From positions 62,001 to 126,000 of the forward strand of contig JAATGP010000013.1 in the NCBI GenBank assembly GCA_015654635.1: 64,000 nucleotides of DNA. Direction: 5' to 3'. This document shows, one piece after another, positions 1-64,000 of this stretch; positions within the stretch are counted from its first letter, which is position 1, and the number at the start of each line of letters is the position of its first letter. Made by a program: the position numbers and the translations under genes. The notes beneath the pieces were generated by a model. The model saw nothing but the letters and a program-made list of their open reading frames with translations. It was not told the DNA's origin and made no database searches. The DNA is from Alphaproteobacteria bacterium. Lineage in GTDB: Bacteria > Pseudomonadota > Alphaproteobacteria > Micropepsales > Micropepsaceae.

Positions 1-1
1 G

Positions 2-937
2 ACGCTAAAGCCCGCAGACGGCTTCATCGAATCGGTGACGTTGGAAAACGGCGAGACGATCGAGGCCGATCTTTTCATCGATTGCAGCGGCTTTCGCGGG
101 GTTTTGATCGAACAGGCGCTCAAGACCGGTTACAACGATTGGAGCCATTGGCTGCCTTGCGACCGCGCCTTGGCGGTGCCTTGCGCGCACGGTGGGCCAC
201 CGGCGCCGTATACCCAAGTCACCGCGCGCGAGGCCGGCTGGCAATGGCGCATCCCGCTGCAGCACCGCGTCGGCAATGGTCATGTCTATTGCAGCCACTT
301 CATGGATGACGACAAGGCGCGTGATATCCTGCTCGCCAATCTTGAGGGCAAGCCGCTGGCTGAGCCATTGCCGCTGCGCTTCACCACCGGCAGCCGCAAA
401 AAGGCTTGGAACAAAAACTGCGTCGCGCTGGGGCTAGCCTCAGGTTTTTTGGAGCCACTGGAATCGACCAGCATCCATCTGATCCACCGCGGCATCGCCA
501 TGCTGCTCAAATTCTTCCCAGACAGCACGTTCCAGAAGGCCGATATCGATCGCTACAACAAGATTTTCGACTTCGAGTTTGGCCGGGTTCGCGACTTCCT
601 GTTGCTGCATTACACTCACACCGAACGGAAGGGGCCGTTCTGGGAGCACTGTCGGAATATTCCGCTGACGGACAGTCTTCAGGAAAAGCTCGATCTCTTT
701 CGCAGCCATGGCCGCATCCTGCGTGAGGATACTGAGCTTTTCCCGGTGCAGAGCTGGCTCTTCGTGATGATTGGCCAAAACATCGTCCCGCAAGGCTACG
801 ATCCCTTAGCCGACACGCTAGACCCCGAGAAGATTAAGACCAATCTGAAGGACATCCGTGCTGTTGTGAAACGTTGCGCCGATTCCATGCCGACGCATCA
901 AGCCTTCATCGCCCAGAACTGCGCCATGAAATCCTAG
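2..937 (+). CDS. Tryptophan halogenase family flavoprotein, 5' truncated by the window edge
   Basis: The reading frame is open to the left edge, so only the C-terminal 311 residues are present. Visible are the halogenase motif WQWRIP, intact as WxWxIP, and the family block [13 protein letters not shown] near the flavin-contacting C-terminal half. The N-terminal GxGxxG dinucleotide fold must lie outside the window. Members use FADH2 and oxygen to halogenate indole-like substrates, but many relatives sit beside TonB-dependent receptors and have no known substrate. It is convergent with the cupin_8 gene downstream and paralogous to the complete halogenase at 2705-4249. The family call is firm; the substrate is unknown. 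Confidence 0.88.
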
Positions 938-938
938 A

Positions 939-1003
939 GCGCTTTCAGGAAAAGTGGGGCGCCGATAGCGCCAGCGTTTTCGGCGGTTTCGGTCCAAAAG
1001 CGC
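939..1003. repeat. Imperfect hairpin between convergent genes, possible bidirectional terminator
   Basis: GCGCTTT at 939-945 pairs with AAAGCGC at 997-1003, with further imperfect complementarity inside. The 73-base gap separates the ends of two convergent genes. There is no U-tract, so a termination role is only an inference. GCGCTTT-flanked palindromes of this kind are often dispersed repeats in alphaproteobacteria. Confidence 0.35.
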
Positions 1004-1010
1004 GCCAATC

Positions 1011-2015
1011 CTAATGCCCGCCGCGCAAGAGGTGCATCACAAAGGCGCGCAGGCGGCCATAATTATCGGGTTTGAGCGGGCCTAACAGGCCGTGTTCTTC
1101 AGGTGGCAGATGGCGCAAAGGATGGCCGTCGCTGCGAAAGACGTAATGATCGAACCATGCCTTCCAGGCGGCGCGCTCGGCGGGTGGCCGCTCGGCGATG
1201 GCAATCATGGCGAGCAGCATGGCTGTGTAGGGCGCGTCGGGCCCGCTACGAAACCCATCCCACCAGTAATTGATCAGGCAATTGAATGGCGCCGTGCCCT
1301 CCACCTGGTGCCACCACAGCTTGGGCAGAAAAAGGGCGTCGCCTGGGCCAAGCTCGGCGATCAGAGCACTATCCCGCAAGGGTTCGAACAGCGGAAATTT
1401 CTCGCTATCTGGAGCCGAGGAGGCGGCCAGACTCACCGGCTGCCCCGCCATGGTCCGATCAATCGGCCCCACATAAAGTTTGCTGATCAGTTCTGGCGGA
1501 TAGAGCGTAAAGCGTCTGGTCCCCGCCGCCACACAGGCAATGTTTTCCATGGCATCGTAATGGCTGGAAACATTGGAGGGATGGCCGATCCAGATGCGCG
1601 GGTTAACCTTCTCGAGAAGCGGCATGGTGTTGGCAGCCGTAAAACCCGGCAGGTAGTCGTCCACCGGAACCGAACCCGCATAGACCGATGGCGCGCCGGG
1701 TTTCTTCAGGTTTTCCACCACGGCTTTGACGGCCGCTGCAAAACCCATATGCCGCCGCTCGAAATTGAAAGCCGAAAAGCCCGCCTGATAGAAGTATTTG
1801 CCGTGGATTTCGGGCGGGCCGAAAAAAGCCTCCATCGCCAAACCGCCATCGAACGATAGAACGTAATCGCAGAAGTCCTCGGGGCTCTTGCAGCCGGCCT
1901 GCACTGCCGGCCAAGCCGCAACTTGATCCCGCAAAATCAGCGGGCGGCAGCTTTCCAGAATGCCCCGGAAGTCCTCGGGGCGGACAGGCCCGCGCTCCGG
2001 AACAGGGCTGGTCAT
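1011..2015 (-). CDS. Cupin_8 (JmjC-like) Fe(II)/2-oxoglutarate-type oxygenase family protein
   Basis: A 334-residue protein with the cupin_8 layout. The metal-binding HxD is seen in SSHYDAMEN, followed by the family segment RRFTLYPPE, and the distal histidine lies in LPKLWWHQVEG. Such proteins are predicted 2-oxoglutarate-dependent hydroxylases or demethylases of proteins or small molecules. The ATG overlaps the SapC stop as ATGA at 2012-2015, so the two genes should be translationally coupled. It is the last gene of the halogenase-SapC-cupin run. A paralogue with the same signatures lies at 40505-41617. The substrate is not known; the fold assignment is confident. Confidence 0.85.
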   Translation of the reverse strand: MTSPVPERGPVRPEDFRGILESCRPLILRDQVAAWPAVQAGCKSPEDFCDYVLSFDGGLAMEAFFGPPEIHGKYFYQAGFSAFNFERRHMGFAAAVKAVVENLKKPGAPSVYAGSVPVDDYLPGFTAANTMPLLEKVNPRIWIGHPSNVSSHYDAMENIACVAAGTRRFTLYPPELISKLYVGPIDRTMAGQPVSLAASSAPDSEKFPLFEPLRDSALIAELGPGDALFLPKLWWHQVEGTAPFNCLINYWWDGFRSGPDAPYTAMLLAMIAIAERPPAERAAWKAWFDHYVFRSDGHPLRHLPPEEHGLLGPLKPDNYGRLRAFVMHLLRGGH

Positions 2016-2698
2016 GAAAAACCCGGCACGCCCTTGAGAAGGCGGCTGTTCTTTTTGTTCGCCAGCAGCGGGATCTGTTTCAGCGAAGCGGTCATCAAAT
2101 AGATAAGCTCAAGATAGCCGCGGCGGAAAAGGTTCAGCGCTTCGGCATCCGGCAATTCGCGCAAAGCCTCTTTGTTGATGGTATAAAGCCCCGCGAGCGC
2201 AAGCGCGCTACCGTCGTCGAATCGGACATTGAGATCGATCGGCTCGATCAGCTTTAGGCCGAGCAGCGTCTGGGTGAAAATGCGCGTGCGCTCAATCCCG
2301 GGAACCAGATCGCGGAACAGCGCCAAAATCGATTTAAGATAGGCTGTGGGGGCGCCCGTTTCATCGAACAGGGCTTCTCCCGATCCCACTTTCGGGGAAT
2401 CAAGATCAATGGCCAGATCAGAGCCCGCGGTGAAAAACGGCCCGCGCTGCAAATTGAGCGGGCGGTACACATTGGCACCCTCCTCTGCGAAGAGATTTTC
2501 GCCGGTATTGAAACCCAGCATTGCCCCGCAATAAAAGGTACCGGTGTCCGCATCCTTGGAAAACAGGATGGGATAGTGCATCGCCAATTGGGAAAACTCG
2601 GTCACAATCACGCCGATGAAATTGCGCGGCTCGGCGCTCAACGCCTGCACCCGCAGATCCCGGTGTTCGGCACTGTTCAAAACCACAATATTGCTCAC
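2012..2698 (-). CDS. SapC family protein
   Basis: A 228-residue protein recognised as the SapC family by its N-terminal part, including AMHYPILFSKD and the following GAMLGFNTGENLF block. SapC homologues in this setting have no proven biochemical role, although they recur next to TonB receptors, tryptophan halogenases and cupin_8 genes. No signal peptide or membrane helix is evident. The start is GTG, with a GAGGA Shine-Dalgarno sequence placed over the end of the preceding halogenase gene, which stops six bases upstream. The stop overlaps the cupin start, so it is a middle gene of a tight three-gene unit. Confidence 0.82.
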   Translation of the reverse strand: MSNIVVLNSAEHRDLRVQALSAEPRNFIGVIVTEFSQLAMHYPILFSKDADTGTFYCGAMLGFNTGENLFAEEGANVYRPLNLQRGPFFTAGSDLAIDLDSPKVGSGEALFDETGAPTAYLKSILALFRDLVPGIERTRIFTQTLLGLKLIEPIDLNVRFDDGSALALAGLYTINKEALRELPDAEALNLFRRGYLELIYLMTASLKQIPLLANKKNSRLLKGVPGFS

Positions 2699-2704
2699 GT
2701 GTCC

Positions 2705-4249
2705 TCAAATCGGCTGTAAGCCAAAGGTGCGAATCTTTTCGACCAGCATCCGGTTGGTGGGCAGTTCGGCACGCATACGCGCCGTCATCACGCTATTTTG
2801 GCGCATCAGCTGCGCCGCCAGCCGCGCCGTCGGCGCGGTTTCATCGGGATCGACGGCGGTCTTAAAGCCCATGCCGTAGAGCACATACTGATAGCTCGCA
2901 GCCGGGAAAACTTCTTCCAGGCGATCGAATTCGTCGAAGAACCAGGGCGAGCGGTAGCGCCAGACTTGCAGCAGTTTCTGCAAACGCTCCGGAATGCTTG
3001 CCGGGTCGGCGTTGTCGATCCAGAAGGGGCTGTCGGTGCGTTTGGTCAAGCAATAATGCAGCTTGAGAAAATCGATGATGCGGCCCCAGCGATAGCCGGT
3101 CACCTCATTGAAGCGCTCAGCCACGATATCCATCACTTCGCGATTGGCCGGCATTTGCTCGGCAATCAGCTTGGCGGACAATTCGCCGAGCACGATGGCT
3201 GAGGATTCCAGTGGCTCCAGGAACCCCGCCGCCAGCCCCACCGCCACGCAATTGTTTTTCCAGAAGGTGGTGCGATGGCCCGAGCGGATGGGAATCTTGC
3301 GCACTTTGAGGTCTTTGATCTTCGGCCCGACATAAGCGGCCAGAACCTCTTGCGCTTCCTCCTCGCTCATATAGCGGCTGGAATAAACATGGCCCACACC
3401 GCGGCGGGAGGGCAGGCCGATGTCCCAGATCCAACCCGCTTTCTGTGCTGTGGCATTGGTCTGCGAGGCCATCGGCGCATTGGGCCGGTCGTAAGGCACC
3501 TGTACGGCGAGCGCCGTGTCGGCGAAGAGGACGTCGGAACAATCCTTGAACGGCACCCCGAGCGTTTTGCCCAGCAGCAGCGAGGCAAAGCCGGTGCAAT
3601 CGACAAAGAGATCGCCGGCGATGCGTCCGGCCTGGGCGGTATCGACACTTTCAATGTCGCCGTTTTCTTTTTGATACACGGTGGTGACGTCGGCCTGAAC
3701 GTGGCGCACGCCGAGTGCTTTGGTGGCATGCCGCTCCAGGAAGGGCGCAAACTTTCCAGCATCGAGATGGTAGGCGTAATTGGCGGCGCCTTCGTATTCG
3801 GGCATCGCAATCGTTTTGGGGGCAAGGCCGTCGTCGCAGAGCACGCCCTGCTCGCAAACCGTATCGCAGAAGCTGCGCCCGTCTTGCGCCGCCAGCCAAT
3901 GCGGCACCAGATTCACCTCGTGGAAGCCCTGGGGCAGAACCAGCGGATGGTAATAGAAATCCGAAGGATCGCCGGTGGTCCAGCGCGCGAATTTTCCCCC
4001 TTGCTTGAAGGAGGCATCGCATTCGCGGACGAAATCGGTTTCCGAGACACCGATTTTCTTGAGCGTGGTGCGGATCGTCGGCCAGGTCCCCTCGCCGACA
4101 CCGATGATGGGCACGGCAGGCGATTCGACCAGCGTGACGGAAAAGCTGCCGGCCTTGATGCGGGTTTGATAGCGCGCTGCGATGATCGAGGCTGCGAGCC
4201 AGCCCGCCGTGCCGCCGCCAACCACTACGATATCTTTCACTGGTTGCAT
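2705..4249 (-). CDS. Tryptophan halogenase family flavoprotein
   Basis: A complete 514-residue flavin-dependent halogenase homologue. The FAD-binding motif GGGTAGW lies at about residues 11-17. The second family motif reads WIWDIGL, so the final IP of WxWxIP has become IG. The block [14 protein letters not shown] follows. A typical member chlorinates or brominates tryptophan or an indole; the altered motif and the TonB-receptor context make a different substrate likely. It begins 83 bases after the receptor stop with a terminator between them, so it probably depends on read-through or its own promoter. SapC and cupin genes follow directly. The family is certain, the activity unproven. Confidence 0.9.
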   Translation of the reverse strand: MQPVKDIVVVGGGTAGWLAASIIAARYQTRIKAGSFSVTLVESPAVPIIGVGEGTWPTIRTTLKKIGVSETDFVRECDASFKQGGKFARWTTGDPSDFYYHPLVLPQGFHEVNLVPHWLAAQDGRSFCDTVCEQGVLCDDGLAPKTIAMPEYEGAANYAYHLDAGKFAPFLERHATKALGVRHVQADVTTVYQKENGDIESVDTAQAGRIAGDLFVDCTGFASLLLGKTLGVPFKDCSDVLFADTALAVQVPYDRPNAPMASQTNATAQKAGWIWDIGLPSRRGVGHVYSSRYMSEEEAQEVLAAYVGPKIKDLKVRKIPIRSGHRTTFWKNNCVAVGLAAGFLEPLESSAIVLGELSAKLIAEQMPANREVMDIVAERFNEVTGYRWGRIIDFLKLHYCLTKRTDSPFWIDNADPASIPERLQKLLQVWRYRSPWFFDEFDRLEEVFPAASYQYVLYGMGFKTAVDPDETAPTARLAAQLMRQNSVMTARMRAELPTNRMLVEKIRTFGLQPI

Positions 4250-4280
4250 CTAAGCCCCCGGCTGATTGTTGGCATCATAA

Positions 4281-4315
4281 CCAAAGAAAAGAGGGGCCGC
4301 CAAGGGCGGCCCCTC
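4281..4315 (-). terminator. Intrinsic terminator after the TonB receptor
   Basis: Read on the minus strand, an 11-bp GC-rich stem (arms 4305-4315 and 4291-4301, loop of three bases) is followed by a U-rich run, TTTTCTTT. It lies 18 bases past the receptor stop and before the halogenase start. It should cut most transcription between the receptor and the halogenase-SapC-cupin unit. Confidence 0.85.
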
Positions 4316-4332
4316 CAGGTACCGAGGGTATC

Positions 4333-7329
4333 TTAGAGTTTGAAGTGCACACCGCCGATGAACTTGCGGCCATAATCGACCACATCGAGCACCTGTTCCG
4401 AGAACCGGCCATGGGTGGAGTAGGTCGCACCGGTCAGGTTCATGGCTTCGAAATACACGGTGATCTGATCCGTGAAGTCGTAGCTGGTGCTGAGATCCAT
4501 GTTCCAGTTCGTGTTCACGAAAGTCGGCTCGGTGCCGAAACTCGAACCGTTCTGGGTCTGGCCGAAGTGATCCAGATAGCTATCCTGCCAATTGGCCGCT
4601 AAGCGCAGTTGGAAGCCATCTTTGTCATAGAATGCCACCATGTTGGCCGAATCCGCCAGACCCGACACCGCAAAGCCGCTGACGCTGGTGTCGAGCGGAT
4701 TGAACGGTTTGTTGGTGTCGACGATCGTGCCGTTCACCTGGAAGCCAAAGCCACTGTCGCCGAAGGTGTGCTGCCATGAGGCTTCGAGACCGTAGACATT
4801 GGCCGCCGGGCCGTTGACGGGCAGGGTCAAGGTATAAGGGATGTCCGAACCGCCAGGACCGACGCCATGGAACACTTGTTGGGTCGAGCCTTGAACGATG
4901 AAGTTATCCACCGACTTCAAGAAGGTGCTGACCGATACGTAGGAGTTTGGCGAATAGTACCATTGCGCGCCGAAATCGATATTGTCGGATAGGAATGGCA
5001 ACAGGCCCGGGTTACCGCCGCTGGCCGCAACGTCGTTGGTGCGTTGCGCCGTGATCGAGTAGACCGGATTAAGGCTAGAGATCGGTGGTCTCGTCAGCGT
5101 GCGGGAAGCATTGAAGCGCAGATCCAGATCGTCTGTCACTTTTAAGGTCATATCGAAGTTCGGCAACAGATACTGGTAGCTGTGGTTCGCCGTGATGTTG
5201 GTCGTGTCTGTATAGGAGAGGTCGTAAGCCGTGTGGTCCGCCGCATCGACTGTAAACGCGGTTGGGTTGCGCCCGAGGCCACTCACTTCTTCGTTGGTGA
5301 TTTCATAACGGGTGCCGACATTGATTGTCAGCGGCATCTGGGCCACTTCGGCCTTGAAGGTCGCCGCTACGAAGCCTGCATAGGTGGCTTCACTGAGAAC
5401 GTGATAGTTGCTCGGATTGAACGCTGGCGTATAGATGCCATTGAACGGACGGCCAGCTTCATTTGGCGGCGGCGCGCAGCAACCTTTGCCCACACCGTTG
5501 TAACCCGGAATAACCGTCGTCTGGGGGTTGCCGAGCCCTTGCAGATAGCTGAGCACCGGATAGGGATTGAAGGACAAAATCTGGGCGGGAAGATTGCCCG
5601 AACCACCCCAGCCATTAATGAAACCACTGGTGCTGAAGGTTTTCGCAAACAAAGTCTGCGGCAAAGCAACGCCGGCTGGCTTGCCCAGATAGGGGTCGGT
5701 CGGAGAAATATAATTCGAGCCGGCCGGATTGGTCGTCTGTCCCCAATAGTAGTTGTTCGACGCCGGGCCATAACCGGAATAGGCCTGCCAGTCGTTGTTC
5801 TCGAAGGTGTCGTATTCCGACTCGTTCTTGTGCTCGGCGACATATTGGAAGCCCGCTTTGAGCGTCAGATTATCGGCAGTCCAGTCGCCTTCGACTTTGG
5901 CTTGGTTGATCGTATCCAAATTCTGCGACAGCGAACTCGGGAAGACGTGCGAGCCGATCAAACCGTTGTTGACGAATTGGGCTTCATTGCCGCTCGGGCC
6001 GTAATCCGTCGGGAAAGGCAAGTTGTGGCCGCCCGGAACCATGATGCCGAGGCTCACGCCATAGAGCCCGCCAGTGTAATTGGTGGGGCATCCCATGGCG
6101 ATGGTGCAAGCGCCCTGCGAGGGACCGTAGCCGACGTCGGAGTCGATCTGTGTCAGCTGGCCGCCCGGATTGAGCCAGCCTTCGGCATGATCGGCATCCA
6201 CCGTGATGGTGAGGCTGTCGCTGACAGCCCATTTCACATTGGCGCCAACGTCGTTGTATTGCAGGATTTCACTGTTGATTTGGCCCTGAAAATCGGTCGG
6301 CGTGCCGGCCTGGGTAAAGTTCACGACCGAGCCGTTCTGATTCAGCTGAACGTTTTGCATCGAGCCGGAATTGAACCAGACGCTGTAACCGTTCTGCAGC
6401 TGATTGTTGTGGTCGCGCGAGAAGTTGTCGTTCAACGTGACTTCGAAAGCCTCGGTCGGGCGCCACTGCAGCACCAAACGGCCCTGCATCCGCTCCACAT
6501 CCGAATGCTCGTTGTAGATGCCATAGTCCTGAATAAACCAGCTATTGGCATTTGGATTGGTGCCGGGGGCAAGGCTTCCGTAAGTGGCAGCGGCACCGGG
6601 TTTGCCTTCCCAGCCCTGAATATTCAGATGGTTCTGGCGGGTCTTGGTGTCGGTATAGGACGCCGCGACCAGAATGCCGAAGGTGTCGTGCGCAAAGGTG
6701 TCGCTGATGAGAAAATCGCCATTGGGCGTGATGTTGCCACGCTCCGGCGAAACCGTGCCCGAGAAGGAACCGGCCAGCACCAAGCCTGAGTGGTCAAAGG
6801 GCTTGGGGAATTTGATGTTGATCGTCGCGCCGATAGCGCCGGAAGACAGCGTGGCATCCGGCGTCTTCATCACATCGATCTGATTGACGAAATCAGACGT
6901 GACCGAGCTGAAATCGAAAGCGCGGTCGCCCGTTCCGGTGGCGACTTGGCGCCCGTCATACAGCGTTTGATTGAACGTCGGCCCGAAGCCACGCACCGTA
7001 ATTTCGCTGGCTTCGCCGGTCGAAGAGGTGTTGCCGGTGCCCGACATGGAGCTGGTCCCACGGCTCACTGTGACACCCGGAATACGCATCATCGCATCCG
7101 CGAGGTTCACGTCCGGGAATTTGCCGATGTCTTCGGAACTGACCGCATCCACGAGGCCAAGAGAGTCGCGCTTAATGTCCAGGGCGCGCTGCAAGGAGCC
7201 GCGCAGACCGGTTACGACCACTGTCTCCATGCTGTCCTGCGCTGCGGCCGGAAGCGGCAGCAACGCGGCAATGCAAGCCCCGCCCAACAAACTGCTGCGT
7301 AGCAGCGTTCCAATAGTCCGATTTTTCAC
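4333..7329 (-). CDS. TonB-dependent receptor, Caulobacter/Xanthomonas type
   Basis: An outer-membrane receptor of 998 residues when started at GTG 7329, which has a strong AGGAGGG sequence just upstream; an in-frame ATG 66 bases further upstream has no such site. A signal peptide ends near LLPLPAAAQ. A plug domain follows with ETVVVTGLR, IGKFPDVNLADAM and IPGVTVSRG, then the barrel, ending in an aromatic strand (GGVHFKL). It imports an unknown ligand, usually an oligosaccharide in this subfamily, powered by TonB. It heads the halogenase-SapC-cupin block. A LacI gene and a second receptor of the same type lie on the opposite strand nearby. Confidence 0.93.
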   Translation of the reverse strand: MKNRTIGTLLRSSLLGGACIAALLPLPAAAQDSMETVVVTGLRGSLQRALDIKRDSLGLVDAVSSEDIGKFPDVNLADAMMRIPGVTVSRGTSSMSGTGNTSSTGEASEITVRGFGPTFNQTLYDGRQVATGTGDRAFDFSSVTSDFVNQIDVMKTPDATLSSGAIGATINIKFPKPFDHSGLVLAGSFSGTVSPERGNITPNGDFLISDTFAHDTFGILVAASYTDTKTRQNHLNIQGWEGKPGAAATYGSLAPGTNPNANSWFIQDYGIYNEHSDVERMQGRLVLQWRPTEAFEVTLNDNFSRDHNNQLQNGYSVWFNSGSMQNVQLNQNGSVVNFTQAGTPTDFQGQINSEILQYNDVGANVKWAVSDSLTITVDADHAEGWLNPGGQLTQIDSDVGYGPSQGACTIAMGCPTNYTGGLYGVSLGIMVPGGHNLPFPTDYGPSGNEAQFVNNGLIGSHVFPSSLSQNLDTINQAKVEGDWTADNLTLKAGFQYVAEHKNESEYDTFENNDWQAYSGYGPASNNYYWGQTTNPAGSNYISPTDPYLGKPAGVALPQTLFAKTFSTSGFINGWGGSGNLPAQILSFNPYPVLSYLQGLGNPQTTVIPGYNGVGKGCCAPPPNEAGRPFNGIYTPAFNPSNYHVLSEATYAGFVAATFKAEVAQMPLTINVGTRYEITNEEVSGLGRNPTAFTVDAADHTAYDLSYTDTTNITANHSYQYLLPNFDMTLKVTDDLDLRFNASRTLTRPPISSLNPVYSITAQRTNDVAASGGNPGLLPFLSDNIDFGAQWYYSPNSYVSVSTFLKSVDNFIVQGSTQQVFHGVGPGGSDIPYTLTLPVNGPAANVYGLEASWQHTFGDSGFGFQVNGTIVDTNKPFNPLDTSVSGFAVSGLADSANMVAFYDKDGFQLRLAANWQDSYLDHFGQTQNGSSFGTEPTFVNTNWNMDLSTSYDFTDQITVYFEAMNLTGATYSTHGRFSEQVLDVVDYGRKFIGGVHFKL

Positions 7330-8019
7330 GTGGTTCCCTCCTGCATGGCACCTTTGGCCACATTTACGAATCCGATTAATCAACACTCGCAACATGAATT
7401 GCCGAGAAAGGGCCTAGCCCGCCTCGCCGTTACATGCCTGCTGTGGAAAACGGTTCCGACAGCGTTTTCATACCCTGGCTTCTTATTGGGTAAGCGCTGG
7501 CCCTTTGAAATGACCTAGCGCAGACCTCTTTTTTTCAACTTTGACGGTGTGAACGCTAACAAAGCAAATCCTGGGGCACAATATGGAATCATTATAATGC
7601 CAATGCTTTTCCCACTAAGACGTTGCACTTTTACATCGAAAATAACCGCCATTTTCCTAGAAATTTGGCAGACACCGGTCCCAGCAGTTAGCAAAATTGT
7701 CGGAAAGTACCCTACGGAGCAGGAGCGCGTTACCGATCGGATCGCAGGATTGACAGCGCTTTCGAAGTTTTTGAGTCGACTATTGAAAGCCGTGCGCATT
7801 ACTCGGAATAACCATTAATTTTCTATGGGAATCACCACTGCGAACGAAGACGTCCGTCCCCATCAACAACAAGCGGCTGCTCTGTCGTCGCGGTGCAAGG
7901 CGGCAGCGCCGGCAGGCGCTAATAGGAAAAGCGATGCTGGAGGAACTGTCCCTGCCTGACTGCTTGCCCACAAACGGTCTGACGGCGTACTCCCATGTCT
8001 GAACAGGGACGCGATTGGA
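7330..8019. other. Divergent intergenic region with an AT-rich core, no supported gene
   Basis: This 690-base stretch separates the minus-strand receptor from the plus-strand LacI gene and must carry both promoters. The part from about 7515 to 7830 is clearly more AT-rich than its surroundings. Opposed reading frames of about 90 codons are open there but have no recognisable family, no signal and no ribosome site. A palindromic ATTATAAT lies at 7591-7598 without a matching -35 box. A LacI-operator look-alike (TGGAA, five bases, TTCCG) sits at 7444-7458. Confidence 0.5.
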
Positions 8020-9063
8020 ATGTCGACAATCAAAGATGTGGCCAAACGGGCGGGGGTGGGGATTGGCACCGTGTCGCGGGTGATCACCGGCCGCGGATTC
8101 GTTTCGGAACAGACAGCCAAGCGGGTTCAAAAGGCAATCGATGCTCTGGGCTATCGCCCGTCGCCGACCGCCCGCAAACTGCAAGCCGGCAAGTCTCAAA
8201 CCATCGGTGTCTTTCTGCCCGTCATCCGCGGTTCGTTCTACGCGCCGATCTTGCATAGCCTCTACACCGAACTGCAGGCGCGCGGACGGCACATGGTGGT
8301 GGCCTTCGGTCAAACAGTTACGAGTGAGCGGCAGGAAGCCCTCGAAGGGGCACAATTTCTCATCGACCATGGCTGCGATGGTTTGATTCTCATGGCCACG
8401 GCGCTGAAATTGCGGGATGTCGAAAACCTGATGAGTTTGCAGCCGCGTCTGGCGCTGCTGAACAAGCACTTCGACCGTTATGCGGAGATGTGTTTTGTAC
8501 CGGATCATGAAGCCGCCGGCAGCGCCGCTGCGCGCGCGCTTTGGCAATTGGGTCACCGGCGTTTCGCCACCATTGAGGGGCCCGAGATATCCGCCGACAA
8601 CGTTCTGCGCATGCGCGGCTTTTACAAGGAGCTGGCTGCACTCGGCGCCGAGGTCGACAGGATTCCACGCTTCTATGGTGACTTCATGCCCAAAGGCGGA
8701 TGGGCGGGCGCCCGCTCCTTGTTGGCCGGGAAGGTTCGTTTCACCGCCTTATTCTGCGCCAACGATGAAATGGCGCTGGGCGCCTTGTCCTATCTCAGCC
8801 ACGAAGGTGTGTCCGTGCCGGACGACATCTCGGTAATGGGCTATGACGGCTTGGACATCACCACCTACACCGTACCGCCCCTCACCACGATCGGCGTGCC
8901 TTGGACCGAGATCGTGCTGAGCACGGTCAATTATCTTCTCAATTGCTGCTATGGGACCAAGCTCCCCGTGGAACGCAATCCACCTGCGACCATTCTGTGG
9001 CGCGGCTCGGTGGCCGCGGTCGGCGCGGCGGCAAAAAAGGTCAAGCCGGCACCGGTCCCATAA
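8020..9063 (+). CDS. LacI family transcriptional regulator
   Basis: A 347-residue repressor. The helix-turn-helix fills residues 2-25 (TIKDVAKRAGVGIGTVSR), followed by the hinge containing GYRPSPTARKLQAG and a periplasmic-binding-protein-like effector domain (QTIGVFLPVIRGSFY and so on). It should bind a sugar and control the locus downstream: TonB receptor, GPH transporter, phosphorylase-like protein and GH3 enzyme. Two LacI-type palindromes stand between this gene and the receptor. AGGGA lies ten bases before the ATG. The effector cannot be told from the sequence. Confidence 0.93.
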   Translation: MSTIKDVAKRAGVGIGTVSRVITGRGFVSEQTAKRVQKAIDALGYRPSPTARKLQAGKSQTIGVFLPVIRGSFYAPILHSLYTELQARGRHMVVAFGQTVTSERQEALEGAQFLIDHGCDGLILMATALKLRDVENLMSLQPRLALLNKHFDRYAEMCFVPDHEAAGSAAARALWQLGHRRFATIEGPEISADNVLRMRGFYKELAALGAEVDRIPRFYGDFMPKGGWAGARSLLAGKVRFTALFCANDEMALGALSYLSHEGVSVPDDISVMGYDGLDITTYTVPPLTTIGVPWTEIVLSTVNYLLNCCYGTKLPVERNPPATILWRGSVAAVGAAAKKVKPAPVP

Positions 9064-9268
9064 GCCGGGCCGGCGCCGAGAGCGGGATCGGCGTCCCTCT
9101 CACCCTCCAATCATCCGCAAGCAGACCGATTCGATGGCGCCGTGCCGTCGCCTTTCACAAATGAGGCGGGCCCAACCCTTGCGGACTCCGTTTTGAGCTG
9201 TTCGCGATGGTATCGTTACCGTAGCCCAGAAATCTCTGATTTCATCGCGAGGCCTGCGCCGCAAGGCA

Positions 9269-9282
9269 TGGAAAGGTTTCCA
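9269..9282. promoter_or_regulatory. LacI-type operator, distal copy
   Basis: TGGAAAGGTTTCCA is a near-perfect palindrome and is followed by CTTTTTCC. It matches the proximal copy 101 bases downstream in its TGGAA/TTCCA arms with four bases between them. The likely binder is the LacI protein encoded just upstream; this is inferred, not shown. Confidence 0.6.
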
Positions 9283-9368
9283 CTTTTTCCGTTTGGCAGT
9301 GTGCATAAGGAGACCAAGGCCGGCTATGTGTCCCCTGTGTCGCCCAAACAACAGCGGTGAAACGACAT

Positions 9369-9384
9369 GTGGAAACGCTTCCAC
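9369..9384. promoter_or_regulatory. LacI-type operator, proximal copy
   Basis: GTGGAAACGCTTCCAC is a 16-base palindrome with the central CG usual for LacI-family sites. It stands directly upstream of TTGACT at 9392-9397. A repressor bound here would block the receptor promoter. The centres of the two operators are about 101 bases apart, so DNA looping between them is possible. Confidence 0.68.
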
Positions 9385-9497
9385 TTTTCTGTTGACTTGG
9401 ACCGAAAGTGGTTTGATTTGTTTTGCGGGGGCGAACCGAAAAAACTTTTACACCGCCCAGGAAACGTTTTTCACGGAACAGGACAGGGGAGAATAGT

Positions 9498-12413
9498 ATG
9501 ACCAACAAGTGGCTTCCGGCCGCATTGCTTGGTGCAACGTCGGTTCTGGCGTTGTGCCCGGCGGCCTTTGCGCAATCTGCAGAGGGACAGCTCGAAACCG
9601 TCACCGTCACGGGGTTTCGTCAATCGTTGCGCTCGTCCGAGGAAATCAAGCAGAATTCTATCGGCGTCGTCGACGCGATCACCGCCGAGGACATCGGCAA
9701 GTTTCCCGACACCAACCTCGCCGAATCGATTCAGCGCATTCCGGGCGTCACCATCGACCGTGTGAACGGTGAAGGCGCGCGCGTCACGGTGCGCGGCTTC
9801 GGCCCCGAATTCAACCTCGTGACCTTGAACGGTCGTTCGATGCCGGGTTCGGTGATCGGCAATTCCCAATCGGCAGCCCGATCGTTCGACTTTGAGAATT
9901 TGGCCTCAGACGATATTGCCGGCATTCGCGTCACCAAGACCGGTCGCGCCGACGTGGCGTCCGGCGGTATCGGTTCGACGATCGATATTCGTACGGCGCG
10001 CCCGTTCGACCATTCGGGCTTTGTGGCATCCGGCTCGGCTAAGGCCTCCTATGACACCACCAACCGTGAAGGCGATGATTATACCCCGGATGTCTCGGGC
10101 CTGATCAGCGACACGTTCTTTGGCGACAGGCTGGGCATCTTGGTCAGTGGTTCCTATGCTGTGCGCAACAGCGCGCTAGAATCTGCCACCAATGGCGGCT
10201 GGTTGACGCTGCAGCACAACAACACTGACGGAACAGTATCGAGCGACCTCACCAACGGTGTGATCAGTGGCACCACGCAGAATCCCGAAGGCAATATCTG
10301 GGGCCCGCGCAGCATGGGCTACGGTTATCAGGAGGACCATCGCAGCCGTACCAACGCACAGGCCGTCATCCAGTACCGTCCCCAAGAAAATGTGACGGCG
10401 ACTTTCGACTTCACCTACGCGCTCTTCAAGGATCATCAGACACAGCACACCTTCGGCCTCTGGTACACCTATGATGCGGATCTGTCCTCGGCGACGGTCA
10501 ACAATGAAGGCACCCTGACGGATGTAAAGGATGCGGGCAGCGATCTGTCCTATTCCACCTTCGACGATCATATTCGCAATGAGTTGACCTCGTCGGGCCT
10601 GAACCTGAAGTGGGATGTGAACGATTATCTAAATGTCACCTTCGATGCGCATCACTCCGTGATGATGTCCGGCGGCGACCCGCGCGGCAACAATACGTTC
10701 GGTATTGTGGGCCAAACCCCGTCCATCATGACACCGGGGCAGAGCAAGTACTTCCACAGCGGCGACACCTTCATTCCGCAGGGCTGGTTTGACTTCGCGG
10801 CCCCCCACACCAAAGACAATCTGGACACCTCGACGATCTCGCCGTTGTTCTATCAAGCCAACAACAACGTCTTCAACACCAAGGTCGATGAAGCGCGCCT
10901 CGACACCGTCTGGACGAACACCAACAAGGGTCTGACCAGTCTCCAGTTCGGCGTTCAGGTGAAGAAAATGCAAACCCACTCCTCGGCGTGGAACAGCTTC
11001 ATCGGCACCGGCTATTACGACGCAAGCGACGCGGGCCTCATTCCAGCCAGTGCCTTTACGAAAATTCCGACCAGCAGCCTGCTGTCATCCTTCTCGGGCG
11101 GCGGTAGTGGCATCAAGACGGCGCCCTACTACTTCGCTTTCGATCTCGACTCGTTCGTCAAGGCGACCGAACCGAAATACGGGCCCTACAGCACGCTGCC
11201 TCCGGATTCACCCACCAATGACGACAACATTCAGGAAGTAACGAAAGCGGTTTACGGTCAGGCCAATTTCGATCTCGACCTGTTCGATCGTCCTTTCAAG
11301 ATGACGGCCGGTTTGCGTTACGAACAAGTGGATGTCACTGCGCGGAGCCTGCAGAAGGTTGCCACGGCGATTTCGTGGGACAATCCGACGGAATTCCATA
11401 CGATTTATGCGCCCAGCGCGACCTTCTCCAAAGTCAAAGCGAGCAATTACGAGTTCTTGCCGAACGTCGACGCCAGCTTGGAAGTGCTGCCGGGCTTCTT
11501 GATTCGTACTTCCTTCAGCAAAACGGAGACAAGGCCTGATCTTACTCAAATGGTGGGCACGACCAGTGTTGGTTTAACGCCGAAAGTGGGTTCGCGCCCG
11601 GCATCGGCGGGCAACCCCGGCCTTCTGCCCTATGAATCGTATAACTACGACACCACGGCCGAGTGGTATTACAATCAGGATAGCTACATCTCGGCGAACT
11701 ACTTCAGCAAGGATGTGGTGAACTTCCTGACCACCACAAGCGTGCAGGCGCCCGTCAATGGCATCACCGATCCCTATGTCGGTGCACAGAAGAACGCGGC
11801 CGTGGCCTATCTCAAGGCCCATGGCAATGCGAGTCCGACGGATGCCGACACCTACGCTCAGATGGTCGCAATGTCTGGCCAAACCTCGTTCACCGGCCAG
11901 CCGGGCGATCCTTTGGCGTATTTTTCGATCACAACACCGACCAATGCCAACAAAATGAATACGCATGGCTTTGAGTTTGCTTGGCAGCATGCGTTCGATG
12001 ACAGCGGCTTTGGTGTGCAGGCGAGTTGGTCCATTCCGCTGGGCGGCGCCAAGTTCAATCCGCTGATCGTCGAGACACAGTTCGCTCTGCCGGGCCTTAG
12101 CAAGTCCTACAGCGCTTTGCTGTATTACGAAAAGTACGGCATCTCCGCTCGTATTGCCTTCACCCACCGCGACGCCTTCCTTGCCGGTCTTGGTCAAGCA
12201 CAGGAAACGGATGTGGAGCCAACCTACACCGACGCCTATAACCAGGTTGACGCCAGCGCCAGCTACGCCATCACCGATAACATCTCGGTCGTGTGGGACG
12301 GGATCAATCTGACCGGTGAAAATCTTACCCAGCATGGCCGCTACAAAGATCAGTTCCTTGCCGCGTATCAGGGCGGCGCACGCTTCGAGTTCGGCGTGCA
12401 TGTGAAGTACTAG
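9498..12413 (+). CDS. TonB-dependent receptor, Caulobacter/Xanthomonas type
   Basis: A 971-residue outer-membrane receptor. The ATG at 9498 follows AGGGGAGA and starts a clear signal peptide, MTNKWLPAALLG to AFAQS. The plug has LETVTVTGFR, IGKFPDTNLAESIQ, IPGVTIDRV and VTVRGFGPE; the barrel ends in FGVHVKY. The upstream in-frame extension has no ribosome site. The LacI operators and the downstream transporter and glycosidases mark it as the outer-membrane entry for the oligosaccharide used by this locus. It resembles the receptor at 4333-7329 and may have arisen by duplication. Confidence 0.94.
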   Translation: MTNKWLPAALLGATSVLALCPAAFAQSAEGQLETVTVTGFRQSLRSSEEIKQNSIGVVDAITAEDIGKFPDTNLAESIQRIPGVTIDRVNGEGARVTVRGFGPEFNLVTLNGRSMPGSVIGNSQSAARSFDFENLASDDIAGIRVTKTGRADVASGGIGSTIDIRTARPFDHSGFVASGSAKASYDTTNREGDDYTPDVSGLISDTFFGDRLGILVSGSYAVRNSALESATNGGWLTLQHNNTDGTVSSDLTNGVISGTTQNPEGNIWGPRSMGYGYQEDHRSRTNAQAVIQYRPQENVTATFDFTYALFKDHQTQHTFGLWYTYDADLSSATVNNEGTLTDVKDAGSDLSYSTFDDHIRNELTSSGLNLKWDVNDYLNVTFDAHHSVMMSGGDPRGNNTFGIVGQTPSIMTPGQSKYFHSGDTFIPQGWFDFAAPHTKDNLDTSTISPLFYQANNNVFNTKVDEARLDTVWTNTNKGLTSLQFGVQVKKMQTHSSAWNSFIGTGYYDASDAGLIPASAFTKIPTSSLLSSFSGGGSGIKTAPYYFAFDLDSFVKATEPKYGPYSTLPPDSPTNDDNIQEVTKAVYGQANFDLDLFDRPFKMTAGLRYEQVDVTARSLQKVATAISWDNPTEFHTIYAPSATFSKVKASNYEFLPNVDASLEVLPGFLIRTSFSKTETRPDLTQMVGTTSVGLTPKVGSRPASAGNPGLLPYESYNYDTTAEWYYNQDSYISANYFSKDVVNFLTTTSVQAPVNGITDPYVGAQKNAAVAYLKAHGNASPTDADTYAQMVAMSGQTSFTGQPGDPLAYFSITTPTNANKMNTHGFEFAWQHAFDDSGFGVQASWSIPLGGAKFNPLIVETQFALPGLSKSYSALLYYEKYGISARIAFTHRDAFLAGLGQAQETDVEPTYTDAYNQVDASASYAITDNISVVWDGINLTGENLTQHGRYKDQFLAAYQGGARFEFGVHVKY

Positions 12414-12814
12414 GCCGGGGGCACGGGGGAGGGCCGCTCATTCGAGCGGTCCTGCGCCCCATGAGCTTGGCCGCCGCACACCGTCATTCCGTTCGAGAGA
12501 GACGGTCGTTTTTGAATCTGCCCCGGCAACGAAACCGCGCGCCGGGGCAGGTTCTATCAAGACCCGTAGATGTTCAGGTTCGTGATGATCCTCCGGCTGC
12601 TTATCAAATGTTGCGTCCGCAGGCAGTGGCGGCCTTATCAGTCCAATTCCAACCGGGTGTCCTCCCCGACCACTGGCTCCGTCCTGCATTCCAGCGGGGC
12701 GGAGCTTCCTTTTCACGCCGGCCCGGCGCCGGCAGAAATTCACTTCGCGCTGATGCAGCGGTCAATGGCGCGAGCCGTTCCCGGCGGGGCGCGTCCACAC
12801 CGTAGGAGCATCCC
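12414..12814. other. Gap between receptor and sugar transporter, no gene seen
   Basis: A 401-base stretch with no supported gene. A hairpin at about 12431-12453 (GGCCGCTC against GAGCGGTCC) lies shortly after the receptor stop but has no U-tract, so it may be a weak terminator or an mRNA-stabilising stem. No LacI-type operator resembling the pair at 9.3 kb was found here. Confidence 0.45.
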
Positions 12815-14194
12815 TTGAACAGCAAGCCACCGTCCCTGACCGGCCGAATCTCACTCGGCGAAAAGGTCGGCTATTCGTTGGGCGATGCGGCGTCGAACCT
12901 ATATTGGAAGACGTTCGAATTCTACCTGATGATTTTCTATACCGATTTCTTCGGCATTTCGGCCGCGGCGATCGGCACGATGTTGCTGGTTACGCGCTTG
13001 GCCGATGCCGTGGCCGATCCGGTTATGGGCGCCATCGCCGACCGCACCAAGACCCGCTGGGGCCATTTTCGTCCCTATCTCGTCTGGTTTGCCCTGCCCC
13101 TGGCCGCGGCAGGCGTGCTCACCTTCACGACACCCAATCTCGCGGGCGGCAGCAAGCTCATCTATGCCTACATCACCTATTCGCTGCTGATGTTTCTCTA
13201 CACCGCGGTGAACATTCCCTATACCGCGCTGATGGGTGTGATGACGTCCAATTCCCAGGAACGCACTTCGGTCTCGTCCATCCGCTTTCTCGGCGCCTTC
13301 ACCGCAGGCATTTTCGTGCAATATCTGACCCCGACCTTTGTGCGCTTTTTGGGCCGCGGCAACGATGTCTTGGGCTGGCAGTTGACGATGGTGCTCTACG
13401 GTGTTCTTGCCGTGATCATGCTGCTTCTTTGCTTTGCCACAACGCGCGAACGGGTGACCCCGCCGCCGCAACAGACATCCGATCTTAGCGGTGATTTGCA
13501 GGCGCTGTTGTCGTCACGTGCTTGGCAGATTTTGTTCGCGGTGATGCTGCTGGTGCTGGCGGCGCTCGCCATCAAAGGGTCGGACGGCGCCTATTACTTC
13601 AAGTATTTTGTGCACAACGAAAGCCTCTTGCCGCCCTTTCTGGTGTCGAACGGCTTTGCCTTTGTGGCGGCTGTGGCGATGGCTTCGTTCCTGGCCAGGA
13701 TTGTGGGCAAGAAGGCGCTGTTCAGTTTCGCCATTGGTGCCGGCGGCCTTGTCATCGCCGGCTTTTGGCTGGTCAAGCCGACGGACATCACCGCGATCTT
13801 CGCCCTTCAGATCGTTTCGAGCTTCATCATCGGTTTCAACTCGCCGCTGGTCTTCGCCATGTTTGCCGATGTCGCGGACGAAGCCGAATGGCGCAGCGGG
13901 CGGCGCAATACCGGGCTGGTCTTTGCTTCGGCGATTTTCTCGACCAAGGCGGGCTGGGCCGTTGGCGCCTGGATGTTCGGTCTTTTGCTGAGCAGCTGCG
14001 GCTACCTGCCCAATGTTGCACAGACAGCGCGCGCCATCTTCGGGATCGTGCTGGCGACCAGTTGGCTGCCTAGCGTGTTGCTGGTCGCCGCCGCCCTTCT
14101 GATGCAGCTCTATCCCTTGACCGAAGCTCAGATGGTGAAAATTGAGACCGATCTTAAGGCACGGCGGGCCTCTGCAACACCCTCCGCGCCGTAA
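12815..14194 (+). CDS. GPH-family (MFS) sugar:cation symporter
   Basis: A 459-residue membrane protein with about twelve hydrophobic helices. It has the hallmarks of glycoside-pentoside-hexuronide transporters: an N-terminal GEKVGYSLGDAASNLYW block, DAVADPVMGAIADRTKTRWGHFRPYL after helix 2, and a mid-protein NIPYTALMGVMT. It should import the mono- or oligosaccharide released in the periplasm. The start is TTG at 12815, preceded by TAGGAG at a good distance; no ATG in frame fits the family's N-terminus better. The phosphorylase-like gene begins 43 bases after its stop and the GH3 gene follows, suggesting one operon. Confidence 0.9.
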   Translation: MNSKPPSLTGRISLGEKVGYSLGDAASNLYWKTFEFYLMIFYTDFFGISAAAIGTMLLVTRLADAVADPVMGAIADRTKTRWGHFRPYLVWFALPLAAAGVLTFTTPNLAGGSKLIYAYITYSLLMFLYTAVNIPYTALMGVMTSNSQERTSVSSIRFLGAFTAGIFVQYLTPTFVRFLGRGNDVLGWQLTMVLYGVLAVIMLLLCFATTRERVTPPPQQTSDLSGDLQALLSSRAWQILFAVMLLVLAALAIKGSDGAYYFKYFVHNESLLPPFLVSNGFAFVAAVAMASFLARIVGKKALFSFAIGAGGLVIAGFWLVKPTDITAIFALQIVSSFIIGFNSPLVFAMFADVADEAEWRSGRRNTGLVFASAIFSTKAGWAVGAWMFGLLLSSCGYLPNVAQTARAIFGIVLATSWLPSVLLVAAALLMQLYPLTEAQMVKIETDLKARRASATPSAP

Positions 14195-14237
14195 CCGACA
14201 TCCGTTCGTAGCGTAGAGCACAGCGTAAGGACAGCAC

Positions 14238-17200
14238 ATGACAGCGCAACCCATTGCCGAAGCCGCCGAGGCAGAAGGGCCGTTCGAGGCACAAGGCGAA
14301 CTTGTCGATATCGGCGGCGAGCGCTATTTCCGGATCAGCCATTGCGATGTCATGGCACCATTCCTGATGAGTCTCGTATCGAGTTCCGATCAATGGCTGT
14401 TCGTCTCTAGCACGGGGGCGCTGACAGCGGGCCGCCGCAATACCGATCAGGCGTTATTTCCGTATTACACGGATGACAAAATCCACGACAGTGTCGATCT
14501 GACGGGCGCAAAGACCATTATCAAGCTGACGCGCGGCGGCCAAAGTCTGCTGTGGGAGCCGCTGTCGCCGCGCCATGAGGGGCATTACCGCGTTACTCGA
14601 AGCCTCGCCAAAAATGTCTATGGCAACAAGCTGATCTTCGAGGAGGTCAATCACGATCTCGGCTTGGCGTTCACCTCGGCCTGGATGTGCTCGGACCGTT
14701 TTGGTTTCGTCCGCCGCGCCTCGCTAAGCAATCTTAACGCCGAACCGCTCGAGATTGCGCTGATCGACGGTATTCAGAACCTCGTGCCCGCCGGGCTGAC
14801 ACAGCGTTTCCAGCTTGAGTATTCGACGCTTGCTGATGGCTATAAGGAAAACGAGCTTCACCGCCCCAGCGGTCTTGGTCTTTTCCGGCTGAGCGCCATT
14901 CCCGCCGACCAGCCGCGGCCGCGCGAGGCGTTACGCGCCACCACTGTCTGGTGCGAGGGCCTAAAGCCTCTGTGCCATTTGTTATGCGCCGCCCAACTCG
15001 ATCGCTTCCGCCATGGCCAGCCTCTTGAAGAGGAAACTCTGGTGCGTGGCCGCAGAGGCGCCTATTTCGTCCATAGCACCCTGTCCTTAGCCGCCAGGCA
15101 GAAGCAGGAATGGAGCTTTGTCGCCGACGTTTCCCGTGATGCGGCTGGCGTTGCCGCAACGCTTGCGGTCCTTCATTCCGGTGCCGATCTTAGGACCGAG
15201 ATCGATCGTGACGTTGCCGCCGGAACCGAAGAACTGAGCCGTATCGTCGGCTCAGCCGATGGCCTGCAGCAAACCAGCGATCAGCGCAACATTTGGCGCC
15301 ATTATTCCAACACGCTCTTCAATGTTATGCGTGGTGGTGTTCCCGCCACGGGCTATGACATTTCTCGGGAAGACTTTGCGGCCTTTGTTGCTGCTGCCAA
15401 TCGGGCGCTGGCCAAGACGCACACGCCGTTCCTGGCGACGCTGCCGCAAACTCTCAGTCGCGACGCGCTCCTGGCTCTGGTAGATCGTCAGCACGACAGC
15501 AATTTGGCACGCCTCGCTTATGAGTATTTGCCGCTAACCTTTAGCCGCCGTCACGGCGATCCGAGCCGGCCATGGAACATCTTCGCCATTGACGTCAAAG
15601 GCGTCCACGGCGAACGCATCCTCAACTATCAAGGCAATTGGCGCGATATCTTCCAGAATTGGGAGGCGTTGGCCCATTCCTTTCCCGGCTTCATTGAGGG
15701 CATGATCTTCAAGTTTCTCGATGCCTCCACCGCCGATGGCCACAATCCTTATCGGATTACGCGCGATAGCTTCGACTGGGAAGTTTTCGACCCCCACGAT
15801 ACATGGACCTATATCGGCTATTGGGGTGATCATCAGGTCGCTTATCTACTGAAATTGCTGGAAGTGGCGGCACGCTTTCACCCGTTGGCCTTATCTGGCC
15901 TCCTGACACGCCGCCTCTTCACCTATGCTGATGTGCCTTATCGCATCAAATCCTATGCCGCGATCGTTGCCGATCCGCACGCCACCATCACTTTCGATGA
16001 AGCGCTCGACCGTCAAATCCGGCAGCAGGCGGAGAAGTTTGGCGCCGATGGCAAAGCCTTGCTGAATGCTGATGGTGCGCCCTATCAGGTCAATCTTGCC
16101 GAGAAACTCGTCGTCGTCATTCTGGCCCGGCTGTTCAATTTCATTCCCGATGCAGGCCTCTGGATGAACACCCAGCGGCCGGAATGGAACGACGCCAACA
16201 ACGCGCTCGTCGGCAGTGGCGCCTCTATGGTGACCTTGTGCTATCTGCGCCGCTTCCTTGCTTTTGCGCGCACGTTGTTCGCCTCAGCGAGCGATCCGGC
16301 GCTCGAACTATCGACAGCGGTTGCCAATGCCTTCACGCGGGTGGACGAAATCCTTCGTTCCAATATCGGCTTGCTGAGCGGCGGTATCTCGGATGGTGAT
16401 CGCAAGCGTCTGCTCGATTCTCTCGGCCAGGCGGGTAGCGACTATCGCCAGGATGTCTATGCAAACGGTCTTTGCGGTGCCGTGCCTGTGGCGGGCTCTG
16501 CGCTGGTGGCTCTTTGCGACACCGCCATTCGCTATATCGACCATGCCATTGGCGCCAACCGGCGGGAAGACGGTCTCTATCATGCTTACAACATCTTGGA
16601 GTTCGGTCCCGGCGGCATCGCCATAAGGCGGCTGCAGGAGATGCTGGAAGGACAGGTCGCCGTTCTGAGTTCGGGGGCGCTGGCCCCGGCTGCAGCAGCC
16701 GACCTTGTCGACGCCTTACGTCGGAGCATGCTCTATCGTCCAGACCAGAACAGCTATCTGCTCTATCCCGACAAGATTCTTCCCGGCTTTTTCCAGAAGA
16801 ACAATATTCCGGCCGAAGGCTTGGCGTCATCTCCGGCACTGGTCGCCATGATCGCGCGGGATGACCGGCGCATTGTGATTCGCGATGTGAACGGTGTTGC
16901 CCATTTCAATGCCGCATTCGCCAATGCCGCGGTGCTCGAACAAGCGCTGGCGTCGTTAGGCTTACTGCCCAACGAAGAGGCCTGCATTCTGGCGCTATAC
17001 GAATCAGTGTTTCAGCACAAATCCTTCACGGGACGCTCCGGCTCCTTTTACAAATACGAGGGTCTTGGCTGTATCTACTGGCACATGGTCTCCAAGCTCC
17101 TTTTGTCTGTGCAGGAGGTGATGTGGCGCGCGAGCCGCGAGGACAGTCATGCGCTTGATCGTTTGCGGGGCCAATATCGCGACATTCGCGAAGGTCTCGG

Positions 17201-17660
17201 GGTGCACAAATCACCGGCGCTCTATGGCGCGGTGCCGCTGGATCCCTATTCGCACACGCCCGGTTTTGCCGGCGTGCAGCAGCCCGGCATGACCGGCCAG
17301 GTCAAGGAGGATATCATTTCGCGTCTTGGCGAGATGGGGGCGTCGGTGGTGGGCGGCGCATTGGTATTTTCCGCAGCGATGATCAAGCGCGACGAGTTTC
17401 TGAACGAAGCAGCACAGTTCGCCTTCTTCGATGTTCAGGGTGTCAAGCAGTCGCTGGTCCTAGAACCGGGCAGCCTTGCCTTCACCATCTGCCAAGTGCC
17501 GGTCGTTGTGCACAGGAGCGGCAGCGGCGACATCGTGATTACAGCAGCAGAAGGTGGCCATCGTTTGCGGCCCGGCCTCAGCCTGGATGCGCAAACAAGC
17601 CGTGCCATCTTTCAGCGCGACGGCAGCGTGGCCCGGCTGGATGTGAGGATCGGGTCATAG
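14238..17660 (+). CDS. Large GH94-clan (cellobiose/beta-glucan phosphorylase-like) protein
   Basis: An 1140-residue cytoplasmic protein with no signal peptide. The segment EWNDANNALVGSG, with Asp652 in the WND motif, matches the general-acid region of GH94-type inverting phosphorylases. The flanking helices fit an (alpha/alpha)6 barrel, and the N-terminal 270 residues look like the beta-sandwich domain. The length exceeds cellobiose phosphorylases (about 800) and is closer to beta-1,3-glucan phosphorylase families such as GH149 and GH161. A role in phosphorolysis of an imported beta-glucan oligosaccharide is inferred from the motif and the operon with the transporter and GH3 enzyme. The exact family and linkage cannot be decided here. 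Confidence 0.68.
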   Translation: MTAQPIAEAAEAEGPFEAQGELVDIGGERYFRISHCDVMAPFLMSLVSSSDQWLFVSSTGALTAGRRNTDQALFPYYTDDKIHDSVDLTGAKTIIKLTRGGQSLLWEPLSPRHEGHYRVTRSLAKNVYGNKLIFEEVNHDLGLAFTSAWMCSDRFGFVRRASLSNLNAEPLEIALIDGIQNLVPAGLTQRFQLEYSTLADGYKENELHRPSGLGLFRLSAIPADQPRPREALRATTVWCEGLKPLCHLLCAAQLDRFRHGQPLEEETLVRGRRGAYFVHSTLSLAARQKQEWSFVADVSRDAAGVAATLAVLHSGADLRTEIDRDVAAGTEELSRIVGSADGLQQTSDQRNIWRHYSNTLFNVMRGGVPATGYDISREDFAAFVAAANRALAKTHTPFLATLPQTLSRDALLALVDRQHDSNLARLAYEYLPLTFSRRHGDPSRPWNIFAIDVKGVHGERILNYQGNWRDIFQNWEALAHSFPGFIEGMIFKFLDASTADGHNPYRITRDSFDWEVFDPHDTWTYIGYWGDHQVAYLLKLLEVAARFHPLALSGLLTRRLFTYADVPYRIKSYAAIVADPHATITFDEALDRQIRQQAEKFGADGKALLNADGAPYQVNLAEKLVVVILARLFNFIPDAGLWMNTQRPEWNDANNALVGSGASMVTLCYLRRFLAFARTLFASASDPALELSTAVANAFTRVDEILRSNIGLLSGGISDGDRKRLLDSLGQAGSDYRQDVYANGLCGAVPVAGSALVALCDTAIRYIDHAIGANRREDGLYHAYNILEFGPGGIAIRRLQEMLEGQVAVLSSGALAPAAAADLVDALRRSMLYRPDQNSYLLYPDKILPGFFQKNNIPAEGLASSPALVAMIARDDRRIVIRDVNGVAHFNAAFANAAVLEQALASLGLLPNEEACILALYESVFQHKSFTGRSGSFYKYEGLGCIYWHMVSKLLLSVQEVMWRASREDSHALDRLRGQYRDIREGLGVHKSPALYGAVPLDPYSHTPGFAGVQQPGMTGQVKEDIISRLGEMGASVVGGALVFSAAMIKRDEFLNEAAQFAFFDVQGVKQSLVLEPGSLAFTICQVPVVVHRSGSGDIVITAAEGGHRLRPGLSLDAQTSRAIFQRDGSVARLDVRIGS

Positions 17661-17717
17661 AGATACAATACGCTACGGCGCGGGAGATGCCGGTCATTCA
17701 ACATGGGAGGATGTGCG

Positions 17718-19970
17718 ATGTTTAGGGGATGGATGCTGGCCGCAGCGGCGGGCACGATGATGGCGGCCAGTGCCGATCCGGCGATGCCGTGGCTTGATCC
17801 GGCAACCCCGGCGGAGCAGCGCGCCGCCGCAGCTATGGCCGCTATGACGCTCGATGAAAAGCTGACGCTTATTCTCAGCTATAGCGAGCCCGACAATCTC
17901 GACAAAGAGCCCGAGGATATCGTTCCCGCCGCCGTGAAGGCGGAGGTGCGCGCCAAGATGGTGCCCCAATCCGCCGGTTATCTTCCTGCGATTCCGCGGC
18001 TGAAAATTCCTGGCCAGTGGTTCGGTGATGCCTCAATCGGCGTGCACGTGGGCAATCTCGGCCGCACCGCCTTGCCATCTTCGCTGACCACCGCCGCCAG
18101 CTTCGATCCTGCTGTCGCTGAGACGGGCGGCAAGATGATCGCTGGCGAAGCCCGCCTGACCGGCTTCAATATTCTCCTGGCGGGCGGCATCAATCTGGCG
18201 CGCGAGCCGCGCAATGGGCGCAATTTCGAGTACGTCGGCGAGGATCCGCTGCTGGCCGGTGAAATGGTCGGTTCCGCGATCCGCGGTGTTCAGTCGATGC
18301 ACATCGTCTCGACGATCAAGCATTTCGCCATCAACGATCAGGAGACCCATCGCAAAACGGTCAACGCCACGATCTCGACCGAAGCGATGCGCCAATCTGA
18401 ATTGCTGGCCTTCGAACTCGCCATCGAAAAGGGCAATCCCGCTTCGGTGATGTGTTCGTACAACCTCATTAATGGCATCTGGGGGTGCGAGAACGATTAT
18501 CTCCTGAACAAGACCCTGAAGCATGACTGGAAGTACAAGGGTTATGTCATGGCCGATTGGGGCGCGGTGCATTCCACCGCCGATGCCGCCAACAATGGCC
18601 TTGATCAGTTCACCGGTTATCCTTGCTGCGGCATGAAGGGGGCATATTTCGCACCCAAATATTTCAAGCCAGCCTTGGCGAGCGGCCAAATTCCGCCAGC
18701 CCGCCTTGACGATATGGTGAAGCGCATTCTCACGGGGCTCTACGCCTCCGGCACTTTTGACGATCCGCCAGTTCCCGGCCCCATAGATTTCGCCAAGGAT
18801 TTTCAGGTTTCGCAGAACGCTGCCGAACAGTCTCTCGTGCTGCTCAAAAACGAAGGCGGTCTGCTGCCGCTGAAGACTGCCAAGACTATCGCGGTGATCG
18901 GTGGCCATGCCGACAAAGGCGTTCTGTCGGGCGGCGGTTCGGGCAATGTCATGCCGGTCGGCGAGAACGCCGTGCCGGGCCTGGAGCCTGTGAACTGGCC
19001 GGGGCCGGTCGTTTATATCCCGTCGCCGCCGCTGGCAGCTTTGAAGGCTGAACTTCCGGGCGCGGCGATCGGCTATGACGATGGCAGCGATATCGGCCGC
19101 GCCGTCGAAGCAGCCAAGAAGGCCGATGTTGCCGTTGTTTTTGTCACCAAATTCAACACTGAAGCCTTCGATGGTGCGCTCGAACTGGATGGTAATCAGG
19201 ACCAATTGGTGGCGGCGGTCGCCAAAGCCAATCCCAATGTCATCGTGGTCACCGAGACCGGCGGGGCAATTCTGATGCCGTGGCTGGGCGACGTGAAAGC
19301 AGTGCTTGGCGCCTTCTATCCCGGTGCTTCGGGCGGCAAGGCCATTGCCCGGGTCCTCACCGGCAAGGTCAATCCCTCCGGCCATCTGCCCATCAGCTTT
19401 CCGGCGGGAAACGAGCAACTTGCTCATGCCGTCGTCGCGGGCCGTGATGTTCCCGATATTATGACCGCCGACCCTGCCGCCGCTGCCGCCATCACCTATG
19501 ACGAGGGCGCGGCCATTGGCTACAAATGGTACGACGCGAAGGGCTTCAAACCGCTCTTCGCCTTCGGCCATGGCCTCAGCTACACAAGCTTTGCGACCTC
19601 CGATCTCACGGCCGTGCTGCAAGGCAATGCGCTGACAGTCAGCTTTACGGTTAAGAACACCGGCAAACTTGCGGGCAAAGCCGTACCGCAAATTTATCTG
19701 GCACCTGTCGATTACAAAGCCGCGGGTTGGGAAGCACCCAAACGTCTTGTCGGTTTCTCCAAAGTGGCACTCAAGCCGGGTGAGGCACGCAGCATCACCC
19801 TCAAGGTCGATCCACGCCTGCTCGCCACCTACGCCACCTCGGCCAATAGTTGGCAGGTCGCCGAAGGCAGCTACCGCATCCTGCTGGGTCAAGCCTCGGA
19901 TGCGCTTGCCCAGACGGTTGAGCTACGATTGCCCGCTGCAAGCTGGAGCGCCGTGCATGCCGGGCCGTGA
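17718..19970 (+). CDS. Glycoside hydrolase family 3 beta-glucosidase, secreted
   Basis: A 750-residue exported glycosidase. The ATG at 17718 is preferred because GGAGG lies seven bases before it; the earlier ATG at 17703 would put that site inside the gene. The signal peptide ends near AAAAGTMMAASA. The GH3 catalytic domain shows IKHFAINDQETHR, and the nucleophile Asp280 in VMADWGA. An (alpha/beta)6 domain (SLVLLKNEGGLLPL) and a C-terminal fibronectin-III-like domain follow. It probably trims beta-linked glucosides in the periplasm. It is the last gene of the transporter-phosphorylase operon and ends at a strong hairpin. Confidence 0.93.
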   Translation: MFRGWMLAAAAGTMMAASADPAMPWLDPATPAEQRAAAAMAAMTLDEKLTLILSYSEPDNLDKEPEDIVPAAVKAEVRAKMVPQSAGYLPAIPRLKIPGQWFGDASIGVHVGNLGRTALPSSLTTAASFDPAVAETGGKMIAGEARLTGFNILLAGGINLAREPRNGRNFEYVGEDPLLAGEMVGSAIRGVQSMHIVSTIKHFAINDQETHRKTVNATISTEAMRQSELLAFELAIEKGNPASVMCSYNLINGIWGCENDYLLNKTLKHDWKYKGYVMADWGAVHSTADAANNGLDQFTGYPCCGMKGAYFAPKYFKPALASGQIPPARLDDMVKRILTGLYASGTFDDPPVPGPIDFAKDFQVSQNAAEQSLVLLKNEGGLLPLKTAKTIAVIGGHADKGVLSGGGSGNVMPVGENAVPGLEPVNWPGPVVYIPSPPLAALKAELPGAAIGYDDGSDIGRAVEAAKKADVAVVFVTKFNTEAFDGALELDGNQDQLVAAVAKANPNVIVVTETGGAILMPWLGDVKAVLGAFYPGASGGKAIARVLTGKVNPSGHLPISFPAGNEQLAHAVVAGRDVPDIMTADPAAAAAITYDEGAAIGYKWYDAKGFKPLFAFGHGLSYTSFATSDLTAVLQGNALTVSFTVKNTGKLAGKAVPQIYLAPVDYKAAGWEAPKRLVGFSKVALKPGEARSITLKVDPRLLATYATSANSWQVAEGSYRILLGQASDALAQTVELRLPAASWSAVHAGP

Positions 19971-19997
19971 GGGCTCGGCTCTACTCTGATCCGGCGC

Positions 19998-20043
19998 AAG
20001 GGAGGTCAGGTCAAGCGCTGGTTTGACTTGGCCGCCCTTTATT
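19998..20043. terminator. Hairpin between convergent GH3 and RND genes
   Basis: Arms at 19998-20014 and 20023-20039 form a 17-bp stem with one mismatch and two G-T wobbles around an 8-base loop. On the plus strand the stem ends in CCCTTTATT, which fits a Rho-independent terminator for the GH3 operon. The far arm touches the stop codon of the convergent RND gene. Confidence 0.68.
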
Positions 20044-23000
20044 CGGCGGGCGCTGCATCAGTCGGTGCCGCTTCGGGCGTGCGGCTGAGGCGGGCACTCA
20101 GGCGGTCGAGATAGATATAGACCACGGGCGTCGTAAACAGAGTCAGGATTTGCGATACAAGCAGTCCGCCGACGATGGCGTAGCCAAGCGGATGGCGGAA
20201 CTCCGAACCAGTGCCATTCATGAAAATCATGGGAATACCGCCGAGGGCAGCACAGGCTGTGGTCATCAGAATTGGGCGCAGCCGTTGATGCGAGGCCGCC
20301 CGCACGGCGTCCTCGGCGCTCATGTGATGCTCACGCTCGAGGCGCAAGGCCACATCCACGATCATAATGCCGTTCTTCTTGACGATGCCGATCAGCAGAA
20401 TAATCGCGATGATGCCGATGACGTTGAGGTCCTGCCCGGCAAATTTCAGTGCCAAAAGCGCACCTACGCCTGCGGAGGGCAGGGTGGAGAGAATCGTCAG
20501 CGGGTGGATATAGCTTTCATAGAGGACGCCCAGAATAACATAGACAGCGATAAGTGCGGCGAGGATCAAGACTGGTTCGCTGGACAAAGACTCCTGAAAG
20601 GCCTGCGCCGTTCCCTGAAATGCCCCGGTGAGGGTCGGCGGCGCATTGAGATCTTGGCGTGTGCGCTCGACCGCGGCGGTGGCTTCGCTCAGCGCCACGC
20701 CGGGCGAAAGATTGAACGACAAGGTCACCGCGGGGTATTCGCCTTGATGATTAACCGTCAGGCTGCTGGTCGCGTTGGGGTCGACCTTGACGAATAGCGA
20801 CAGGGGCACGGTCTTGCCAGTGCTTGGGGAAAGAATAAAGACCGAATTGAAGACGTCGGGTGTCTGGCGCAAGAGCTGGTTACTCTCGACCACGATGTGG
20901 TAGCTGTTCTGCTGGGTGAAGTACTGCGCAACCTCATCCTGGCCGAGCATCTCGTAGATCGCCGCGTCGATGGCAGCCGGCGTGATGCCGAAGCGCGATG
21001 CCGCGGCACGGTCAATATCCAGCTTGACGGCGCCGCCCTGGGATTGCTGATCGGAGCTGACGTCTTTGAGCTGCGGCAGGTTCTGCATCGCCGCCACCAT
21101 GCGCGGCGCCCAGGTATTGAGTTCGTCGATGTCCGGATCGGCCAATGTGTACTGATACTGCGCTTGGCCTGGCCGCCCGCCCACATTGATGTCCTGCGCC
21201 GCTTGCAACAAGGTGCGCACGCCCACGAGCTGCGCCAGTTTGGGCCGCAACCGGGTGATGATCTCGTCGGCGGTGGTCGTGCGCCCGCTGTCCTTGGGCT
21301 TGAGTGCGATGTACATGTTGGCCTGATTGGTGCCCGATTGCCCCACGAACATGCCGAAGCCCGCGACATCGGGGTCCTTGCTTATGATGCTCGCAACGGC
21401 CTGCACTTTCTGGCTCGTTTTTGCAAAGGACGCATCCTGCGAGGTGAGCATGACACCGCTCAGAAAGCCCGTATCCTGCTGCGGGAAGAAGCCGGTTGAG
21501 GCTGTGGCGTAGAGAACCACTGCCGCCGCAAGCGAACCAACGAACACCATCAGCGTCGTGAATTTGTGCTTCAGCACAATGTCGAGATAATAGGCGTAAC
21601 CGGTTTCCAGGCGTTTCAGACCGTCGCTCAGCCAGCGCGTGAAGCGGGTCGCCGGTGGCGTTGGTGGCCTCAGGAATTGGGCGCACAGCATGGGCGTGAC
21701 CGTCAGCGTCAACGCCAGTGAGACGAGCACCGCGGCGCTCAGCGTCACCGCGAACTCCCGCATCAACAGGCCCACGACGCCGCCCATGAACATCAAGGGG
21801 GTGAACACGGCGATCAGCGAAACGGAGATCGACAGCACCGTGAAGCTGACATCGCTCGAACCGGACAGCGCGGCATCGAACGGTTTTTGCCCATGCTCCA
21901 GATGCTGCCAGATCACTTCGGTCATGACGATGGCGTCGTCGACCACAAAGCCGACGGCAATGGTCAGCGCCATCAACGAAAGGTTGTCGAGGTTGAAGCC
22001 GAGCGGCAGCATCACCGCCGCGGCGCCGAGCAGTGCCAAGGGAATGATCGAGCTTGGGATCAGCGTCGCCCGCAGGTCTAGAATGAAGAGAAAGATCACG
22101 ATCACCACCAAGACGATGGTGATAATCAGCGTGACTTTCACGTCCGCCACAGAAGCGCTGATGGTCTGGGTACGGTCCATCAGAATATGGATGGCAATGG
22201 CCGGCGGAATGCTGGCCTGCAGCCCCGGCAATGCGGCTCTTATCTTGTTTACGGTGTCGATGACGTTGGCGCCGGGCAGCTTGAAGATGATGAGCAGAAT
22301 GCTGCGCCCGCCCGTCAACGTGGGATCTTCGCTGCCTTTGCCGGGAAACACCCAGGCACCGATCTGGTTGTTCTCCACACTGGGGAAGGCTGTGCCGATA
22401 TCGCTGATGTGTATCGGCGCGCCTTTGTTGTAGCCGACGACCAGGCCGTTCCACGGTTCGGCTTCGAGCAGCTGATCGTTGGCATAGATCGTGAGATTGC
22501 GTTGGGGGCCTGTGATCGAGCCTTTCGGCGCGTTGGTCGTTGCCGCGACAATCGCCGCGCGGACGTTGTCGATCTGAAGTCCGCGGGCGGCAATTTTACG
22601 GGGATCGAGTTGGATGCGGACAGCCGGCTTTTGCTGCCCGCCGATGGTAACAAGGCCAACGCCGTCGATGCGCGAAACCTGCTGTGCCAGGATGACATCG
22701 GCGTAGTTATCAACTTGGTCGAGTGGAATCGTGTCCGAACTCAACGACAGCATCATGATCGGCGCATCCGCCGGGTTGACCTGTCGGATGGTCGGTTGTG
22801 ACGGCAGATTGCTGGGCAGCTGGGCGCTGGCGGCATTGATCGCTGCCTGCACCTGCTGAAAATCGCTGGTCATGCTTTGCGATAGCGCGAACTGCAGCGT
22901 GATGCTGGTGTTGCCCAAGGCGTTGACCGAGGTCATCTGGACGATGCCGGGGATCAAAGCGAACTGGCGTTCCAACGGTGTGGCCACATTGGACGCCATC

Positions 23001-23173
23001 GTCTCGGGGCTGGCGCCCGGAAGCGAGGCGCTGACCTGCACGGTGGGAAAATCGACATTCGGCAGCGCCGCCACAGGCAGCATTGTGTACGCGACAATCC
23101 CAACCAGCAGCACCGCTATAGCGAGCAAGCTGGTCGCGACCGGGCGGTGGATGAATGGGCTGGCGAGATTCAC
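20039..23173 (-). CDS. RND multidrug efflux pump, MdtB/MdtC/AcrB type
   Basis: A 1044-residue inner-membrane pump with the N-terminal anchor (MNLASPFIHRPVAT), two large periplasmic loops and twelve helices. The helix-4 proton-relay motif reads VGFVVDDAIVMTE, with the paired aspartates of hydrophobe/amphiphile-efflux pumps, as opposed to the DFG-DGA form of metal pumps. The N-terminal PVAALPNVDFPTVQV segment is typical of MdtB/MdtC. The GTG start overlaps the adaptor stop as GTGA, so the two are translationally coupled. No outer-membrane factor belongs to this pair; it may borrow the NodT-type one at 25419. The drug range cannot be predicted. Confidence 0.93.
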   Translation of the reverse strand: MNLASPFIHRPVATSLLAIAVLLVGIVAYTMLPVAALPNVDFPTVQVSASLPGASPETMASNVATPLERQFALIPGIVQMTSVNALGNTSITLQFALSQSMTSDFQQVQAAINAASAQLPSNLPSQPTIRQVNPADAPIMMLSLSSDTIPLDQVDNYADVILAQQVSRIDGVGLVTIGGQQKPAVRIQLDPRKIAARGLQIDNVRAAIVAATTNAPKGSITGPQRNLTIYANDQLLEAEPWNGLVVGYNKGAPIHISDIGTAFPSVENNQIGAWVFPGKGSEDPTLTGGRSILLIIFKLPGANVIDTVNKIRAALPGLQASIPPAIAIHILMDRTQTISASVADVKVTLIITIVLVVIVIFLFILDLRATLIPSSIIPLALLGAAAVMLPLGFNLDNLSLMALTIAVGFVVDDAIVMTEVIWQHLEHGQKPFDAALSGSSDVSFTVLSISVSLIAVFTPLMFMGGVVGLLMREFAVTLSAAVLVSLALTLTVTPMLCAQFLRPPTPPATRFTRWLSDGLKRLETGYAYYLDIVLKHKFTTLMVFVGSLAAAVVLYATASTGFFPQQDTGFLSGVMLTSQDASFAKTSQKVQAVASIISKDPDVAGFGMFVGQSGTNQANMYIALKPKDSGRTTTADEIITRLRPKLAQLVGVRTLLQAAQDINVGGRPGQAQYQYTLADPDIDELNTWAPRMVAAMQNLPQLKDVSSDQQSQGGAVKLDIDRAAASRFGITPAAIDAAIYEMLGQDEVAQYFTQQNSYHIVVESNQLLRQTPDVFNSVFILSPSTGKTVPLSLFVKVDPNATSSLTVNHQGEYPAVTLSFNLSPGVALSEATAAVERTRQDLNAPPTLTGAFQGTAQAFQESLSSEPVLILAALIAVYVILGVLYESYIHPLTILSTLPSAGVGALLALKFAGQDLNVIGIIAIILLIGIVKKNGIMIVDVALRLEREHHMSAEDAVRAASHQRLRPILMTTACAALGGIPMIFMNGTGSEFRHPLGYAIVGGLLVSQILTLFTTPVVYIYLDRLSARLSRTPEAAPTDAAPAE

Positions 23174-24393
23174 GGGTGCGTCCGCCGCGCCGTGGCGATC
23201 TTCACCAGCGAACCTGCTTTCAATGTCATCTGGCCGTCGATGACAACAAGGTCTCCGGGCTTCACACCGCTGGCAACGGCGGCAAAGCTATCCCCCGTCA
23301 CGCTCAGCTTCACGGGGTGCACAAGCGCATGCTTATCCTTGGTGATGACATAGACATAGCGGCCATTGGGGCCGCGATTGATGGCAGCCGCCGGAATGGT
23401 CGTCGCATTATGCAGGGTCTGCAGCGTCAGCTGTACATTGACGAACTGTCCTGGCCACAGCCGGCGTTCCGCGTTGGGAAAACGCGCCTTCATTTCGATC
23501 GTGCCGGTGGACGGATCAATACGGTTGTCGGCAATGCTGAGCGTGCCGGTGTCGAGCAAGGCTCCGGTTTCCTGGCTATAGGCCCGCACCGCCAGCGCGG
23601 TATGAAAACCGTTCGACGCCTGCATCAGGTTCTGAAAATCGCCTTCGGCCACGGTGAAGGTGACGGCGATAGGCTGGATCTGGTTGATGACGACGATGCC
23701 GGAACCGCCGCTCGAAGACGGGTTGTTCGCACTTGTCGCCGCCGCCGTGGCCGGTGCGCTGGCAATCCCGCCGCTGGCGCTGATGATATTGCCGGGATCG
23801 ACGAGGCGAACCCCCACGCGCCCGGTGAACGGCGCCACGATGCGGCACCATTCCAGATTGGTTTGCGCGATTTTTGCCGTGCCTTCATCGCTTTGCACCA
23901 CGCCTTCGTCTTGCTGAACCAGCGCGGCTTGCGTCTGATACTGCTGCTGCGAGATGGCATTGGCCGCCATCAGCCGGGTGTAGCGGTCAAGGTCTATTTT
24001 CGCCTCAGCCAGAGCAGCGCGATCACGCCGTAAAGAGCCTTCTGCTTGTTGCAGCGCTGCGCGATAGGTCGTGGGATCGATTTCCGCCAGAACATCGCCG
24101 GCGTTGACATCGGTGCCTTCGGTGAAGTTCACCTTTAAAAGCTTGCCGCTGACCTGGGCGAGGATGGTAACGCTCGTCCAAGCCTGTGCCGCACCAAGTT
24201 CTGTGATCACGACCGGCATGTCCTGGCGCTTGGCGGTCGCCACCGTCACAGGCACCGCAGGCGGTGCTGGAGCTTTTGCCGGCCCTTGGTGAAAAAATAT
24301 CCATAGGATTAGCGCCAGCGCTATCACGCCTGCGCCTATGAACACCCAAGGGTGTTCCGCGACATGCTTTTCGTACCAAGGCTTAATGTTCAT
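23170..24393 (-). CDS. RND efflux periplasmic adaptor (membrane fusion protein)
   Basis: A 407-residue adaptor of the MdtA/AcrA family. It has an N-terminal signal-anchor (VFIGAGVIALALILWIF), then biotinyl-lipoyl-like halves flanking a coiled-coil hairpin, a beta-barrel domain and a membrane-proximal domain. An unusual Ser/Gly/Ala-rich insertion (about residues 200-230) interrupts the barrel region. ATG 24393 is chosen over the GTG one codon earlier. It bridges the pump encoded directly after it to an outer-membrane channel. GTTAC direct repeats lie 54-69 bases upstream of its start. Confidence 0.9.
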   Translation of the reverse strand: MNIKPWYEKHVAEHPWVFIGAGVIALALILWIFFHQGPAKAPAPPAVPVTVATAKRQDMPVVITELGAAQAWTSVTILAQVSGKLLKVNFTEGTDVNAGDVLAEIDPTTYRAALQQAEGSLRRDRAALAEAKIDLDRYTRLMAANAISQQQYQTQAALVQQDEGVVQSDEGTAKIAQTNLEWCRIVAPFTGRVGVRLVDPGNIISASGGIASAPATAAATSANNPSSSGGSGIVVINQIQPIAVTFTVAEGDFQNLMQASNGFHTALAVRAYSQETGALLDTGTLSIADNRIDPSTGTIEMKARFPNAERRLWPGQFVNVQLTLQTLHNATTIPAAAINRGPNGRYVYVITKDKHALVHPVKLSVTGDSFAAVASGVKPGDLVVIDGQMTLKAGSLVKIATARRTHP

Positions 24394-24446
24394 CACCGTC
24401 CAGCCTACAAGCTCGCACTTTAACAGAAAAGCAGTTCGGCGATTTC

Positions 24447-24462
24447 GTTACCATGCGGTTAC
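24447..24462 (-). promoter_or_regulatory. GTTAC direct repeat upstream of the RND adaptor
   Basis: GTTAC occurs at 24447-24451 and 24458-24462, exactly 11 bases apart, so both lie on one face of the helix. That is the usual layout for OmpR-type response-regulator dimers. It lies upstream of the adaptor start at 24393. The binder is unknown. Confidence 0.38.
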
Positions 24463-24487
24463 ATTTTTCGGCGAAGACCAGATAGTT

Positions 24488-24529
24488 TTGCGACAATCAA
24501 AACCACGGCCTATACATACCGTAGGGGTA
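24488..24529 (+). promoter_or_regulatory. Candidate promoter with overlapping TACC-N3-GGGGTA element
   Basis: TTGCGA at 24488-24493 and TATACA at 24511-24516 are 17 bases apart, a plausible sigma-70 promoter. Immediately downstream, 24517-24529 reads TACCGTAGGGGTA, a G-tract imperfect palindrome resembling operators of CsoR/RcnR-type metal sensors. It points at the secreted CPxC protein and the heavy-metal RND operon. The resemblance is by eye only. Confidence 0.35.
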
Positions 24530-24932
24530 GTCGCATGCCGTCCACGATTATGGTGTCCTGCGTGAATGCGCATTCTCACTGGCGGTTCCAATATAGGTTG
24601 CCGACTGTCGGTATTATGCTTGGTGAATCCGCAATCAGAAGCGCTTCCCCGGTCAAGCTGCTTCGCGCGCAAGCCTGATACTGACATCAAATCACCGCTA
24701 CCAAGTCACTGGTGACGCTGGCCGGCGCGGCGGCTCGTCTCTGCAACGAGCCCATAAACCATTTGAAATCAGCCCGTTACAGAAAATCAACCCTTGAAAA
24801 GACAGCCGGGCGGCGCGCAAGGAGTCGAAATGGCCCTTGGACGATCTGCGACAGTCTCTTGCCACGGCAGCAGTAGCGCAAACACACCGAACTCCGTATA
24901 GGATGATGCCCGATGCGAAAGTTCACGGGATC

Positions 24933-25319
24933 ATGAGGCCTGCCACGAGCGTTTCTAATGCCTCACACCGAATGTCTGGCTGGCGCTATGTCACGTGGAT
25001 TGTGGTGCTCGCCTTTTCGTTGCAGTCCTTTGTCGCTCAGACCCATATCCACGGCACTCTGCAAACAATAGATCGTACTGTCGCCAGCAAGTCGCTCACC
25101 ACCACGCCCGCGCACAACAAATCGCCTGCCGACGACGGCACGGCCGCATGCCCCTTATGCCAAGCGGTGGCCAATGCCGGTGTGTTTTTTGCGCCGGCGG
25201 CCCCCCAGCTTCTGCCGCCTAGCTTACGGGCCGAAGCCATTGCTCTGCCGCTTTTGGCAAGCGTGGTTGACGGTGCCGCTGCACAAGGCTGGCACAGTCG
25301 CGCGCCTCCACAGCTCTAG
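24933..25319 (+). CDS. Small secreted DUF2946-like protein with CPLC and His motifs
   Basis: About 128 residues if started at ATG 24933; ATGs at 24903 and 24906 are alternatives, and none has a strong ribosome site. One hydrophobic segment (WRYVTWIVVLAFSLQSFVAQ) acts as signal peptide or anchor. It is followed by THIHG and a CPLCQAVANAG stretch. The pattern of a helix, His residues and a CPxC is typical of DUF2946-like proteins found beside copper and other metal efflux genes. It stands about 100 bases before the RND operon and may bind metal in the periplasm; this is inference. The gene is probably real but the exact start is open. Confidence 0.6.
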   Translation: MRPATSVSNASHRMSGWRYVTWIVVLAFSLQSFVAQTHIHGTLQTIDRTVASKSLTTTPAHNKSPADDGTAACPLCQAVANAGVFFAPAAPQLLPPSLRAEAIALPLLASVVDGAAAQGWHSRAPPQL

Positions 25320-25418
25320 GTCCCAAATGGGCGCGCGTCACCGCTACGGGAGCGGTGCTGTATGTATTGCGCAGGCTCGTATAGCGGCTAAGCCGTTCTT
25401 TTGCGTGGAGACAATCCG

Positions 25419-26933
25419 ATGATGCATACGATGGAGGTTGATAAGGGCACTTCGCCGAAGCGTGCGCTGCGTTTGGGCTGCGCCATGTCCTTGCTGCTGC
25501 TCGCAGGTTGCGCCGTCGGTCCCGATTTTGAAAAGCCTGTCGCGCCCGACATCCACGATTATACCGCCCAGCCGCTCGCAACCACGGCCACGGCGGCGGT
25601 ATCCGGCGGCGAAGCGCAGCAGTTTGCTCCCAATATCGATATTTCAGCCGAGTGGTGGAGCGTCTTTCACTCCAAAGCTCTCAACAGTTTGATCAAACAG
25701 GCACTGGCGGCCAATCCGGATCTGAAGGCCGCTCAGGCGGCGTTGTCCGTATCCCGCGAGAATGCCCTGGCCCAGCGCGGCGTTTTCCTGCCCAGCCTCT
25801 CGGCGGGATTTACTGCCACACGCCAGTCTCAGCCAGGGACCCTGGCGCCGGTGCCGAGTTCAAACGCCGATCAATATAATCTCTTCACCCCGCAGCTCAG
25901 TATTTCCTATTCCCCCGACGTGTTCGGCCTCAATCGCCGTAGTGCCGAATCGCTAGAGGCGCAGCAACAGGCGGTGCGCTTTCAAATGATCGCGGCCTAC
26001 AACACGCTGACCGCCAATGTCGTCGTTACCGCGATCCAGCGCGCGTCCATCGAGGCCCAAGTCGAAGCGACGCGCGAGATCATTGCCGCCGATACTCGCC
26101 TGCTCGAAATCCTCGAATATCAACAGATCAAGGGTTATGCCAGCGGGCTCGATGTTGCGGCCCAGAAGTCTCAGCTGGCCCAAGCCAGCGCCCAGCTGCC
26201 GCCGCTCTTGAAGCAATGGGCCCAGTTGCAGGATCTGATGGCTGCCCTCACCGGCCATTTTCCCAGCCAAGCGCCAGCCGAAAAGTTCGATCTGGCGTAT
26301 CTGCAACTTCCGCAGCAATTGCCCGTGAGTTTGCCATCAAAACTGGTGGAGCAGCGTCCCGATGTTCGGCAGGCTGAGGCCAATCTGCACGCGGCCAGCG
26401 CCCAGATCGGGGTCGCTGTCGCCAACCGCCTGCCCAATTTCGAGCTGACCGGCAATATCGGCAACACGGCATTGGCATTCGGCCAATTGTTCACCCCGGG
26501 CACAGGCTTTTGGGGGGTGGGTGCCGCTGTGACGGAGCCTCTTTTTGACGGCGGCAGCTTGCTGCATCAGGAGCGTGCCGCGCGGGCGGCCTACGATCAA
26601 GCCTCTCAGCAATATCGCAGCACGGTGCTGGCGGCATTCCAGAATGTCGCCGATACATTGACGGCGCTGCAGCAGGATGCAGAGGCCCTGAAAGCGGCAG
26701 CCGCCGCAGAGGATGCTGCCAAGGCAACACGCGATCTGGCGCAACGCCAATATCAAGACGGCTACGCCGGACTTCCGGTCGTGCTAACTGCGGAACAGAG
26801 CTATCAGCAAGCCCGGATTGCTCTCATAGAGGCCCAGGCTGGCCGTTTTGCCGACACCGCCGCTTTGTTTCAGGCGCTTGGTGGCGGCTGGTGGAATCGG
26901 ACAGAACTGGCCGGAGATGATCATGGCAAATAA
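25419..26933 (+). CDS. RND outer-membrane factor lipoprotein, NodT/OprM family
   Basis: A 504-residue TolC-like channel. ATG 25419, with GGAG eight bases before it, is preferred to the TTG at 25401. The signal peptide carries a lipobox LLLAGC, so the cysteine is lipidated. The mature start, AVGPDFEKPVAPD, is the NodT-family hallmark. Two repeated outer-membrane efflux domains follow, with the motif QRPDVRQAEANLHAASAQIG. It exports substrate from the adaptor-pump complex encoded next. Its 3' end overlaps the adaptor start by 11 bases, showing translational coupling. Confidence 0.93.
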   Translation: MMHTMEVDKGTSPKRALRLGCAMSLLLLAGCAVGPDFEKPVAPDIHDYTAQPLATTATAAVSGGEAQQFAPNIDISAEWWSVFHSKALNSLIKQALAANPDLKAAQAALSVSRENALAQRGVFLPSLSAGFTATRQSQPGTLAPVPSSNADQYNLFTPQLSISYSPDVFGLNRRSAESLEAQQQAVRFQMIAAYNTLTANVVVTAIQRASIEAQVEATREIIAADTRLLEILEYQQIKGYASGLDVAAQKSQLAQASAQLPPLLKQWAQLQDLMAALTGHFPSQAPAEKFDLAYLQLPQQLPVSLPSKLVEQRPDVRQAEANLHAASAQIGVAVANRLPNFELTGNIGNTALAFGQLFTPGTGFWGVGAAVTEPLFDGGSLLHQERAARAAYDQASQQYRSTVLAAFQNVADTLTALQQDAEALKAAAAAEDAAKATRDLAQRQYQDGYAGLPVVLTAEQSYQQARIALIEAQAGRFADTAALFQALGGGWWNRTELAGDDHGK

Positions 26934-28086
26934 ACACGCAACAGCTTCGCCGCGCAGGGGGCGCTTGCCCTTCGCCATGGCCGTCGCGGTGCTGGCGGTT
27001 CTGACCGGCTGCTCACCCAAAGCCGACAACAGCGCGAAAACATCCGATACCGCTAGCAACGTCACACTGACAGCCGCGCAACGGCAGAATATCCATCTCT
27101 ATACCGTCGCCCTTTCGAAGTTTCACACCACGATCGAGACCAGCGGGGTCGTCGATTTTGACAACGACCAGGCCACCAGCGTGCTGGCGCCGTTCTCCGG
27201 CCCGGTGTCGCGCATTCTTGTTGCTCAAGGTCAAAAGGTGCGCAAAGGCGAGGCACTGGCCGAAGTCGATTCCTCAGACTTTGCGGCCGCTATCGGCAGC
27301 TATCGCAAAACTCTGGCCGCAGCGGGCACAGCCCGCCGTCTTGCCGATCTCGACAAAGATCTTCTGGCGCATCAAGGCGTGTCGCGGCGTGAAGAGGAGC
27401 AGGCGCAATCCGATGCTGCTGGGGCCGAGGCCGACCGCGATGCGGCGCTGCAAGCGCTCGTCTCGCTCCATGTCGACCCGCAGACGATCAAGGGTATTCA
27501 GGCTGGTAAGGCCGTGGCGCGGGCCCAGGGCACGATCCGCGCACCTTTCGCCGGAACCGTTGTAGAAAGGCTTATCACGCCCGGCGCCTTTCTCACCGCG
27601 GGCACCACGCCCTGCTTCACCGTCGCCGATCTTTCGCGCGTCTGGGTCATGGCGCAGGTCTTTGGCTCGGATGTCGGGGCGATTGCATCCGGCGATAGCG
27701 CCGAGATCGAGACAGGCACGGCAAAAAATCTCACCGGCAAGGTCGAGAACATTTCGGCCGTGGTGAACCCGGACACCCGGTCGGTCGCTGTGCGCGTTAC
27801 CGTCGACAATCCCGGCGATCTTCTCAAAAAACAAATGTATGTCCGTGTTCTGATCCACTCGCAGCAGGAAAATACCGGTCTCTTGGTGCCGGTGTCGGCC
27901 GTCCTGCGCGATGATGAGAACCTGCCTTTCGTTTACGTTGCCGCCCATGACGGCAGTTTTGCGCGCCGTTCCGTGAGCTTAGGCAGCCAATCCGGCGATC
28001 GCTACACCATCAGCGCGGGTCTTCGCCCCGGCGATAAAATCGTCACCGACGGCGCCCTCTTCATCCAGTTCATGCAAAGCCAATGA
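26923..28086 (+). CDS. RND efflux periplasmic adaptor, heavy-metal type lipoprotein
   Basis: A 387-residue HlyD/CusB-type adaptor. ATG 26923 follows GGAG at six bases and lies inside the end of the outer-membrane factor gene. The N-terminus is a signal peptide with lipobox VLTGC. Lipoyl-like segments (APFSGPVSRILVAQGQKVRKGE and APFAGTVVERLITPGAFL) flank a short coiled coil. No Met-rich or His-rich N-terminal tail is seen, unlike CusB, so the metal is not predictable. The stop overlaps the pump ATG as ATGA at 28083-28086. Confidence 0.9.
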   Translation: MANKHATASPRRGRLPFAMAVAVLAVLTGCSPKADNSAKTSDTASNVTLTAAQRQNIHLYTVALSKFHTTIETSGVVDFDNDQATSVLAPFSGPVSRILVAQGQKVRKGEALAEVDSSDFAAAIGSYRKTLAAAGTARRLADLDKDLLAHQGVSRREEEQAQSDAAGAEADRDAALQALVSLHVDPQTIKGIQAGKAVARAQGTIRAPFAGTVVERLITPGAFLTAGTTPCFTVADLSRVWVMAQVFGSDVGAIASGDSAEIETGTAKNLTGKVENISAVVNPDTRSVAVRVTVDNPGDLLKKQMYVRVLIHSQQENTGLLVPVSAVLRDDENLPFVYVAAHDGSFARRSVSLGSQSGDRYTISAGLRPGDKIVTDGALFIQFMQSQ

Positions 28087-31000
28087 GCGATCCCATCCAG
28101 CCGCCACAGCGTACGACGTCGCTCATGAACAGGATCGTGGCTTCGTCCTTGAACCAGCGGCTTCTTGTTCTCATCGTGACCGTTTTGTTGGTCGGCGCCG
28201 GTGTGCGCTCGCTCGCCCGTCTGCCTGTGGACGCTTATCCCGATCTGTCGCCGCCTATGGTGGAGATCATCACCCAGTGGCCGGGCCACGCCGCCGAAGA
28301 GGTGGAGCGTCTCATCACGGTGCCTGTCGAACAGGATATGAACGGCGTTCCGAAAACCACCGCGGTCCGTTCGATTTCGCTCTATGGCCTCTCCGATGTG
28401 GTGATGACCTTTGAGGATGGCACGGACAATTATTTCGCCCGCGAGCAGGTCTTCAACCGCATGTCCGGTCTGGGCTTGCCGGATGGGGTAACACCGTCGG
28501 TGTCACCGCTCGCCTCGCCATCGGGCCTCATCTACCGCTACGTGTTGCAAAGCACCGATCGTTCGCCGATGGAACTGAAGACCATCGAGGATTGGATCGT
28601 CGAGCCGCAATACCGCTCCGTTCCGGGTGTGGCCGACGATTCCGGTTTCGGCGGCGGCACCATGCAGTATCAGGTGCTGCTCGACCCAACCCGGATCGCC
28701 GGGCTGGGCTTGTCGGTGGCACAGGTGCAGAGCGCGCTCGCCGCGAACAACAGCAACGCCGGTGGCGGCTTTTACACCCAAGGTGCCCAATTTTATTACG
28801 TTCGCGGCAAGGGCCGGATCGACACCCTGGACGATATCGGCAATGTGGTGCTGGCGGTGCATGGCGGCACGCCGGTGCTGGTGAAGGATGTTGGCCGAGT
28901 CGTGATCGGCAATGCGCCGCGGCTGGGCGAGTTCGGATTCGAAAAGCAGGACGATGCCGTGGAAGGCGTCATCTTGATGACCACCGGGGAAAAGACCCAG
29001 GACGTTCTGAAACGGGTGGAGGCGAAGACCGCCGAACTCAACGCCCATGTCTTGCCCAAGGACGTCAAAATCCTTCCCTTCTATGATCGCAGCGATCTTA
29101 TCGCGCTGACGACCCAGGTGGTGATGGACAATCTGCTCCGCGGCGTCTTCCTGGTTCTCGTCGTTCTCATCTTTTTTCTCTATGACATCCGGGCGGGCTT
29201 GATCGTTGCGATCACCATCCCCCTCGCCTTGCTGTTCGCCTTCGTCTTTATCGATGTGCAGGGGGCTTCCGCCAATCTGCTTTCCATCGGCGCTATCGAT
29301 TTCGGCATATTGGTCGATGGCGCCGTGTTCATGGTCGAGAATATTTTTCGCCAGATCGCTTTGCACAAAGAGCGCCCACTCAATGTCGTCGAAATCATCA
29401 AGGACGCCGCGGCCGAAGTGGATCGCCCCTTGTTCTTCGCGGTTGCGGTGATCGTGGTCAGCTTCCTGCCGATCTACGTCCTGACGGGACCTTCCGGCAC
29501 CTTATTCAAGCCAATGGCGGACACCATGGTCTTCGCTTTGGTGGGCTCTCTCATCATCACCTTGATGCTGCTGCCGGTGTTGTGCTCCTGGCTCATGCGG
29601 GGTGGCGTGGTGGAGCGTCGCAACAGGGTTTTCGAAGCGATCAAAACGGCCTACATCGAAGGGCTCGATTATTGCCTGGCGCGGCCTTGGGCGACGACCT
29701 TCGTTTCGGCGGGGCTGCTGGCGGCTTCGCTGCTGCTGCTACCCAGCATCGGCGCCGAGTTCATGCCGCATCTGGATGAGGGCGCGCTGTGGGTGCGTGC
29801 CACCATGCCCTACACCATTTCCTTTGATGAAGCCGCGAAGATTGCGCCCAAGGTGCGCGACATCCTGCGCTCGTTTCCGCAAGTTACCACCGTGGCGTCG
29901 GAGCTGGGCCGCCCGGACGACGGCACCGACCCCACAGGTTTCTATAATGTGGAGTTCTACGTCGCGCTTAAGCCTTACGCGCAATGGACGGGGGCTTATC
30001 GCACCAAGCCGGAGCTGACCAAGGCGATTGACGCCAAGCTGCAGCAGTTTCCCGGTATCCAATTCAATTATACCCAGCCGGCTGAGGACGCGGTGGATGA
30101 AGCCGAAACCGGCCTGAAAAGTGCGCTGGCGGTCAAAATCTATGGCACCGATTTGGCCACCCTGCAGCGGAAGGCCCAGGCCATCAAGAATGTTCTCGGT
30201 GGCGTGCGCGGCATCACGGACGTGACGCTGGTGAAAGAACTCGGCCAACCGAGTCTGACTATCGATATTGATCGCGCCAAGATCGCACGCTACGGCGTCA
30301 ACGTCGCAGATATCAATGGCCTGATCCAAACCGCCGTCGGTGGCGATGTAGCGACCCAGGTGGTGCAGGGCGAAAAGCAGTTCGATCTTGTGGTCCGTCT
30401 TGAACATCAATACCGCGACAACGCCAATGAGATCGGCAATATTCCGGTGCCCACGCCGGCGGGACAGCAGATTCCGCTCAAGGAACTGGCCAATATTCAA
30501 GTCACCAACGGCGCCTCCGTCATCTATCGCGAGGACAATTCGCGCTACATCGGCGTGCAGTTTTCGGTGGAGGGGCGTGATCTTGCCGACGCGGTGGGCG
30601 ATGCCATTCGCAGCGTTGATCGCAAGGTTACGCTGCCCCAAGGCTATCGTTTGGATTGGGGCGGTGAGTATACGGAATATACCGCGTCGAGCCGCCAGCT
30701 CAGCGTCATTCTTCCGCTCACCCTGGGCCTCATCTTCCTTCTTCTCTTCATCCTTTACAGCAACTTCAAATTTCCCTTCATCACCTTGGCTGGCGTCATA
30801 CTGTCGGCGCCCGTGGGCGGCCTTTTGGCACTCTGGCTGACGGGCACGCCGTTGTCGGTCAGTTCCGGTGTGGGCTTCCTTGCCTTGTTCGGCGTCTCCG
30901 TGCTGACGGCGGTGGTTTACATCTCTTATGTCAATGAGCTGCGCCGCGGCGGCGTGCCTTTGGCCGAGGCCATTCGCCAAGGCGCCATTCTCCGCCTGCG

Positions 31001-31199
31001 CCCCATCATGATGACCGCGCTGGTGGCCTCCTTGGGCCTCTTGCCCGCAGCGCTGGCCTCTGGCGTCGGCACCGATTCTCAGAAACCCTTTGCACTCGTT
31101 ATCGTCGGCGGGCTGCTGACACGGCTGGTGATCAGCGTTTTCCTGATGCCCGTCCTCTACGCCCTGGTGGCGCGCCCCGACGACCGGCTGGAGGTGTAA
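28083..31199 (+). CDS. Heavy-metal efflux RND pump, CzcA/CusA family
   Basis: A 1038-residue inner-membrane proton antiporter. Helix 4 contains GAIDFGILVDGAVFMVEN, the DFG-x3-DGA-x4-E pattern that marks metal-efflux RND pumps and carries the proton-relay acids. The N-terminal region (LPVDAYPDLSPPMVEI) and the periplasmic porter segments match CzcA/CusA. It is third in an outer-membrane factor, adaptor, pump operon with overlapping genes, so stoichiometric assembly is likely. The metal could be Co/Zn/Cd/Ni or Cu/Ag. It is convergent with the glycosyltransferase 25 bases downstream, without a visible terminator. Confidence 0.93.
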   Translation: MSDPIQPPQRTTSLMNRIVASSLNQRLLVLIVTVLLVGAGVRSLARLPVDAYPDLSPPMVEIITQWPGHAAEEVERLITVPVEQDMNGVPKTTAVRSISLYGLSDVVMTFEDGTDNYFAREQVFNRMSGLGLPDGVTPSVSPLASPSGLIYRYVLQSTDRSPMELKTIEDWIVEPQYRSVPGVADDSGFGGGTMQYQVLLDPTRIAGLGLSVAQVQSALAANNSNAGGGFYTQGAQFYYVRGKGRIDTLDDIGNVVLAVHGGTPVLVKDVGRVVIGNAPRLGEFGFEKQDDAVEGVILMTTGEKTQDVLKRVEAKTAELNAHVLPKDVKILPFYDRSDLIALTTQVVMDNLLRGVFLVLVVLIFFLYDIRAGLIVAITIPLALLFAFVFIDVQGASANLLSIGAIDFGILVDGAVFMVENIFRQIALHKERPLNVVEIIKDAAAEVDRPLFFAVAVIVVSFLPIYVLTGPSGTLFKPMADTMVFALVGSLIITLMLLPVLCSWLMRGGVVERRNRVFEAIKTAYIEGLDYCLARPWATTFVSAGLLAASLLLLPSIGAEFMPHLDEGALWVRATMPYTISFDEAAKIAPKVRDILRSFPQVTTVASELGRPDDGTDPTGFYNVEFYVALKPYAQWTGAYRTKPELTKAIDAKLQQFPGIQFNYTQPAEDAVDEAETGLKSALAVKIYGTDLATLQRKAQAIKNVLGGVRGITDVTLVKELGQPSLTIDIDRAKIARYGVNVADINGLIQTAVGGDVATQVVQGEKQFDLVVRLEHQYRDNANEIGNIPVPTPAGQQIPLKELANIQVTNGASVIYREDNSRYIGVQFSVEGRDLADAVGDAIRSVDRKVTLPQGYRLDWGGEYTEYTASSRQLSVILPLTLGLIFLLLFILYSNFKFPFITLAGVILSAPVGGLLALWLTGTPLSVSSGVGFLALFGVSVLTAVVYISYVNELRRGGVPLAEAIRQGAILRLRPIMMTALVASLGLLPAALASGVGTDSQKPFALVIVGGLLTRLVISVFLMPVLYALVARPDDRLEV

Positions 31200-31223
31200 C
31201 CAAGCCGAACCATTTGGATGCAG

Positions 31224-32357
31224 TCATTTGTCGAACGAATTACGCCGCGCCGCAGGCGACAGACAGTGTTCGACAAATGCGATGTACTGCGCCCGGATCG
31301 TGTCCGGTGAAAATTTCAAGAGCTGTTCGTTGATCTCTTCCGCGGAGGGCTTTGGCCCGTGCCCATCCATCATTTCCCTGAGCGCCCGCGCAAATCCAGC
31401 CTCGTCGCCGGGCTCGATTAGACACCCCAGCTTGCCATTCGCCAGTATCTCGGCTGGGCCGCATAGGCAGGCATAGGACACAATCGGAATCCCGGCCCTG
31501 AGGGCTTCCAGCAGCACAAGCGGCAAGCCCTCAAACCGCGAGGACAACGCATATCCGCAAGCCTTATCGAGGTAGGGGCGGATATCCGGAACGTGACCGG
31601 GCATAACCACTGCGGCTTCCAGTTTCAGGTCGTGAATTTGCTTTTCTAGTTTTGGCCGAAGCGGCCCTTCCCCGAAGATTACCAGTCGGCACGACCCCGC
31701 CAATCCGGAGGCGGCAAAACTGCGGATCATGGCCGCGTGATCTTTTTGCGGCACAAGACGGCCTGCGGACAGGATCACGGGCCGGTCGAACAACGGCATG
31801 TGTTCGGCTGGAATCGTCGACGAATATTCATTTTCATTGATGGGGTTATAGATCATGAAGGATTTTTGCGGGGGAATACCGAAGCAACGGATAACTTGCT
31901 CCTCCAGTTCATGCGAGACAGCGTGTGTGCCAACCACATGGCGATAGAGGTGCCGCTCAAAGCCGAAGCCAAAAAATCGCCGCAGCCAGAACCGATACCG
32001 CCTGGGTGCTAGGAGATTGACGTGGACACTGATCGCCAGCCGCGTCTGCGGGGCAAAATATCGTGCCAGACCGGCCATGATCTTGGCCGAGTGAATCATG
32101 GCGATCACCAACTCGGGTTTGCGCTGCCTGAGGTACCTCACCAGTTGGGGGAGGCATACCATCTCGTTGGCCGCTTCCAGGCTGACGCCCAATGTCTTTA
32201 CGGTGCTGTGTTCTGCCAGTGCTCCACGGTTGCGCGCATAGACAAGCTCGACATCATATCCAGCCTTGTCCAATGTATCCGTAACAAAAATTGCGATCCT
32301 TTCGGCCCCGCCTCCCGCTAGCGAGGGAATAAACACAGAGATTTTTCGCTTTTCCAT
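31224..32357 (-). CDS. Glycosyltransferase family 4 protein
   Basis: A 377-residue GT-B glycosyltransferase. The N-terminal half has the glycine-rich donor/acceptor loop SLAGGGAERIA. The C-terminal half has the usual nucleotide-sugar site: LSAGRLVPQKDHAAMIRSFA, then GYALSSRFEGLPLVLLEALRAGIPIVSY with the E-x7-E signature. It probably adds a sugar to a lipid-linked or surface glycan in the cytoplasm. It neighbours a second GT4 gene in the same direction, 91 bases away. Sugar and acceptor are unknown. Confidence 0.9.
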   Translation of the reverse strand: MEKRKISVFIPSLAGGGAERIAIFVTDTLDKAGYDVELVYARNRGALAEHSTVKTLGVSLEAANEMVCLPQLVRYLRQRKPELVIAMIHSAKIMAGLARYFAPQTRLAISVHVNLLAPRRYRFWLRRFFGFGFERHLYRHVVGTHAVSHELEEQVIRCFGIPPQKSFMIYNPINENEYSSTIPAEHMPLFDRPVILSAGRLVPQKDHAAMIRSFAASGLAGSCRLVIFGEGPLRPKLEKQIHDLKLEAAVVMPGHVPDIRPYLDKACGYALSSRFEGLPLVLLEALRAGIPIVSYACLCGPAEILANGKLGCLIEPGDEAGFARALREMMDGHGPKPSAEEINEQLLKFSPDTIRAQYIAFVEHCLSPAARRNSFDK

Positions 32358-32448
32358 GTGACCTGCGCCACGAAGCCCTTCCCATCAAAGGCAGGGCCCG
32401 TTCTTTATTTTGAGCCTATCGGGCCCGGCGGTGCAACGCGACGAGGTG

Positions 32449-33735
32449 CTAGCGGCACGTGCTATCGAATAGCGCGAGGTAGCGGGTGGCCGAGACGTCG
32501 CTGGCATGGCGGCAGAGGCCTGCCGCGCGCGCGCCGCCGGTCGCGAATGGTAAAGTCAGCACCGCTGCCATCGCCTCGGCCAGATGCTCGGGCGTAGCAT
32601 CGTCTACCACCCTGCCATGCAGCGGGGAGGCGATCAGCGCCTTTTGCGACGGCGAGCAATTGGTGGACACCACCGGCACGTCAGCGGCCAGCGCCTCGAT
32701 CAGCGCTGCCGGAACGCCCTCGTAGCGCGAGGTTATCAGCAACAGCGAGGCTTGCCCCAGCATCGCACCCACATCTGGGACAAAGCCGGGCATCTCCACC
32801 ATGCCGTCAAGGCCCTGCAACCGCACCAGCGCCTCCAAGGCGGCACGTTCGCGTCCTTCACCAAGAATCACCAGCCGCGCTTTCTGACGCGCAACGAGGG
32901 CGGAAAAAGCGCGGATGGCGAGGGCGAGGTTTTTCTGCGGTTCCATCCGGCCGATGGCGAGGATCAGGGGCGGCGTCTGTGGCCCGTGCCTGAACGGCGG
33001 AGAATAGCCGTCGGGAAGGTTGGGATCTGCAATGACCGTTGCCACGGCAGGTGTGCGCGCGGCGCCGATCACATCGCTATCGGCCGCGAGCAACTCGGGT
33101 GAAATGAAGGCCAGCTTGTCGATAGGCGCCAGCAGCAACAGCCGAACCACCGCTTCCGCCACGCGGCGCAACGGACCGGGCAAGCGCGGCACCAGCGGAT
33201 TGCTCACTTTGGCGATGATCGGCAGCCCCGGAAAATGGCGCCGGATCGCACGTGCGACAATGAAATGGAAATTGCCGGGCAGGAACAGCACATCCGGCGC
33301 CACCTTGCGCAGGGCGGGCACCATCCCTCGGCCAAGGCGAAACAGCGAGAGGCGGCTGCGGGGAATCGGCGGATCGAGCACTTCAACCGTCACGCCGGGC
33401 GGCACGCGCTCGCGCACGCGCCCGTCGGGCGAACCGGCGATGATCGTGACCGCGCGGCCTTGACGGAGCCATTCGCCCGCCAGACGCAAAGCCATCATCT
33501 CAGAGCCGCCGTCGTGGAAGTCGTGAACGATTATGCAGATGTGCTGCTTGACCGCAGATCCCGGTTTGTTATGGGACCTCCAGCCGTTCTTATCTTCCGA
33601 AATCCGGACGCCACCTGCTGTCGTTGCGGCTGCGGGCAACGTGTTGGCGTTGTCCCAGCGCAGCGTCGTGCCCATAGCCTTGTTGCCCAACTCACGCCCT
33701 CGCGTCACACCACCATCGGCGAGCAGGCGGGCCAC
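32449..33735 (-). CDS. Glycosyltransferase family 4 protein
   Basis: A GT-B enzyme of up to 428 residues. The conserved part begins near HICIIVHDFHDGGSEMMALRL; the 60-odd residues before it look non-conserved. Possible starts are ATG 33735 or ATG 33675, neither with a clear ribosome site. The C-terminal domain shows LAIGRMEPQKNLALAIRAF and LITSRYEGVPAALIEALAADVPVVST, with the EX7E motif. It is paralogous in outline to the next gene and likely works with it on one glycan. Three TTGCAAC palindromes lie 97-228 bases upstream of its start. Confidence 0.87.
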   Translation of the reverse strand: MARLLADGGVTRGRELGNKAMGTTLRWDNANTLPAAATTAGGVRISEDKNGWRSHNKPGSAVKQHICIIVHDFHDGGSEMMALRLAGEWLRQGRAVTIIAGSPDGRVRERVPPGVTVEVLDPPIPRSRLSLFRLGRGMVPALRKVAPDVLFLPGNFHFIVARAIRRHFPGLPIIAKVSNPLVPRLPGPLRRVAEAVVRLLLLAPIDKLAFISPELLAADSDVIGAARTPAVATVIADPNLPDGYSPPFRHGPQTPPLILAIGRMEPQKNLALAIRAFSALVARQKARLVILGEGRERAALEALVRLQGLDGMVEMPGFVPDVGAMLGQASLLLITSRYEGVPAALIEALAADVPVVSTNCSPSQKALIASPLHGRVVDDATPEHLAEAMAAVLTLPFATGGARAAGLCRHASDVSATRYLALFDSTCR

Positions 33736-34281
33736 GCTTGGTGAGGGCGCACCGTGTTGTAAAAAAGCCCAGTCCGATGGTCAGACATCTAGCTGCGATT
33801 TGTCCCCAAACCCCAGGCCTAACTTTGGAAGTTGCAACAAGTTGTAAGAGGGCGGCACTTTGGTTGAATTTTTTGCAACCTGTTGCAAGATCTTGACCCA
33901 ACGCACACGAGGCCCTGCGAGCGCTTGCCAAAAACGATTGCCGACTTTTGCAACATCGTTGCACCGTGCCCCAGAGGCATTGGCGCACGCATAAAGGGTC
34001 AGGCACCACGCAGCCCGTCCGGCCCCGTTCATGCCGATCTTGGATTAGGTCACATTCAGGTTAGACCCTGCACCCTGAAGGCTGCCCGCCGCCGCCCCTC
34101 TCGGAAAAATGGGGCGCCGTGCTCGGCGAAGAATGGTCGCGATGTGTCGAGCGGGGTGAAGCAGACCAAGACAATCAGGCCATCATTCTTGCTCGTTGTG
34201 GCACAGCAAAGTGTCACAACCCGATCTGAGAAGTCATTTTGGATCAGATAGTTGCGGCGTATCAACGCCTTAGGAATGCAA
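33736..34281. other. Intergenic region with palindromic repeats, no supported gene
   Basis: The 545 bases between the glycosyltransferase and the tRNA contain no convincing gene; the open frames here have no signal, family or ribosome site. The clear structure is three TTGCAAC/GTTGCAA palindromes at 33832-33963, listed separately. GGCGT/ACGCC forms a small hairpin at 34255-34268, just past the tRNA 3' end. Confidence 0.5.
33832..33963. promoter_or_regulatory. Three TTGCAAC-N2/3-GTTGCAA palindromes
   Basis: Copies lie at 33832-33847 (TTGCAACAAGTTGTAA), 33873-33888 (TTGCAACCTGTTGCAA, perfect) and 33948-33963 (TTGCAACATCGTTGCA, three-base spacer). Centre-to-centre distances are about 41 and 75 bases, close to four and seven helical turns. 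This is the pattern of a multi-site operator. The nearest start is the minus-strand glycosyltransferase at 33735. I do not recognise the binding protein. Confidence 0.55.
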
Positions 34282-34358
34282 TGGTGGGCCCGGAGGGACT
34301 CGAACCCCCGACCAGACCGTTATGAGCGGTCAGCTCTAACCAACTGAGCTACAGGCCC
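34282..34358 (-). tRNA. tRNA with CAU anticodon, probably tRNA-Ile2
   Basis: A 77-base cloverleaf with encoded CCA. The acceptor GGGCCTG pairs with CGGGCCC, the D-arm is GCTCAGTTGGTTAGAGC, the anticodon CAU is at 34322-34324 and the T-arm carries GGTTCGAGTCC. CAU could be initiator, elongator Met or Ile2 (lysidine-modified). A1-less initiator features are absent, and the acceptor matches that usual for alphaproteobacterial tRNA-Ile, including C4-G69 and C5-G68. Ile2 is therefore favoured, with elongator Met the alternative. Confidence 0.93.
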
Positions 34359-34474
34359 CCGGCTGCGAACAAGGGGCCCCCTCATAGCAGACCTTAGTAA
34401 GGAAACTCCACTTTGCTGCGCCTGCAACGGCTAGAATAAGGTGTCACGTCACGCCGGTTCTATGGGAGGCAATT

Positions 34475-35176
34475 ATGGCCAGATTACTACTGTTGGTTTC
34501 GGGGTTTGTCGCCGCCTTGGCCGCCACCCCCGGTTTTGCGGCGCCAACAGAGGCGCCCCGCACCCTCTCGGTCAACGGCCAAGGCATTGCGAAGGCCGCG
34601 CCGGATGAGGCCAATTTCTCCACCGGCGTGGTAGCGCAAGGGGCCACCGCGGCCCAGGCATTGGCGGCCAATGGGCAGGCCATGAACGCCGTATTCGCCA
34701 CCCTCAAGCGCCAAGGCATTCCGGACAAAGCGATCCAGACCTCGAACCTCTCGCTCGCGCCGCAATATCAGCAGTGCAAGCCGAACATGGCCTGCCCGCA
34801 GAAGATCGTCGGCTACGAGGTCTCCAACACGGTTTTTGTGACAGTGGGTCTCGATAAGACGGGCAGCGTGCTCGATGCACTCGTGGCTTCGGGTTCCAAC
34901 CAGCTCGGCGGCATCAGCTTTGCCATCCGCGATCCCAAACCGTTGCTGGAGCAAGCCCGCGCCGATGCCGTGAGGGATGCGATCGAAAAGGCTCAGCTTT
35001 ACGCCAAGGCAGCAGGCGTCAGCCTGGGGCCGATCCTGGCGATCCAGGACGGTGGCAGCTATGCGCCGCAGCCGCAGTACAAGGCGACGGCAATGCGCGC
35101 CATGGCCGCGGTGCCGGTGGCCGGCGGCGAGGAGAGCATCAGCGCCAGCGTCTCCATCACCTGGGCGCTGAACTAG
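34475..35176 (+). CDS. SIMPL domain (DUF541) secreted protein
   Basis: A 233-residue protein with a signal peptide (MARLLLLVSGFVAALAATPGFA). The rest is one SIMPL/DUF541 domain: RTLSVNGQGIAKAAPDEANFSTGVV, the KRQGIPDKAIQTSNLSLAPQY strand-helix, and a C-terminal part with AKAAGVSLGPILAIQDGG. GGGAGG lies eight bases before the ATG. The family is periplasmic or outer-membrane associated and linked to oxidative stress and signalling in some bacteria, without a defined biochemical role. The extra Cys pair (QQCKPNMACP) may form a disulfide. It is a single-gene unit. Confidence 0.9.
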   Translation: MARLLLLVSGFVAALAATPGFAAPTEAPRTLSVNGQGIAKAAPDEANFSTGVVAQGATAAQALAANGQAMNAVFATLKRQGIPDKAIQTSNLSLAPQYQQCKPNMACPQKIVGYEVSNTVFVTVGLDKTGSVLDALVASGSNQLGGISFAIRDPKPLLEQARADAVRDAIEKAQLYAKAAGVSLGPILAIQDGGSYAPQPQYKATAMRAMAAVPVAGGEESISASVSITWALN

Positions 35177-35245
35177 GGAGTACGTGCTTCAAGGTTCGCC
35201 GCACTATCATCGCGCTAACCCTTGAACAGCAGGGCGCGGCTCGCG

Positions 35246-35384
35246 CCTCAGCATGACGAGATTGGTTTATATTACTGACAAAGCCCCCGTCATGCTGAGG
35301 TGGCCTGCGCAAACCAATACCAAAGTGTTCGCACAGCTTTGGGGCGCAGGCCCTCGAAGCACGCACCACCTCGAAGCACGCAGT
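35246..35384. repeat. Intergenic palindromic repeat, CGTCATGCTGAGG type
   Basis: CCTCAGCATGACG at 35246-35258 is the exact reverse complement of CGTCATGCTGAGG at 35288-35300. GGCCTGCGC at 35302-35310 pairs with GCGCAGGCC at 35344-35352, and CCTCGAAGCACGCA appears twice at the right end. The same core, with a CGAAGCATCA tail, recurs at 51477-51517. This looks like a dispersed alphaproteobacterial intergenic element lying between convergent genes, possibly also serving as a terminator. Confidence 0.6.
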
Positions 35385-37253
35385 CTACTTCTGCAGCGCG
35401 TCGATCTGATCCATCAAATGGTTCATGCGTGCGATCAGTGCTTGATAGGGCGCTGGTGTCGCCATATCGAGTCCGGCCTTCTTATACAGCGCATAGGGAT
35501 AATCCGAACCGCCCGCTTTCAAGAGGTTGATGAAGCGTTCGCGCGCCTTGGAATCGCCCGTCTCCATATCCTTGGAGAGCGCTGCCGCTCCCGCCATGGA
35601 GGTGGCATATTGATAAACGTAGAAGCCGTAATAGAAATGCGGAATGAAGGCCCATTCGACGCAATAGGCGGGGTCGATCTTGGTCACGCCTTTGTCGTCG
35701 CCGTAATAATGTTTGAGCAATCCGCAATAGATTTCCGATAGCCGCGCCCCGGTCAGCGCCTTGCCCTGTTCCACCTCCTCGTGAATGGCGAGCTGGAATT
35801 CGCCGAACATGGTCTGGCGGAAGAAGGTGGTGCGGATCAGCTCGAGGCCTTCTCCGAGATAATATAGCTTCTCCTCCTTGGTCTTGGCGTGCGCCACCAT
35901 GTAGTCGTTGAGCAGCATCTCGTTGCCGATGGAGGCGGTCTCCGCCGTGAAGGTCGAGTAGTTCGACTTCTCGTAAGGCTGGTTGGCCGTGGTCAGAAGT
36001 GTGTGCACCGCATGGCCCCACTCATGCACCAAGGTGGAGAGCGACTGGTAATCGTCATTGTGGTTGAGGTGCAGATAGGGATGCACATCGTAAGCCGAGC
36101 CGTTCATGTAAGCGCCCGAGGCTTTGCCCTTGCGCGGCAGCACATCCATCCAGCGCGCGTCAAAGCCCTTTTTGAGCAGCGTGGTGTATTCCGGGCCATA
36201 GGCTGCAGTCACTTCCAGCCCGATCCGTTCGCTGTCCTCCACCGTGAATTTCGGCGGCGTCGCGAGATGGAACATGGAAGGATACATGTCCTGATAGCCA
36301 AGTTCGCCTTTGATGCCGAGCAGCTTCTGGCGCAGCTTCAGATAGCGGTGAAAGGTCGGCAGCCCGGCATTGGCTTGCGCCACCAGTTGGCGGTAAACCG
36401 CTTCCGGCATGGCGTCGTTGAACAAGGCGTCCGATAGCGCATTGGGGAATTTGCGCACCTTGGCGTCGAATTCCTCGGCCAGAACCTGCGTATTCAGTGT
36501 GGCGCCAAAGGTGCCTTCATATTGCTTCCAGCTTCCCCAAAAGGTGTCGAAGACTTTCTTGCGGTCATCGCGATTGGCGGACTGGCGATATTTAGAATAC
36601 TGCGCCTGATCGAGATGCTCGATTTTGGTGCCGTCGCTCAAGACCACGGATGGAAAGGGCAGCTCGCCATTGGAAAGCTGGCTGTAAATCGTATCGGGCT
36701 GGGCCAGCACATTGCTCGCCGAAGCCATCACCGCTTCGGCCTCGGGCGTCAACGTGTGGGGGCCGGAGCGCAACACATTGTCGAGGAAAAAGCCGAAACG
36801 GCTCGAAAGTTCGGGCGCCTGTTTTTGGAAGGCGGTCACCTTCTCGGCTCCGATCGCCAGAATGGTCGGGGTCAGCCAAGAGGTTTTTTCGCCGAAACCG
36901 GCGGCCAGGGCCTGGGCCAACTGCACGCGTGCCTGGTTCTCCGGGACGCGCACATCCTCATCGCCTTTGAGGGAGGCATAGACCGAAAGCCGGTCGATCT
37001 CCTTGTGGACGGCGCTGATCGCCTTGAGGGCGGCGAGCATATCGCCTGCGCTGTTGCCGATGGTGCTCTTGTACCTGTCCAGCTTGGCAACGTCGCCCTT
37101 CAGCTTGGTTTGCGCCGCCGTCCAGGCTGCCGCTGAGGGATAAAGGTCGCTCAGGTCCCACATATAAGCCGCGGGCACGGCCGGCTCGGCGGCGCGCAGC
37201 GGGACAAGGGCCGTGGAAAGGGCCAGGGTGGCGCAAAACGCTAATCGTCTCAT
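35385..37253 (-). CDS. pepF: M3 family oligoendopeptidase F, exported
   Basis: A 622-residue zinc metallopeptidase. ATG 37253 is used because a signal peptide (RRLAFCATLALSTALVPLRAAEP) begins there; the 19 codons upstream look non-coding. The zinc site is HEWGHAVH with a downstream Glu in FTAETASIGNEML. The substrate-fold segment FIPHFYYGFYVYQYATS is typical of PepF. It should cleave oligopeptides in the periplasm, where most PepF homologues are cytosolic. It is a single gene flanked by the palindromic repeat at its 3' side. Confidence 0.92.
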   Translation of the reverse strand: MRRLAFCATLALSTALVPLRAAEPAVPAAYMWDLSDLYPSAAAWTAAQTKLKGDVAKLDRYKSTIGNSAGDMLAALKAISAVHKEIDRLSVYASLKGDEDVRVPENQARVQLAQALAAGFGEKTSWLTPTILAIGAEKVTAFQKQAPELSSRFGFFLDNVLRSGPHTLTPEAEAVMASASNVLAQPDTIYSQLSNGELPFPSVVLSDGTKIEHLDQAQYSKYRQSANRDDRKKVFDTFWGSWKQYEGTFGATLNTQVLAEEFDAKVRKFPNALSDALFNDAMPEAVYRQLVAQANAGLPTFHRYLKLRQKLLGIKGELGYQDMYPSMFHLATPPKFTVEDSERIGLEVTAAYGPEYTTLLKKGFDARWMDVLPRKGKASGAYMNGSAYDVHPYLHLNHNDDYQSLSTLVHEWGHAVHTLLTTANQPYEKSNYSTFTAETASIGNEMLLNDYMVAHAKTKEEKLYYLGEGLELIRTTFFRQTMFGEFQLAIHEEVEQGKALTGARLSEIYCGLLKHYYGDDKGVTKIDPAYCVEWAFIPHFYYGFYVYQYATSMAGAAALSKDMETGDSKARERFINLLKAGGSDYPYALYKKAGLDMATPAPYQALIARMNHLMDQIDALQK

Positions 37254-37415
37254 TGGGCAGGCCTCAAAAGGGTCGTGGCCTTTTAGCATGCCGCAGCATC
37301 CAGCATTCACATTTTTGTAGGATTACAGCCCCCAACCGCGTTAGGGCTTGGAATGCGCGGCAGCCAGAGTAATCTCGCTTTTGCCCACCAATGAAGTAGA
37401 GACGGAACAAGCATC

Positions 37416-37925
37416 ATGAAGCAGATTTTGGTAGCGGTCGTTATGATTATTCCGGCTGTTCTCCCGGCGGCATGGGGAGCAGAGGCGCCGCGCCTGCCGG
37501 TCGCCGTGATGACGGATCTGCCGGTGGTCGAGCGCACGCCCTATACGGAAAACGCCGACGCTACCGCGGCAGTCGACGCTGCGTTCACCCGGGCCAAGAA
37601 AAGCGGCAAGCGGGTGCTGATCGATCTTGGCGGCAATTGGTGTGGCGACTGTATCGTGCTCGCCAACATCATGGCCCTGAAGGAGATGCGGCCCTTCCTG
37701 GCGGCACATTTCGAGATGGTGTCGGTGGATGTCGGCCGTTTCGACAAAAATCTGCAGATACCGGCCCGCTTCGGCATCACCAAGCGGCTTGAAGGCGTGC
37801 CCGCGGTGATCGTCGCCGAGGCCGACGGCAAATTCGTCAACCCCGGCAAGATCACGGCGCTGTCCGACGCCCGCCATATGACCCCGCAAGCCGTCGCCGA
37901 TTGGCTGGGTCAATGGGCGAAATAA
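37416..37925 (+). CDS. Periplasmic thioredoxin-like protein (CGDC motif)
   Basis: A 169-residue protein with a signal peptide (KQILVAVVMIIPAVLPAAWG). A thioredoxin fold shows NWCGDCIVL as the CxxC active site, residues about 76-84, and the cis-proline loop GVPAVIV. It lacks a second domain. It may reduce or isomerise disulfides or reduce a haem-maturation partner in the periplasm; the exact partner is unknown. The thioredoxin fold is certain. It is convergent with the VOC gene, whose stop lies three bases beyond its own. Confidence 0.87.
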   Translation: MKQILVAVVMIIPAVLPAAWGAEAPRLPVAVMTDLPVVERTPYTENADATAAVDAAFTRAKKSGKRVLIDLGGNWCGDCIVLANIMALKEMRPFLAAHFEMVSVDVGRFDKNLQIPARFGITKRLEGVPAVIVAEADGKFVNPGKITALSDARHMTPQAVADWLGQWAK

Positions 37926-37928
37926 GGC

Positions 37929-38858
37929 CTATTCGTTGGGATCCGTCGCTGTAAAGGGCGAGCAGCAAGGGGTGTTCACGGCGTGGAATTCCATGAATTC
38001 CGCCCGTGTGCCGTCCGGATCATACATATTGAACTGCCATTTGCCGTCGCGGCCGATCTTGGGGCCGTCGGTCTTCTCGGAGAGCCGTTCGCCGCCGGTC
38101 AGAACGGTCACGGTCTTTTCCATATTGCCGACGCCAAGCGCGAAGTGGTTGAGCACACCGGCATTGGCCCCCGACATATCGGTGGGAATGCCTTTGGTCT
38201 GCGGCCCCTTCACCACCATATATTCCACCCACTCATTACCGTCCGGTACCTGCTGCGAAATCCAGGCGGGATTTTCCACGGTCATGCCGCCGAACCAATA
38301 AGGCTTGAAGCCCAGCACTTTGCGATAGAAGGGATCTTCCACCGCCTGGCTGTGCACGATCATGCCGAAATGAATGATGCGGTTGCTCGGGCTGACGGCG
38401 GCAATCGTCGGTGGCGTTTTGCTGGCTTCCACGAACTCGATGGTGTTGCCTTCGGGATCTTTGACCCGAAACCATTTGCTGCCGTCGCTGCCAACCGTCA
38501 CCTTCTTCGGCACCACGATCTTGTTGGCGGCGAGATACTTGCGAAGCGCTTCGGCATCCGCCGTATTGAAAGCGCCGTGATCCATGTGGTTGACACCGGC
38601 GCCAGCGGGTAGCGGCAGCACTTCGACGAACTGGCGCGCGTTGAAGTAATAGCGCACCCCCTTGGCGTCTTCCGGGTCGGCGCCTTTCACGGCCCCCAAA
38701 TGATGGGTGTAGAAGGCATCCGATTTGGCCATATCGGCGGAATAGACACTCAAATGCGACACGCCGGTGATGGCCGGGCGCATCGGTGCGGCCTCAGCCC
38801 CGATCGCAGCACACAAAAGCACAGTCGTGGTCCCGGCCAGCAAAGTCGTCATCTTCAT
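37929..38858 (-). CDS. Exported VOC superfamily (glyoxalase/bleomycin-resistance-like) protein
   Basis: A 309-residue protein with a signal peptide ending near AAIGAEAAPM. Two vicinal-oxygen-chelate modules are visible: ITGVSHLSVYSADMAKSDAFYTHHL early on, and RIIHFGMIVHSQAVEDPFYRKVLGF in the middle, each followed by the usual F/Y-rich strand. Candidate metal ligands are His residues in SHLSVY, IIHFG and LNHFALG, and the Glu in NTIEFVE. VOC proteins include lyases, dioxygenases and binding proteins; export is unusual and the substrate is unknown. It lies 20 bases from the beta-propeller gene upstream, probably in one transcript. Confidence 0.82.
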   Translation of the reverse strand: MKMTTLLAGTTTVLLCAAIGAEAAPMRPAITGVSHLSVYSADMAKSDAFYTHHLGAVKGADPEDAKGVRYYFNARQFVEVLPLPAGAGVNHMDHGAFNTADAEALRKYLAANKIVVPKKVTVGSDGSKWFRVKDPEGNTIEFVEASKTPPTIAAVSPSNRIIHFGMIVHSQAVEDPFYRKVLGFKPYWFGGMTVENPAWISQQVPDGNEWVEYMVVKGPQTKGIPTDMSGANAGVLNHFALGVGNMEKTVTVLTGGERLSEKTDGPKIGRDGKWQFNMYDPDGTRAEFMEFHAVNTPCCSPFTATDPNE

Positions 38859-38878
38859 GGTAGTTTCCCTCTTATTTG

Positions 38879-40387
38879 TTATGGGTTCGGCAGGTCCTGA
38901 TAACTGACGAAGCCGATCAGCGTGCTATCGGGTGACCAACAGGGCGAATCGACGGTGCCTTGGCCGCCGATAAGCCGTACCAGCACACGGGTTTTGCCAT
39001 CTGCCAGCGAGCGCAAGCGCAGCGTCACGGGTTTGTTCATCGGGTGGCCCGTGGTCGCCACGCCCTTTTCATAGCTCAGCATCACCAGCCATTTCCCGTC
39101 TGGCGAGATGTGCGGATACCAGTTGTCGAAGGCATCATTGGTGATTTGCTCAGCCTGCGTGCCGTCGGCATGCATACGCCATATCTGCATCGAGCCCGAG
39201 CGGTTGGAGTTGAAATAGAGCGTGCCGTCCGGCGCAAACTCGGCGCCGTCGTTGAGGGCCTCGCTGGTCAAGCGTCTGGCCGGTCCGCCCGCCGCAGGCA
39301 CGGTGTAAATATCTTCGTGTCCGCCAACGATGCTGGTGAAGGTGATGCTGCTGCCGTCCGGCGACCAGCCATGAAAGAAGGAGATCGGTTGCTGGGTGAT
39401 GCGCCGCGCCATGCCGCCGCTCGCCGGGACGATATGCACATCCGGTCCGCTCGCGCCTGGCGCCTTGCAGCTCACAGCATAGGCTTTGCCATCGGGCGAA
39501 AAGCCATGCTCGCCCCAGCAGCCGCTGGCGTCACCCGTGCTGAACTCTTGCCGCGTGCCACCGGTCAGCGGATCTAGCAGCGGGATACGGAAGACACGCC
39601 CATTTTCATTGATCAGGATCGATTTCATATCCGGCGCGAAATTGGGCGATTCATAAATCCCGGGCCGCGATTCGATCACCGTGGCGGTCGGCGCTCCTTC
39701 GTCGATCTTGATCACTTGCAGCGTCGACCAGGTGGTCAGCGTACCGCTTAAGGGTACGGGCTGTTCCAGCCGTACATGGCTGAAAACCACCTTGTCGGTG
39801 GTGGCAGCATCATGGGCGGTGAGACCAAGCCCCAGATAAAAAGGTTCGGTGAAATGCTGCGTGATGATGGCGCCGACCGGGTGCAGCGCTTCGCCATGCT
39901 CGCTGACATACAGCGTCAGCACATCGCCGCGCTTTTCCAGCTGCACGGTTTTGGGAAACGTGATGTTAAGTTCGATGTCCTGGGTGACCCCGCCTTTTTC
40001 GGGCCGGTATTGCAAGGCCGTCAGGCCGACACCGTGGGGCGCAGCATCGACATAAGTGCTGTCGGCGTCCAGATCCTGGCGGATCATCAGCAGCGCTTTG
40101 CGATGCGGATTGGGCGCGTGTGCATAGCTTGCCGATGGGAAGGCGATATCCGCCGTCAGCAGAAAATCGCCGCTCGCCTTTTTCCAGAGAAAATGAAAGG
40201 CGTCTTCCTTGCCCCACAGATTGGCCCCGGCGGAGGTCAGCGTGTAGCTCTGGGTCGCCTTATCATAGATGGCGCTGCCCGGCGGGCTGACGCTTCCCAC
40301 ATCGCTCTGACTTTCGAACAAGCCGAAATCGCCTGCAGCCGCTGGCGCTGTTGCCAGAAGAGCTGCCAGGAAAAAGCTGGCGCGCAT
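38879..40387 (-). CDS. Secreted TolB-like beta-propeller (PD40 repeat) protein
   Basis: A 502-residue protein with a signal peptide (RASFFLAALLATAPAAAG). Residues about 25-215 resemble a concanavalin-like/DUF1349 beta-sandwich (FHFLWKKASGDFLLTADIAFP). The C-terminal half contains PD40/TolB blades such as SPNFAPDMKSILINENGRVFRIPL, GFSPDGKAYAVSC, GWSPDGSSITFTS and HISPDGKWLVMLSYEKG. Such proteins bind rather than catalyse, or act as periplasmic peptidase-like scaffolds. It is followed at once by the VOC gene and probably shares its transcript. Confidence 0.85.
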   Translation of the reverse strand: MRASFFLAALLATAPAAAGDFGLFESQSDVGSVSPPGSAIYDKATQSYTLTSAGANLWGKEDAFHFLWKKASGDFLLTADIAFPSASYAHAPNPHRKALLMIRQDLDADSTYVDAAPHGVGLTALQYRPEKGGVTQDIELNITFPKTVQLEKRGDVLTLYVSEHGEALHPVGAIITQHFTEPFYLGLGLTAHDAATTDKVVFSHVRLEQPVPLSGTLTTWSTLQVIKIDEGAPTATVIESRPGIYESPNFAPDMKSILINENGRVFRIPLLDPLTGGTRQEFSTGDASGCWGEHGFSPDGKAYAVSCKAPGASGPDVHIVPASGGMARRITQQPISFFHGWSPDGSSITFTSIVGGHEDIYTVPAAGGPARRLTSEALNDGAEFAPDGTLYFNSNRSGSMQIWRMHADGTQAEQITNDAFDNWYPHISPDGKWLVMLSYEKGVATTGHPMNKPVTLRLRSLADGKTRVLVRLIGGQGTVDSPCWSPDSTLIGFVSYQDLPNP

Positions 40388-40504
40388 CGTGTCTTCCCCG
40401 AGTCTGTTCTCGTTGCTGCCAGCATAGGACGGCCCGCGGCGTGTACCAGTAGCAGTTGCGTGATGACCCGGCTTGCCGGTGTTACCACCATTAATTTTCC
40501 ACCT

Positions 40505-41617
40505 TCAATCGTAGGATTGATCGGTGTCGATGGACGGGCCCGCCCCCGATACCCAGAGCTGAATCTGGTCCCGGATGGGTTTGGGCAGCTTTCGGATCAG
40601 CGAGCGGACGATTTGTGTTCGCATGTAGTTTTCGAGCTTAGGGCTCATCTCACCCAGCATGCCGCGGCGGTCGGGCGGCAGGTAGGGCACCGGCTCGCCC
40701 TCGGTCTGGAAGACGTAATGATCGAACATCTGGCGCCAGATCGCCCGGCGGCTTGGCGACAACCCCTTGATCGACAACAAGCCTAGCGCCATGGCGGCGA
40801 AGGGCGACGCGGGCCCCCGCTGTCCGTCAAACCACCAGTAATTCACAAGCAGATTAAGGCGGTCGAGCGACTCCACATTGTGCCACCACAGATTGGGGAT
40901 GAAGACGGCGTCGCCGGGCTCTAGTTCTGCCACTTCGGCTGCCGCCAGAGCCTCCGCATAACGCGGATAGCGTTCCAGATCGGGCGCGGAAACCTTAACC
41001 AGGCTGGTGGGCTGTCCCCCCGGCGCCATGTCCAGCGGTCCGATATAAAGGTTGGGCAGCTGCTCGGGCGGAAAGAAGGTAAAGCGCCGGTGTCCGGCGG
41101 CGACACAGGCAACCCCATCCAGCATATCGTAATGCGTCGGCGCCGTGACCGCATTGCCCAGCCACAGCCGGGGAATGACCGCTTTGTCGACGATAGCGAG
41201 CGTGTTTTCTTGGCTGAAAACGGGCAAGTTTTCGGGCGCTGATGCCGCGGGGGCATAAAGCGCCGGCGGATCGGGATAGTTCAGGAGCCCCAGCAGTTTC
41301 GCGGCGGTGACGTGGAGCGGCTGCATCGTCCGCTCGAAATTCAGGCCGCTCATATCGTCGCGATAGAAAAACGTGCCCTTGATGTTGGCCGGCCCCAGGA
41401 AGGCGCAGGTTGGGCGGCCGGAGTCGCGGGTGCGAATATAGTCGCAGAGCACGCTAGGAGCCTTAAGTGCCGCCTGGACAATCGGCCAATGCGCTACCAG
41501 CCCCTTCAGAACAGCTGGCCGGTCGCGCGGCATGATTTCCTCGCGAAAGGTCTTGAGATCGACATTTTGCCATTCCGGTGTTTTGGGGAGGGCGTCCGTG
41601 CGTGTTGTCTGGGGCAA
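40505..41617 (-). CDS. Cupin_8 (JmjC-like) Fe(II)/2-oxoglutarate-type oxygenase family protein
   Basis: A 370-residue protein. The metal motif HxD appears in APTHYDMLDGVACVAAG, followed by RRFTFFPPEQLPNLYIGPLD; the distal His is in IPNLWWHNVES. The N-terminal segment KTFREEIMPRDRPAVLKGLVAHWPIV is typical of cupin_8. It is a clear paralogue of the protein at 1011-2015 and shares its rare RRFTxxPPE and YxGPxD spans, but here it stands alone, apart from halogenase and SapC genes. It probably hydroxylates an unknown protein or small molecule. Confidence 0.85.
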   Translation of the reverse strand: MPQTTRTDALPKTPEWQNVDLKTFREEIMPRDRPAVLKGLVAHWPIVQAALKAPSVLCDYIRTRDSGRPTCAFLGPANIKGTFFYRDDMSGLNFERTMQPLHVTAAKLLGLLNYPDPPALYAPAASAPENLPVFSQENTLAIVDKAVIPRLWLGNAVTAPTHYDMLDGVACVAAGHRRFTFFPPEQLPNLYIGPLDMAPGGQPTSLVKVSAPDLERYPRYAEALAAAEVAELEPGDAVFIPNLWWHNVESLDRLNLLVNYWWFDGQRGPASPFAAMALGLLSIKGLSPSRRAIWRQMFDHYVFQTEGEPVPYLPPDRRGMLGEMSPKLENYMRTQIVRSLIRKLPKPIRDQIQLWVSGAGPSIDTDQSYD

Positions 41618-41827
41618 GGGCCTGCCACCTCACTGTTGTCAGCGCTTGTTTGTCGCTGGCCTGATCGACCGAATGACGGAAACCAACTTTAGAGGCATTC
41701 CACCCTACACGGCAACGGGGCGCCGACGCCTTTGCCCAGGGCTATTCGCGAAAAGAACGGCACGTGCCTTTTTCCCTTCCTGGCGCGGGCGTGCTAGCCA
41801 CTCCCATCATTTTGCGGATGGGTTGTT

Positions 41828-43042
41828 ATGGTGTCTCACATCGCCGTCATTGGGGGAGGTCCAGCGGGATTGCGTGCCGCCGAGATCCTGGCCGAGGCCG
41901 GATATGCCGTCACCCTGTTTGACCAAAAGCCGACGGTCGGGCGCAAATTCCTGCTCGCCGGGCGTGGCGGTTTGAACCTGACGCACAGCGAACCCGTTCC
42001 GCAATTCCTCAAAAAATATGGCGCGGCGCAAAGCCTGATGGCGCGGGCCCTGGCCCTCTTCTCGCCAGAGGACCTTCGGGCCTGGTGCCACGGGCTTGGC
42101 TTTGAAACCTTCGTCGGCACCAGCGGCCGGGTTTATCCCAAGGGTATGAAGGCCACGCCGTTGCTGCGCGCCTGGCTGCACAAACTGAACCGGCTCGGCG
42201 TCATCTTTGCGCCGCGTCACGCATGGATTGGATGGAACGGTGATGCCCTTTCGTTCAAAACAGCGGACGGGCAGACGGTGGAATTCAAAGCGGATGCCAC
42301 CCTCATCGCGCTTGGCGGCGCCTCCTGGCCGCATTTGGGGTCCGACGGGCATTGGACCGAAACCTTGCGTGCACAAAGCATCCCGCTGGTGCCGCTTCGT
42401 CCTGCCAATTGCGGCTTCATCGTCGAATGGTCGGAAATTTTCCGCGCGCGCCACGCCGGCGAGCCGCTGAAACCTGTCACGCTGTCTTTCGCGGGGCGCA
42501 GCCAGCGCGGCGAAATCATGATTACCCAAAACGGTGTCGAGGGGAGTCTGATCTACGCTTTCGGCGCCGCTTTGCGGGATGCCATTGAAGCGGACGGCAA
42601 AGCTCCGATCACCCTCGACCTTCGCCCCGACATCACGACAGACGCATTGACGGCACGCCTTAGCCGCCCGCGCGGCAGCCAATCGCTCGCCAACCATTTG
42701 CGCAAGGCCGCCGGTCTTTCGCCCCTTGCCGCCTCCTTGTTGCGCGAAGGCGCGCGCGATTTGCCGCCAGACCCTGCCGTGCTCGCCGGCCGCATCAAAG
42801 CGATGCCGCTGACTTTGGTTGCGACGGGGCCCCTAGCGCGCGCCATTTCATCGGCCGGTGGCGTGCGCCTCGACGCCCTCACCGGCGATCTGATGCTGAA
42901 GGCCAAACCCGGCGTCTTCATTGCGGGCGAGATGATGGATTGGGAAGCCCCGACTGGCGGCTATCTTATACAAGGCTGTTTCAGCACCGCAGCGCTGGCG
43001 GCGCAGGGGATGCGAAAGTGGGTGGACCAAACCGCAGTTTAG
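41828..43042 (+). CDS. HI0933-like NAD(P)/FAD-dependent oxidoreductase
   Basis: A 404-residue flavoprotein. The dinucleotide-binding motif GGGPAGLRAAEILAEAG begins at residue 10, followed by the family mark GRKFLLAGRGGLNLTHSE. The C-terminus has GVFIAGEMMDWEAPTGGYLIQG, which closes the FAD site. The variant fits the TIGR03862-type subgroup of the HI0933/BaiN family. Some relatives reduce steroid or quinone-like enones, but most have no known substrate. It is monocistronic and faces the LysR gene. Confidence 0.88.
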   Translation: MVSHIAVIGGGPAGLRAAEILAEAGYAVTLFDQKPTVGRKFLLAGRGGLNLTHSEPVPQFLKKYGAAQSLMARALALFSPEDLRAWCHGLGFETFVGTSGRVYPKGMKATPLLRAWLHKLNRLGVIFAPRHAWIGWNGDALSFKTADGQTVEFKADATLIALGGASWPHLGSDGHWTETLRAQSIPLVPLRPANCGFIVEWSEIFRARHAGEPLKPVTLSFAGRSQRGEIMITQNGVEGSLIYAFGAALRDAIEADGKAPITLDLRPDITTDALTARLSRPRGSQSLANHLRKAAGLSPLAASLLREGARDLPPDPAVLAGRIKAMPLTLVATGPLARAISSAGGVRLDALTGDLMLKAKPGVFIAGEMMDWEAPTGGYLIQGCFSTAALAAQGMRKWVDQTAV

Positions 43043-43098
43043 ATAGGCTTGTTAGGCTGACTTGCCGGCGCGGGTTTCAGCAAAACGAACACTGCGGC

Positions 43099-43995
43099 CT
43101 ACGGAGACTCTGCGGCGCGAAGTTCTTCAACGAGATAGTCAACCAGAGCACGGACCTTGGCTGAAGGCCGAGGACCGCCCGGGAATACTGCATACACCGG
43201 AAGTGGCTCTAACGTGTAATCTGGCAGCAGAGCCACCAACCGTCCCGCCGCGACTTCGGGCTCAAACATGACACTGGAGGCCATCGCAATACCCAATCCT
43301 GCTAGCGCGCTTGCGAAGGCGCCGGGCCCGGAGTTCGTGTGAATGCGCCCTTGTAGGTTTACTGGAATTTCCCGTTTTCCCTGGCGAAAGACCCAACGCG
43401 CACGGCCAAAGGTGCCGGGTCCAAAGATGCAGTCATGATGTTCGAGGTCTGCGGGCGATTTCGGCACGCCTCGCGCCTTCAGATATCCGGGCGATGCTAC
43501 TGGTGTGCGCTCCAGGACCGTCAGTTTGCGTGCGCCATAGGCGCTGTCGTCCAACTCGCCCAGCCTAATCGCCACATCGGCCCCTTCCGCGACGAGATCT
43601 TGGCGCGCATCGGAAACTGCCATTTCCACCTTGAGAAGCGGATGTAATGCTAAGAATTCCGCGAGCTTGGGAATGATCTCGCGCATTCCATAAATCACCG
43701 GCATGGCAATCCGAATTGTGCCACGCAGACTGTCCACACCGCGTGCTGCGTCTTCCGCGTCATCTAAGTCGGCCAGCACCTCTTTGGCCCGGCTCGAGAA
43801 CAGCGCGCCAGCGTCGGTCAAAGTGATGCGGCGGGTTGAGCGCAAAAGCAGGATGGTCCCTAACCGCGCCTCTAGATCATTGATGATGCGAGATACCGAA
43901 GGCTGCGACAGGCCCAGGTCGCGCCCGGCGCGGGAAAAGCTGCCGCTTTCCGCCACCCGCACAAACACCGCCAATTCCTGAAGCCGGTCACTCAT
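43099..43995 (-). CDS. LysR family transcriptional regulator
   Basis: A 298-residue regulator with an N-terminal winged helix-turn-helix (LAVFVRVAESGSFSRAGRDLGLSQPSVSRIINDLEARLG) and a C-terminal substrate-binding-type effector domain (RGTIRIAMPVIYG and so on). The phrase LQELAVFVRVAESGSFSRAG is characteristic of the CrgA/DmlR-like group. It is divergent from the SDR gene at 44094, with only 98 bases between them, so it probably controls that gene and itself. The inducer is unknown. Confidence 0.93.
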   Translation of the reverse strand: MSDRLQELAVFVRVAESGSFSRAGRDLGLSQPSVSRIINDLEARLGTILLLRSTRRITLTDAGALFSSRAKEVLADLDDAEDAARGVDSLRGTIRIAMPVIYGMREIIPKLAEFLALHPLLKVEMAVSDARQDLVAEGADVAIRLGELDDSAYGARKLTVLERTPVASPGYLKARGVPKSPADLEHHDCIFGPGTFGRARWVFRQGKREIPVNLQGRIHTNSGPGAFASALAGLGIAMASSVMFEPEVAAGRLVALLPDYTLEPLPVYAVFPGGPRPSAKVRALVDYLVEELRAAESP

Positions 43996-44010
43996 TCGTT
44001 AGGAGAATAT

Positions 44011-44055
44011 ATCATAGCCATAATGGCCGTATACCCCTTTGTGGGCGGATATACC
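44011..44055. promoter_or_regulatory. Candidate LysR operator between divergent genes
   Basis: GCCATAATGGC at 44017-44027 is a perfect 11-base palindrome set within ATA/TAT flanks, resembling the T-N11-A type LysR box. TATACC is repeated at 44030-44035 and 44050-44055, 20 bases apart. The site lies in the 98-base gap between lysR and the SDR gene. Confidence 0.45.
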
Positions 44056-44093
44056 AATTTCCCCTTGCAACCAACGCCCGAAGGGAAAATTCC

Positions 44094-44843
44094 ATGACCA
44101 AACTGAACGGAAAAATCGCTGTCGTCACCGGCGGCTCCAGCGGCATCGGCCTGGCCGCGGCCAAAGCCCTTGTCGCGGAAGGCGCCTATGTCTTCATTAC
44201 CGGCCGTCGCGAAAGCGAACTGGCTAAGGCCAAGGCCGAGATCGGCCGCAACGTTACCGCCGTGCAGGGCGACATCGCCAACTTGGCCGATCTAGACCGA
44301 CTGTACGAGACTGTGAAGAAAGAAAAGGGCGCGCTGGACATCATCGTCGCCAGCGCCGGCATCGTCGAGCGTGTCTCACTGGCAGCGTCTACGCCCGAAC
44401 ATTTCGACAAGACCTTCAACGTCAATGCCCGCGGCACCTTCTTTACGGTGCAAAAGGCGCTACCTCTGCTGCGAAATGGTAGTTCGATTGTACTGGTCTC
44501 GTCGAGCCTGCACATGAAGGGCTTTCCGGAATACGGCGTCTATGCCGCGACTAAGGCGGTAATACGTTCATTCGCCCGGTCGTGGGCGGCGGAATTCAAG
44601 GACAGAGGCATCCGCGTCAATAGCCTTTCACCAGGCGCCGTTGAGACACCGATCATTCAAAGCCAGTTCAAGACCAAGGAAGAGGCAGACGGCGCCAGGC
44701 AGTTCTTTGCCTCCGTCACCCCGCTCGGCCGCATCGGCAAGGTGAACGAGATGGCAAAGGCAATCTTGTTCCTGGCCTCGGATGACAGCAGCTATTCCAC
44801 CGGCATCGATTTGGTGGCCGATGGTGGCATCACACAGCTGTAA
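44094..44843 (+). CDS. Short-chain dehydrogenase/reductase
   Basis: A 249-residue classical SDR. The cofactor motif is TGGSSGIG at residues 12-19, the NAG-equivalent reads SAGIVERV, the serine is in LVSSSLHM, and the catalytic YxxxK is YAATK. The C-terminus IDLVADGGITQL is usual for this group. It should oxidise or reduce a small alcohol/ketone with NAD(P)H. The divergent LysR regulator suggests induction by a substrate such as a quinone or aldehyde. The specific substrate cannot be told. Confidence 0.92.
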   Translation: MTKLNGKIAVVTGGSSGIGLAAAKALVAEGAYVFITGRRESELAKAKAEIGRNVTAVQGDIANLADLDRLYETVKKEKGALDIIVASAGIVERVSLAASTPEHFDKTFNVNARGTFFTVQKALPLLRNGSSIVLVSSSLHMKGFPEYGVYAATKAVIRSFARSWAAEFKDRGIRVNSLSPGAVETPIIQSQFKTKEEADGARQFFASVTPLGRIGKVNEMAKAILFLASDDSSYSTGIDLVADGGITQL

Positions 44844-44952
44844 GGCAGGACGGCTTACAATCCGTCGAAGCGGCTGCGGCCAGTATGTGCTGGTCGAAGC
44901 CGCAACGGCGTCATCGGTGATAAGTCTGTAGAAAAATTACACAGGGCGGAAT

Positions 44953-45244
44953 TGGTGCGGGCGGTCGGACTTGAACCGACACAGGCCTCGCGGCCCAACG
45001 GATTTTCGTACCGCTTCGGCTTTCGCCGCCGCCCATAACGGGCGTTCGTGGTCTGGACTATCCCTTCACCATGGCGTCGCCGCGTTAGGTGCTGCCCGTC
45101 TAGTCTCTACACCTTCCCGTCTCCGGGCTTGGCTCGGGATTGCCAGTTAAGGGTTCCCCGAATTTGGGCAGTTCTACTCCGGCGATTTCCCGCCGGGCAC
45201 TCAATCGCTTAAGTCCGGTGCGTCTACCATTCCGCCACGCCCGC
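44953..45244 (-). tRNA. tRNA-Leu(UAA) split by a group I intron
   Basis: Exon 1 is 45244-45211 (34 bases, GCGGGCGTGGCGG... to CGGACTT) and exon 2 is 45006-44953 (54 bases, AAAATCCGTTGG... to CCGCACCA). Joined, they give an 88-base class II tRNA with acceptor GCGGGCG/CGCCCGC, a long variable arm (GGCC-GCGA-GGCC), T-arm GTCGGTTCAAGTCCGAC and encoded CCA. The intron interrupts the anticodon after U34, the same site as in cyanobacterial tRNA-Leu(UAA). The anticodon stem carries a C27-U43 mismatch in the mature form. It is transcribed away from rpsD. Confidence 0.93.
45007..45210 (-). ncRNA. Group I self-splicing intron, compact IC3-like, 204 nt
   Basis: On the minus strand the core pairings are all visible. 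P1 pairs exon ACTT with intron GAGT, placing a U-G wobble at the splice site. P2 is CCGGCGG-GAAA-TCGCCGG. P3 is CTGCCC (45171-45166) with GGGCAG (45097-45092). P4 is TCGGG (45161-45157) with CCCGA (45138-45134). P7 is GACTA (45105-45101) with TAGTC (45060-45056). P9 is CGCCC/GGGCG, followed by a CGGC-GAAA-GCCG hairpin. The intron ends with the terminal G at 45007. There is no open reading frame inside. Its length almost equals that of the well-studied Azoarcus tRNA-Ile intron (about 205 nt). Confidence 0.93.
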
Positions 45245-45277
45245 GCACCCCGGAGCTATACACGAAGGCAACCGTAC

Positions 45278-45316
45278 TTTTAAGTCCGTTGCGTCTACCA
45301 TTTCGCCGCCGCCCGC
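45278..45316 (-). pseudogene. tRNA-Leu(UAA) 5'-half remnant
   Basis: Just upstream of the intact gene on the same strand, 39 bases repeat a tRNA-Leu 5' half: GCGGGCG, AATGGTAGACGCA, then ACGGACTTAAAA. It continues through the uninterrupted anticodon loop CTTAAAA, with no intron, and then diverges. The following bases cannot complete an anticodon stem, variable arm or T-arm. It differs from exon 1 at only a few positions and has A27 where the intact gene has C27. It is taken as a broken duplicate. Confidence 0.82.
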
Positions 45317-45432
45317 GAAGCGCGTCCTCTCGTATAGCGCCGGCCGGAATCCTCCGCTACGGGGCAAAATATGTGCAACTTGTAGTATAGTCTCCTGCAA
45401 AACCATGTGTATTGCCAATGGGTTATCATGTA

Positions 45433-45460
45433 TTGACAGTGCAAAGTCGCGGACTATAGT
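45433..45460 (+). promoter_or_regulatory. rpsD promoter
   Basis: TTGACA at 45433-45438 and TATAGT at 45455-45460 are 16 bases apart, an almost consensus sigma-70 promoter. Transcription should start near 45467, giving a leader of about 20 bases before the rpsD ATG. Confidence 0.75.
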
Positions 45461-45487
45461 GCGCCTCCTTTCCAAGAGAGCCGGACG

Positions 45488-46102
45488 ATGACCAAGCGCA
45501 GCCCTTCCAAGTACAAAATTGACCGCCGTATGGGCGAGAGCATTTGGGGCCGCCCCAAGAGCCCGGTGAACAAGCGCTCCTATGGTCCCGGCCAGCACGG
45601 TCAGCGCCGCGCCAAGAAGCTGTCGGATTATGGCACCCAGCTGCAGGCCAAGCAGAAGCTCAAGGGTTATTACGGCAACATCACCGAGCGTCAGTTCCGC
45701 CGCTATTATCAGGAAGCCGTGCGCCGTCCGGGCGACACCGGCGAAAACATGATCGGCCTTTTGGAGCATCGCCTCGATGCGCTGGTCTATCGCGCCAAAT
45801 TCGTGCCGACGCCGTTTGCGGCCCGCCAGCTCGTCAGCCATGGCCATGTGAAGGTCAACGGCCGCCGCCTCAACATCGCCTCTTATCAGGTGCGTGAAGG
45901 TGATGTGGTCGAGCTTTCGGCCAAGGCCCGCGACATGGCCCTCGTCATCGATGCCGTCAACAGCCCCGAGCGCGACATCCCCGATTATCTCGATGTCGAT
46001 CCCGGCAAGAGCGCGAAGTTCTTGCGCACGCCGAAGCTGGCCGACGTTCCTTATGCCGCGCAGATGCAGCCGCATCTGATCGTCGAATTCTATTCGCGCT
46101 AA
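45488..46102 (+). CDS. rpsD: 30S ribosomal protein S4
   Basis: A 204-residue protein of the usual length. The N-terminal segment has [19 protein letters not shown], and an S4 RNA-binding domain spans about residues 95-155 ([34 protein letters not shown]). It lacks the zinc cysteines of the C+ form. It is a primary binder of 16S rRNA in small-subunit assembly. It is monocistronic, as usual in alphaproteobacteria, with its own near-consensus promoter and a strong terminator. Identification is certain. Confidence 0.98.
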
Positions 46103-46127
46103 TAGAATTTCGTTGCGCCTTTGTGAG

Positions 46128-46154
46128 AGCCCCGCGATCATCGCGGGGCTTTTG
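46128..46154 (+). terminator. Intrinsic terminator after rpsD
   Basis: AGCCCCGCGA (46128-46137) and TCGCGGGGCT (46141-46150) form a 10-bp stem around a three-base loop, followed by TTT. It lies 25 bases past the rpsD stop. Confidence 0.88.
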
Positions 46155-46171
46155 CGCATCTGGAGGTCCTG

Positions 46172-46810
46172 TTGAGCTACGTCTTATTTGGCGATAAAGG
46201 CTCTGGCGCTTTTTGCGTGGAAGCGTCCCTGGCCGAAGCGGGTGCGCTCGTCGCATTCCACGAGATCAGCCTCGAAAAAGATGAGCAGCGTTCGGAGGAA
46301 TTTCGTGCCCTCAATCCCAGTGGCAAAATCCCAGCCCTGAAACTGCCCAGCGGCGAGATCGTCACTGAGACCGCGGCACTGCTTTTTCTGATTGCCGAGC
46401 GCCATCCCGAAGCGAATTTGCTGCCGCCGCCGGGCTCGCCGGAGCGTGGACAGGCGCTACGCTGGATCGCTTTCATGGCCTCGGAGATCTATCCCATGAT
46501 CGAGATCGCCGATTACCCCGAACGCTTCGCTACCGATCACAAAGCCGCGGCGGCGCTCAAGCTTAGCGCCAAGCAGCGGATTCGCGGGCGCATGCTGCTG
46601 GTGGAAGCCGCCGCCAAGGGCGAGTCCTGGTTTCTGCCGGGCGGCTTTTCCGCCGTCGATATCTATGCCGTGATGTTCAGCCGCTGGCGCGAATGCCGCG
46701 AGAATGGCTGGCGCGAGGCCCATATCCCGAAAATCTGCGCCATGGCGGTCGCGCTATCAGAACGCCCCGCGCTGAAACCGGTATGGGAAAAGTATTTTCC
46801 GCTGGGCTGA
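46172..46810 (+). CDS. Glutathione S-transferase family protein
   Basis: A 212-residue protein. The N-terminal thioredoxin-like GST domain (YVLFGDKGSGAFCVEASLAEAGA, then the cis-proline and ETAALLFLIAERHPE block) is followed by an all-alpha C-terminal domain. It starts with TTG at 46172, strongly supported by TGGAGG five bases before it. It should conjugate or reduce small molecules with glutathione; the substrate is not clear. It is convergent with the purine/glutaredoxin operon, overlapping its last stop region closely. Confidence 0.9.
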   Translation: MSYVLFGDKGSGAFCVEASLAEAGALVAFHEISLEKDEQRSEEFRALNPSGKIPALKLPSGEIVTETAALLFLIAERHPEANLLPPPGSPERGQALRWIAFMASEIYPMIEIADYPERFATDHKAAAALKLSAKQRIRGRMLLVEAAAKGESWFLPGGFSAVDIYAVMFSRWRECRENGWREAHIPKICAMAVALSERPALKPVWEKYFPLG

Positions 46811-47143
46811 TCACACCGCCGCGATGACGACGCCTTTATCGGCCAGCAGGGCTTTCAACTCGCCGGTGGCATGCATTTCGCGGATGATGTCGCAGCCGCC
46901 GACGAACTCGCCTTTGACGTAAAGCTGGGGAATGGTCGGCCAGTTGGCGAATTCCTTGATGCCATTGCGCAGGTCCGGATCGGCCAGCACATCAAAGGAT
47001 TTGAACTTCACGCCTTCGTCGGACAGCACCTGCACCACCGCCGCTGAGAACCCGCATTGCGGGAAGACGGGCGTGCCCTTCATGTAAAGAACGACGTCGT
47101 TGGCGGCGATATCGGCGGCAATGCGGTCGTGGACGGCGGTCAT
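46811..47143 (-). CDS. grxD: Monothiol glutaredoxin, CGFS type
   Basis: A 110-residue protein with KGTPVFPQCGFS, the CGFS active site of iron-sulfur-binding monothiol glutaredoxins, and the later GEFVGGCDIIREMH glutathione-binding block. ATG 47143 is preferred to the upstream TTG at 47194 because the family begins there. Grx4-type proteins carry [2Fe-2S] clusters as dimers or with BolA. The bolA-like gene lies 70 bases upstream in the same direction, as in many alphaproteobacteria, so a BolA-Grx complex is expected. Confidence 0.95.
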   Translation of the reverse strand: MTAVHDRIAADIAANDVVLYMKGTPVFPQCGFSAAVVQVLSDEGVKFKSFDVLADPDLRNGIKEFANWPTIPQLYVKGEFVGGCDIIREMHATGELKALLADKGVVIAAV

Positions 47144-47212
47144 GGTGTTTGGAACCCTTCGAAACGCCTTTGAGAGGTAAGGAGTGATCGGCAAATCGTC
47201 AAGGCGTGCTCG

Positions 47213-47446
47213 CTATTCCTTGGCCACGGTTTGCAGCATCAGCGCGTGCAGCTCGCCGCCCATCCGGCCTTTGAGCGCGGCATAGACCATCTGGTGCTGG
47301 GCGACGCGGCTTTTACCCTGGAAGGCGGCAGAGGTAACCACGGCTTGGTAGTGGTTATCGTCATCGGCGAGTGCCGACAGCACCACCTCCGCATCCGGAA
47401 AGGCTTCCCGGATCAAGGCTTCGATTTCGGCGGCGGCCATCGGCAT
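47213..47446 (-). CDS. BolA family protein
   Basis: A 77-residue BolA/YrbA-type protein. It shows IEALIREAFPDAEVVLS at the N-terminus, the conserved GKSRVAQHQMVYAAL core with the ligand His, and the C-terminal LHALML. AGGAG lies six bases before ATG 47446. BolA pairs with CGFS glutaredoxins in iron-sulfur trafficking. It starts ten bases after the purL stop and is followed by grxD, so it shares the purine operon's transcript. Confidence 0.95.
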   Translation of the reverse strand: MPMAAAEIEALIREAFPDAEVVLSALADDDNHYQAVVTSAAFQGKSRVAQHQMVYAALKGRMGGELHALMLQTVAKE

Positions 47447-47455
47447 GAGGGGCTC

Positions 47456-49660
47456 CTAACTGTTCATGTAGCCAGGAAGCCAGTTTTCATGGGCGGAACG
47501 CAAGACCTCAAGGCCCACCGCCGGCAGGCCCACGCCTTGCAGCACCGGCTCGCCCATCTCGGAAACCGCACCGGTAAAGCCCAGATGGCGGATGGTGATG
47601 CCCGCCTTGGCCGCCGCCGCGATCACCGCATCGGCCTTCTTCTGCGGCAAAGCAATCAGATAACGGCCTTGATCTTCGCCGAACATGGCAGGAATGAAGT
47701 CTGCCGGACCGTAATTGGTGCGCAGCACCGCGCCGATGCCGCTGGCCAGCGCCATTTCCGCCACCGCCAAGAGCAAGCCGCCATCGGAAACATCGTGCAC
47801 GGTATCCAGTTTGCCCGCTTCGATCAGTCCTCGGACGAACTTGCCGTGCTTCTTTTCGAGCTTGAGGTCGACGGGCGGGCAGGCGCCTTCTTCCCTGCCT
47901 TCGATCTCGCGCAGATAGACCGACTGGCCGAGATGGCCTTTGGTCTCGCCGATGACCAGAATGGCGTCGTTGTCGCGCTTGAAGGCAACCGTCGCCATGC
48001 GGGCGATGTTCTTGAGCAGGCCCACCCCGCCCACGGTCGGCGTGGGCAGAATGCCTTCGCCTTGGGTCTCGTTGTAAAGCGAGCAATTGCCCGACACGAT
48101 GGGAAAATCGAGCGCCCGGCACGCTTCGCCCATGCCTTCGATGCCGTTCACGATCTCGCCCATGGCCTCTGGCTTTTCGGGATTGGAGAAATTGAGGCAA
48201 TCGGTGAGCGCCAAAGGCGTGGCACCCACCGCGGTGATGTTGCGATAGGATTCGGCCACCGCCTGCTTGGCACCCTCGCGTGGATCGGCGCGGCAATAGC
48301 GCGGCGTCACATCGGTCGACATGGCCAGGCCCTTCCCCGTGCCATGAATGCGCACCACCGCGGCATCGCCGCCCGGCTGCTGCACGCTATCGCCCATCAC
48401 GGTGTAATCATATTGCTCCCAGACCCAGCGCTTGGAGCAAAGATCGGGCGTGCCGAGCAGCTTCAACAGCGATTCCATCACGGGCTTGGTGGCATCGAAT
48501 GCGGGTGTGCCGGTGGCGGGGGCGCGCGTCACATAAGGGCGCTCGTAAAGCGGGGCAGCATCCGACAGCGCCGTCACCGGCATATCGGCGACGATCTCGC
48601 CCTTATGGCGGACCACCAGACGATGGGTGTCGGTGGTGTAGCCGATCACCGAGAAATCCAGTTCCCACTTCTTGAAGATGCGTTCGGCCTCGGCTTCACG
48701 GCCGGGCTTGAGCACCGCCAGCATGCGTTCCTGGCTTTCCGACAGCATCATCTCGTAAGCCGTCAGGTTGGTTTCGCGTTGCGGTACCTTGTCGAGATCG
48801 ATCTCAATCCCGGAATCGCCCTTATCGGCCATTTCGGCAGAAGAAGAGGTGAGGCCCGCCGCCCCCATATCCTGAATGGCAATGATGGCGTCGGTCGCCA
48901 TCAATTCCAAACAGGCTTCCAAAAGCAGCTTCTCGGTGAAGGGATCGCCAACCTGCACGGTGGGGCGCTTCTCCTCGGAATCCTCATTGAACTCGGCTGA
49001 GGCCATGGTGGCGCCGTGAATACCGTCGCGCCCGGTCTTGGAGCCGACATAGACGACTGGGTTTCCGGAGCCGCGCGCCGCCGAATAGAAAATCTTGTCG
49101 GCCTTGGCCAGCCCCACGCACATCGCATTGACGAGGTTGTTGCCATTGTAAGAGGCGTGGAAATTGACCTCGCCGCCCACCGTCGGCACGCCCATGCAAT
49201 TGCCGTAAGAGCCGATGCCCTCCACCACGCCGGAAACAAGGTGCTTGGTCTTGGGATGCTCAGGCGCACCAAAGCGCAGCGCGTTCAGCGAGGCCACCGG
49301 CCGCGCGCCCATGGTGAAGACATCGCGCATGATGCCGCCCACGCCGGTCGCCGCACCCTGGAAGGGGGCGATGAAGCTTGGGTGGTTGTGGCTTTCCATC
49401 TTGAAGACGCAGACATCGCCATCGCCGACATCGATGATGCCGGCATTCTCGCCCGGCCCTTGCACCACCCAAGGCGCGCTGGTCGGCAGCTTCTTCAGAT
49501 GGATGCGGGTCGATTTGTAAGAGCAATGCTCGCTCCACATCACCGAGAAGATGCCCAGCTCGACGAGATTGGGCGCGCGGCCCAAGAGCTCATTGATGCG
49601 GGCATATTCGGTCTCGTTCAGCCCGTGTTCGCGGACGAGTTGCGGGGTAATTTGGGTCAT
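47456..49660 (-). CDS. purL: Phosphoribosylformylglycinamidine synthase subunit PurL
   Basis: A 734-residue small-type FGAM synthase II. The N-terminal [22 protein letters not shown] holds the active-site His. Two AIRS-type ATP-binding halves follow, with [38 protein letters not shown] and [17 protein letters not shown]. It uses ATP and PurQ-derived ammonia to turn FGAR into FGAM, in complex with PurS and PurQ. PurQ and PurS are encoded just upstream, separated by the small membrane gene. Identification is certain. Confidence 0.98.
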
Positions 49661-49676
49661 GGCTTCCGAAAGTGTC

Positions 49677-49913
49677 CTAATCTAACTTCGCACTTTTGCG
49701 ATGCCTAATCCGTTGCATCACATGCCAAAGTATCCACGTTGTGCCGATGCCTGGCACGAGCATAAGCGCCAACATCACAATCTCTGCGTCTATAGGGCAG
49801 TGTTGAAGATTGCTGAAGTTGAGGGCAATCATCCAACTACCCATGAATACCACGCCCCAAATCCCGATAAACCGGGCTCTTGTCGCAGCACTCCACTTCA
49901 GAAAATTCTTCAT
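49677..49913 (-). CDS. Small two-helix membrane protein of unknown function
   Basis: A 78-residue protein with two hydrophobic segments, roughly residues 15-33 ([19 protein letters not shown]) and 45-63 ([19 protein letters not shown]), and a basic tail. I recognise no family. Its ATG lacks a strong ribosome site. It sits between purQ and purL, 23 bases after one and 16 before the other, so it should be on the purine transcript. Real coding is likely from the composition and position, but function is unknown. Confidence 0.6.
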
Positions 49914-49936
49914 TATTGGCCCGCCAACATAATGCG

Positions 49937-50605
49937 TTAAGCCAATGCCTCGAGCAGGCTTTCGAACATCGCCCGTCCATCGGTGCCGCCCAGAAGCGGA
50001 TCGCAGACGCGTTCGGGATGGGGCATCAGGCCGAGGACATTGCGCTTGTCGTTCAGGATACCGGCGATGTCGCGCACCGAACCGTTGGGGTTTTCGCCGG
50101 GGGCATATTTGAAGACCACGCGGCCTTCGCCTTCCAAACGATTCAGCGTCTCGTCATCGGCGACGTAATTGCCTTCGCCATGGGCGACGGGAAATTCCGC
50201 ACGTTGCCCGGCTTTGTAATGCCGGGTGAAGACGCTTTGCGTCTCGGTCACCGTCAGCCCCACCGGCTTGCAGACGAATTTGAGCGCCGCATTGCGCATC
50301 AAGACGCCTGGCAGCATATGGGTTTCGGTCAGCACCTGAAAGCCGTTGCAGATGCCCAGCACATGCACGCCTTGCTCGGCCTTTTCCTTCACCGCGCGCA
50401 TGATATTGGATTGGCCCGCCATGGCGCCGCAGCGCAGGTAGTCGCCGTAGGAAAACCCGCCCGGCAGCACGATCAGATCGACATCCGGCACTTCGCTGTC
50501 GGCGTGCCAGATCATCTGCGGTTTAGTGCCGGTGATCTGTTCCAGGGCCACGGCCGCATCGCGGTCGCAATTGGAGGCGGGAAAAACGACGACGGCGGCT
50601 TTCAT
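49937..50605 (-). CDS. purQ: Phosphoribosylformylglycinamidine synthase subunit PurQ
   Basis: A 222-residue class I glutamine amidotransferase. The nucleophile Cys is in [11 protein letters not shown], and the catalytic His and Glu are in LMPHPERV. The N-terminal [23 protein letters not shown] is standard for PurQ. It hydrolyses glutamine and passes ammonia to PurL. Its start overlaps the end of the DUF2059 gene (ATGA at 50602-50605), so it is translationally coupled to it. Confidence 0.98.
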
Positions 50606-51129
50606 TTGTCCTTGACGTCCTTGCTCTTGTCTTTGCTCGCGTCCGGGCTTGTATTCTGGGCGGCGATCTTGGCAGCAATGTATTGCTGGAAGCGGCCAAT
50701 AACGCGCTGGGTGAGCGGCACCGTCAGCTGCATGCTCTCTGCCGCCACCGCCGGCAATTCGCCTGCGAAGTGCTGGCCTGCACTGGATTTGTAGAAAGCG
50801 ACCAGCGCTTTGAGATCGTCTTCCGAGAAGTGGCGGGCATAAATCTTCGCCGCACCCTCCACCATCTCCGGCCTGCTGGCGTTGAACTCTTCCACCGCGA
50901 TCTTCTTGAGGTCGGCCATTGTCGCGTCATCGAGGCCCGGCATCGACTGCCGCAGCTGCGAGAGCATCGCGTCGAGGTTCTGGTCGTAATGATCGTAGAA
51001 TTTTGCGGCGCCGCTCAAATCCAAAACCTGTTTGGCGAGCACCAGGCGTTCTGGCGCAATCGCGTCTTCCGCCTGACAGGATCCGAAGGCAAGCAAAACG
51101 GCCACTGCTGTTCCAGCCAAGATACGCAT
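50602..51129 (-). CDS. Exported DUF2059 domain protein
   Basis: A 175-residue protein started at ATG 51129, where a signal peptide begins ([19 protein letters not shown]); GAGG lies about ten bases before it. The body matches DUF2059: [23 protein letters not shown], then the [26 protein letters not shown] motif, followed by a Lys-rich tail. The family is periplasmic, helical and of unknown role. It is unusual here, lying between purS and purQ and overlapping the purQ start, so its expression is tied to purine synthesis. Confidence 0.86.
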
Positions 51130-51149
51130 GACGCTTTGTTCCTCTCGGT

Positions 51150-51392
51150 CTAGGCTTTGATCTCGATCTCGTATTTTTCGATTACCGTATTGGCCAGCAG
51201 CTTTTCGCACATCGCTTTGAGGTCGCTGCGGGCTTTGGCTTCATCGCTCTCGGCCAGTTCCACTTCGATCAGCTTGCCTTGGCGGACTTCGCCCACCGCG
51301 CCAAAGCCCAGATTGTTGAGGGCATGGCCGATGGCTTTGCCTTGCGGATCAAGAACGCCGTTTTTCAAAGTGACGAAGACGCGCGCTTTCAT
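51150..51392 (-). CDS. purS: Phosphoribosylformylglycinamidine synthase subunit PurS
   Basis: An 80-residue PurS. It has the strand-helix pattern KARVFVTLKNGVLDPQGKAIGHALNNLGF, then VRQGKLIEVELAESD and the C-terminal NTVIEKYEIEI. ATG 51392 is preferred to GTG 51401, because AAGG lies at a proper distance for the former and too close for the latter. PurS bridges PurQ and PurL in the FGAM synthase complex. It follows purC and precedes the DUF2059 and purQ genes. Confidence 0.97.
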   Translation of the reverse strand: MKARVFVTLKNGVLDPQGKAIGHALNNLGFGAVGEVRQGKLIEVELAESDEAKARSDLKAMCEKLLANTVIEKYEIEIKA

Positions 51393-51476
51393 GAGTTTCA
51401 CCCTTATTCCTTACACTTTCGCCCGTCCTTCGGGGGCCACGATGTGGCCACTTCAGGATGACGGTAACGTCTATCA

Positions 51477-51517
51477 CGTCATGCTGAGGTGTGAACGAAG
51501 TGAGCCCCGAAGCATCA
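51477..51517. repeat. Second copy of the CGTCATGCTGAGGTG intergenic repeat
   Basis: CGTCATGCTGAGGTG at 51477-51491 is followed by a GAACGAAGTGAG spacer and CCCCGAAGCATCA. The core is the same as at 35288-35302. It lies in the purC-purS gap and its end runs into the purC stop codon. Confidence 0.6.
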
Positions 51518-52279
51518 CCGGACCAGCATCGGCCCTTTGGCTTCTCCTTGCCCTGATTCGGGCAGGATTCCCAGGCGACGCGCCACCTCAGAGTAGGCTT
51601 CCATCAGCCCACCCAGATCGCGGCGGAAGCGGTCTTTGTCGAGTTTTTCGCCGGTGGTGACATCCCACAACCGGCAGGAATCCGGGCTGATCTCGTCGGC
51701 CAGAACGATACGCATATAATCGTTCTCCCACAGCCGGCCGAATTCCACCTTGAAATCAACGAGCTTGATGCCGACACCCAGGAATAACCCGGTCAAAAAG
51801 TCGTTGATGCGGATGGTGAGATTAACGATGTCGTCGAGATCCTGCGGGCTGGCCCAGCCGAACGCCGTGATGTGTTCTTCCGACACCCAAGGATCGTGCA
51901 TGGCGTCGTTTTTGTAATAATATTCAATGATGGAGCGGGGCAGCGGCGTGCCCTCTTCGATACCCAGGCGCTTGGAGAGCGAGCCGGCGGCGACATTGCG
52001 CACCACCACCTGCAGGGGAATAATCTCAACCTCTTTGATGAGCTGTTCGCGCATGTTGAGGCGGCGGACGAAATGCGTCGGCACCCCGATCAGGTTCAAC
52101 TGCGTCATCAGATATTCGCTAATGCGGTTGTTGAGGACGCCTTTGCCCTCGATCACAGCCTTTTTGGAGTCGTCGAGCGCGGTGGTGTCGTCCTTGAAAT
52201 ATTGCACCACGGTGCCGGGCTCGGGGCCTTCATAGATGATCTTGGCCTTGCCTTCATAAATCATGCGCCGGCGTTTCAT
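51515..52279 (-). CDS. purC: Phosphoribosylaminoimidazole-succinocarboxamide synthase
   Basis: A 254-residue SAICAR synthetase. ATG 52279 gives the standard N-terminus [17 protein letters not shown]; the longer upstream frame is non-conserved. Family marks are the [12 protein letters not shown] segment, [21 protein letters not shown] with the substrate site, and [15 protein letters not shown]. It joins CAIR and aspartate using ATP. It heads the purC-purS-DUF2059-purQ-purL-bolA-grx run. Upstream lies the broken DUF1476 gene on the opposite strand. Confidence 0.98.
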
Positions 52280-52519
52280 TGCTTGTCGTCCTAACTGGCA
52301 TCTTGCCTGGCGCGTTTTAGTACCCTCGGCGCTGAGCCCAAAGGCCCTGGTACCAAAACGCGAAGCGGTGACCCCGCTCGGGGGGCAAAATAGCATGCTG
52401 CACCCCAGGGGCAAATTGCGCATTCACCCCCGCCATCGCCAGAGCCGAAAATCTCGGCAATTCTGTCGCAGGTGGGGCTAAAACGTCATCGCAATCAAAA
52501 TGTTACCAAAGGGCAGCGG

Positions 52520-52775
52520 ATGAACGACCGGCACGTCCATCCCGAACGCAAATGGGCTTTGGATAAAGAGACGCGGTTCAAAGCCACGGTGCGGCGCAAT
52601 AAGCTTCTGGGCGGCGAGTGAATTCGGCCTTTCCCCCGTCGAGGTCGAGGCTTACGCCAAAATCGTGGTCTCCTTCGACTTCGCCGCCCAGGGCCTCGCT
52701 GTCAGCGAAGCGGTTATTCGGCGGAAGATGCACGAATTCGCCATGCCGGTTGTGCGTCATCCCGATCACAACTGA
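52520..52775 (+). pseudogene. DUF1476 (F1-ATPase zeta-type inhibitor) gene, frameshifted
   Basis: Translation from ATG 52520 gives RFKATVRRNKLLGGE and stops at TGA 52619-52621. Shifted by one base, the frame continues from 52620 as FGLSPVEVEAYAKIVVSFDF, then GLAVSEAVIRRKMHEF, to TGA 52773-52775. The two halves together match the DUF1476 family: a kFKATarRNKLLG helix and an AvsEhdIRrKM C-terminal segment. DUF1476 is the zeta subunit of alphaproteobacterial F1FO-ATPase. The region between the halves (usually WAAEKLG) and some later residues are also missing. The position between purC and purB is the usual one for this gene. A weak GGGCAGCGG lies before the ATG. Confidence 0.82.
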
Positions 52776-52777
52776 CT

Positions 52778-54082
52778 CTAATCCCCAAACACCCGTTCAA
52801 AAATCGTGTCGACATTTTTGAAATGGAAGCTGGCATCGAACAGCGCTTCCAGTTCGGCATCGCTCAGCGCCGCGGATACTTCTGGGTCGGCTTTGAGCAG
52901 TGTCAGAAGCGGGCCTTCGTTGTTCCAGGTGCGCATGGCGTTCTTTTGCACCAGGCGATAGGCGTGTTCGCGCGCGATGCCTTTTTGCGTCAGCGCCAGC
53001 ATCACGCGCTGGGAATTCACCAGTCCCTGCGTGCGATCCAGATTGGCCTGCATGCGCGCGGGATAGATGACGAGCTTGGCGATGATTGCCGCCGTGCGGC
53101 AGATGGCGAAATCCAGCGTGATGGTGGCATCGGGGCCGATGTAGCGCTCCACCGAGGAATGCGAGATATCGCGCTCATGCCACAGCGCCACGTTCTCCAG
53201 CGCCGGGGTCACATAGGCCCGCACCATCCGCGCCAGCCCCGTCACGTTTTCGCTCAAGACCGGATTGCGCTTGTGCGGCATGGCCGAGGAGCCCTTCTGG
53301 CCGGGCGAGAAATATTCCTCGGCTTCCAGAACTTCGGTGCGCTGCAGATGGCGGATCTCGACCGCGAGGCGCTCCAGCGACGAGGCCACCACACCCAGCG
53401 TGGCGAAGAAGGCGGCATGGCGGTCGCGCGGGATCACTTGGGTGGAAACTGGCTCCACGGCGAGGCCGAGCTTTTCGGCGACATAGGCTTCCACTTTGGG
53501 CGAGACGCTGGCAAAGGTGCCGACGGGGCCGGAAATAGCGCAGGTGGCGATCTCTTTGCGTGCGGTCACCAGCCGCTCCCGGGCGCGCACGAACTCAGCG
53601 TAATAGCCGGCAAGCTTCAGGCCAAAGGTGGTGGGTTCGGCATGGATACCGTGGCTGCGTCCGATGGTGGCGGTATATTTGTGCTCGATGGCGCGCTTCT
53701 TCAGCGCCTCCAGCAGGATGTCGATATCCTCAATCAGGATATTGCTGGCGCGTTTGAGCTGCACCGCAAGGCAGGTGTCGAGCACATCGGATGAGGTCAT
53801 GCCTTGATGCACAAAGCGTGCCTCAGGCCCCACGATCTCCGACAGATGGGTCAGAAAGGCGATGACGTCGTGTTTGACCTCACGCTCGATTTCGTCGATG
53901 CGGTCGACATTGAATTCGGCGGCGCTGCCCTTTTCCCAGACCGTCTTGGCCGCTTCCAAGGGGATCACGCCCTCTTCGGCCAGCGCAAAGGCGGCATGGG
54001 CCTCGATCTCGAACCAGATGCGGAATTTGCTGGCGGGCGACCAGAGCGAGGCCATTTCGGCGCGGGAATAACGGGGGATCAT
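52778..54082 (-). CDS. purB: Adenylosuccinate lyase
   Basis: A 434-residue fumarase/aspartase-superfamily enzyme. The signature GQKGSSAMPHKRNPVLSENVTGL is complete, including the catalytic Ser loop. The N-terminal MIPRYSRAEMASLWSP and the conserved TSSDVLDTCLAVQL and GRSHGIHAEPTTFG histidine blocks are present. It cleaves SAICAR and adenylosuccinate, releasing fumarate. It closes the purine cluster and ends three bases after the DUF1476 remnant on the opposite strand. Confidence 0.98.
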   Translation of the reverse strand: MIPRYSRAEMASLWSPASKFRIWFEIEAHAAFALAEEGVIPLEAAKTVWEKGSAAEFNVDRIDEIEREVKHDVIAFLTHLSEIVGPEARFVHQGMTSSDVLDTCLAVQLKRASNILIEDIDILLEALKKRAIEHKYTATIGRSHGIHAEPTTFGLKLAGYYAEFVRARERLVTARKEIATCAISGPVGTFASVSPKVEAYVAEKLGLAVEPVSTQVIPRDRHAAFFATLGVVASSLERLAVEIRHLQRTEVLEAEEYFSPGQKGSSAMPHKRNPVLSENVTGLARMVRAYVTPALENVALWHERDISHSSVERYIGPDATITLDFAICRTAAIIAKLVIYPARMQANLDRTQGLVNSQRVMLALTQKGIAREHAYRLVQKNAMRTWNNEGPLLTLLKADPEVSAALSDAELEALFDASFHFKNVDTIFERVFGD

Positions 54083-54112
54083 GCGGCGGTTTCCAGGGGA
54101 GCGGGCCGGAAA

Positions 54113-55711
54113 CTAGACCGAACCCGGTCCGTGTGAAAGGCCACGCTCATCGCTCGATAGGGTGGGCAAGCTGACCGCCTCAATCAGGGCTTTGGTGGCC
54201 TCGTGCTTAGGGGCATGCACCAGATGGGCGATCGCGCCGCGCTCCACCAGCTTGCCCGCTTCAAACACCATGGCATCCTCGGCTAAGGCCTGGGCGATGG
54301 TGAAGTCAGAGGTCACTACCAGAAAGGTGGGGTCCTGGTGGCTGCGGAAATCGATCAGCACCTCGCGCAAAATGTTCTGGGCATGGGCGTCGAGCCCGCT
54401 CAGCGCCTCGTCGATCACCACCAGCAACGGGGCGCCGACGATGGCACGCGCCACCTGCAAGCGGCGTTTGTCGAAGACCGATAGCGTCGCCACCCGCCGC
54501 TTGCCGTCATGGGAGGCAAGCCCCACCCGTTTCAACGCCGTGTCGCGATAGCCCGCCACCAGCTCGCCGGTGAGATTGAGATGGGCGCGTAAGGGCTCCT
54601 CCACAGTGTCGTAAAGGGTCATGCGCGGATCGAGCGTGTCATCGCGGCCGGTGATGAAGGCAATGCGGCGGCGAATACGGGCTGCCATCGCCACCGACAG
54701 CACGTTAAGATCGACGGCATCGAACAGCACACAGCCTTTGGGCGCCGGATCAAACCCCAACACCAGGCGCATCAGCGCCTCGCGGCCAGAGCCGGGCTCG
54801 CCCACCAGCGCCAGTGCGGCGCCCCGGCGCAGCTCGAAGGTCAGCCCGTCGCGGCCTGCGCTTTCGCCGCCAAAGGCCAAATTGTGCACCTGTAGCAGCG
54901 GCTGGCCGCGCACCGCGCCGCGTGGTTTGGGAACGCCCGTTTTCAGCCTTGGCAGGGCCTCGAACAGGCGGCGGGTATAGGCATGGGCATGGCCGCTCAG
55001 CAGCCGTTCGGCGCTGCCTTCTTCGACCACGCGGCCACCGCGCAGAACCAATACCCGCCCCCCCAGCCTTGTCGCTGGCTGCAAGCCTCCAGTGGCAAAG
55101 ATGAGGGCAAAGCCCAAGCGCTTTTGGGTGGCGTCCAAGGCTTCCAGCAGCAGTTTGACCGCTCGGGGGCCGAGATCGGCGACAGCTGAGTTGGCCAGTA
55201 CCAGATCCGGCGTTTGGGCCGCGACGCAGGCCAGAAGCGCAATGGCTTGAGTCAGAGGATCCAGGTTGTCCGGCGTGGTGTCGAGCATCGGCAGCGTCAC
55301 CCCGCCGGGAAGCTGCTCCAGGGCTAGGCGCAAATCTTCGCGGGCGCTGCCGGATGGCGCCCTCAGCTGGCGCGACACCACGCGCGTCAGCTGCTTCAGC
55401 ACGCTGCCATGGGGGGCCAAAGGCTGGCTCAAAGGATTGGGCAGATAGGCGACGCGAAGGTTGGCGCGCTGGCGCGAACTGGCCGGAACGGGTGGTCCTC
55501 CAGCATAACGGATGGTGCCCGAAACCGTATCGCCAGCCGCCGCAAAGCCGCCGAGAATGCGGAGCAGCGCATCCTTGCCGGCCCCAGCCTCGCCCAGCAC
55601 CACCAGTTTTTCTCCCGCCGCCAGACGAAAGGACAGCCGGTCGAGAATGGTCTCGCCGCCTCGCATCAGGCTGACGCCCGAAAGCTCCAAAAGGGGGCCG
55701 CTTTCCATCAT
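54113..55711 (-). CDS. Tandem ABC ATPase of oligopeptide type with degenerate catalytic motifs
   Basis: A 532-residue fusion of two nucleotide-binding domains, like DppD-DppF fusions. Nearly every catalytic motif is altered. Walker A reads GEAGAGKDA in half 1 and GEPGSGREA in half 2, so the Lys-Ser/Thr pair is lost. The LSGGQ signatures are LDPLTQA and LSVFDKR. The Q-loop glutamines and H-loop histidines are gone (TGGLQPA, TSDFTIA). Walker B in half 1 is LVLANSAVADL, without Asp-Glu; only half 2 keeps VVIDEALSGLD. The reading frame is intact and coupled to two permease genes, so it is probably expressed. Normal ATP hydrolysis looks doubtful. Confidence 0.82.
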   Translation of the reverse strand: MMESGPLLELSGVSLMRGGETILDRLSFRLAAGEKLVVLGEAGAGKDALLRILGGFAAAGDTVSGTIRYAGGPPVPASSRQRANLRVAYLPNPLSQPLAPHGSVLKQLTRVVSRQLRAPSGSAREDLRLALEQLPGGVTLPMLDTTPDNLDPLTQAIALLACVAAQTPDLVLANSAVADLGPRAVKLLLEALDATQKRLGFALIFATGGLQPATRLGGRVLVLRGGRVVEEGSAERLLSGHAHAYTRRLFEALPRLKTGVPKPRGAVRGQPLLQVHNLAFGGESAGRDGLTFELRRGAALALVGEPGSGREALMRLVLGFDPAPKGCVLFDAVDLNVLSVAMAARIRRRIAFITGRDDTLDPRMTLYDTVEEPLRAHLNLTGELVAGYRDTALKRVGLASHDGKRRVATLSVFDKRRLQVARAIVGAPLLVVIDEALSGLDAHAQNILREVLIDFRSHQDPTFLVVTSDFTIAQALAEDAMVFEAGKLVERGAIAHLVHAPKHEATKALIEAVSLPTLSSDERGLSHGPGSV

Positions 55712-56508
55712 GCGCGCTCGCCTTCTTCAAGACCTGCTGCCAGCCGGGCGCAGAGGATGAAGAGGATTAAGGCAAGGCCGGGAAAGACCGCCGTCCACCA
55801 GGCGGTGAAGTGATTAATTTTTGCCGCGGCGATGATAAGGCCGAGATCGCGCGCCGGCGGCTCGGCGCCAAAGCCCAGGAAGCTTGCCGTCGAGACGATG
55901 ATGGTCACCGCCGTCAGGGCGCGGGCAATGACCGTCAGAAAGACATGGCGAAAGTCATAGGTCAGGTCGCGTTGCAGCAGCGACAGGCTTGGAATGCCGG
56001 TGGCAAGGGCATAGTCCGAATGCGCCGAGTGCAGATCGATCCGGTCGAAGGCGCGTACAAAACCCAGCGGCGCGGCGCCAAATCCGGCCGCCACCGCGAC
56101 AAAAAGATGATCCGTCAGGCCGACGATGACGATGGCCAGCAGCAAGGGCGGAATGGTGCCCAGAACCCCAAACAGGCCGCGCAGCGTCAGCGCTAAAGGC
56201 CGCGGCAATCTGGCGGCTATGGCGCCGAATAAGCCGCCCAAGACAATGGCGACGAGCGCCGCCCACATCGCCAGTCGGCCCGTCTCGGCAAGCCCATGCA
56301 GGGTTTCGCTGAGAACATCACGGCCCAACATGTCGGTGCCGAAGGGATGCGCATCGGAAGGCGGCCCAAGCTCGGTCCCCGCAAATTCCATCCCGGCGGG
56401 CGCATGGGCCAGAAAATCGCTGAGGAACATGGTGATCAAAAACAGCGCCAGACCGAACCAGCCGAGACCGCGCAAAATATTGCCGATAATGGTGGGGTTG
56501 CGGGTCAC
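55708..56508 (-). CDS. ABC permease, DppC/OppC-like, divergent
   Basis: A 266-residue inner-membrane protein when started at GTG 56508, which overlaps the DppB-like stop as GTGA. The longer upstream frame only shadows that gene. It shows the HPFGTDMLGRDVLSETLHG segment typical of DppC, then about five helices (WAALVAIVLGGLFGAI, LLLAIVIVGLTDHLF). The cytoplasmic EAA loop that docks with the ATPase is poorly conserved (YALATGIPSLSLLQRDL), matching the degenerate ATPase. The ATPase gene starts across its stop codon. No substrate-binding protein is nearby. Confidence 0.8.
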   Translation of the reverse strand: MTRNPTIIGNILRGLGWFGLALFLITMFLSDFLAHAPAGMEFAGTELGPPSDAHPFGTDMLGRDVLSETLHGLAETGRLAMWAALVAIVLGGLFGAIAARLPRPLALTLRGLFGVLGTIPPLLLAIVIVGLTDHLFVAVAAGFGAAPLGFVRAFDRIDLHSAHSDYALATGIPSLSLLQRDLTYDFRHVFLTVIARALTAVTIIVSTASFLGFGAEPPARDLGLIIAAAKINHFTAWWTAVFPGLALILFILCARLAAGLEEGERA

Positions 56509-57377
56509 GAGGTTTGCCCTCGCGCCAAGAGAAAGCCCAGAACGCGGCCCAGGAAACTTGCCACGATGGTGAGCGCGGCCACGGCGAAAAGGATCACCGC
56601 GGTCATATTCCAGTCGGCCAGGGCCACCGATTTGACGAAGAGATCGGCAGCGCCATCGCGGTGAAACACCCATTCGGCGACCACAGCCGCTGAGACCAAA
56701 GCGAGCACGATGTCTCCGGCACTGGCGATCAGCCCGGCAAAAATTTGCGGCAAGACATAGAACAGCTCAATCTCGAAGCCGCCGAGCCCTAGCCGTCTGA
56801 GGCCGCCGCGAAAGCTGGCCGCGGCAGAACGCGCCGCCGACCGCCGCAAGGCCAGTTGCACCGCCCCAGCCCCGGCCAGCCCCACAGTGGCAATGGGAAG
56901 GACGGCAAGGCGCAAAGCCTCCTCCGGCGAGGCCGCAAGGCCGGTACGTGAGGCAAAGCCCACCGGCCAATGCAAAATCTCGCTGGCGCCGAAGGCAAGC
57001 GCGAGCCCGGCGCAGAACACCGGCGTTGCGGTCACGATCTGCATAATGGGAGCCGCCGCACGTCTGAGCGAGCCGAACGCGAACAAGATGCCAAGCGGCA
57101 ATCCTGCTGCCAGCGCCACCCCGGCGCCCGCAACCAGCAGCAGCAGGGTCGGCGGCAGATGTTGGATAAGCTCCGTCAGAACCGGCAAGCCACTGATGGC
57201 ACTGTGGCCTAGATCGCCTTGGGCGAGATGATGAAGACGATCCAAAACCGCCAGCAGATAAGCGGGCAAGTTGCGCGGACGCGGCTCGGTGATGGCGGAC
57301 AGCGCAACGGCAACCAGCACCGCTCCGCATAGCCCTATCGTCAACCGCGCCAACTGCCGCGCCAGAAATCGCTTCAT
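56505..57377 (-). CDS. ABC permease, DppB/OppB-like, divergent
   Basis: A 290-residue inner-membrane protein. ATG 57377 is used because AGGTGG lies eight bases before it and MKRFLARQLARLTIGL fits the DppB N-terminus. GDLGHSAISGLPVLTELIQHLPPTLLLL matches the DppB first periplasmic segment and helix. The EAA loop region (SAARSAAASFRGGLRRLGLGGFEIELFYVLPQ) keeps only the outline. First gene of a three-gene unit with overlapping stops and starts. It would form the membrane pore with the DppC-like protein; the cargo is unknown. Confidence 0.8.
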   Translation of the reverse strand: MKRFLARQLARLTIGLCGAVLVAVALSAITEPRPRNLPAYLLAVLDRLHHLAQGDLGHSAISGLPVLTELIQHLPPTLLLLVAGAGVALAAGLPLGILFAFGSLRRAAAPIMQIVTATPVFCAGLALAFGASEILHWPVGFASRTGLAASPEEALRLAVLPIATVGLAGAGAVQLALRRSAARSAAASFRGGLRRLGLGGFEIELFYVLPQIFAGLIASAGDIVLALVSAAVVAEWVFHRDGAADLFVKSVALADWNMTAVILFAVAALTIVASFLGRVLGFLLARGQTS

Positions 57378-57441
57378 TGCCCCGCCACCTTTAGCGTCTT
57401 CTATAGCAGTGGTGGGCAGCACCTCGAAGCGCCGGCTTACC

Positions 57442-58146
57442 TTAAAGCAAACCCAGCGCCTTGAAGCTCACATGCCCGCTTCGCCCCACAATCACATGAT
57501 CATGCACCACGATGCGTAAAGCTTTTGCTGCCTCCACAACCTCGCGCGTCATGGTGATATCCGCCTTGCTTGGCGTGGGGTCACCGGAGGGGTGGTTGTG
57601 CACCAGAATGATGGCGGTTGCGCCAAGCTCCAGCGCCCGCTTGACGATTTCGCGCGGATAGACAGGGGTATGGTCCACCGTGCCGCTCGATTGCACTTCA
57701 TCGCCGATCAGGCTGTTCTTGCGGTCGAGAAAGAGGATGCGGAATTCTTCGCGTTGCGCGCGAGCCATGGCGGCCGCACAATAATCCACCAGCGCCGCCC
57801 AGGAGGTGAGGGCCGGTTTACCCAAGAGCCGCGTTTTTGAAAGGCGCAGCGCTGCCGCTTCGACGATTTTCAGATGTGTCGCCACCGAGCCCGTGGCGCC
57901 TTCCACTTCCAGAATACGCTCACGCGGCGCCGCGATGGCTTCGGCAAAACTGCCAAAGCGGGCGATCAAGGCTTTGGCAAGTGGCTTGACATCACGCCGG
58001 GGCAGAGCGGCAAAAAGGGTCAGCTCTAAGAGTTCGTAATCGGGCATGGCATCCGCCCCGCCCTCGACAAAGCGTTCCCGCAAGCGCTCGCGATGGCCGA
58101 GATAATGCGGTGTCTTCTTGTCCTCGCCTGCATCCCCCAAGCCCAA
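57442..58146 (-). CDS. radC: RadC family JAB/MPN domain protein
   Basis: A 234-residue protein. The N-terminal part has [28 protein letters not shown], typical of RadC, with a helix-hairpin-helix-like region. The C-terminal MPN+ metal motif is [16 protein letters not shown]. RadC was once linked to DNA repair; its true biochemical role is undecided and a nuclease or isopeptidase-like zinc activity is only presumed. It is downstream of map by 62 bases in the same direction. Confidence 0.94.
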
Positions 58147-58208
58147 ACCCCTGGCCGATTCCGCGAGGCCAAGCCTAGCACTCGGGTGCGCAAGTGAAAG
58201 AGTGGGGC

Positions 58209-59033
58209 TTAAAAGTAAGGCGGCTTATCGAAGCCCTTGGGCGACAGGGTGAAAATTTCAACGCCGTCTTCGGTGACGCCTACCGCATGTTCAAACTGAG
58301 CCGAAAGCGAACGGTCGCGGGTCACCGCCGTCCAGCCATCGGACAACACTTTGACGCCATAGCCACCCAGATTGATCATCGGCTCAACGGTAAAGAACAT
58401 GCCCGGCTTCAGCGGAATGCCGTGCCCCGGTTTGCCGTAATGGACGATATTGGGCAGCGCGTGGAAGACTTGGCCCAGCCCATGGCCGCAGAAATCGCGT
58501 ACCACGCTGCATTTCTCTTCGTTCTCGACATAGGATTGAATGGCATGGCCGATGTCGCCGGTGGTGCCGCCTGGTTTGATGGCAGCGATGCCGCGCAACA
58601 TCGATTCATAGGTAATCTCGACCAGCCGCGCGGCTTTGCGCTTCACATCCCCGACCAGATACATCCTGGAGGTGTCGCCGTGCCAGCCGTCCAGTATCAC
58701 CGTCACATCGATATTAACGATGTCGCCATCCTTGAGCGGGCGGTCCGAGGGGATGCCGTGGCAGACCACATGATTGATCGAGGTACACAGCGTGTGCTTG
58801 TAACCGCGATAGCCCAGACAGGCGGGAATGGCGCCATGGCTAACGGTGTAATCGAAGGCAAGCTTGTCGAGATAGGCGGTGGTGACCCCGGGCTTGACCT
58901 CTGGCACCAAGAGATCCAGCACCTCCGCCGCCAACCGTCCGGCCCGGCGCATGCCTTCGAAATCTTTGGCGGTGTGCAGGGCGACGGCAAAATGGGCTTT
59001 GCGGGCGGCCTCGAAAACTTCGGTGACTTGCAT
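58209..59033 (-). CDS. map: Methionine aminopeptidase type I
   Basis: A 274-residue pita-bread peptidase. The five metal ligands can be placed: Asp in VNIDVTV, Asp in WHGDTSR, His in FCGHGLG, Glu in FFTVEPM and Glu in AQFEHAV. The substrate His lies in GYKHTLC. It removes N-terminal methionine from nascent proteins. An 8-bp hairpin (59062-59069 with 59086-59093) lies in its leader about 30 bases before the start. Identification is certain. Confidence 0.97.
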
Positions 59034-59170
59034 CAGGGCGGGATCGATCTTTGAGTTTGAATGGACCCCTAATCTAGGATGCTGCGGGGTCCAATTCCAG
59101 AACCCTTCGAGCTTAAGACGTAGAATTGCCTATGCCCGGCAGACGAATCCGCCGGGCCATAAGCACAAAC

Positions 59171-59953
59171 TCACCGGCCAATCCCATACCGGGCGGCGGG
59201 TTTTTCCTGGCGGAAATTCGGCAACATCGCCTGACGGGCCGCTTCATAAGCCTGCCACTGAGCCTCGTCGGGCAGGGGCGGAATGGTGACGGCTTCGCGC
59301 CGGTCAAAGCCCGCCAGCGCCGCATCGACAAGGTCACTCACCTCCATTACGCCTTCGATTTTGTTCACGTCGAGCCCGCTGCGCTCCCAGATTTCGGTGC
59401 GCGTGGCGGCAGGCAGCACCGCTTGCACATAAACCCCTTTGGGAGCCAGCAGCAGATTTAAGGATTGCGACAGGCGCAGGATGAAGGATTTGGTGCCGCC
59501 ATAAGCCTCGAAACCCAGTTCCGGCGTCAACGCCAGAATGGAGGAGATGTTCACGATGGCGCCGCGGCCTTGCTGGGCTAAACGGGGCGCGATCACATTG
59601 GCAAGGCGCGTCGGCACAGTGACATTCAGCGTGATCAGGCGGGTGACATCATCCGGACTCTGGTCGAGAAAATTGCCCGGCAAGGCGATACCGGCGTTGT
59701 TGATGAGAATGCCGATGCCGTCTTGCAGTCTGGCTTCCACCTTCGCAAGTTCTGCGGGCTCGACCAGATCGGCAGGCAGAACCTCGACTTTGACTCCGGT
59801 CTCGCGGATCAGGCGGGCAGCCAGCGTGGCCAGTCTGGCGCCATCGCGTGCCACCAGCACCAGATCGTGGCCGCGCTTGGCAAAGCGGTCGGCATAGACC
59901 GCACCGATCCCCGTGGAAGCGCCCGTAATCAGAACCTTGTCTTTGTTGCTCAT
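59171..59953 (-). CDS. Short-chain dehydrogenase/reductase
   Basis: A 260-residue SDR. Motifs are TGASTGIGAVYADRFA for the cofactor, NNAGIALPG, the serine in IVNISSI, and YGGTK as YxxxK. The LVLVARDGARL segment favours NADPH. It is the mirror partner of the TetR gene at 60069, with 115 bases between divergent starts, so TetR likely represses it. The substrate is unknown. Confidence 0.91.
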   Translation of the reverse strand: MSNKDKVLITGASTGIGAVYADRFAKRGHDLVLVARDGARLATLAARLIRETGVKVEVLPADLVEPAELAKVEARLQDGIGILINNAGIALPGNFLDQSPDDVTRLITLNVTVPTRLANVIAPRLAQQGRGAIVNISSILALTPELGFEAYGGTKSFILRLSQSLNLLLAPKGVYVQAVLPAATRTEIWERSGLDVNKIEGVMEVSDLVDAALAGFDRREAVTIPPLPDEAQWQAYEAARQAMLPNFRQEKPAARYGIGR

Positions 59954-60068
59954 GGATTTTTCCTGCTTCAGGTTTATATGATGGTCGTAATGATTGAAGA
60001 TAGATGATGACCGTCCTGAATAACTTCAAGAGGCAGGGTCCGAAAAAGGAATAGCCGGGTAGAAAAAA

Positions 60069-60620
60069 ATGAAAGTCAGCCGCCAGCAGGTCGCCGAGAA
60101 TCGCCGCAAAATCCTGGAAGTTGCCGGAAAACTCTTTCGCGAGAAGGGCTTGGAAGCCGTCACCGTGGCCGAGATCATGGCCGGGGCGGGCCTGACCCAT
60201 GGCGGCTTTTATGGCTATTTTCCCTCCAAGGAGGCGCTGATCGCCCATACGCTGGCAGCCGTGGTGGGCGAACCCCGGGGCCCGCAAGAGACGCAGGACG
60301 CTTTCATCGCCCGCTATTTATCCTGTGCCCATAAGGACAATCGCGGCAGCGGCTGCCCCGTGGCAGCGCTGGCGGGCGATGTCGCGCGCATGCCGTCCGA
60401 GGTGCGCGCCGCGATGACCGGGGTGCTGGCGGCCCAGCTCGAGCGTCTTGTCGAAACTGCGGCTGGCGACACGCCGCAACAGCGGCGCCAAAATGCCATT
60501 GGGACCTATGCGGCCTTGGTCGGTGGGCTTACGCTGGCGCGCATGAGCAATGATGAACGCCTTTCGGCAGACATCCTGGAAGCGACCAAAGCCTTCTTAT
60601 CCGGGCCCGTGAAATCATGA
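60069..60620 (+). CDS. TetR family transcriptional regulator
   Basis: A 183-residue regulator. The helix-turn-helix (RRKILEVAGKLFREKGLEAVTVAEIMAGAGLTHGGFYGYFPSKEAL) is typical of the AcrR/TetR group. The C-terminal half is the helical ligand domain, with a Cys in NRGSGCPVAAL, as in the DhaR/NemR-like subset. It is divergent from the SDR gene and overlaps the next gene by four bases (ATGA at 60617-60620). It probably senses an electrophile or small organic compound. Confidence 0.92.
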   Translation: MKVSRQQVAENRRKILEVAGKLFREKGLEAVTVAEIMAGAGLTHGGFYGYFPSKEALIAHTLAAVVGEPRGPQETQDAFIARYLSCAHKDNRGSGCPVAALAGDVARMPSEVRAAMTGVLAAQLERLVETAAGDTPQQRRQNAIGTYAALVGGLTLARMSNDERLSADILEATKAFLSGPVKS

Positions 60621-61369
60621 GCAATCCCACCGCCGCCATTCTGGTGATCGGCAACGAGATTCTGTCCGGCCGCACCCAGGACACCAATTCCCATACGCTG
60701 GCGCGCTTTCTGGCGCCGCTCGGCATCACCCTGTCCGAGATCCGCACCGTCGCCGATGACGAGGGTGAAATCGTCTCGGCGCTGAACGCCTTGCGGGCGC
60801 GCTATACTTACGTCTTCACCACGGGCGGCATCGGTCCCACCCATGATGACATCACCACCGATGCGGTGGCGGCGGCTTTCGCTGTCGGCATCGATTTTCA
60901 TCCCGAAGCCATGGCGCTGCTCGCCGCGCGCTATGCCGAACGCGGCGAAGATTTCAATCCGATGCGCCAGCGCATGGCGCGCGTGCCCCATGGTGCCAGC
61001 TTGATCAAAAATCCAGTTTCGGTCGCACCCGGTTTTCAGCTCGCCAATGTCTTCGTCCTGGCCGGTGTGCCCTCGGTCCTCGCGGCAATGCTGGACGATC
61101 TGGCACCACGGCTGGCGCGCGGCGCGGTGATGCATGCCATCACCGTGGCAGCCTCGGTGGCCGAAGGCGATATCGCTGCGGCCCTTGCCGTCCTTCAAAA
61201 AGATCATCCCGGCGTTGCCATCGGCTCTTATCCCTACTACCGGCCCGAAGGATATGGCGTGCAACTGGTGGCCCGTGGCCTTGATAAAGCGGCGGTGGAG
61301 ACGGTTGCGGCAGCCATCGAAGTCCTGCTGCGGAGCGTTGGTGCACAACCAGAACGCTTGACCCTATGA
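60617..61369 (+). CDS. CinA N-terminal-like molybdopterin-binding domain protein
   Basis: A 250-residue protein of the COG1058 type. The N-terminal AAILVIGNEILSGRTQDTNSHTLARFL and central FTTGGIGPTHDDITTDAVAAAF blocks form the MoaB/CinA fold. It stops before the CinA C-terminal deamidase domain, so nicotinamide-nucleotide amidase activity is not expected; relatives act as ADP-ribose or NAD-related pyrophosphatases. The ATG is inside the end of the TetR gene, so coupling is likely although the functions seem unrelated. Confidence 0.9.
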   Translation: MSNPTAAILVIGNEILSGRTQDTNSHTLARFLAPLGITLSEIRTVADDEGEIVSALNALRARYTYVFTTGGIGPTHDDITTDAVAAAFAVGIDFHPEAMALLAARYAERGEDFNPMRQRMARVPHGASLIKNPVSVAPGFQLANVFVLAGVPSVLAAMLDDLAPRLARGAVMHAITVAASVAEGDIAAALAVLQKDHPGVAIGSYPYYRPEGYGVQLVARGLDKAAVETVAAAIEVLLRSVGAQPERLTL

Positions 61370-61524
61370 TTGCCGTCTTGCGGAAAAGAAAGCCGCACCC
61401 GCTGCGTCCGCGATGGTAATGCTTTATCAACCATGGCATTATTGGGCCGCTGGGGCATGGCTCCGAGGCGCTGGGTAGGGTTGCGTTGGTCAGGCGGAAT
61501 GCCGTCGGCTAGGGAGTTGGGGGT

Positions 61525-61794
61525 ATGAAGCGCTATTGGCTGGCACTCGCCGTGGGCCTCGGTGTGACCGTCGCTGGCGTTGCCGTGGCCGACAACCTAT
61601 CCTCCGCCAAGCAGGCTGATTTCTTCGCCCCCGGCCAACACCGCTTCTATGTCTGGTGCGGCAGTGGCACGAATTACAGCGCCGTGGAGCGCGGCGCCTC
61701 TGCCGAAGAGGCTCAGATGCGGCTTTATAACGGCATCAAAGCCCAAGGCCACGCGGCCTGCTGGCCGATGTGGCAGGGTAAGATTTCCAGCTAA
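61525..61794 (+). CDS. Small secreted protein of unknown function
   Basis: An 89-residue protein with a signal peptide (KRYWLALAVGLGVTVAGVAVA). The mature part has two cysteines (YVWCGSGTNYSA and HAACWPMWQG) that may form a disulfide. GGGAG and GGGGG lie before the ATG. I recognise no family. It overlaps the convergent MerR gene by four bases. A transcribed, exported product is plausible. Confidence 0.68.
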   Translation: MKRYWLALAVGLGVTVAGVAVADNLSSAKQADFFAPGQHRFYVWCGSGTNYSAVERGASAEEAQMRLYNGIKAQGHAACWPMWQGKISS

Positions 61795-62189
61795 CCGCAG
61801 GCTGTATTGCCGAAGCGGGGCTCGGGCCCTTTTTCGCCATTCTCCATCCACGCGATTTTGCAGCGCATGTATTGGCGTACGGCGTTGATCTGCTTCGCTT
61901 TGGCATCGAATCTGTCGCATTGGCTGCGCATGATCTCGAGCCTGCGGTCTAAGGACATGCCCGCCGAAGCATATTCCTCTCCGAGATCGGCGATTTCCCT
62001 CAAGGTGAATCCCAAACTCTGCGCCAGTTTGATGATGCGGGCTGTGTCGAGATGGTCTTCGCTGAAGATCTGGTAGGGATTGGCGCCCCCTTTGACGCTC
62101 TGCTCCGGCTTGAGCAGCCCTTTACGCACGTAGAAGCGCACGGTGTCCGTCGAAATTCCAGCTTGGCGAGCGAATTCGGAAATTAACAT
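61791..62189 (-). CDS. MerR family transcriptional regulator
   Basis: A 132-residue regulator when started at ATG 62189, which gives the usual N-terminus LISEFARQAGISTDTVRFYVRKGLLKPEQ. The rest is the helical dimerisation segment, ending in MRCKIAWMENGEKGPEP with a few cysteines. It is divergent from the SDR gene at 62260. The 70-base gap contains the MerR-type promoter at 62195-62225. It would twist that promoter to activate the SDR when bound by a metal or organic inducer. Confidence 0.92.
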   Translation of the reverse strand: MLISEFARQAGISTDTVRFYVRKGLLKPEQSVKGGANPYQIFSEDHLDTARIIKLAQSLGFTLREIADLGEEYASAGMSLDRRLEIMRSQCDRFDAKAKQINAVRQYMRCKIAWMENGEKGPEPRFGNTACG

Positions 62190-62194
62190 GAGTG

Positions 62195-62225
62195 TTGACC
62201 TTGGACCTTGGTCTAGGGTTATAGC
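62195..62225 (+). promoter_or_regulatory. MerR-type promoter and dyad operator
   Basis: TTGACC at 62195-62200 and TATAGC at 62220-62225 are 19 bases apart, the over-long spacer typical of MerR-activated promoters. The imperfect 22-base dyad at 62198-62219, with arms ACCTTGGACC and GGTCTAGGGT, lies on the spacer. It drives the SDR at 62260; the divergent merR gene begins six bases to the left. Confidence 0.82.
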
Positions 62226-62259
62226 CCTAAGCCGTGGCAGTAACAAAGGTCAGGACGAG

Positions 62260-63108
62260 ATGAAAACGGCTTTGGTAACGGGGGCATCCTCGGGCATCGG
62301 CGAGGCAACCGTGATCCGCCTTCTGAAGGATGGCTATCAGGTTTATGCCGGGGCCCGGCGCCTTGAGCGGATGAAAGGCCTGAAGGCCGCCGGTGCACGG
62401 TTGCTCAGCCTCGATCTTACCGATGAGGCCTCGATGGTGGCCGCGGTGGCGGACATTCGCAGTAGCAGCGGGCGGCTCGATGCCCTCGTCAACAATGCAG
62501 GCTACGGCGCTTATGGCTCGCTCGAAGAGGTGCCGCTTGCCGAGGCCCGCCGCCAGCTGGAGGTCAATCTTTTCGGCCAAGCCCGGCTCATTCAGCTCGC
62601 GCTGCCCATGATGCGCGCGCAGGGCAAAGGCCGCATCATCAACGTCACCTCCGTGGGCGGGCGTTTCGGCGAGCCTTTCGGCACTTGGTATCACGCCAGC
62701 AAATATGCCCTGGAGGGCCTTTCGGATTGCCTGCGGATGGAGCTGGCCCCGCTTGGTATCAAGGTTAGTGTGATTGAACCGGGGGCGATCAACACCGAAT
62801 GGCCGGCCATTGCCGGGCGCAGCTTGGCAGAGACTTCAGGTCACGGCCCTTATGCCGAATGGGCCGTGCCCCATGCCCAGGTATTATCCAGCCCCACGGC
62901 CTTGGCAGATTTCGCCTCGCCACCAGAGGTGGTGGCAAACACCATCGCCCGTGCCCTCAAAAGCTGGCGCCCGCGCACCCGCTACGCCACCGGTGGCGGA
63001 GCCAAGATGTTCATGACGCTGAATTGGTTGCTCTCCGATCGCATCAAGGACCGGCTCAGCGCCCGCGCCTTCCGCGGCTACGCCAGGAAGGCCAAATCTC
63101 CGGCATGA
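62260..63108 (+). CDS. Short-chain dehydrogenase/reductase
   Basis: A 282-residue SDR. ATG 62260, with AGGACGAG before it, is used; the longer upstream frame covers the promoter. Motifs are TGASSGIGEATVIRLL, NNAGYGAYG, the serine in INVTSVGG, and YHASK as YxxxK. The RLERMKGLKAAGARLLSLDL segment suggests NADP. It is the target of the divergent MerR regulator. The substrate is unknown; oxidation of a retinol-like or hydroxysteroid-like alcohol is common for this subgroup. Confidence 0.92.
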   Translation: MKTALVTGASSGIGEATVIRLLKDGYQVYAGARRLERMKGLKAAGARLLSLDLTDEASMVAAVADIRSSSGRLDALVNNAGYGAYGSLEEVPLAEARRQLEVNLFGQARLIQLALPMMRAQGKGRIINVTSVGGRFGEPFGTWYHASKYALEGLSDCLRMELAPLGIKVSVIEPGAINTEWPAIAGRSLAETSGHGPYAEWAVPHAQVLSSPTALADFASPPEVVANTIARALKSWRPRTRYATGGGAKMFMTLNWLLSDRIKDRLSARAFRGYARKAKSPA

Positions 63109-63114
63109 TTGAAT

Positions 63115-63867
63115 CTATTCTTTCGGCGGGTCTTTCGGCGGGCCGCGGTGTTTGCCTTTGGCCAGGGCCACGATCATGCCGCGCAGGGTCTGCACTTCTT
63201 GATAGGTGAGGTGCGCGCGATGAATGGTGGCGCGAATGGCACGTTTCATGTGGTCGCGCTTGTCGGGAGGGAACATGAAGCCGGTGCGGGTGAGTTCGCC
63301 TTCCAGATGGTCGAAAAGCTGGAACAGCTCCTCGCGCCGGGGCTTCCTATGCAGGGGGTTATGTTCGATACGCGCGGGCGGGGTGTCGTCTTCCGCCTTG
63401 AACCATTCGTAGCAGCACAAAAGCACCGCTTGGCCGAGGTTGAGTGAGGCAAATTCCGCCGTGGGGATGGTGATGACAGCATCAGCCAGCGAGATGTCGT
63501 CATTCTCGAGGCCCGCGCGCTCATTGCCGAACAAAATTCCCAGCTTGTCGCCGCCGCGGGCTTTGCGCAGGCGCTTGGCCGCTTCTTCAGGAACAATCAC
63601 TTCCTTGGTGATGCCGCGGTCGCGCGCCGTGGTGGCATAAACCAGGTTCAAATCTGCCAGCGCGTCGGGCAAAGTCTCGTAGAGTTTGGCCTCATCCAGG
63701 ATCGGCCTGGCGGTCACCGCCATGGCATAAGCCCGCTCATTCGGCCACGGGTCGCGCGGCGCCACGATGCGCAAGTCCGACAGCCCGAAATTGTTCATGG
63801 CCCGGGCCGCGGCGCCAATGTTCTCGCCCAATTGCGGGCAGCACAGAATGATGGATGGTATGGTCAT
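63115..63867 (-). CDS. trmJ: tRNA (cytidine/uridine-2'-O)-methyltransferase TrmJ
   Basis: A 250-residue SPOUT methyltransferase when started at ATG 63867. The upstream frame to 63990 is non-conserved. It has SIILCCPQLGENIGAAARAMNNFG at the N-terminus, FGNERAGLENDDISLAD in the knot, and FASLNLGQAVLLCCYEW. It methylates the ribose of position 32 in certain tRNAs, with SAM. The rest of the window to 64000 holds its upstream region with no further gene. Confidence 0.93.
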   Translation of the reverse strand: MTIPSIILCCPQLGENIGAAARAMNNFGLSDLRIVAPRDPWPNERAYAMAVTARPILDEAKLYETLPDALADLNLVYATTARDRGITKEVIVPEEAAKRLRKARGGDKLGILFGNERAGLENDDISLADAVITIPTAEFASLNLGQAVLLCCYEWFKAEDDTPPARIEHNPLHRKPRREELFQLFDHLEGELTRTGFMFPPDKRDHMKRAIRATIHRAHLTYQEVQTLRGMIVALAKGKHRGPPKDPPKE

Positions 63868-64000
63868 GGTGATCTGGTTCTGCGAAGGCGCCTCGTTATA
63901 GGCGGAGTAGGGCCTTTCAGGCAAAAGCTGTGGCGCCTTAAGAATTTTGCCGCTGCAAAGGCTAGTAGGGCTTTGACCCGAAGCCGACACCCGGCTAGAA

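Follow-up and report, generated by a model that had tools for sequence, protein, structure and literature searches.

The described system closest to this locus is the tRNA-dependent lysogeny of actinobacteriophages (Guerrero-Bustamante and Hatfull 2024, PMC10865867). In the sections of that paper available to us, a tyrosine integrase recombines at a short core inside a host tRNA gene, the tRNA is not rebuilt, and the incoming phage brings a tRNA of the same isotype. The Gordonia phage Daredevil is described there as integrating at tRNA-Lys-TTT without rebuilding it, as encoding no tRNA and as forming clear plaques; a figure legend instead names tRNA-Ile2-CAT as the tRNA that is lacking. In the same available text, the word "intron" occurs once, in a reference title. 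On the side of group I introns, the accessible part of a 2014 review (PMC3984707) states that introns protect their own homing sites by disrupting them and that the phage introns known at that time all lay in protein genes. Split tRNA genes have also been regarded as a bar to integration in archaea, an idea of Randau and Soell that is relayed in the accessible part of PMC4033280.

Here, we analyzed a locus in the window (the whole stretch of 64,000 nucleotides under study, from a Micropepsaceae genome). We consider it probable that its intron-bearing gene is a replacement tRNA-Leu(UAA), left behind by an integrative element that split the native gene, with an intron that may act as a shield. 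The coordinates of all features are collected in Table 1.

Table 1. Features of the tRNA-Leu(UAA) locus in the window
Feature	Position	Strand	Remark
Replacement tRNA-Leu(UAA), 5' exon (putative replacement)	45211..45244	-	Ends GGACTT (U34)
Group I intron, 204 nt, final base G	45007..45210	-	RF00028, covariation, boundaries
Replacement tRNA-Leu(UAA), 3' exon with encoded CCA (putative replacement)	44953..45006	-	Starts AAAATCC
33-bp gap between split half and replacement gene	45245..45277	-	Position of the integrase in relatives
Relic 5' half of native tRNA-Leu(UAA), attL-like scar	45278..45316	-	Stops at shared core ACTTAAAA
Native tRNA promoter (putative), TATAC -10-like site	45331..45336	-	By eye; similar in G064
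rpsD (ribosomal protein S4), presumed	45488..46102	+	ORF; neighbor marking the native tRNA-Leu(UAA) site

The minus strand of the window from 45244 to 44953 holds a gene for tRNA-Leu(UAA) in which a 204-nt group I intron cuts the anticodon loop after U34. Most of this had been read from the letters alone in the original prediction: the two exons (45244-45211 and 45006-44953), once joined, are called by ARAGORN as a normal tRNA-Leu(TAA) with a normal anticodon loop, and the intron boundaries agree with the insertion after U34 and the terminal G that it gave. The covariance search it had suggested came out in part as expected: Rfam RF00028 matched 45033-45220 (minus strand) over the full length of the model with an E-value of 5.8e-9 and a score of 41.1 bits, which falls below the Rfam gathering score of 50. 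It had also foreseen failure of gene finders; without intron search, ARAGORN reported no tRNA at 45244-44953, and with intron search it recovered the gene and labeled it tRNA-Ser.

The proposed fold (P1 with its U-G pair, P2, P3, P4, P7, and P9 had been claimed) was borne out by covariation in 29 homologous precursors from Micropepsaceae, the class sample, and two plasmids. Across P1-P9, including the P7 pseudoknot, 98.3% of the 1361 cells in 47 named pairs are standard pairs, and 14 of the 47 pairs are altered on both sides. None of 500 shuffles reached either the share of paired cells or the count of both-side changes, one of 500 reached the number of pair types, and sliding the fold by 1-3 columns left only 25-45% of cells paired; these controls are lenient, as the precursors are related and the fold was drawn from the window sequence and is thereby favored over its slid versions. 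In P3, P4, P5, P6, P7, and P8, every cell is paired in the 29 sequences, with both-side-changed pairs present in each of P3, P5, P6, P7, and P8, and P1 with the U-G pair at the splice site is invariant (29 of 29). In 32 Leu precursors, the intron is preceded by GACTT and has a final G, motifs that themselves served to locate its ends. Sequence comparison therefore supports a tRNA-Leu(UAA) gene with a compact group I intron behind U34, one expected to be self-splicing. Its subgroup is probably IC3. The group I intron of Agrobacterium sits in tRNA-Arg.

Directly upstream of the intron gene lies the 5' half of another tRNA-Leu, also on the minus strand, which breaks off after GGACTTAAAA. Here the original prediction was incomplete, since it overlooked this split second copy, recognized neither the connection with an integrase nor the gene's part as a replacement, and left the minus strand unstated. 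The half lies 172 bp from the start of an ORF that, from its sequence, is presumably rpsD. Among 30 family loci read (each showing either a split half or the uninterrupted pattern), nine have an intact tRNA-Leu(UAA) with rpsD nearby, and contigs L058 and L059 also carry an intact tRNA-Leu(UAA) beside rpsD. Since the relic half adjoins rpsD as intact genes do in relatives, it marks the native tRNA-Leu(UAA) site. A TATAGC -10-like site, taken by eye for a promoter, is present at 45260-45255 within the 33-bp gap.

Comparison with the locus most like the window, G064 (rpsD 94.6%), yielded two blocks of homology: one of 878 nt at 89.1%, which stops exactly at 45278, at ACTTAAAA, and one of 297 nt at 88.9% over the intron gene. 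Between them, G064 has 1.49 kb with an integrase and the window 29 unaligned bases. With the G064 integrase filling the interval between the two blocks, and the first of these ending at the core, we regard the case of the window as settled. The intronless loci L174, L170, L176, and L178 align with the window as far as ACTTAAAA and again from the 3' exon onward. The integrase gene that stands beside the replacement tRNA in relatives is absent from the window copy, and a pattern search of the own genome found no split-off 3' half of the native gene. Judged by its sequence, the window holds the relic of an element and not a working one. A decayed fragment of a related integrase was observed elsewhere in the own genome (G000:C33:165413-165690).

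The tRNA set of the own genome was also surveyed. It comprises 39 RF00005 matches, of which ARAGORN names 38 and leaves one, of 32 bits, without a name; the named tRNA-Leu genes are CAA, GAG, CAG, and UAG, with no UAA. Three patterns for an uninterrupted tRNA-Leu(UAA) anticodon region found none in the assembly (92.9% complete), where no tRNA-Leu(UAA) other than the intron-bearing gene was seen. As far as the assembly reaches, RF00005, ARAGORN, and anticodon patterns thus lead us to reject another intact copy.

The question of how often such introns occur in alphaproteobacteria, left open at the outset, now has a partial answer: among 96 family genomes, 13 have an RF00028 match (with tRNA-Leu(UAA) at 14 of the 16 matches), as do 31 of 385 sampled class genomes. 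Widening the search to the order yielded these 96 genomes again. With G029 and G045, whose introns are cut, the family count rises to 15 of 96; a renewed search at E up to 1 in 18 family genomes without a match found nothing, and thus the cut introns of these two genomes escape RF00028. An uninterrupted tRNA-Leu(UAA) anticodon region was detected in 0 of these 15 genomes vs 71 of the 81 others (Fisher p 2.5e-11), a count based on two patterns and on the reading of 30 match loci plus G071, with G054 and G008 scored as uninterrupted though the gene is cut by a contig end or odd. G071 was rejected as a split half, its gene being intact, and L166 turned out to be a CAA gene. This mutual exclusion fits a carried tRNA that the cell would need for survival. 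A split half or an integrase piece is kept at the site in 11 of the 15 genomes; given these scars and the patchy occurrence of the intron, we rejected simple vertical inheritance within the family. Among 28 class loci further read, 14 are tRNA-Leu(UAA) by their exons, and an integrase of this type lies within 1.5 kb at four of the 14 (four of 16 genomes by another count); four class-sample RF00028 matches were given no locus and stand outside these counts. In G349, the first intron bases recreate ACTTAAAA, with no such integrase within 1.5 kb. Two other group I matches were noted in the family (L046 in G050:C19 and L045 in G061:C16), one in what we take to be a 23S-rRNA-like context followed by a presumably LAGLIDADG-like frame, the other apparently in a different tRNA.

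Intact arrangements were found in relatives. In G034 (same sequence as L063), rpsD is followed by the native 5' half, a 418-aa tyrosine integrase, the intron-bearing tRNA-Leu(UAA), and a TrlF-family ATPase. The order of 5' half, integrase, and intron tRNA is shared by G034, G065, G023, and G064 in the family and by G475 and G194 in the class sample. It is also seen in G045 and G417 (the latter from the class sample), whose introns are cut off by the end of the contig, in G029 with truncation of the intron gene, and in G103 (class sample), whose upstream half is odd; G018, like the window, has the half and the intron gene without the integrase. The replacement tRNA stands about 60-90 nt behind the integrase gene. 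A pattern for the 3' half matched 11 of 20 genomes searched, and reading of the loci in context left a true split 3' half in nine (G018, G023, G025, G029, G034, G064, G065, G103, and G194); the matches in G417 (L277), G049 (L284), and G064:C245 (L288) were discarded, as they proved to be something other than 3' halves. Both halves lie on one contig in seven of the nine, which delimits seven elements of about 14.5 kb (G029), 15.2 kb (G018), 20 kb (G194), 24.6 kb (G025), 26.1 kb (G034), 27 kb (G103), and 27.7 kb (G065). The stretch common to both junctions, read by eye in nine genomes, measures 9-24 bp and always includes ACTTAAAA, which corresponds to tRNA positions 31-38. By eye, the acceptor strands of the separated halves pair together and differ from those of the replacement in G018, G025, G029, G034, G103, and G194; in G034, for example, the distant halves read GGCCCCG/CGGGGCC vs GCGGGCG/CGCCCGC in the replacement.

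These junctions bear on the explanation that the intron entered the native gene by homing or inheritance and that the upstream 5' half is an unrelated local duplication. Four of the 15 family intron genomes (G050, G061, G085, and G092) have no split half or integrase nearby and would suit it. It is refuted for the seven genomes with split 3' halves some 15-28 kb away, and both the acceptor stems of six genomes and the placement of the G064 integrase, exactly where homology breaks, speak against it, so that we regard it as extremely improbable.

In the cargo sampled, G034 has TrlF, TraG/TrwB-type, and Fic proteins, and G018 has a halogenase and TonB receptors. The gene immediately behind the intron tRNA encodes a TrlF-family ATPase (NCBIfam NF045780) both in G034 (L063:108-3092) and in the Bradyrhizobium plasmid pUSDA76 (L140:3348-6200), and a TrlF-like start was seen by eye in G029 (L303); the C-terminal part of this ATPase resembles the anti-phage protein Ppl. 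In G029 (L216/L303), the replacement is without its 5' exon and half of the intron, and the integrase frame runs into the gene. No other tRNA-Leu(UAA) was found in G029, for which either an assembly fault or an unseen copy would account.

The reading we prefer, that of a replacement gene shielded by its intron, would work as follows. The tyrosine integrase of the element would recombine at ACTTAAAA in the anticodon loop of the host tRNA-Leu(UAA) beside rpsD and split this native gene without rebuilding it, and the complete tRNA-Leu(UAA) carried by the element would allow the cell to go on reading UUA codons. In the replacement, the intron would part ACTT from AAAA (ACTT^AAAA), interrupting the shared core and setting the two anticodon-stem arms, the likely binding sites of the integrase, more than 200 bp apart. 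With its core interrupted and its arms parted, the replacement would therefore no longer be a target of the integrase, while splicing would restore the tRNA. In the window, the integrase and cargo would have been lost, and the 5' half and the replacement gene, now essential, would remain. That the intron shields the replacement from the integrase of its own element is, in our view, somewhat favored.

Integrases about 34-59% identical to that of G034 precede other complete and intronless leucine tRNAs (five of them tRNA-Leu(CAA), two tRNA-Leu(UAG)), and those of the CAA type also stand behind a split tRNA-Leu(CAA) half. An intron is present in nine of nine replacements of the UAA type vs none of seven of the CAA/UAG type (p 8.7e-5, a descriptive value, as the integrases are related and are not nine independent events). 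The nine include one truncated intron gene and two cut by contig ends, and the two UAG cases were counted from the order of integrase and tRNA-Leu(UAG), with a putative split half. Outside this count stand G043 (contig end), G103 (odd upstream half), and G460 (upstream half unrecognized as tRNA-Leu, intron gene about 2 kb off). In the integrase tree, the UAA type requires two changes, forming a clade of seven with two further members of unresolved position plus G103, whose integrase falls outside the main UAA clade and inside that of tRNA-Met/tRNA-Arg integrases, yet precedes an intron gene. Beside tRNA-Met, 11 integrases leave that tRNA gene intact. Split CAA halves resemble earlier replacement genes in two of six cases (L196 and L215), perhaps three (L194), compared with none of ten UAA halves recognized as such (Fisher p 0.036 with three CAA cases, not significant with two); the resemblance is suggestive of elements stacking in the same gene. 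A search of phages with the L063 integrase at E 1e-15 found nothing, and a search of viral contigs matched one contig.

Introns at the same site were also found in phages. Of 13 viral contigs holding the intron core pattern, ARAGORN reported an intron-bearing tRNA-Leu(UAA) in seven (L304, L305, L307, L311, L312, L314, and L315; 12-328 kb), four of which have at least six tRNAs in the stretch; in L306 and L308, it is a CAU tRNA that such an intron interrupts. A 735-kb phage genome (L141) carries an intron-bearing tRNA-Leu(UAA) that is not listed by Rfam. Neither this phage nor the viral contigs have an integrase of this type in the stretches examined. In Daredevil (NC_048021.1; L142:1880-2191), we detected an unannotated tRNA-Lys(TTT) with a 238-nt group I-like insert after U34; the integrase gene is about 0.6 kb away. 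The core of the insert and the window intron share 75% identity over 148 nt; Rfam did not report the insert at E 0.01, and a search of 351 bases gave 15.4 bits (E 0.13). The clear plaques of this phage argue against a working intron tRNA in the tested host, or else another function required for lysogeny is missing.

The introns in viral contigs, in the 735-kb phage, and at most class loci, all without this integrase nearby, together with the CAA and UAG replacements that do without an intron, count against shielding as the only reason for such introns. They would agree with the intron being a passenger, the element having captured its tRNA-Leu(UAA) from an intron-bearing lineage, so that the replacement is real and nothing is shielded. 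A useless intron should sometimes vanish, and no intronless UAA replacement was found among the integrase loci read; the nine introns in nine replacements come from four families, the tenth case (G103) has an integrase of another clade, and the pattern recurs with tRNA-Lys in a phage whose host belongs to a different phylum. A mere passenger thus seems rather unlikely to us. Shielding is not the only context of such introns, and it may perhaps be why the elements use them.

A third explanation, that the intron guards the tRNA from defenses such as anticodon nucleases and not from the integrase, draws on the proposal, in the accessible parts of PMC10865867 and PMC11476347, that phage tRNAs counter anticodon nucleases. 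Intron tRNAs do occur in viral contigs, and TrlF-family ATPases, which are similar to defense ATPases, follow the intron gene in the two loci tested. Nevertheless, the anticodon loop of the spliced tRNA is normal, and a nuclease should therefore find the mature tRNA just as good a substrate; we consider this explanation quite unlikely.

Such genes were also observed on plasmids. Two enterobacterial plasmids (L138:4497-4793 and L137:6001-6298) carry a complete intron tRNA-Leu(UAA) near predicted AAC(3)-II genes, and 1264 of the 1275 plasmid records matched by the window gene are matched over at least 80% of its length. The intron genes of pKlebA1 and of the alphaproteobacterium G160 share 86% identity over 301 nt, a hint at where that plasmid segment may have originated.

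The proposal of shielding joins two questions, namely why group I introns that lack homing endonucleases persist in the tRNA genes of bacteria and how an element that destroys an essential tRNA gene protects its replacement. It makes a clear prediction for integrase action and bears on the published reading of Daredevil. More generally, and tentatively, group I introns in anticodon loops may be kept because they render the gene invisible to tRNA-targeting integrases, a form of self-immunity by RNA splicing. If true, this would explain the bacterial tRNA introns that lack homing endonucleases, be they in elements, phage tRNA arrays, or chromosomes, and the strategy would be common to alphaproteobacterial elements (tRNA-Leu) and an actinophage (tRNA-Lys). 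In practice, replacement tRNAs can be overlooked when a tRNA finder is used with its intron search switched off.

Compared with the known systems, the elements described here share with tRNA-dependent lysogeny, as presented in the available sections of PMC10865867, the splitting of a host tRNA at a short core without rebuilding (found in the seven delimited elements of relatives, the window keeping the 5' half only) and the carriage of a complete tRNA of the same isotype. They differ from the actinophages in that a group I intron interrupts the core of the replacement, tRNA-Leu(UAA) serves as target, and the carriers are alphaproteobacterial elements, one of which has TrlF, TraG-type, and Fic proteins. 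The fold, the U-G pair at the splice site, and the terminal G are those of known bacterial tRNA group I introns, and tRNA-Leu(UAA) is the host gene in cyanobacteria as well (accessible parts of PMC3984707 and PMC4033280). In contrast to the cyanobacterial and plastid tRNA-Leu(UAA), Azoarcus tRNA-Ile, and Agrobacterium tRNA-Arg introns, as far as these sources present them, the intron here lies in a mobile replacement gene behind an integrase, not in a resident gene. As with intron-disrupted homing sites and archaeal split tRNA genes in the same sources, an interrupted target would be immune to its enzyme, and by the logic of homing-site protection the replacement should be invisible to the integrase. 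Unlike in those cases, the enzyme proposed is a tyrosine integrase, the interrupted target is carried by the element itself, and splicing would keep the gene working. In the open-licence literature searched, no work was found that connects tRNA-dependent integration to group I introns. The intron, the replacement strategy, and the disruption of a target are each known, and it is their combination that appears to be new.
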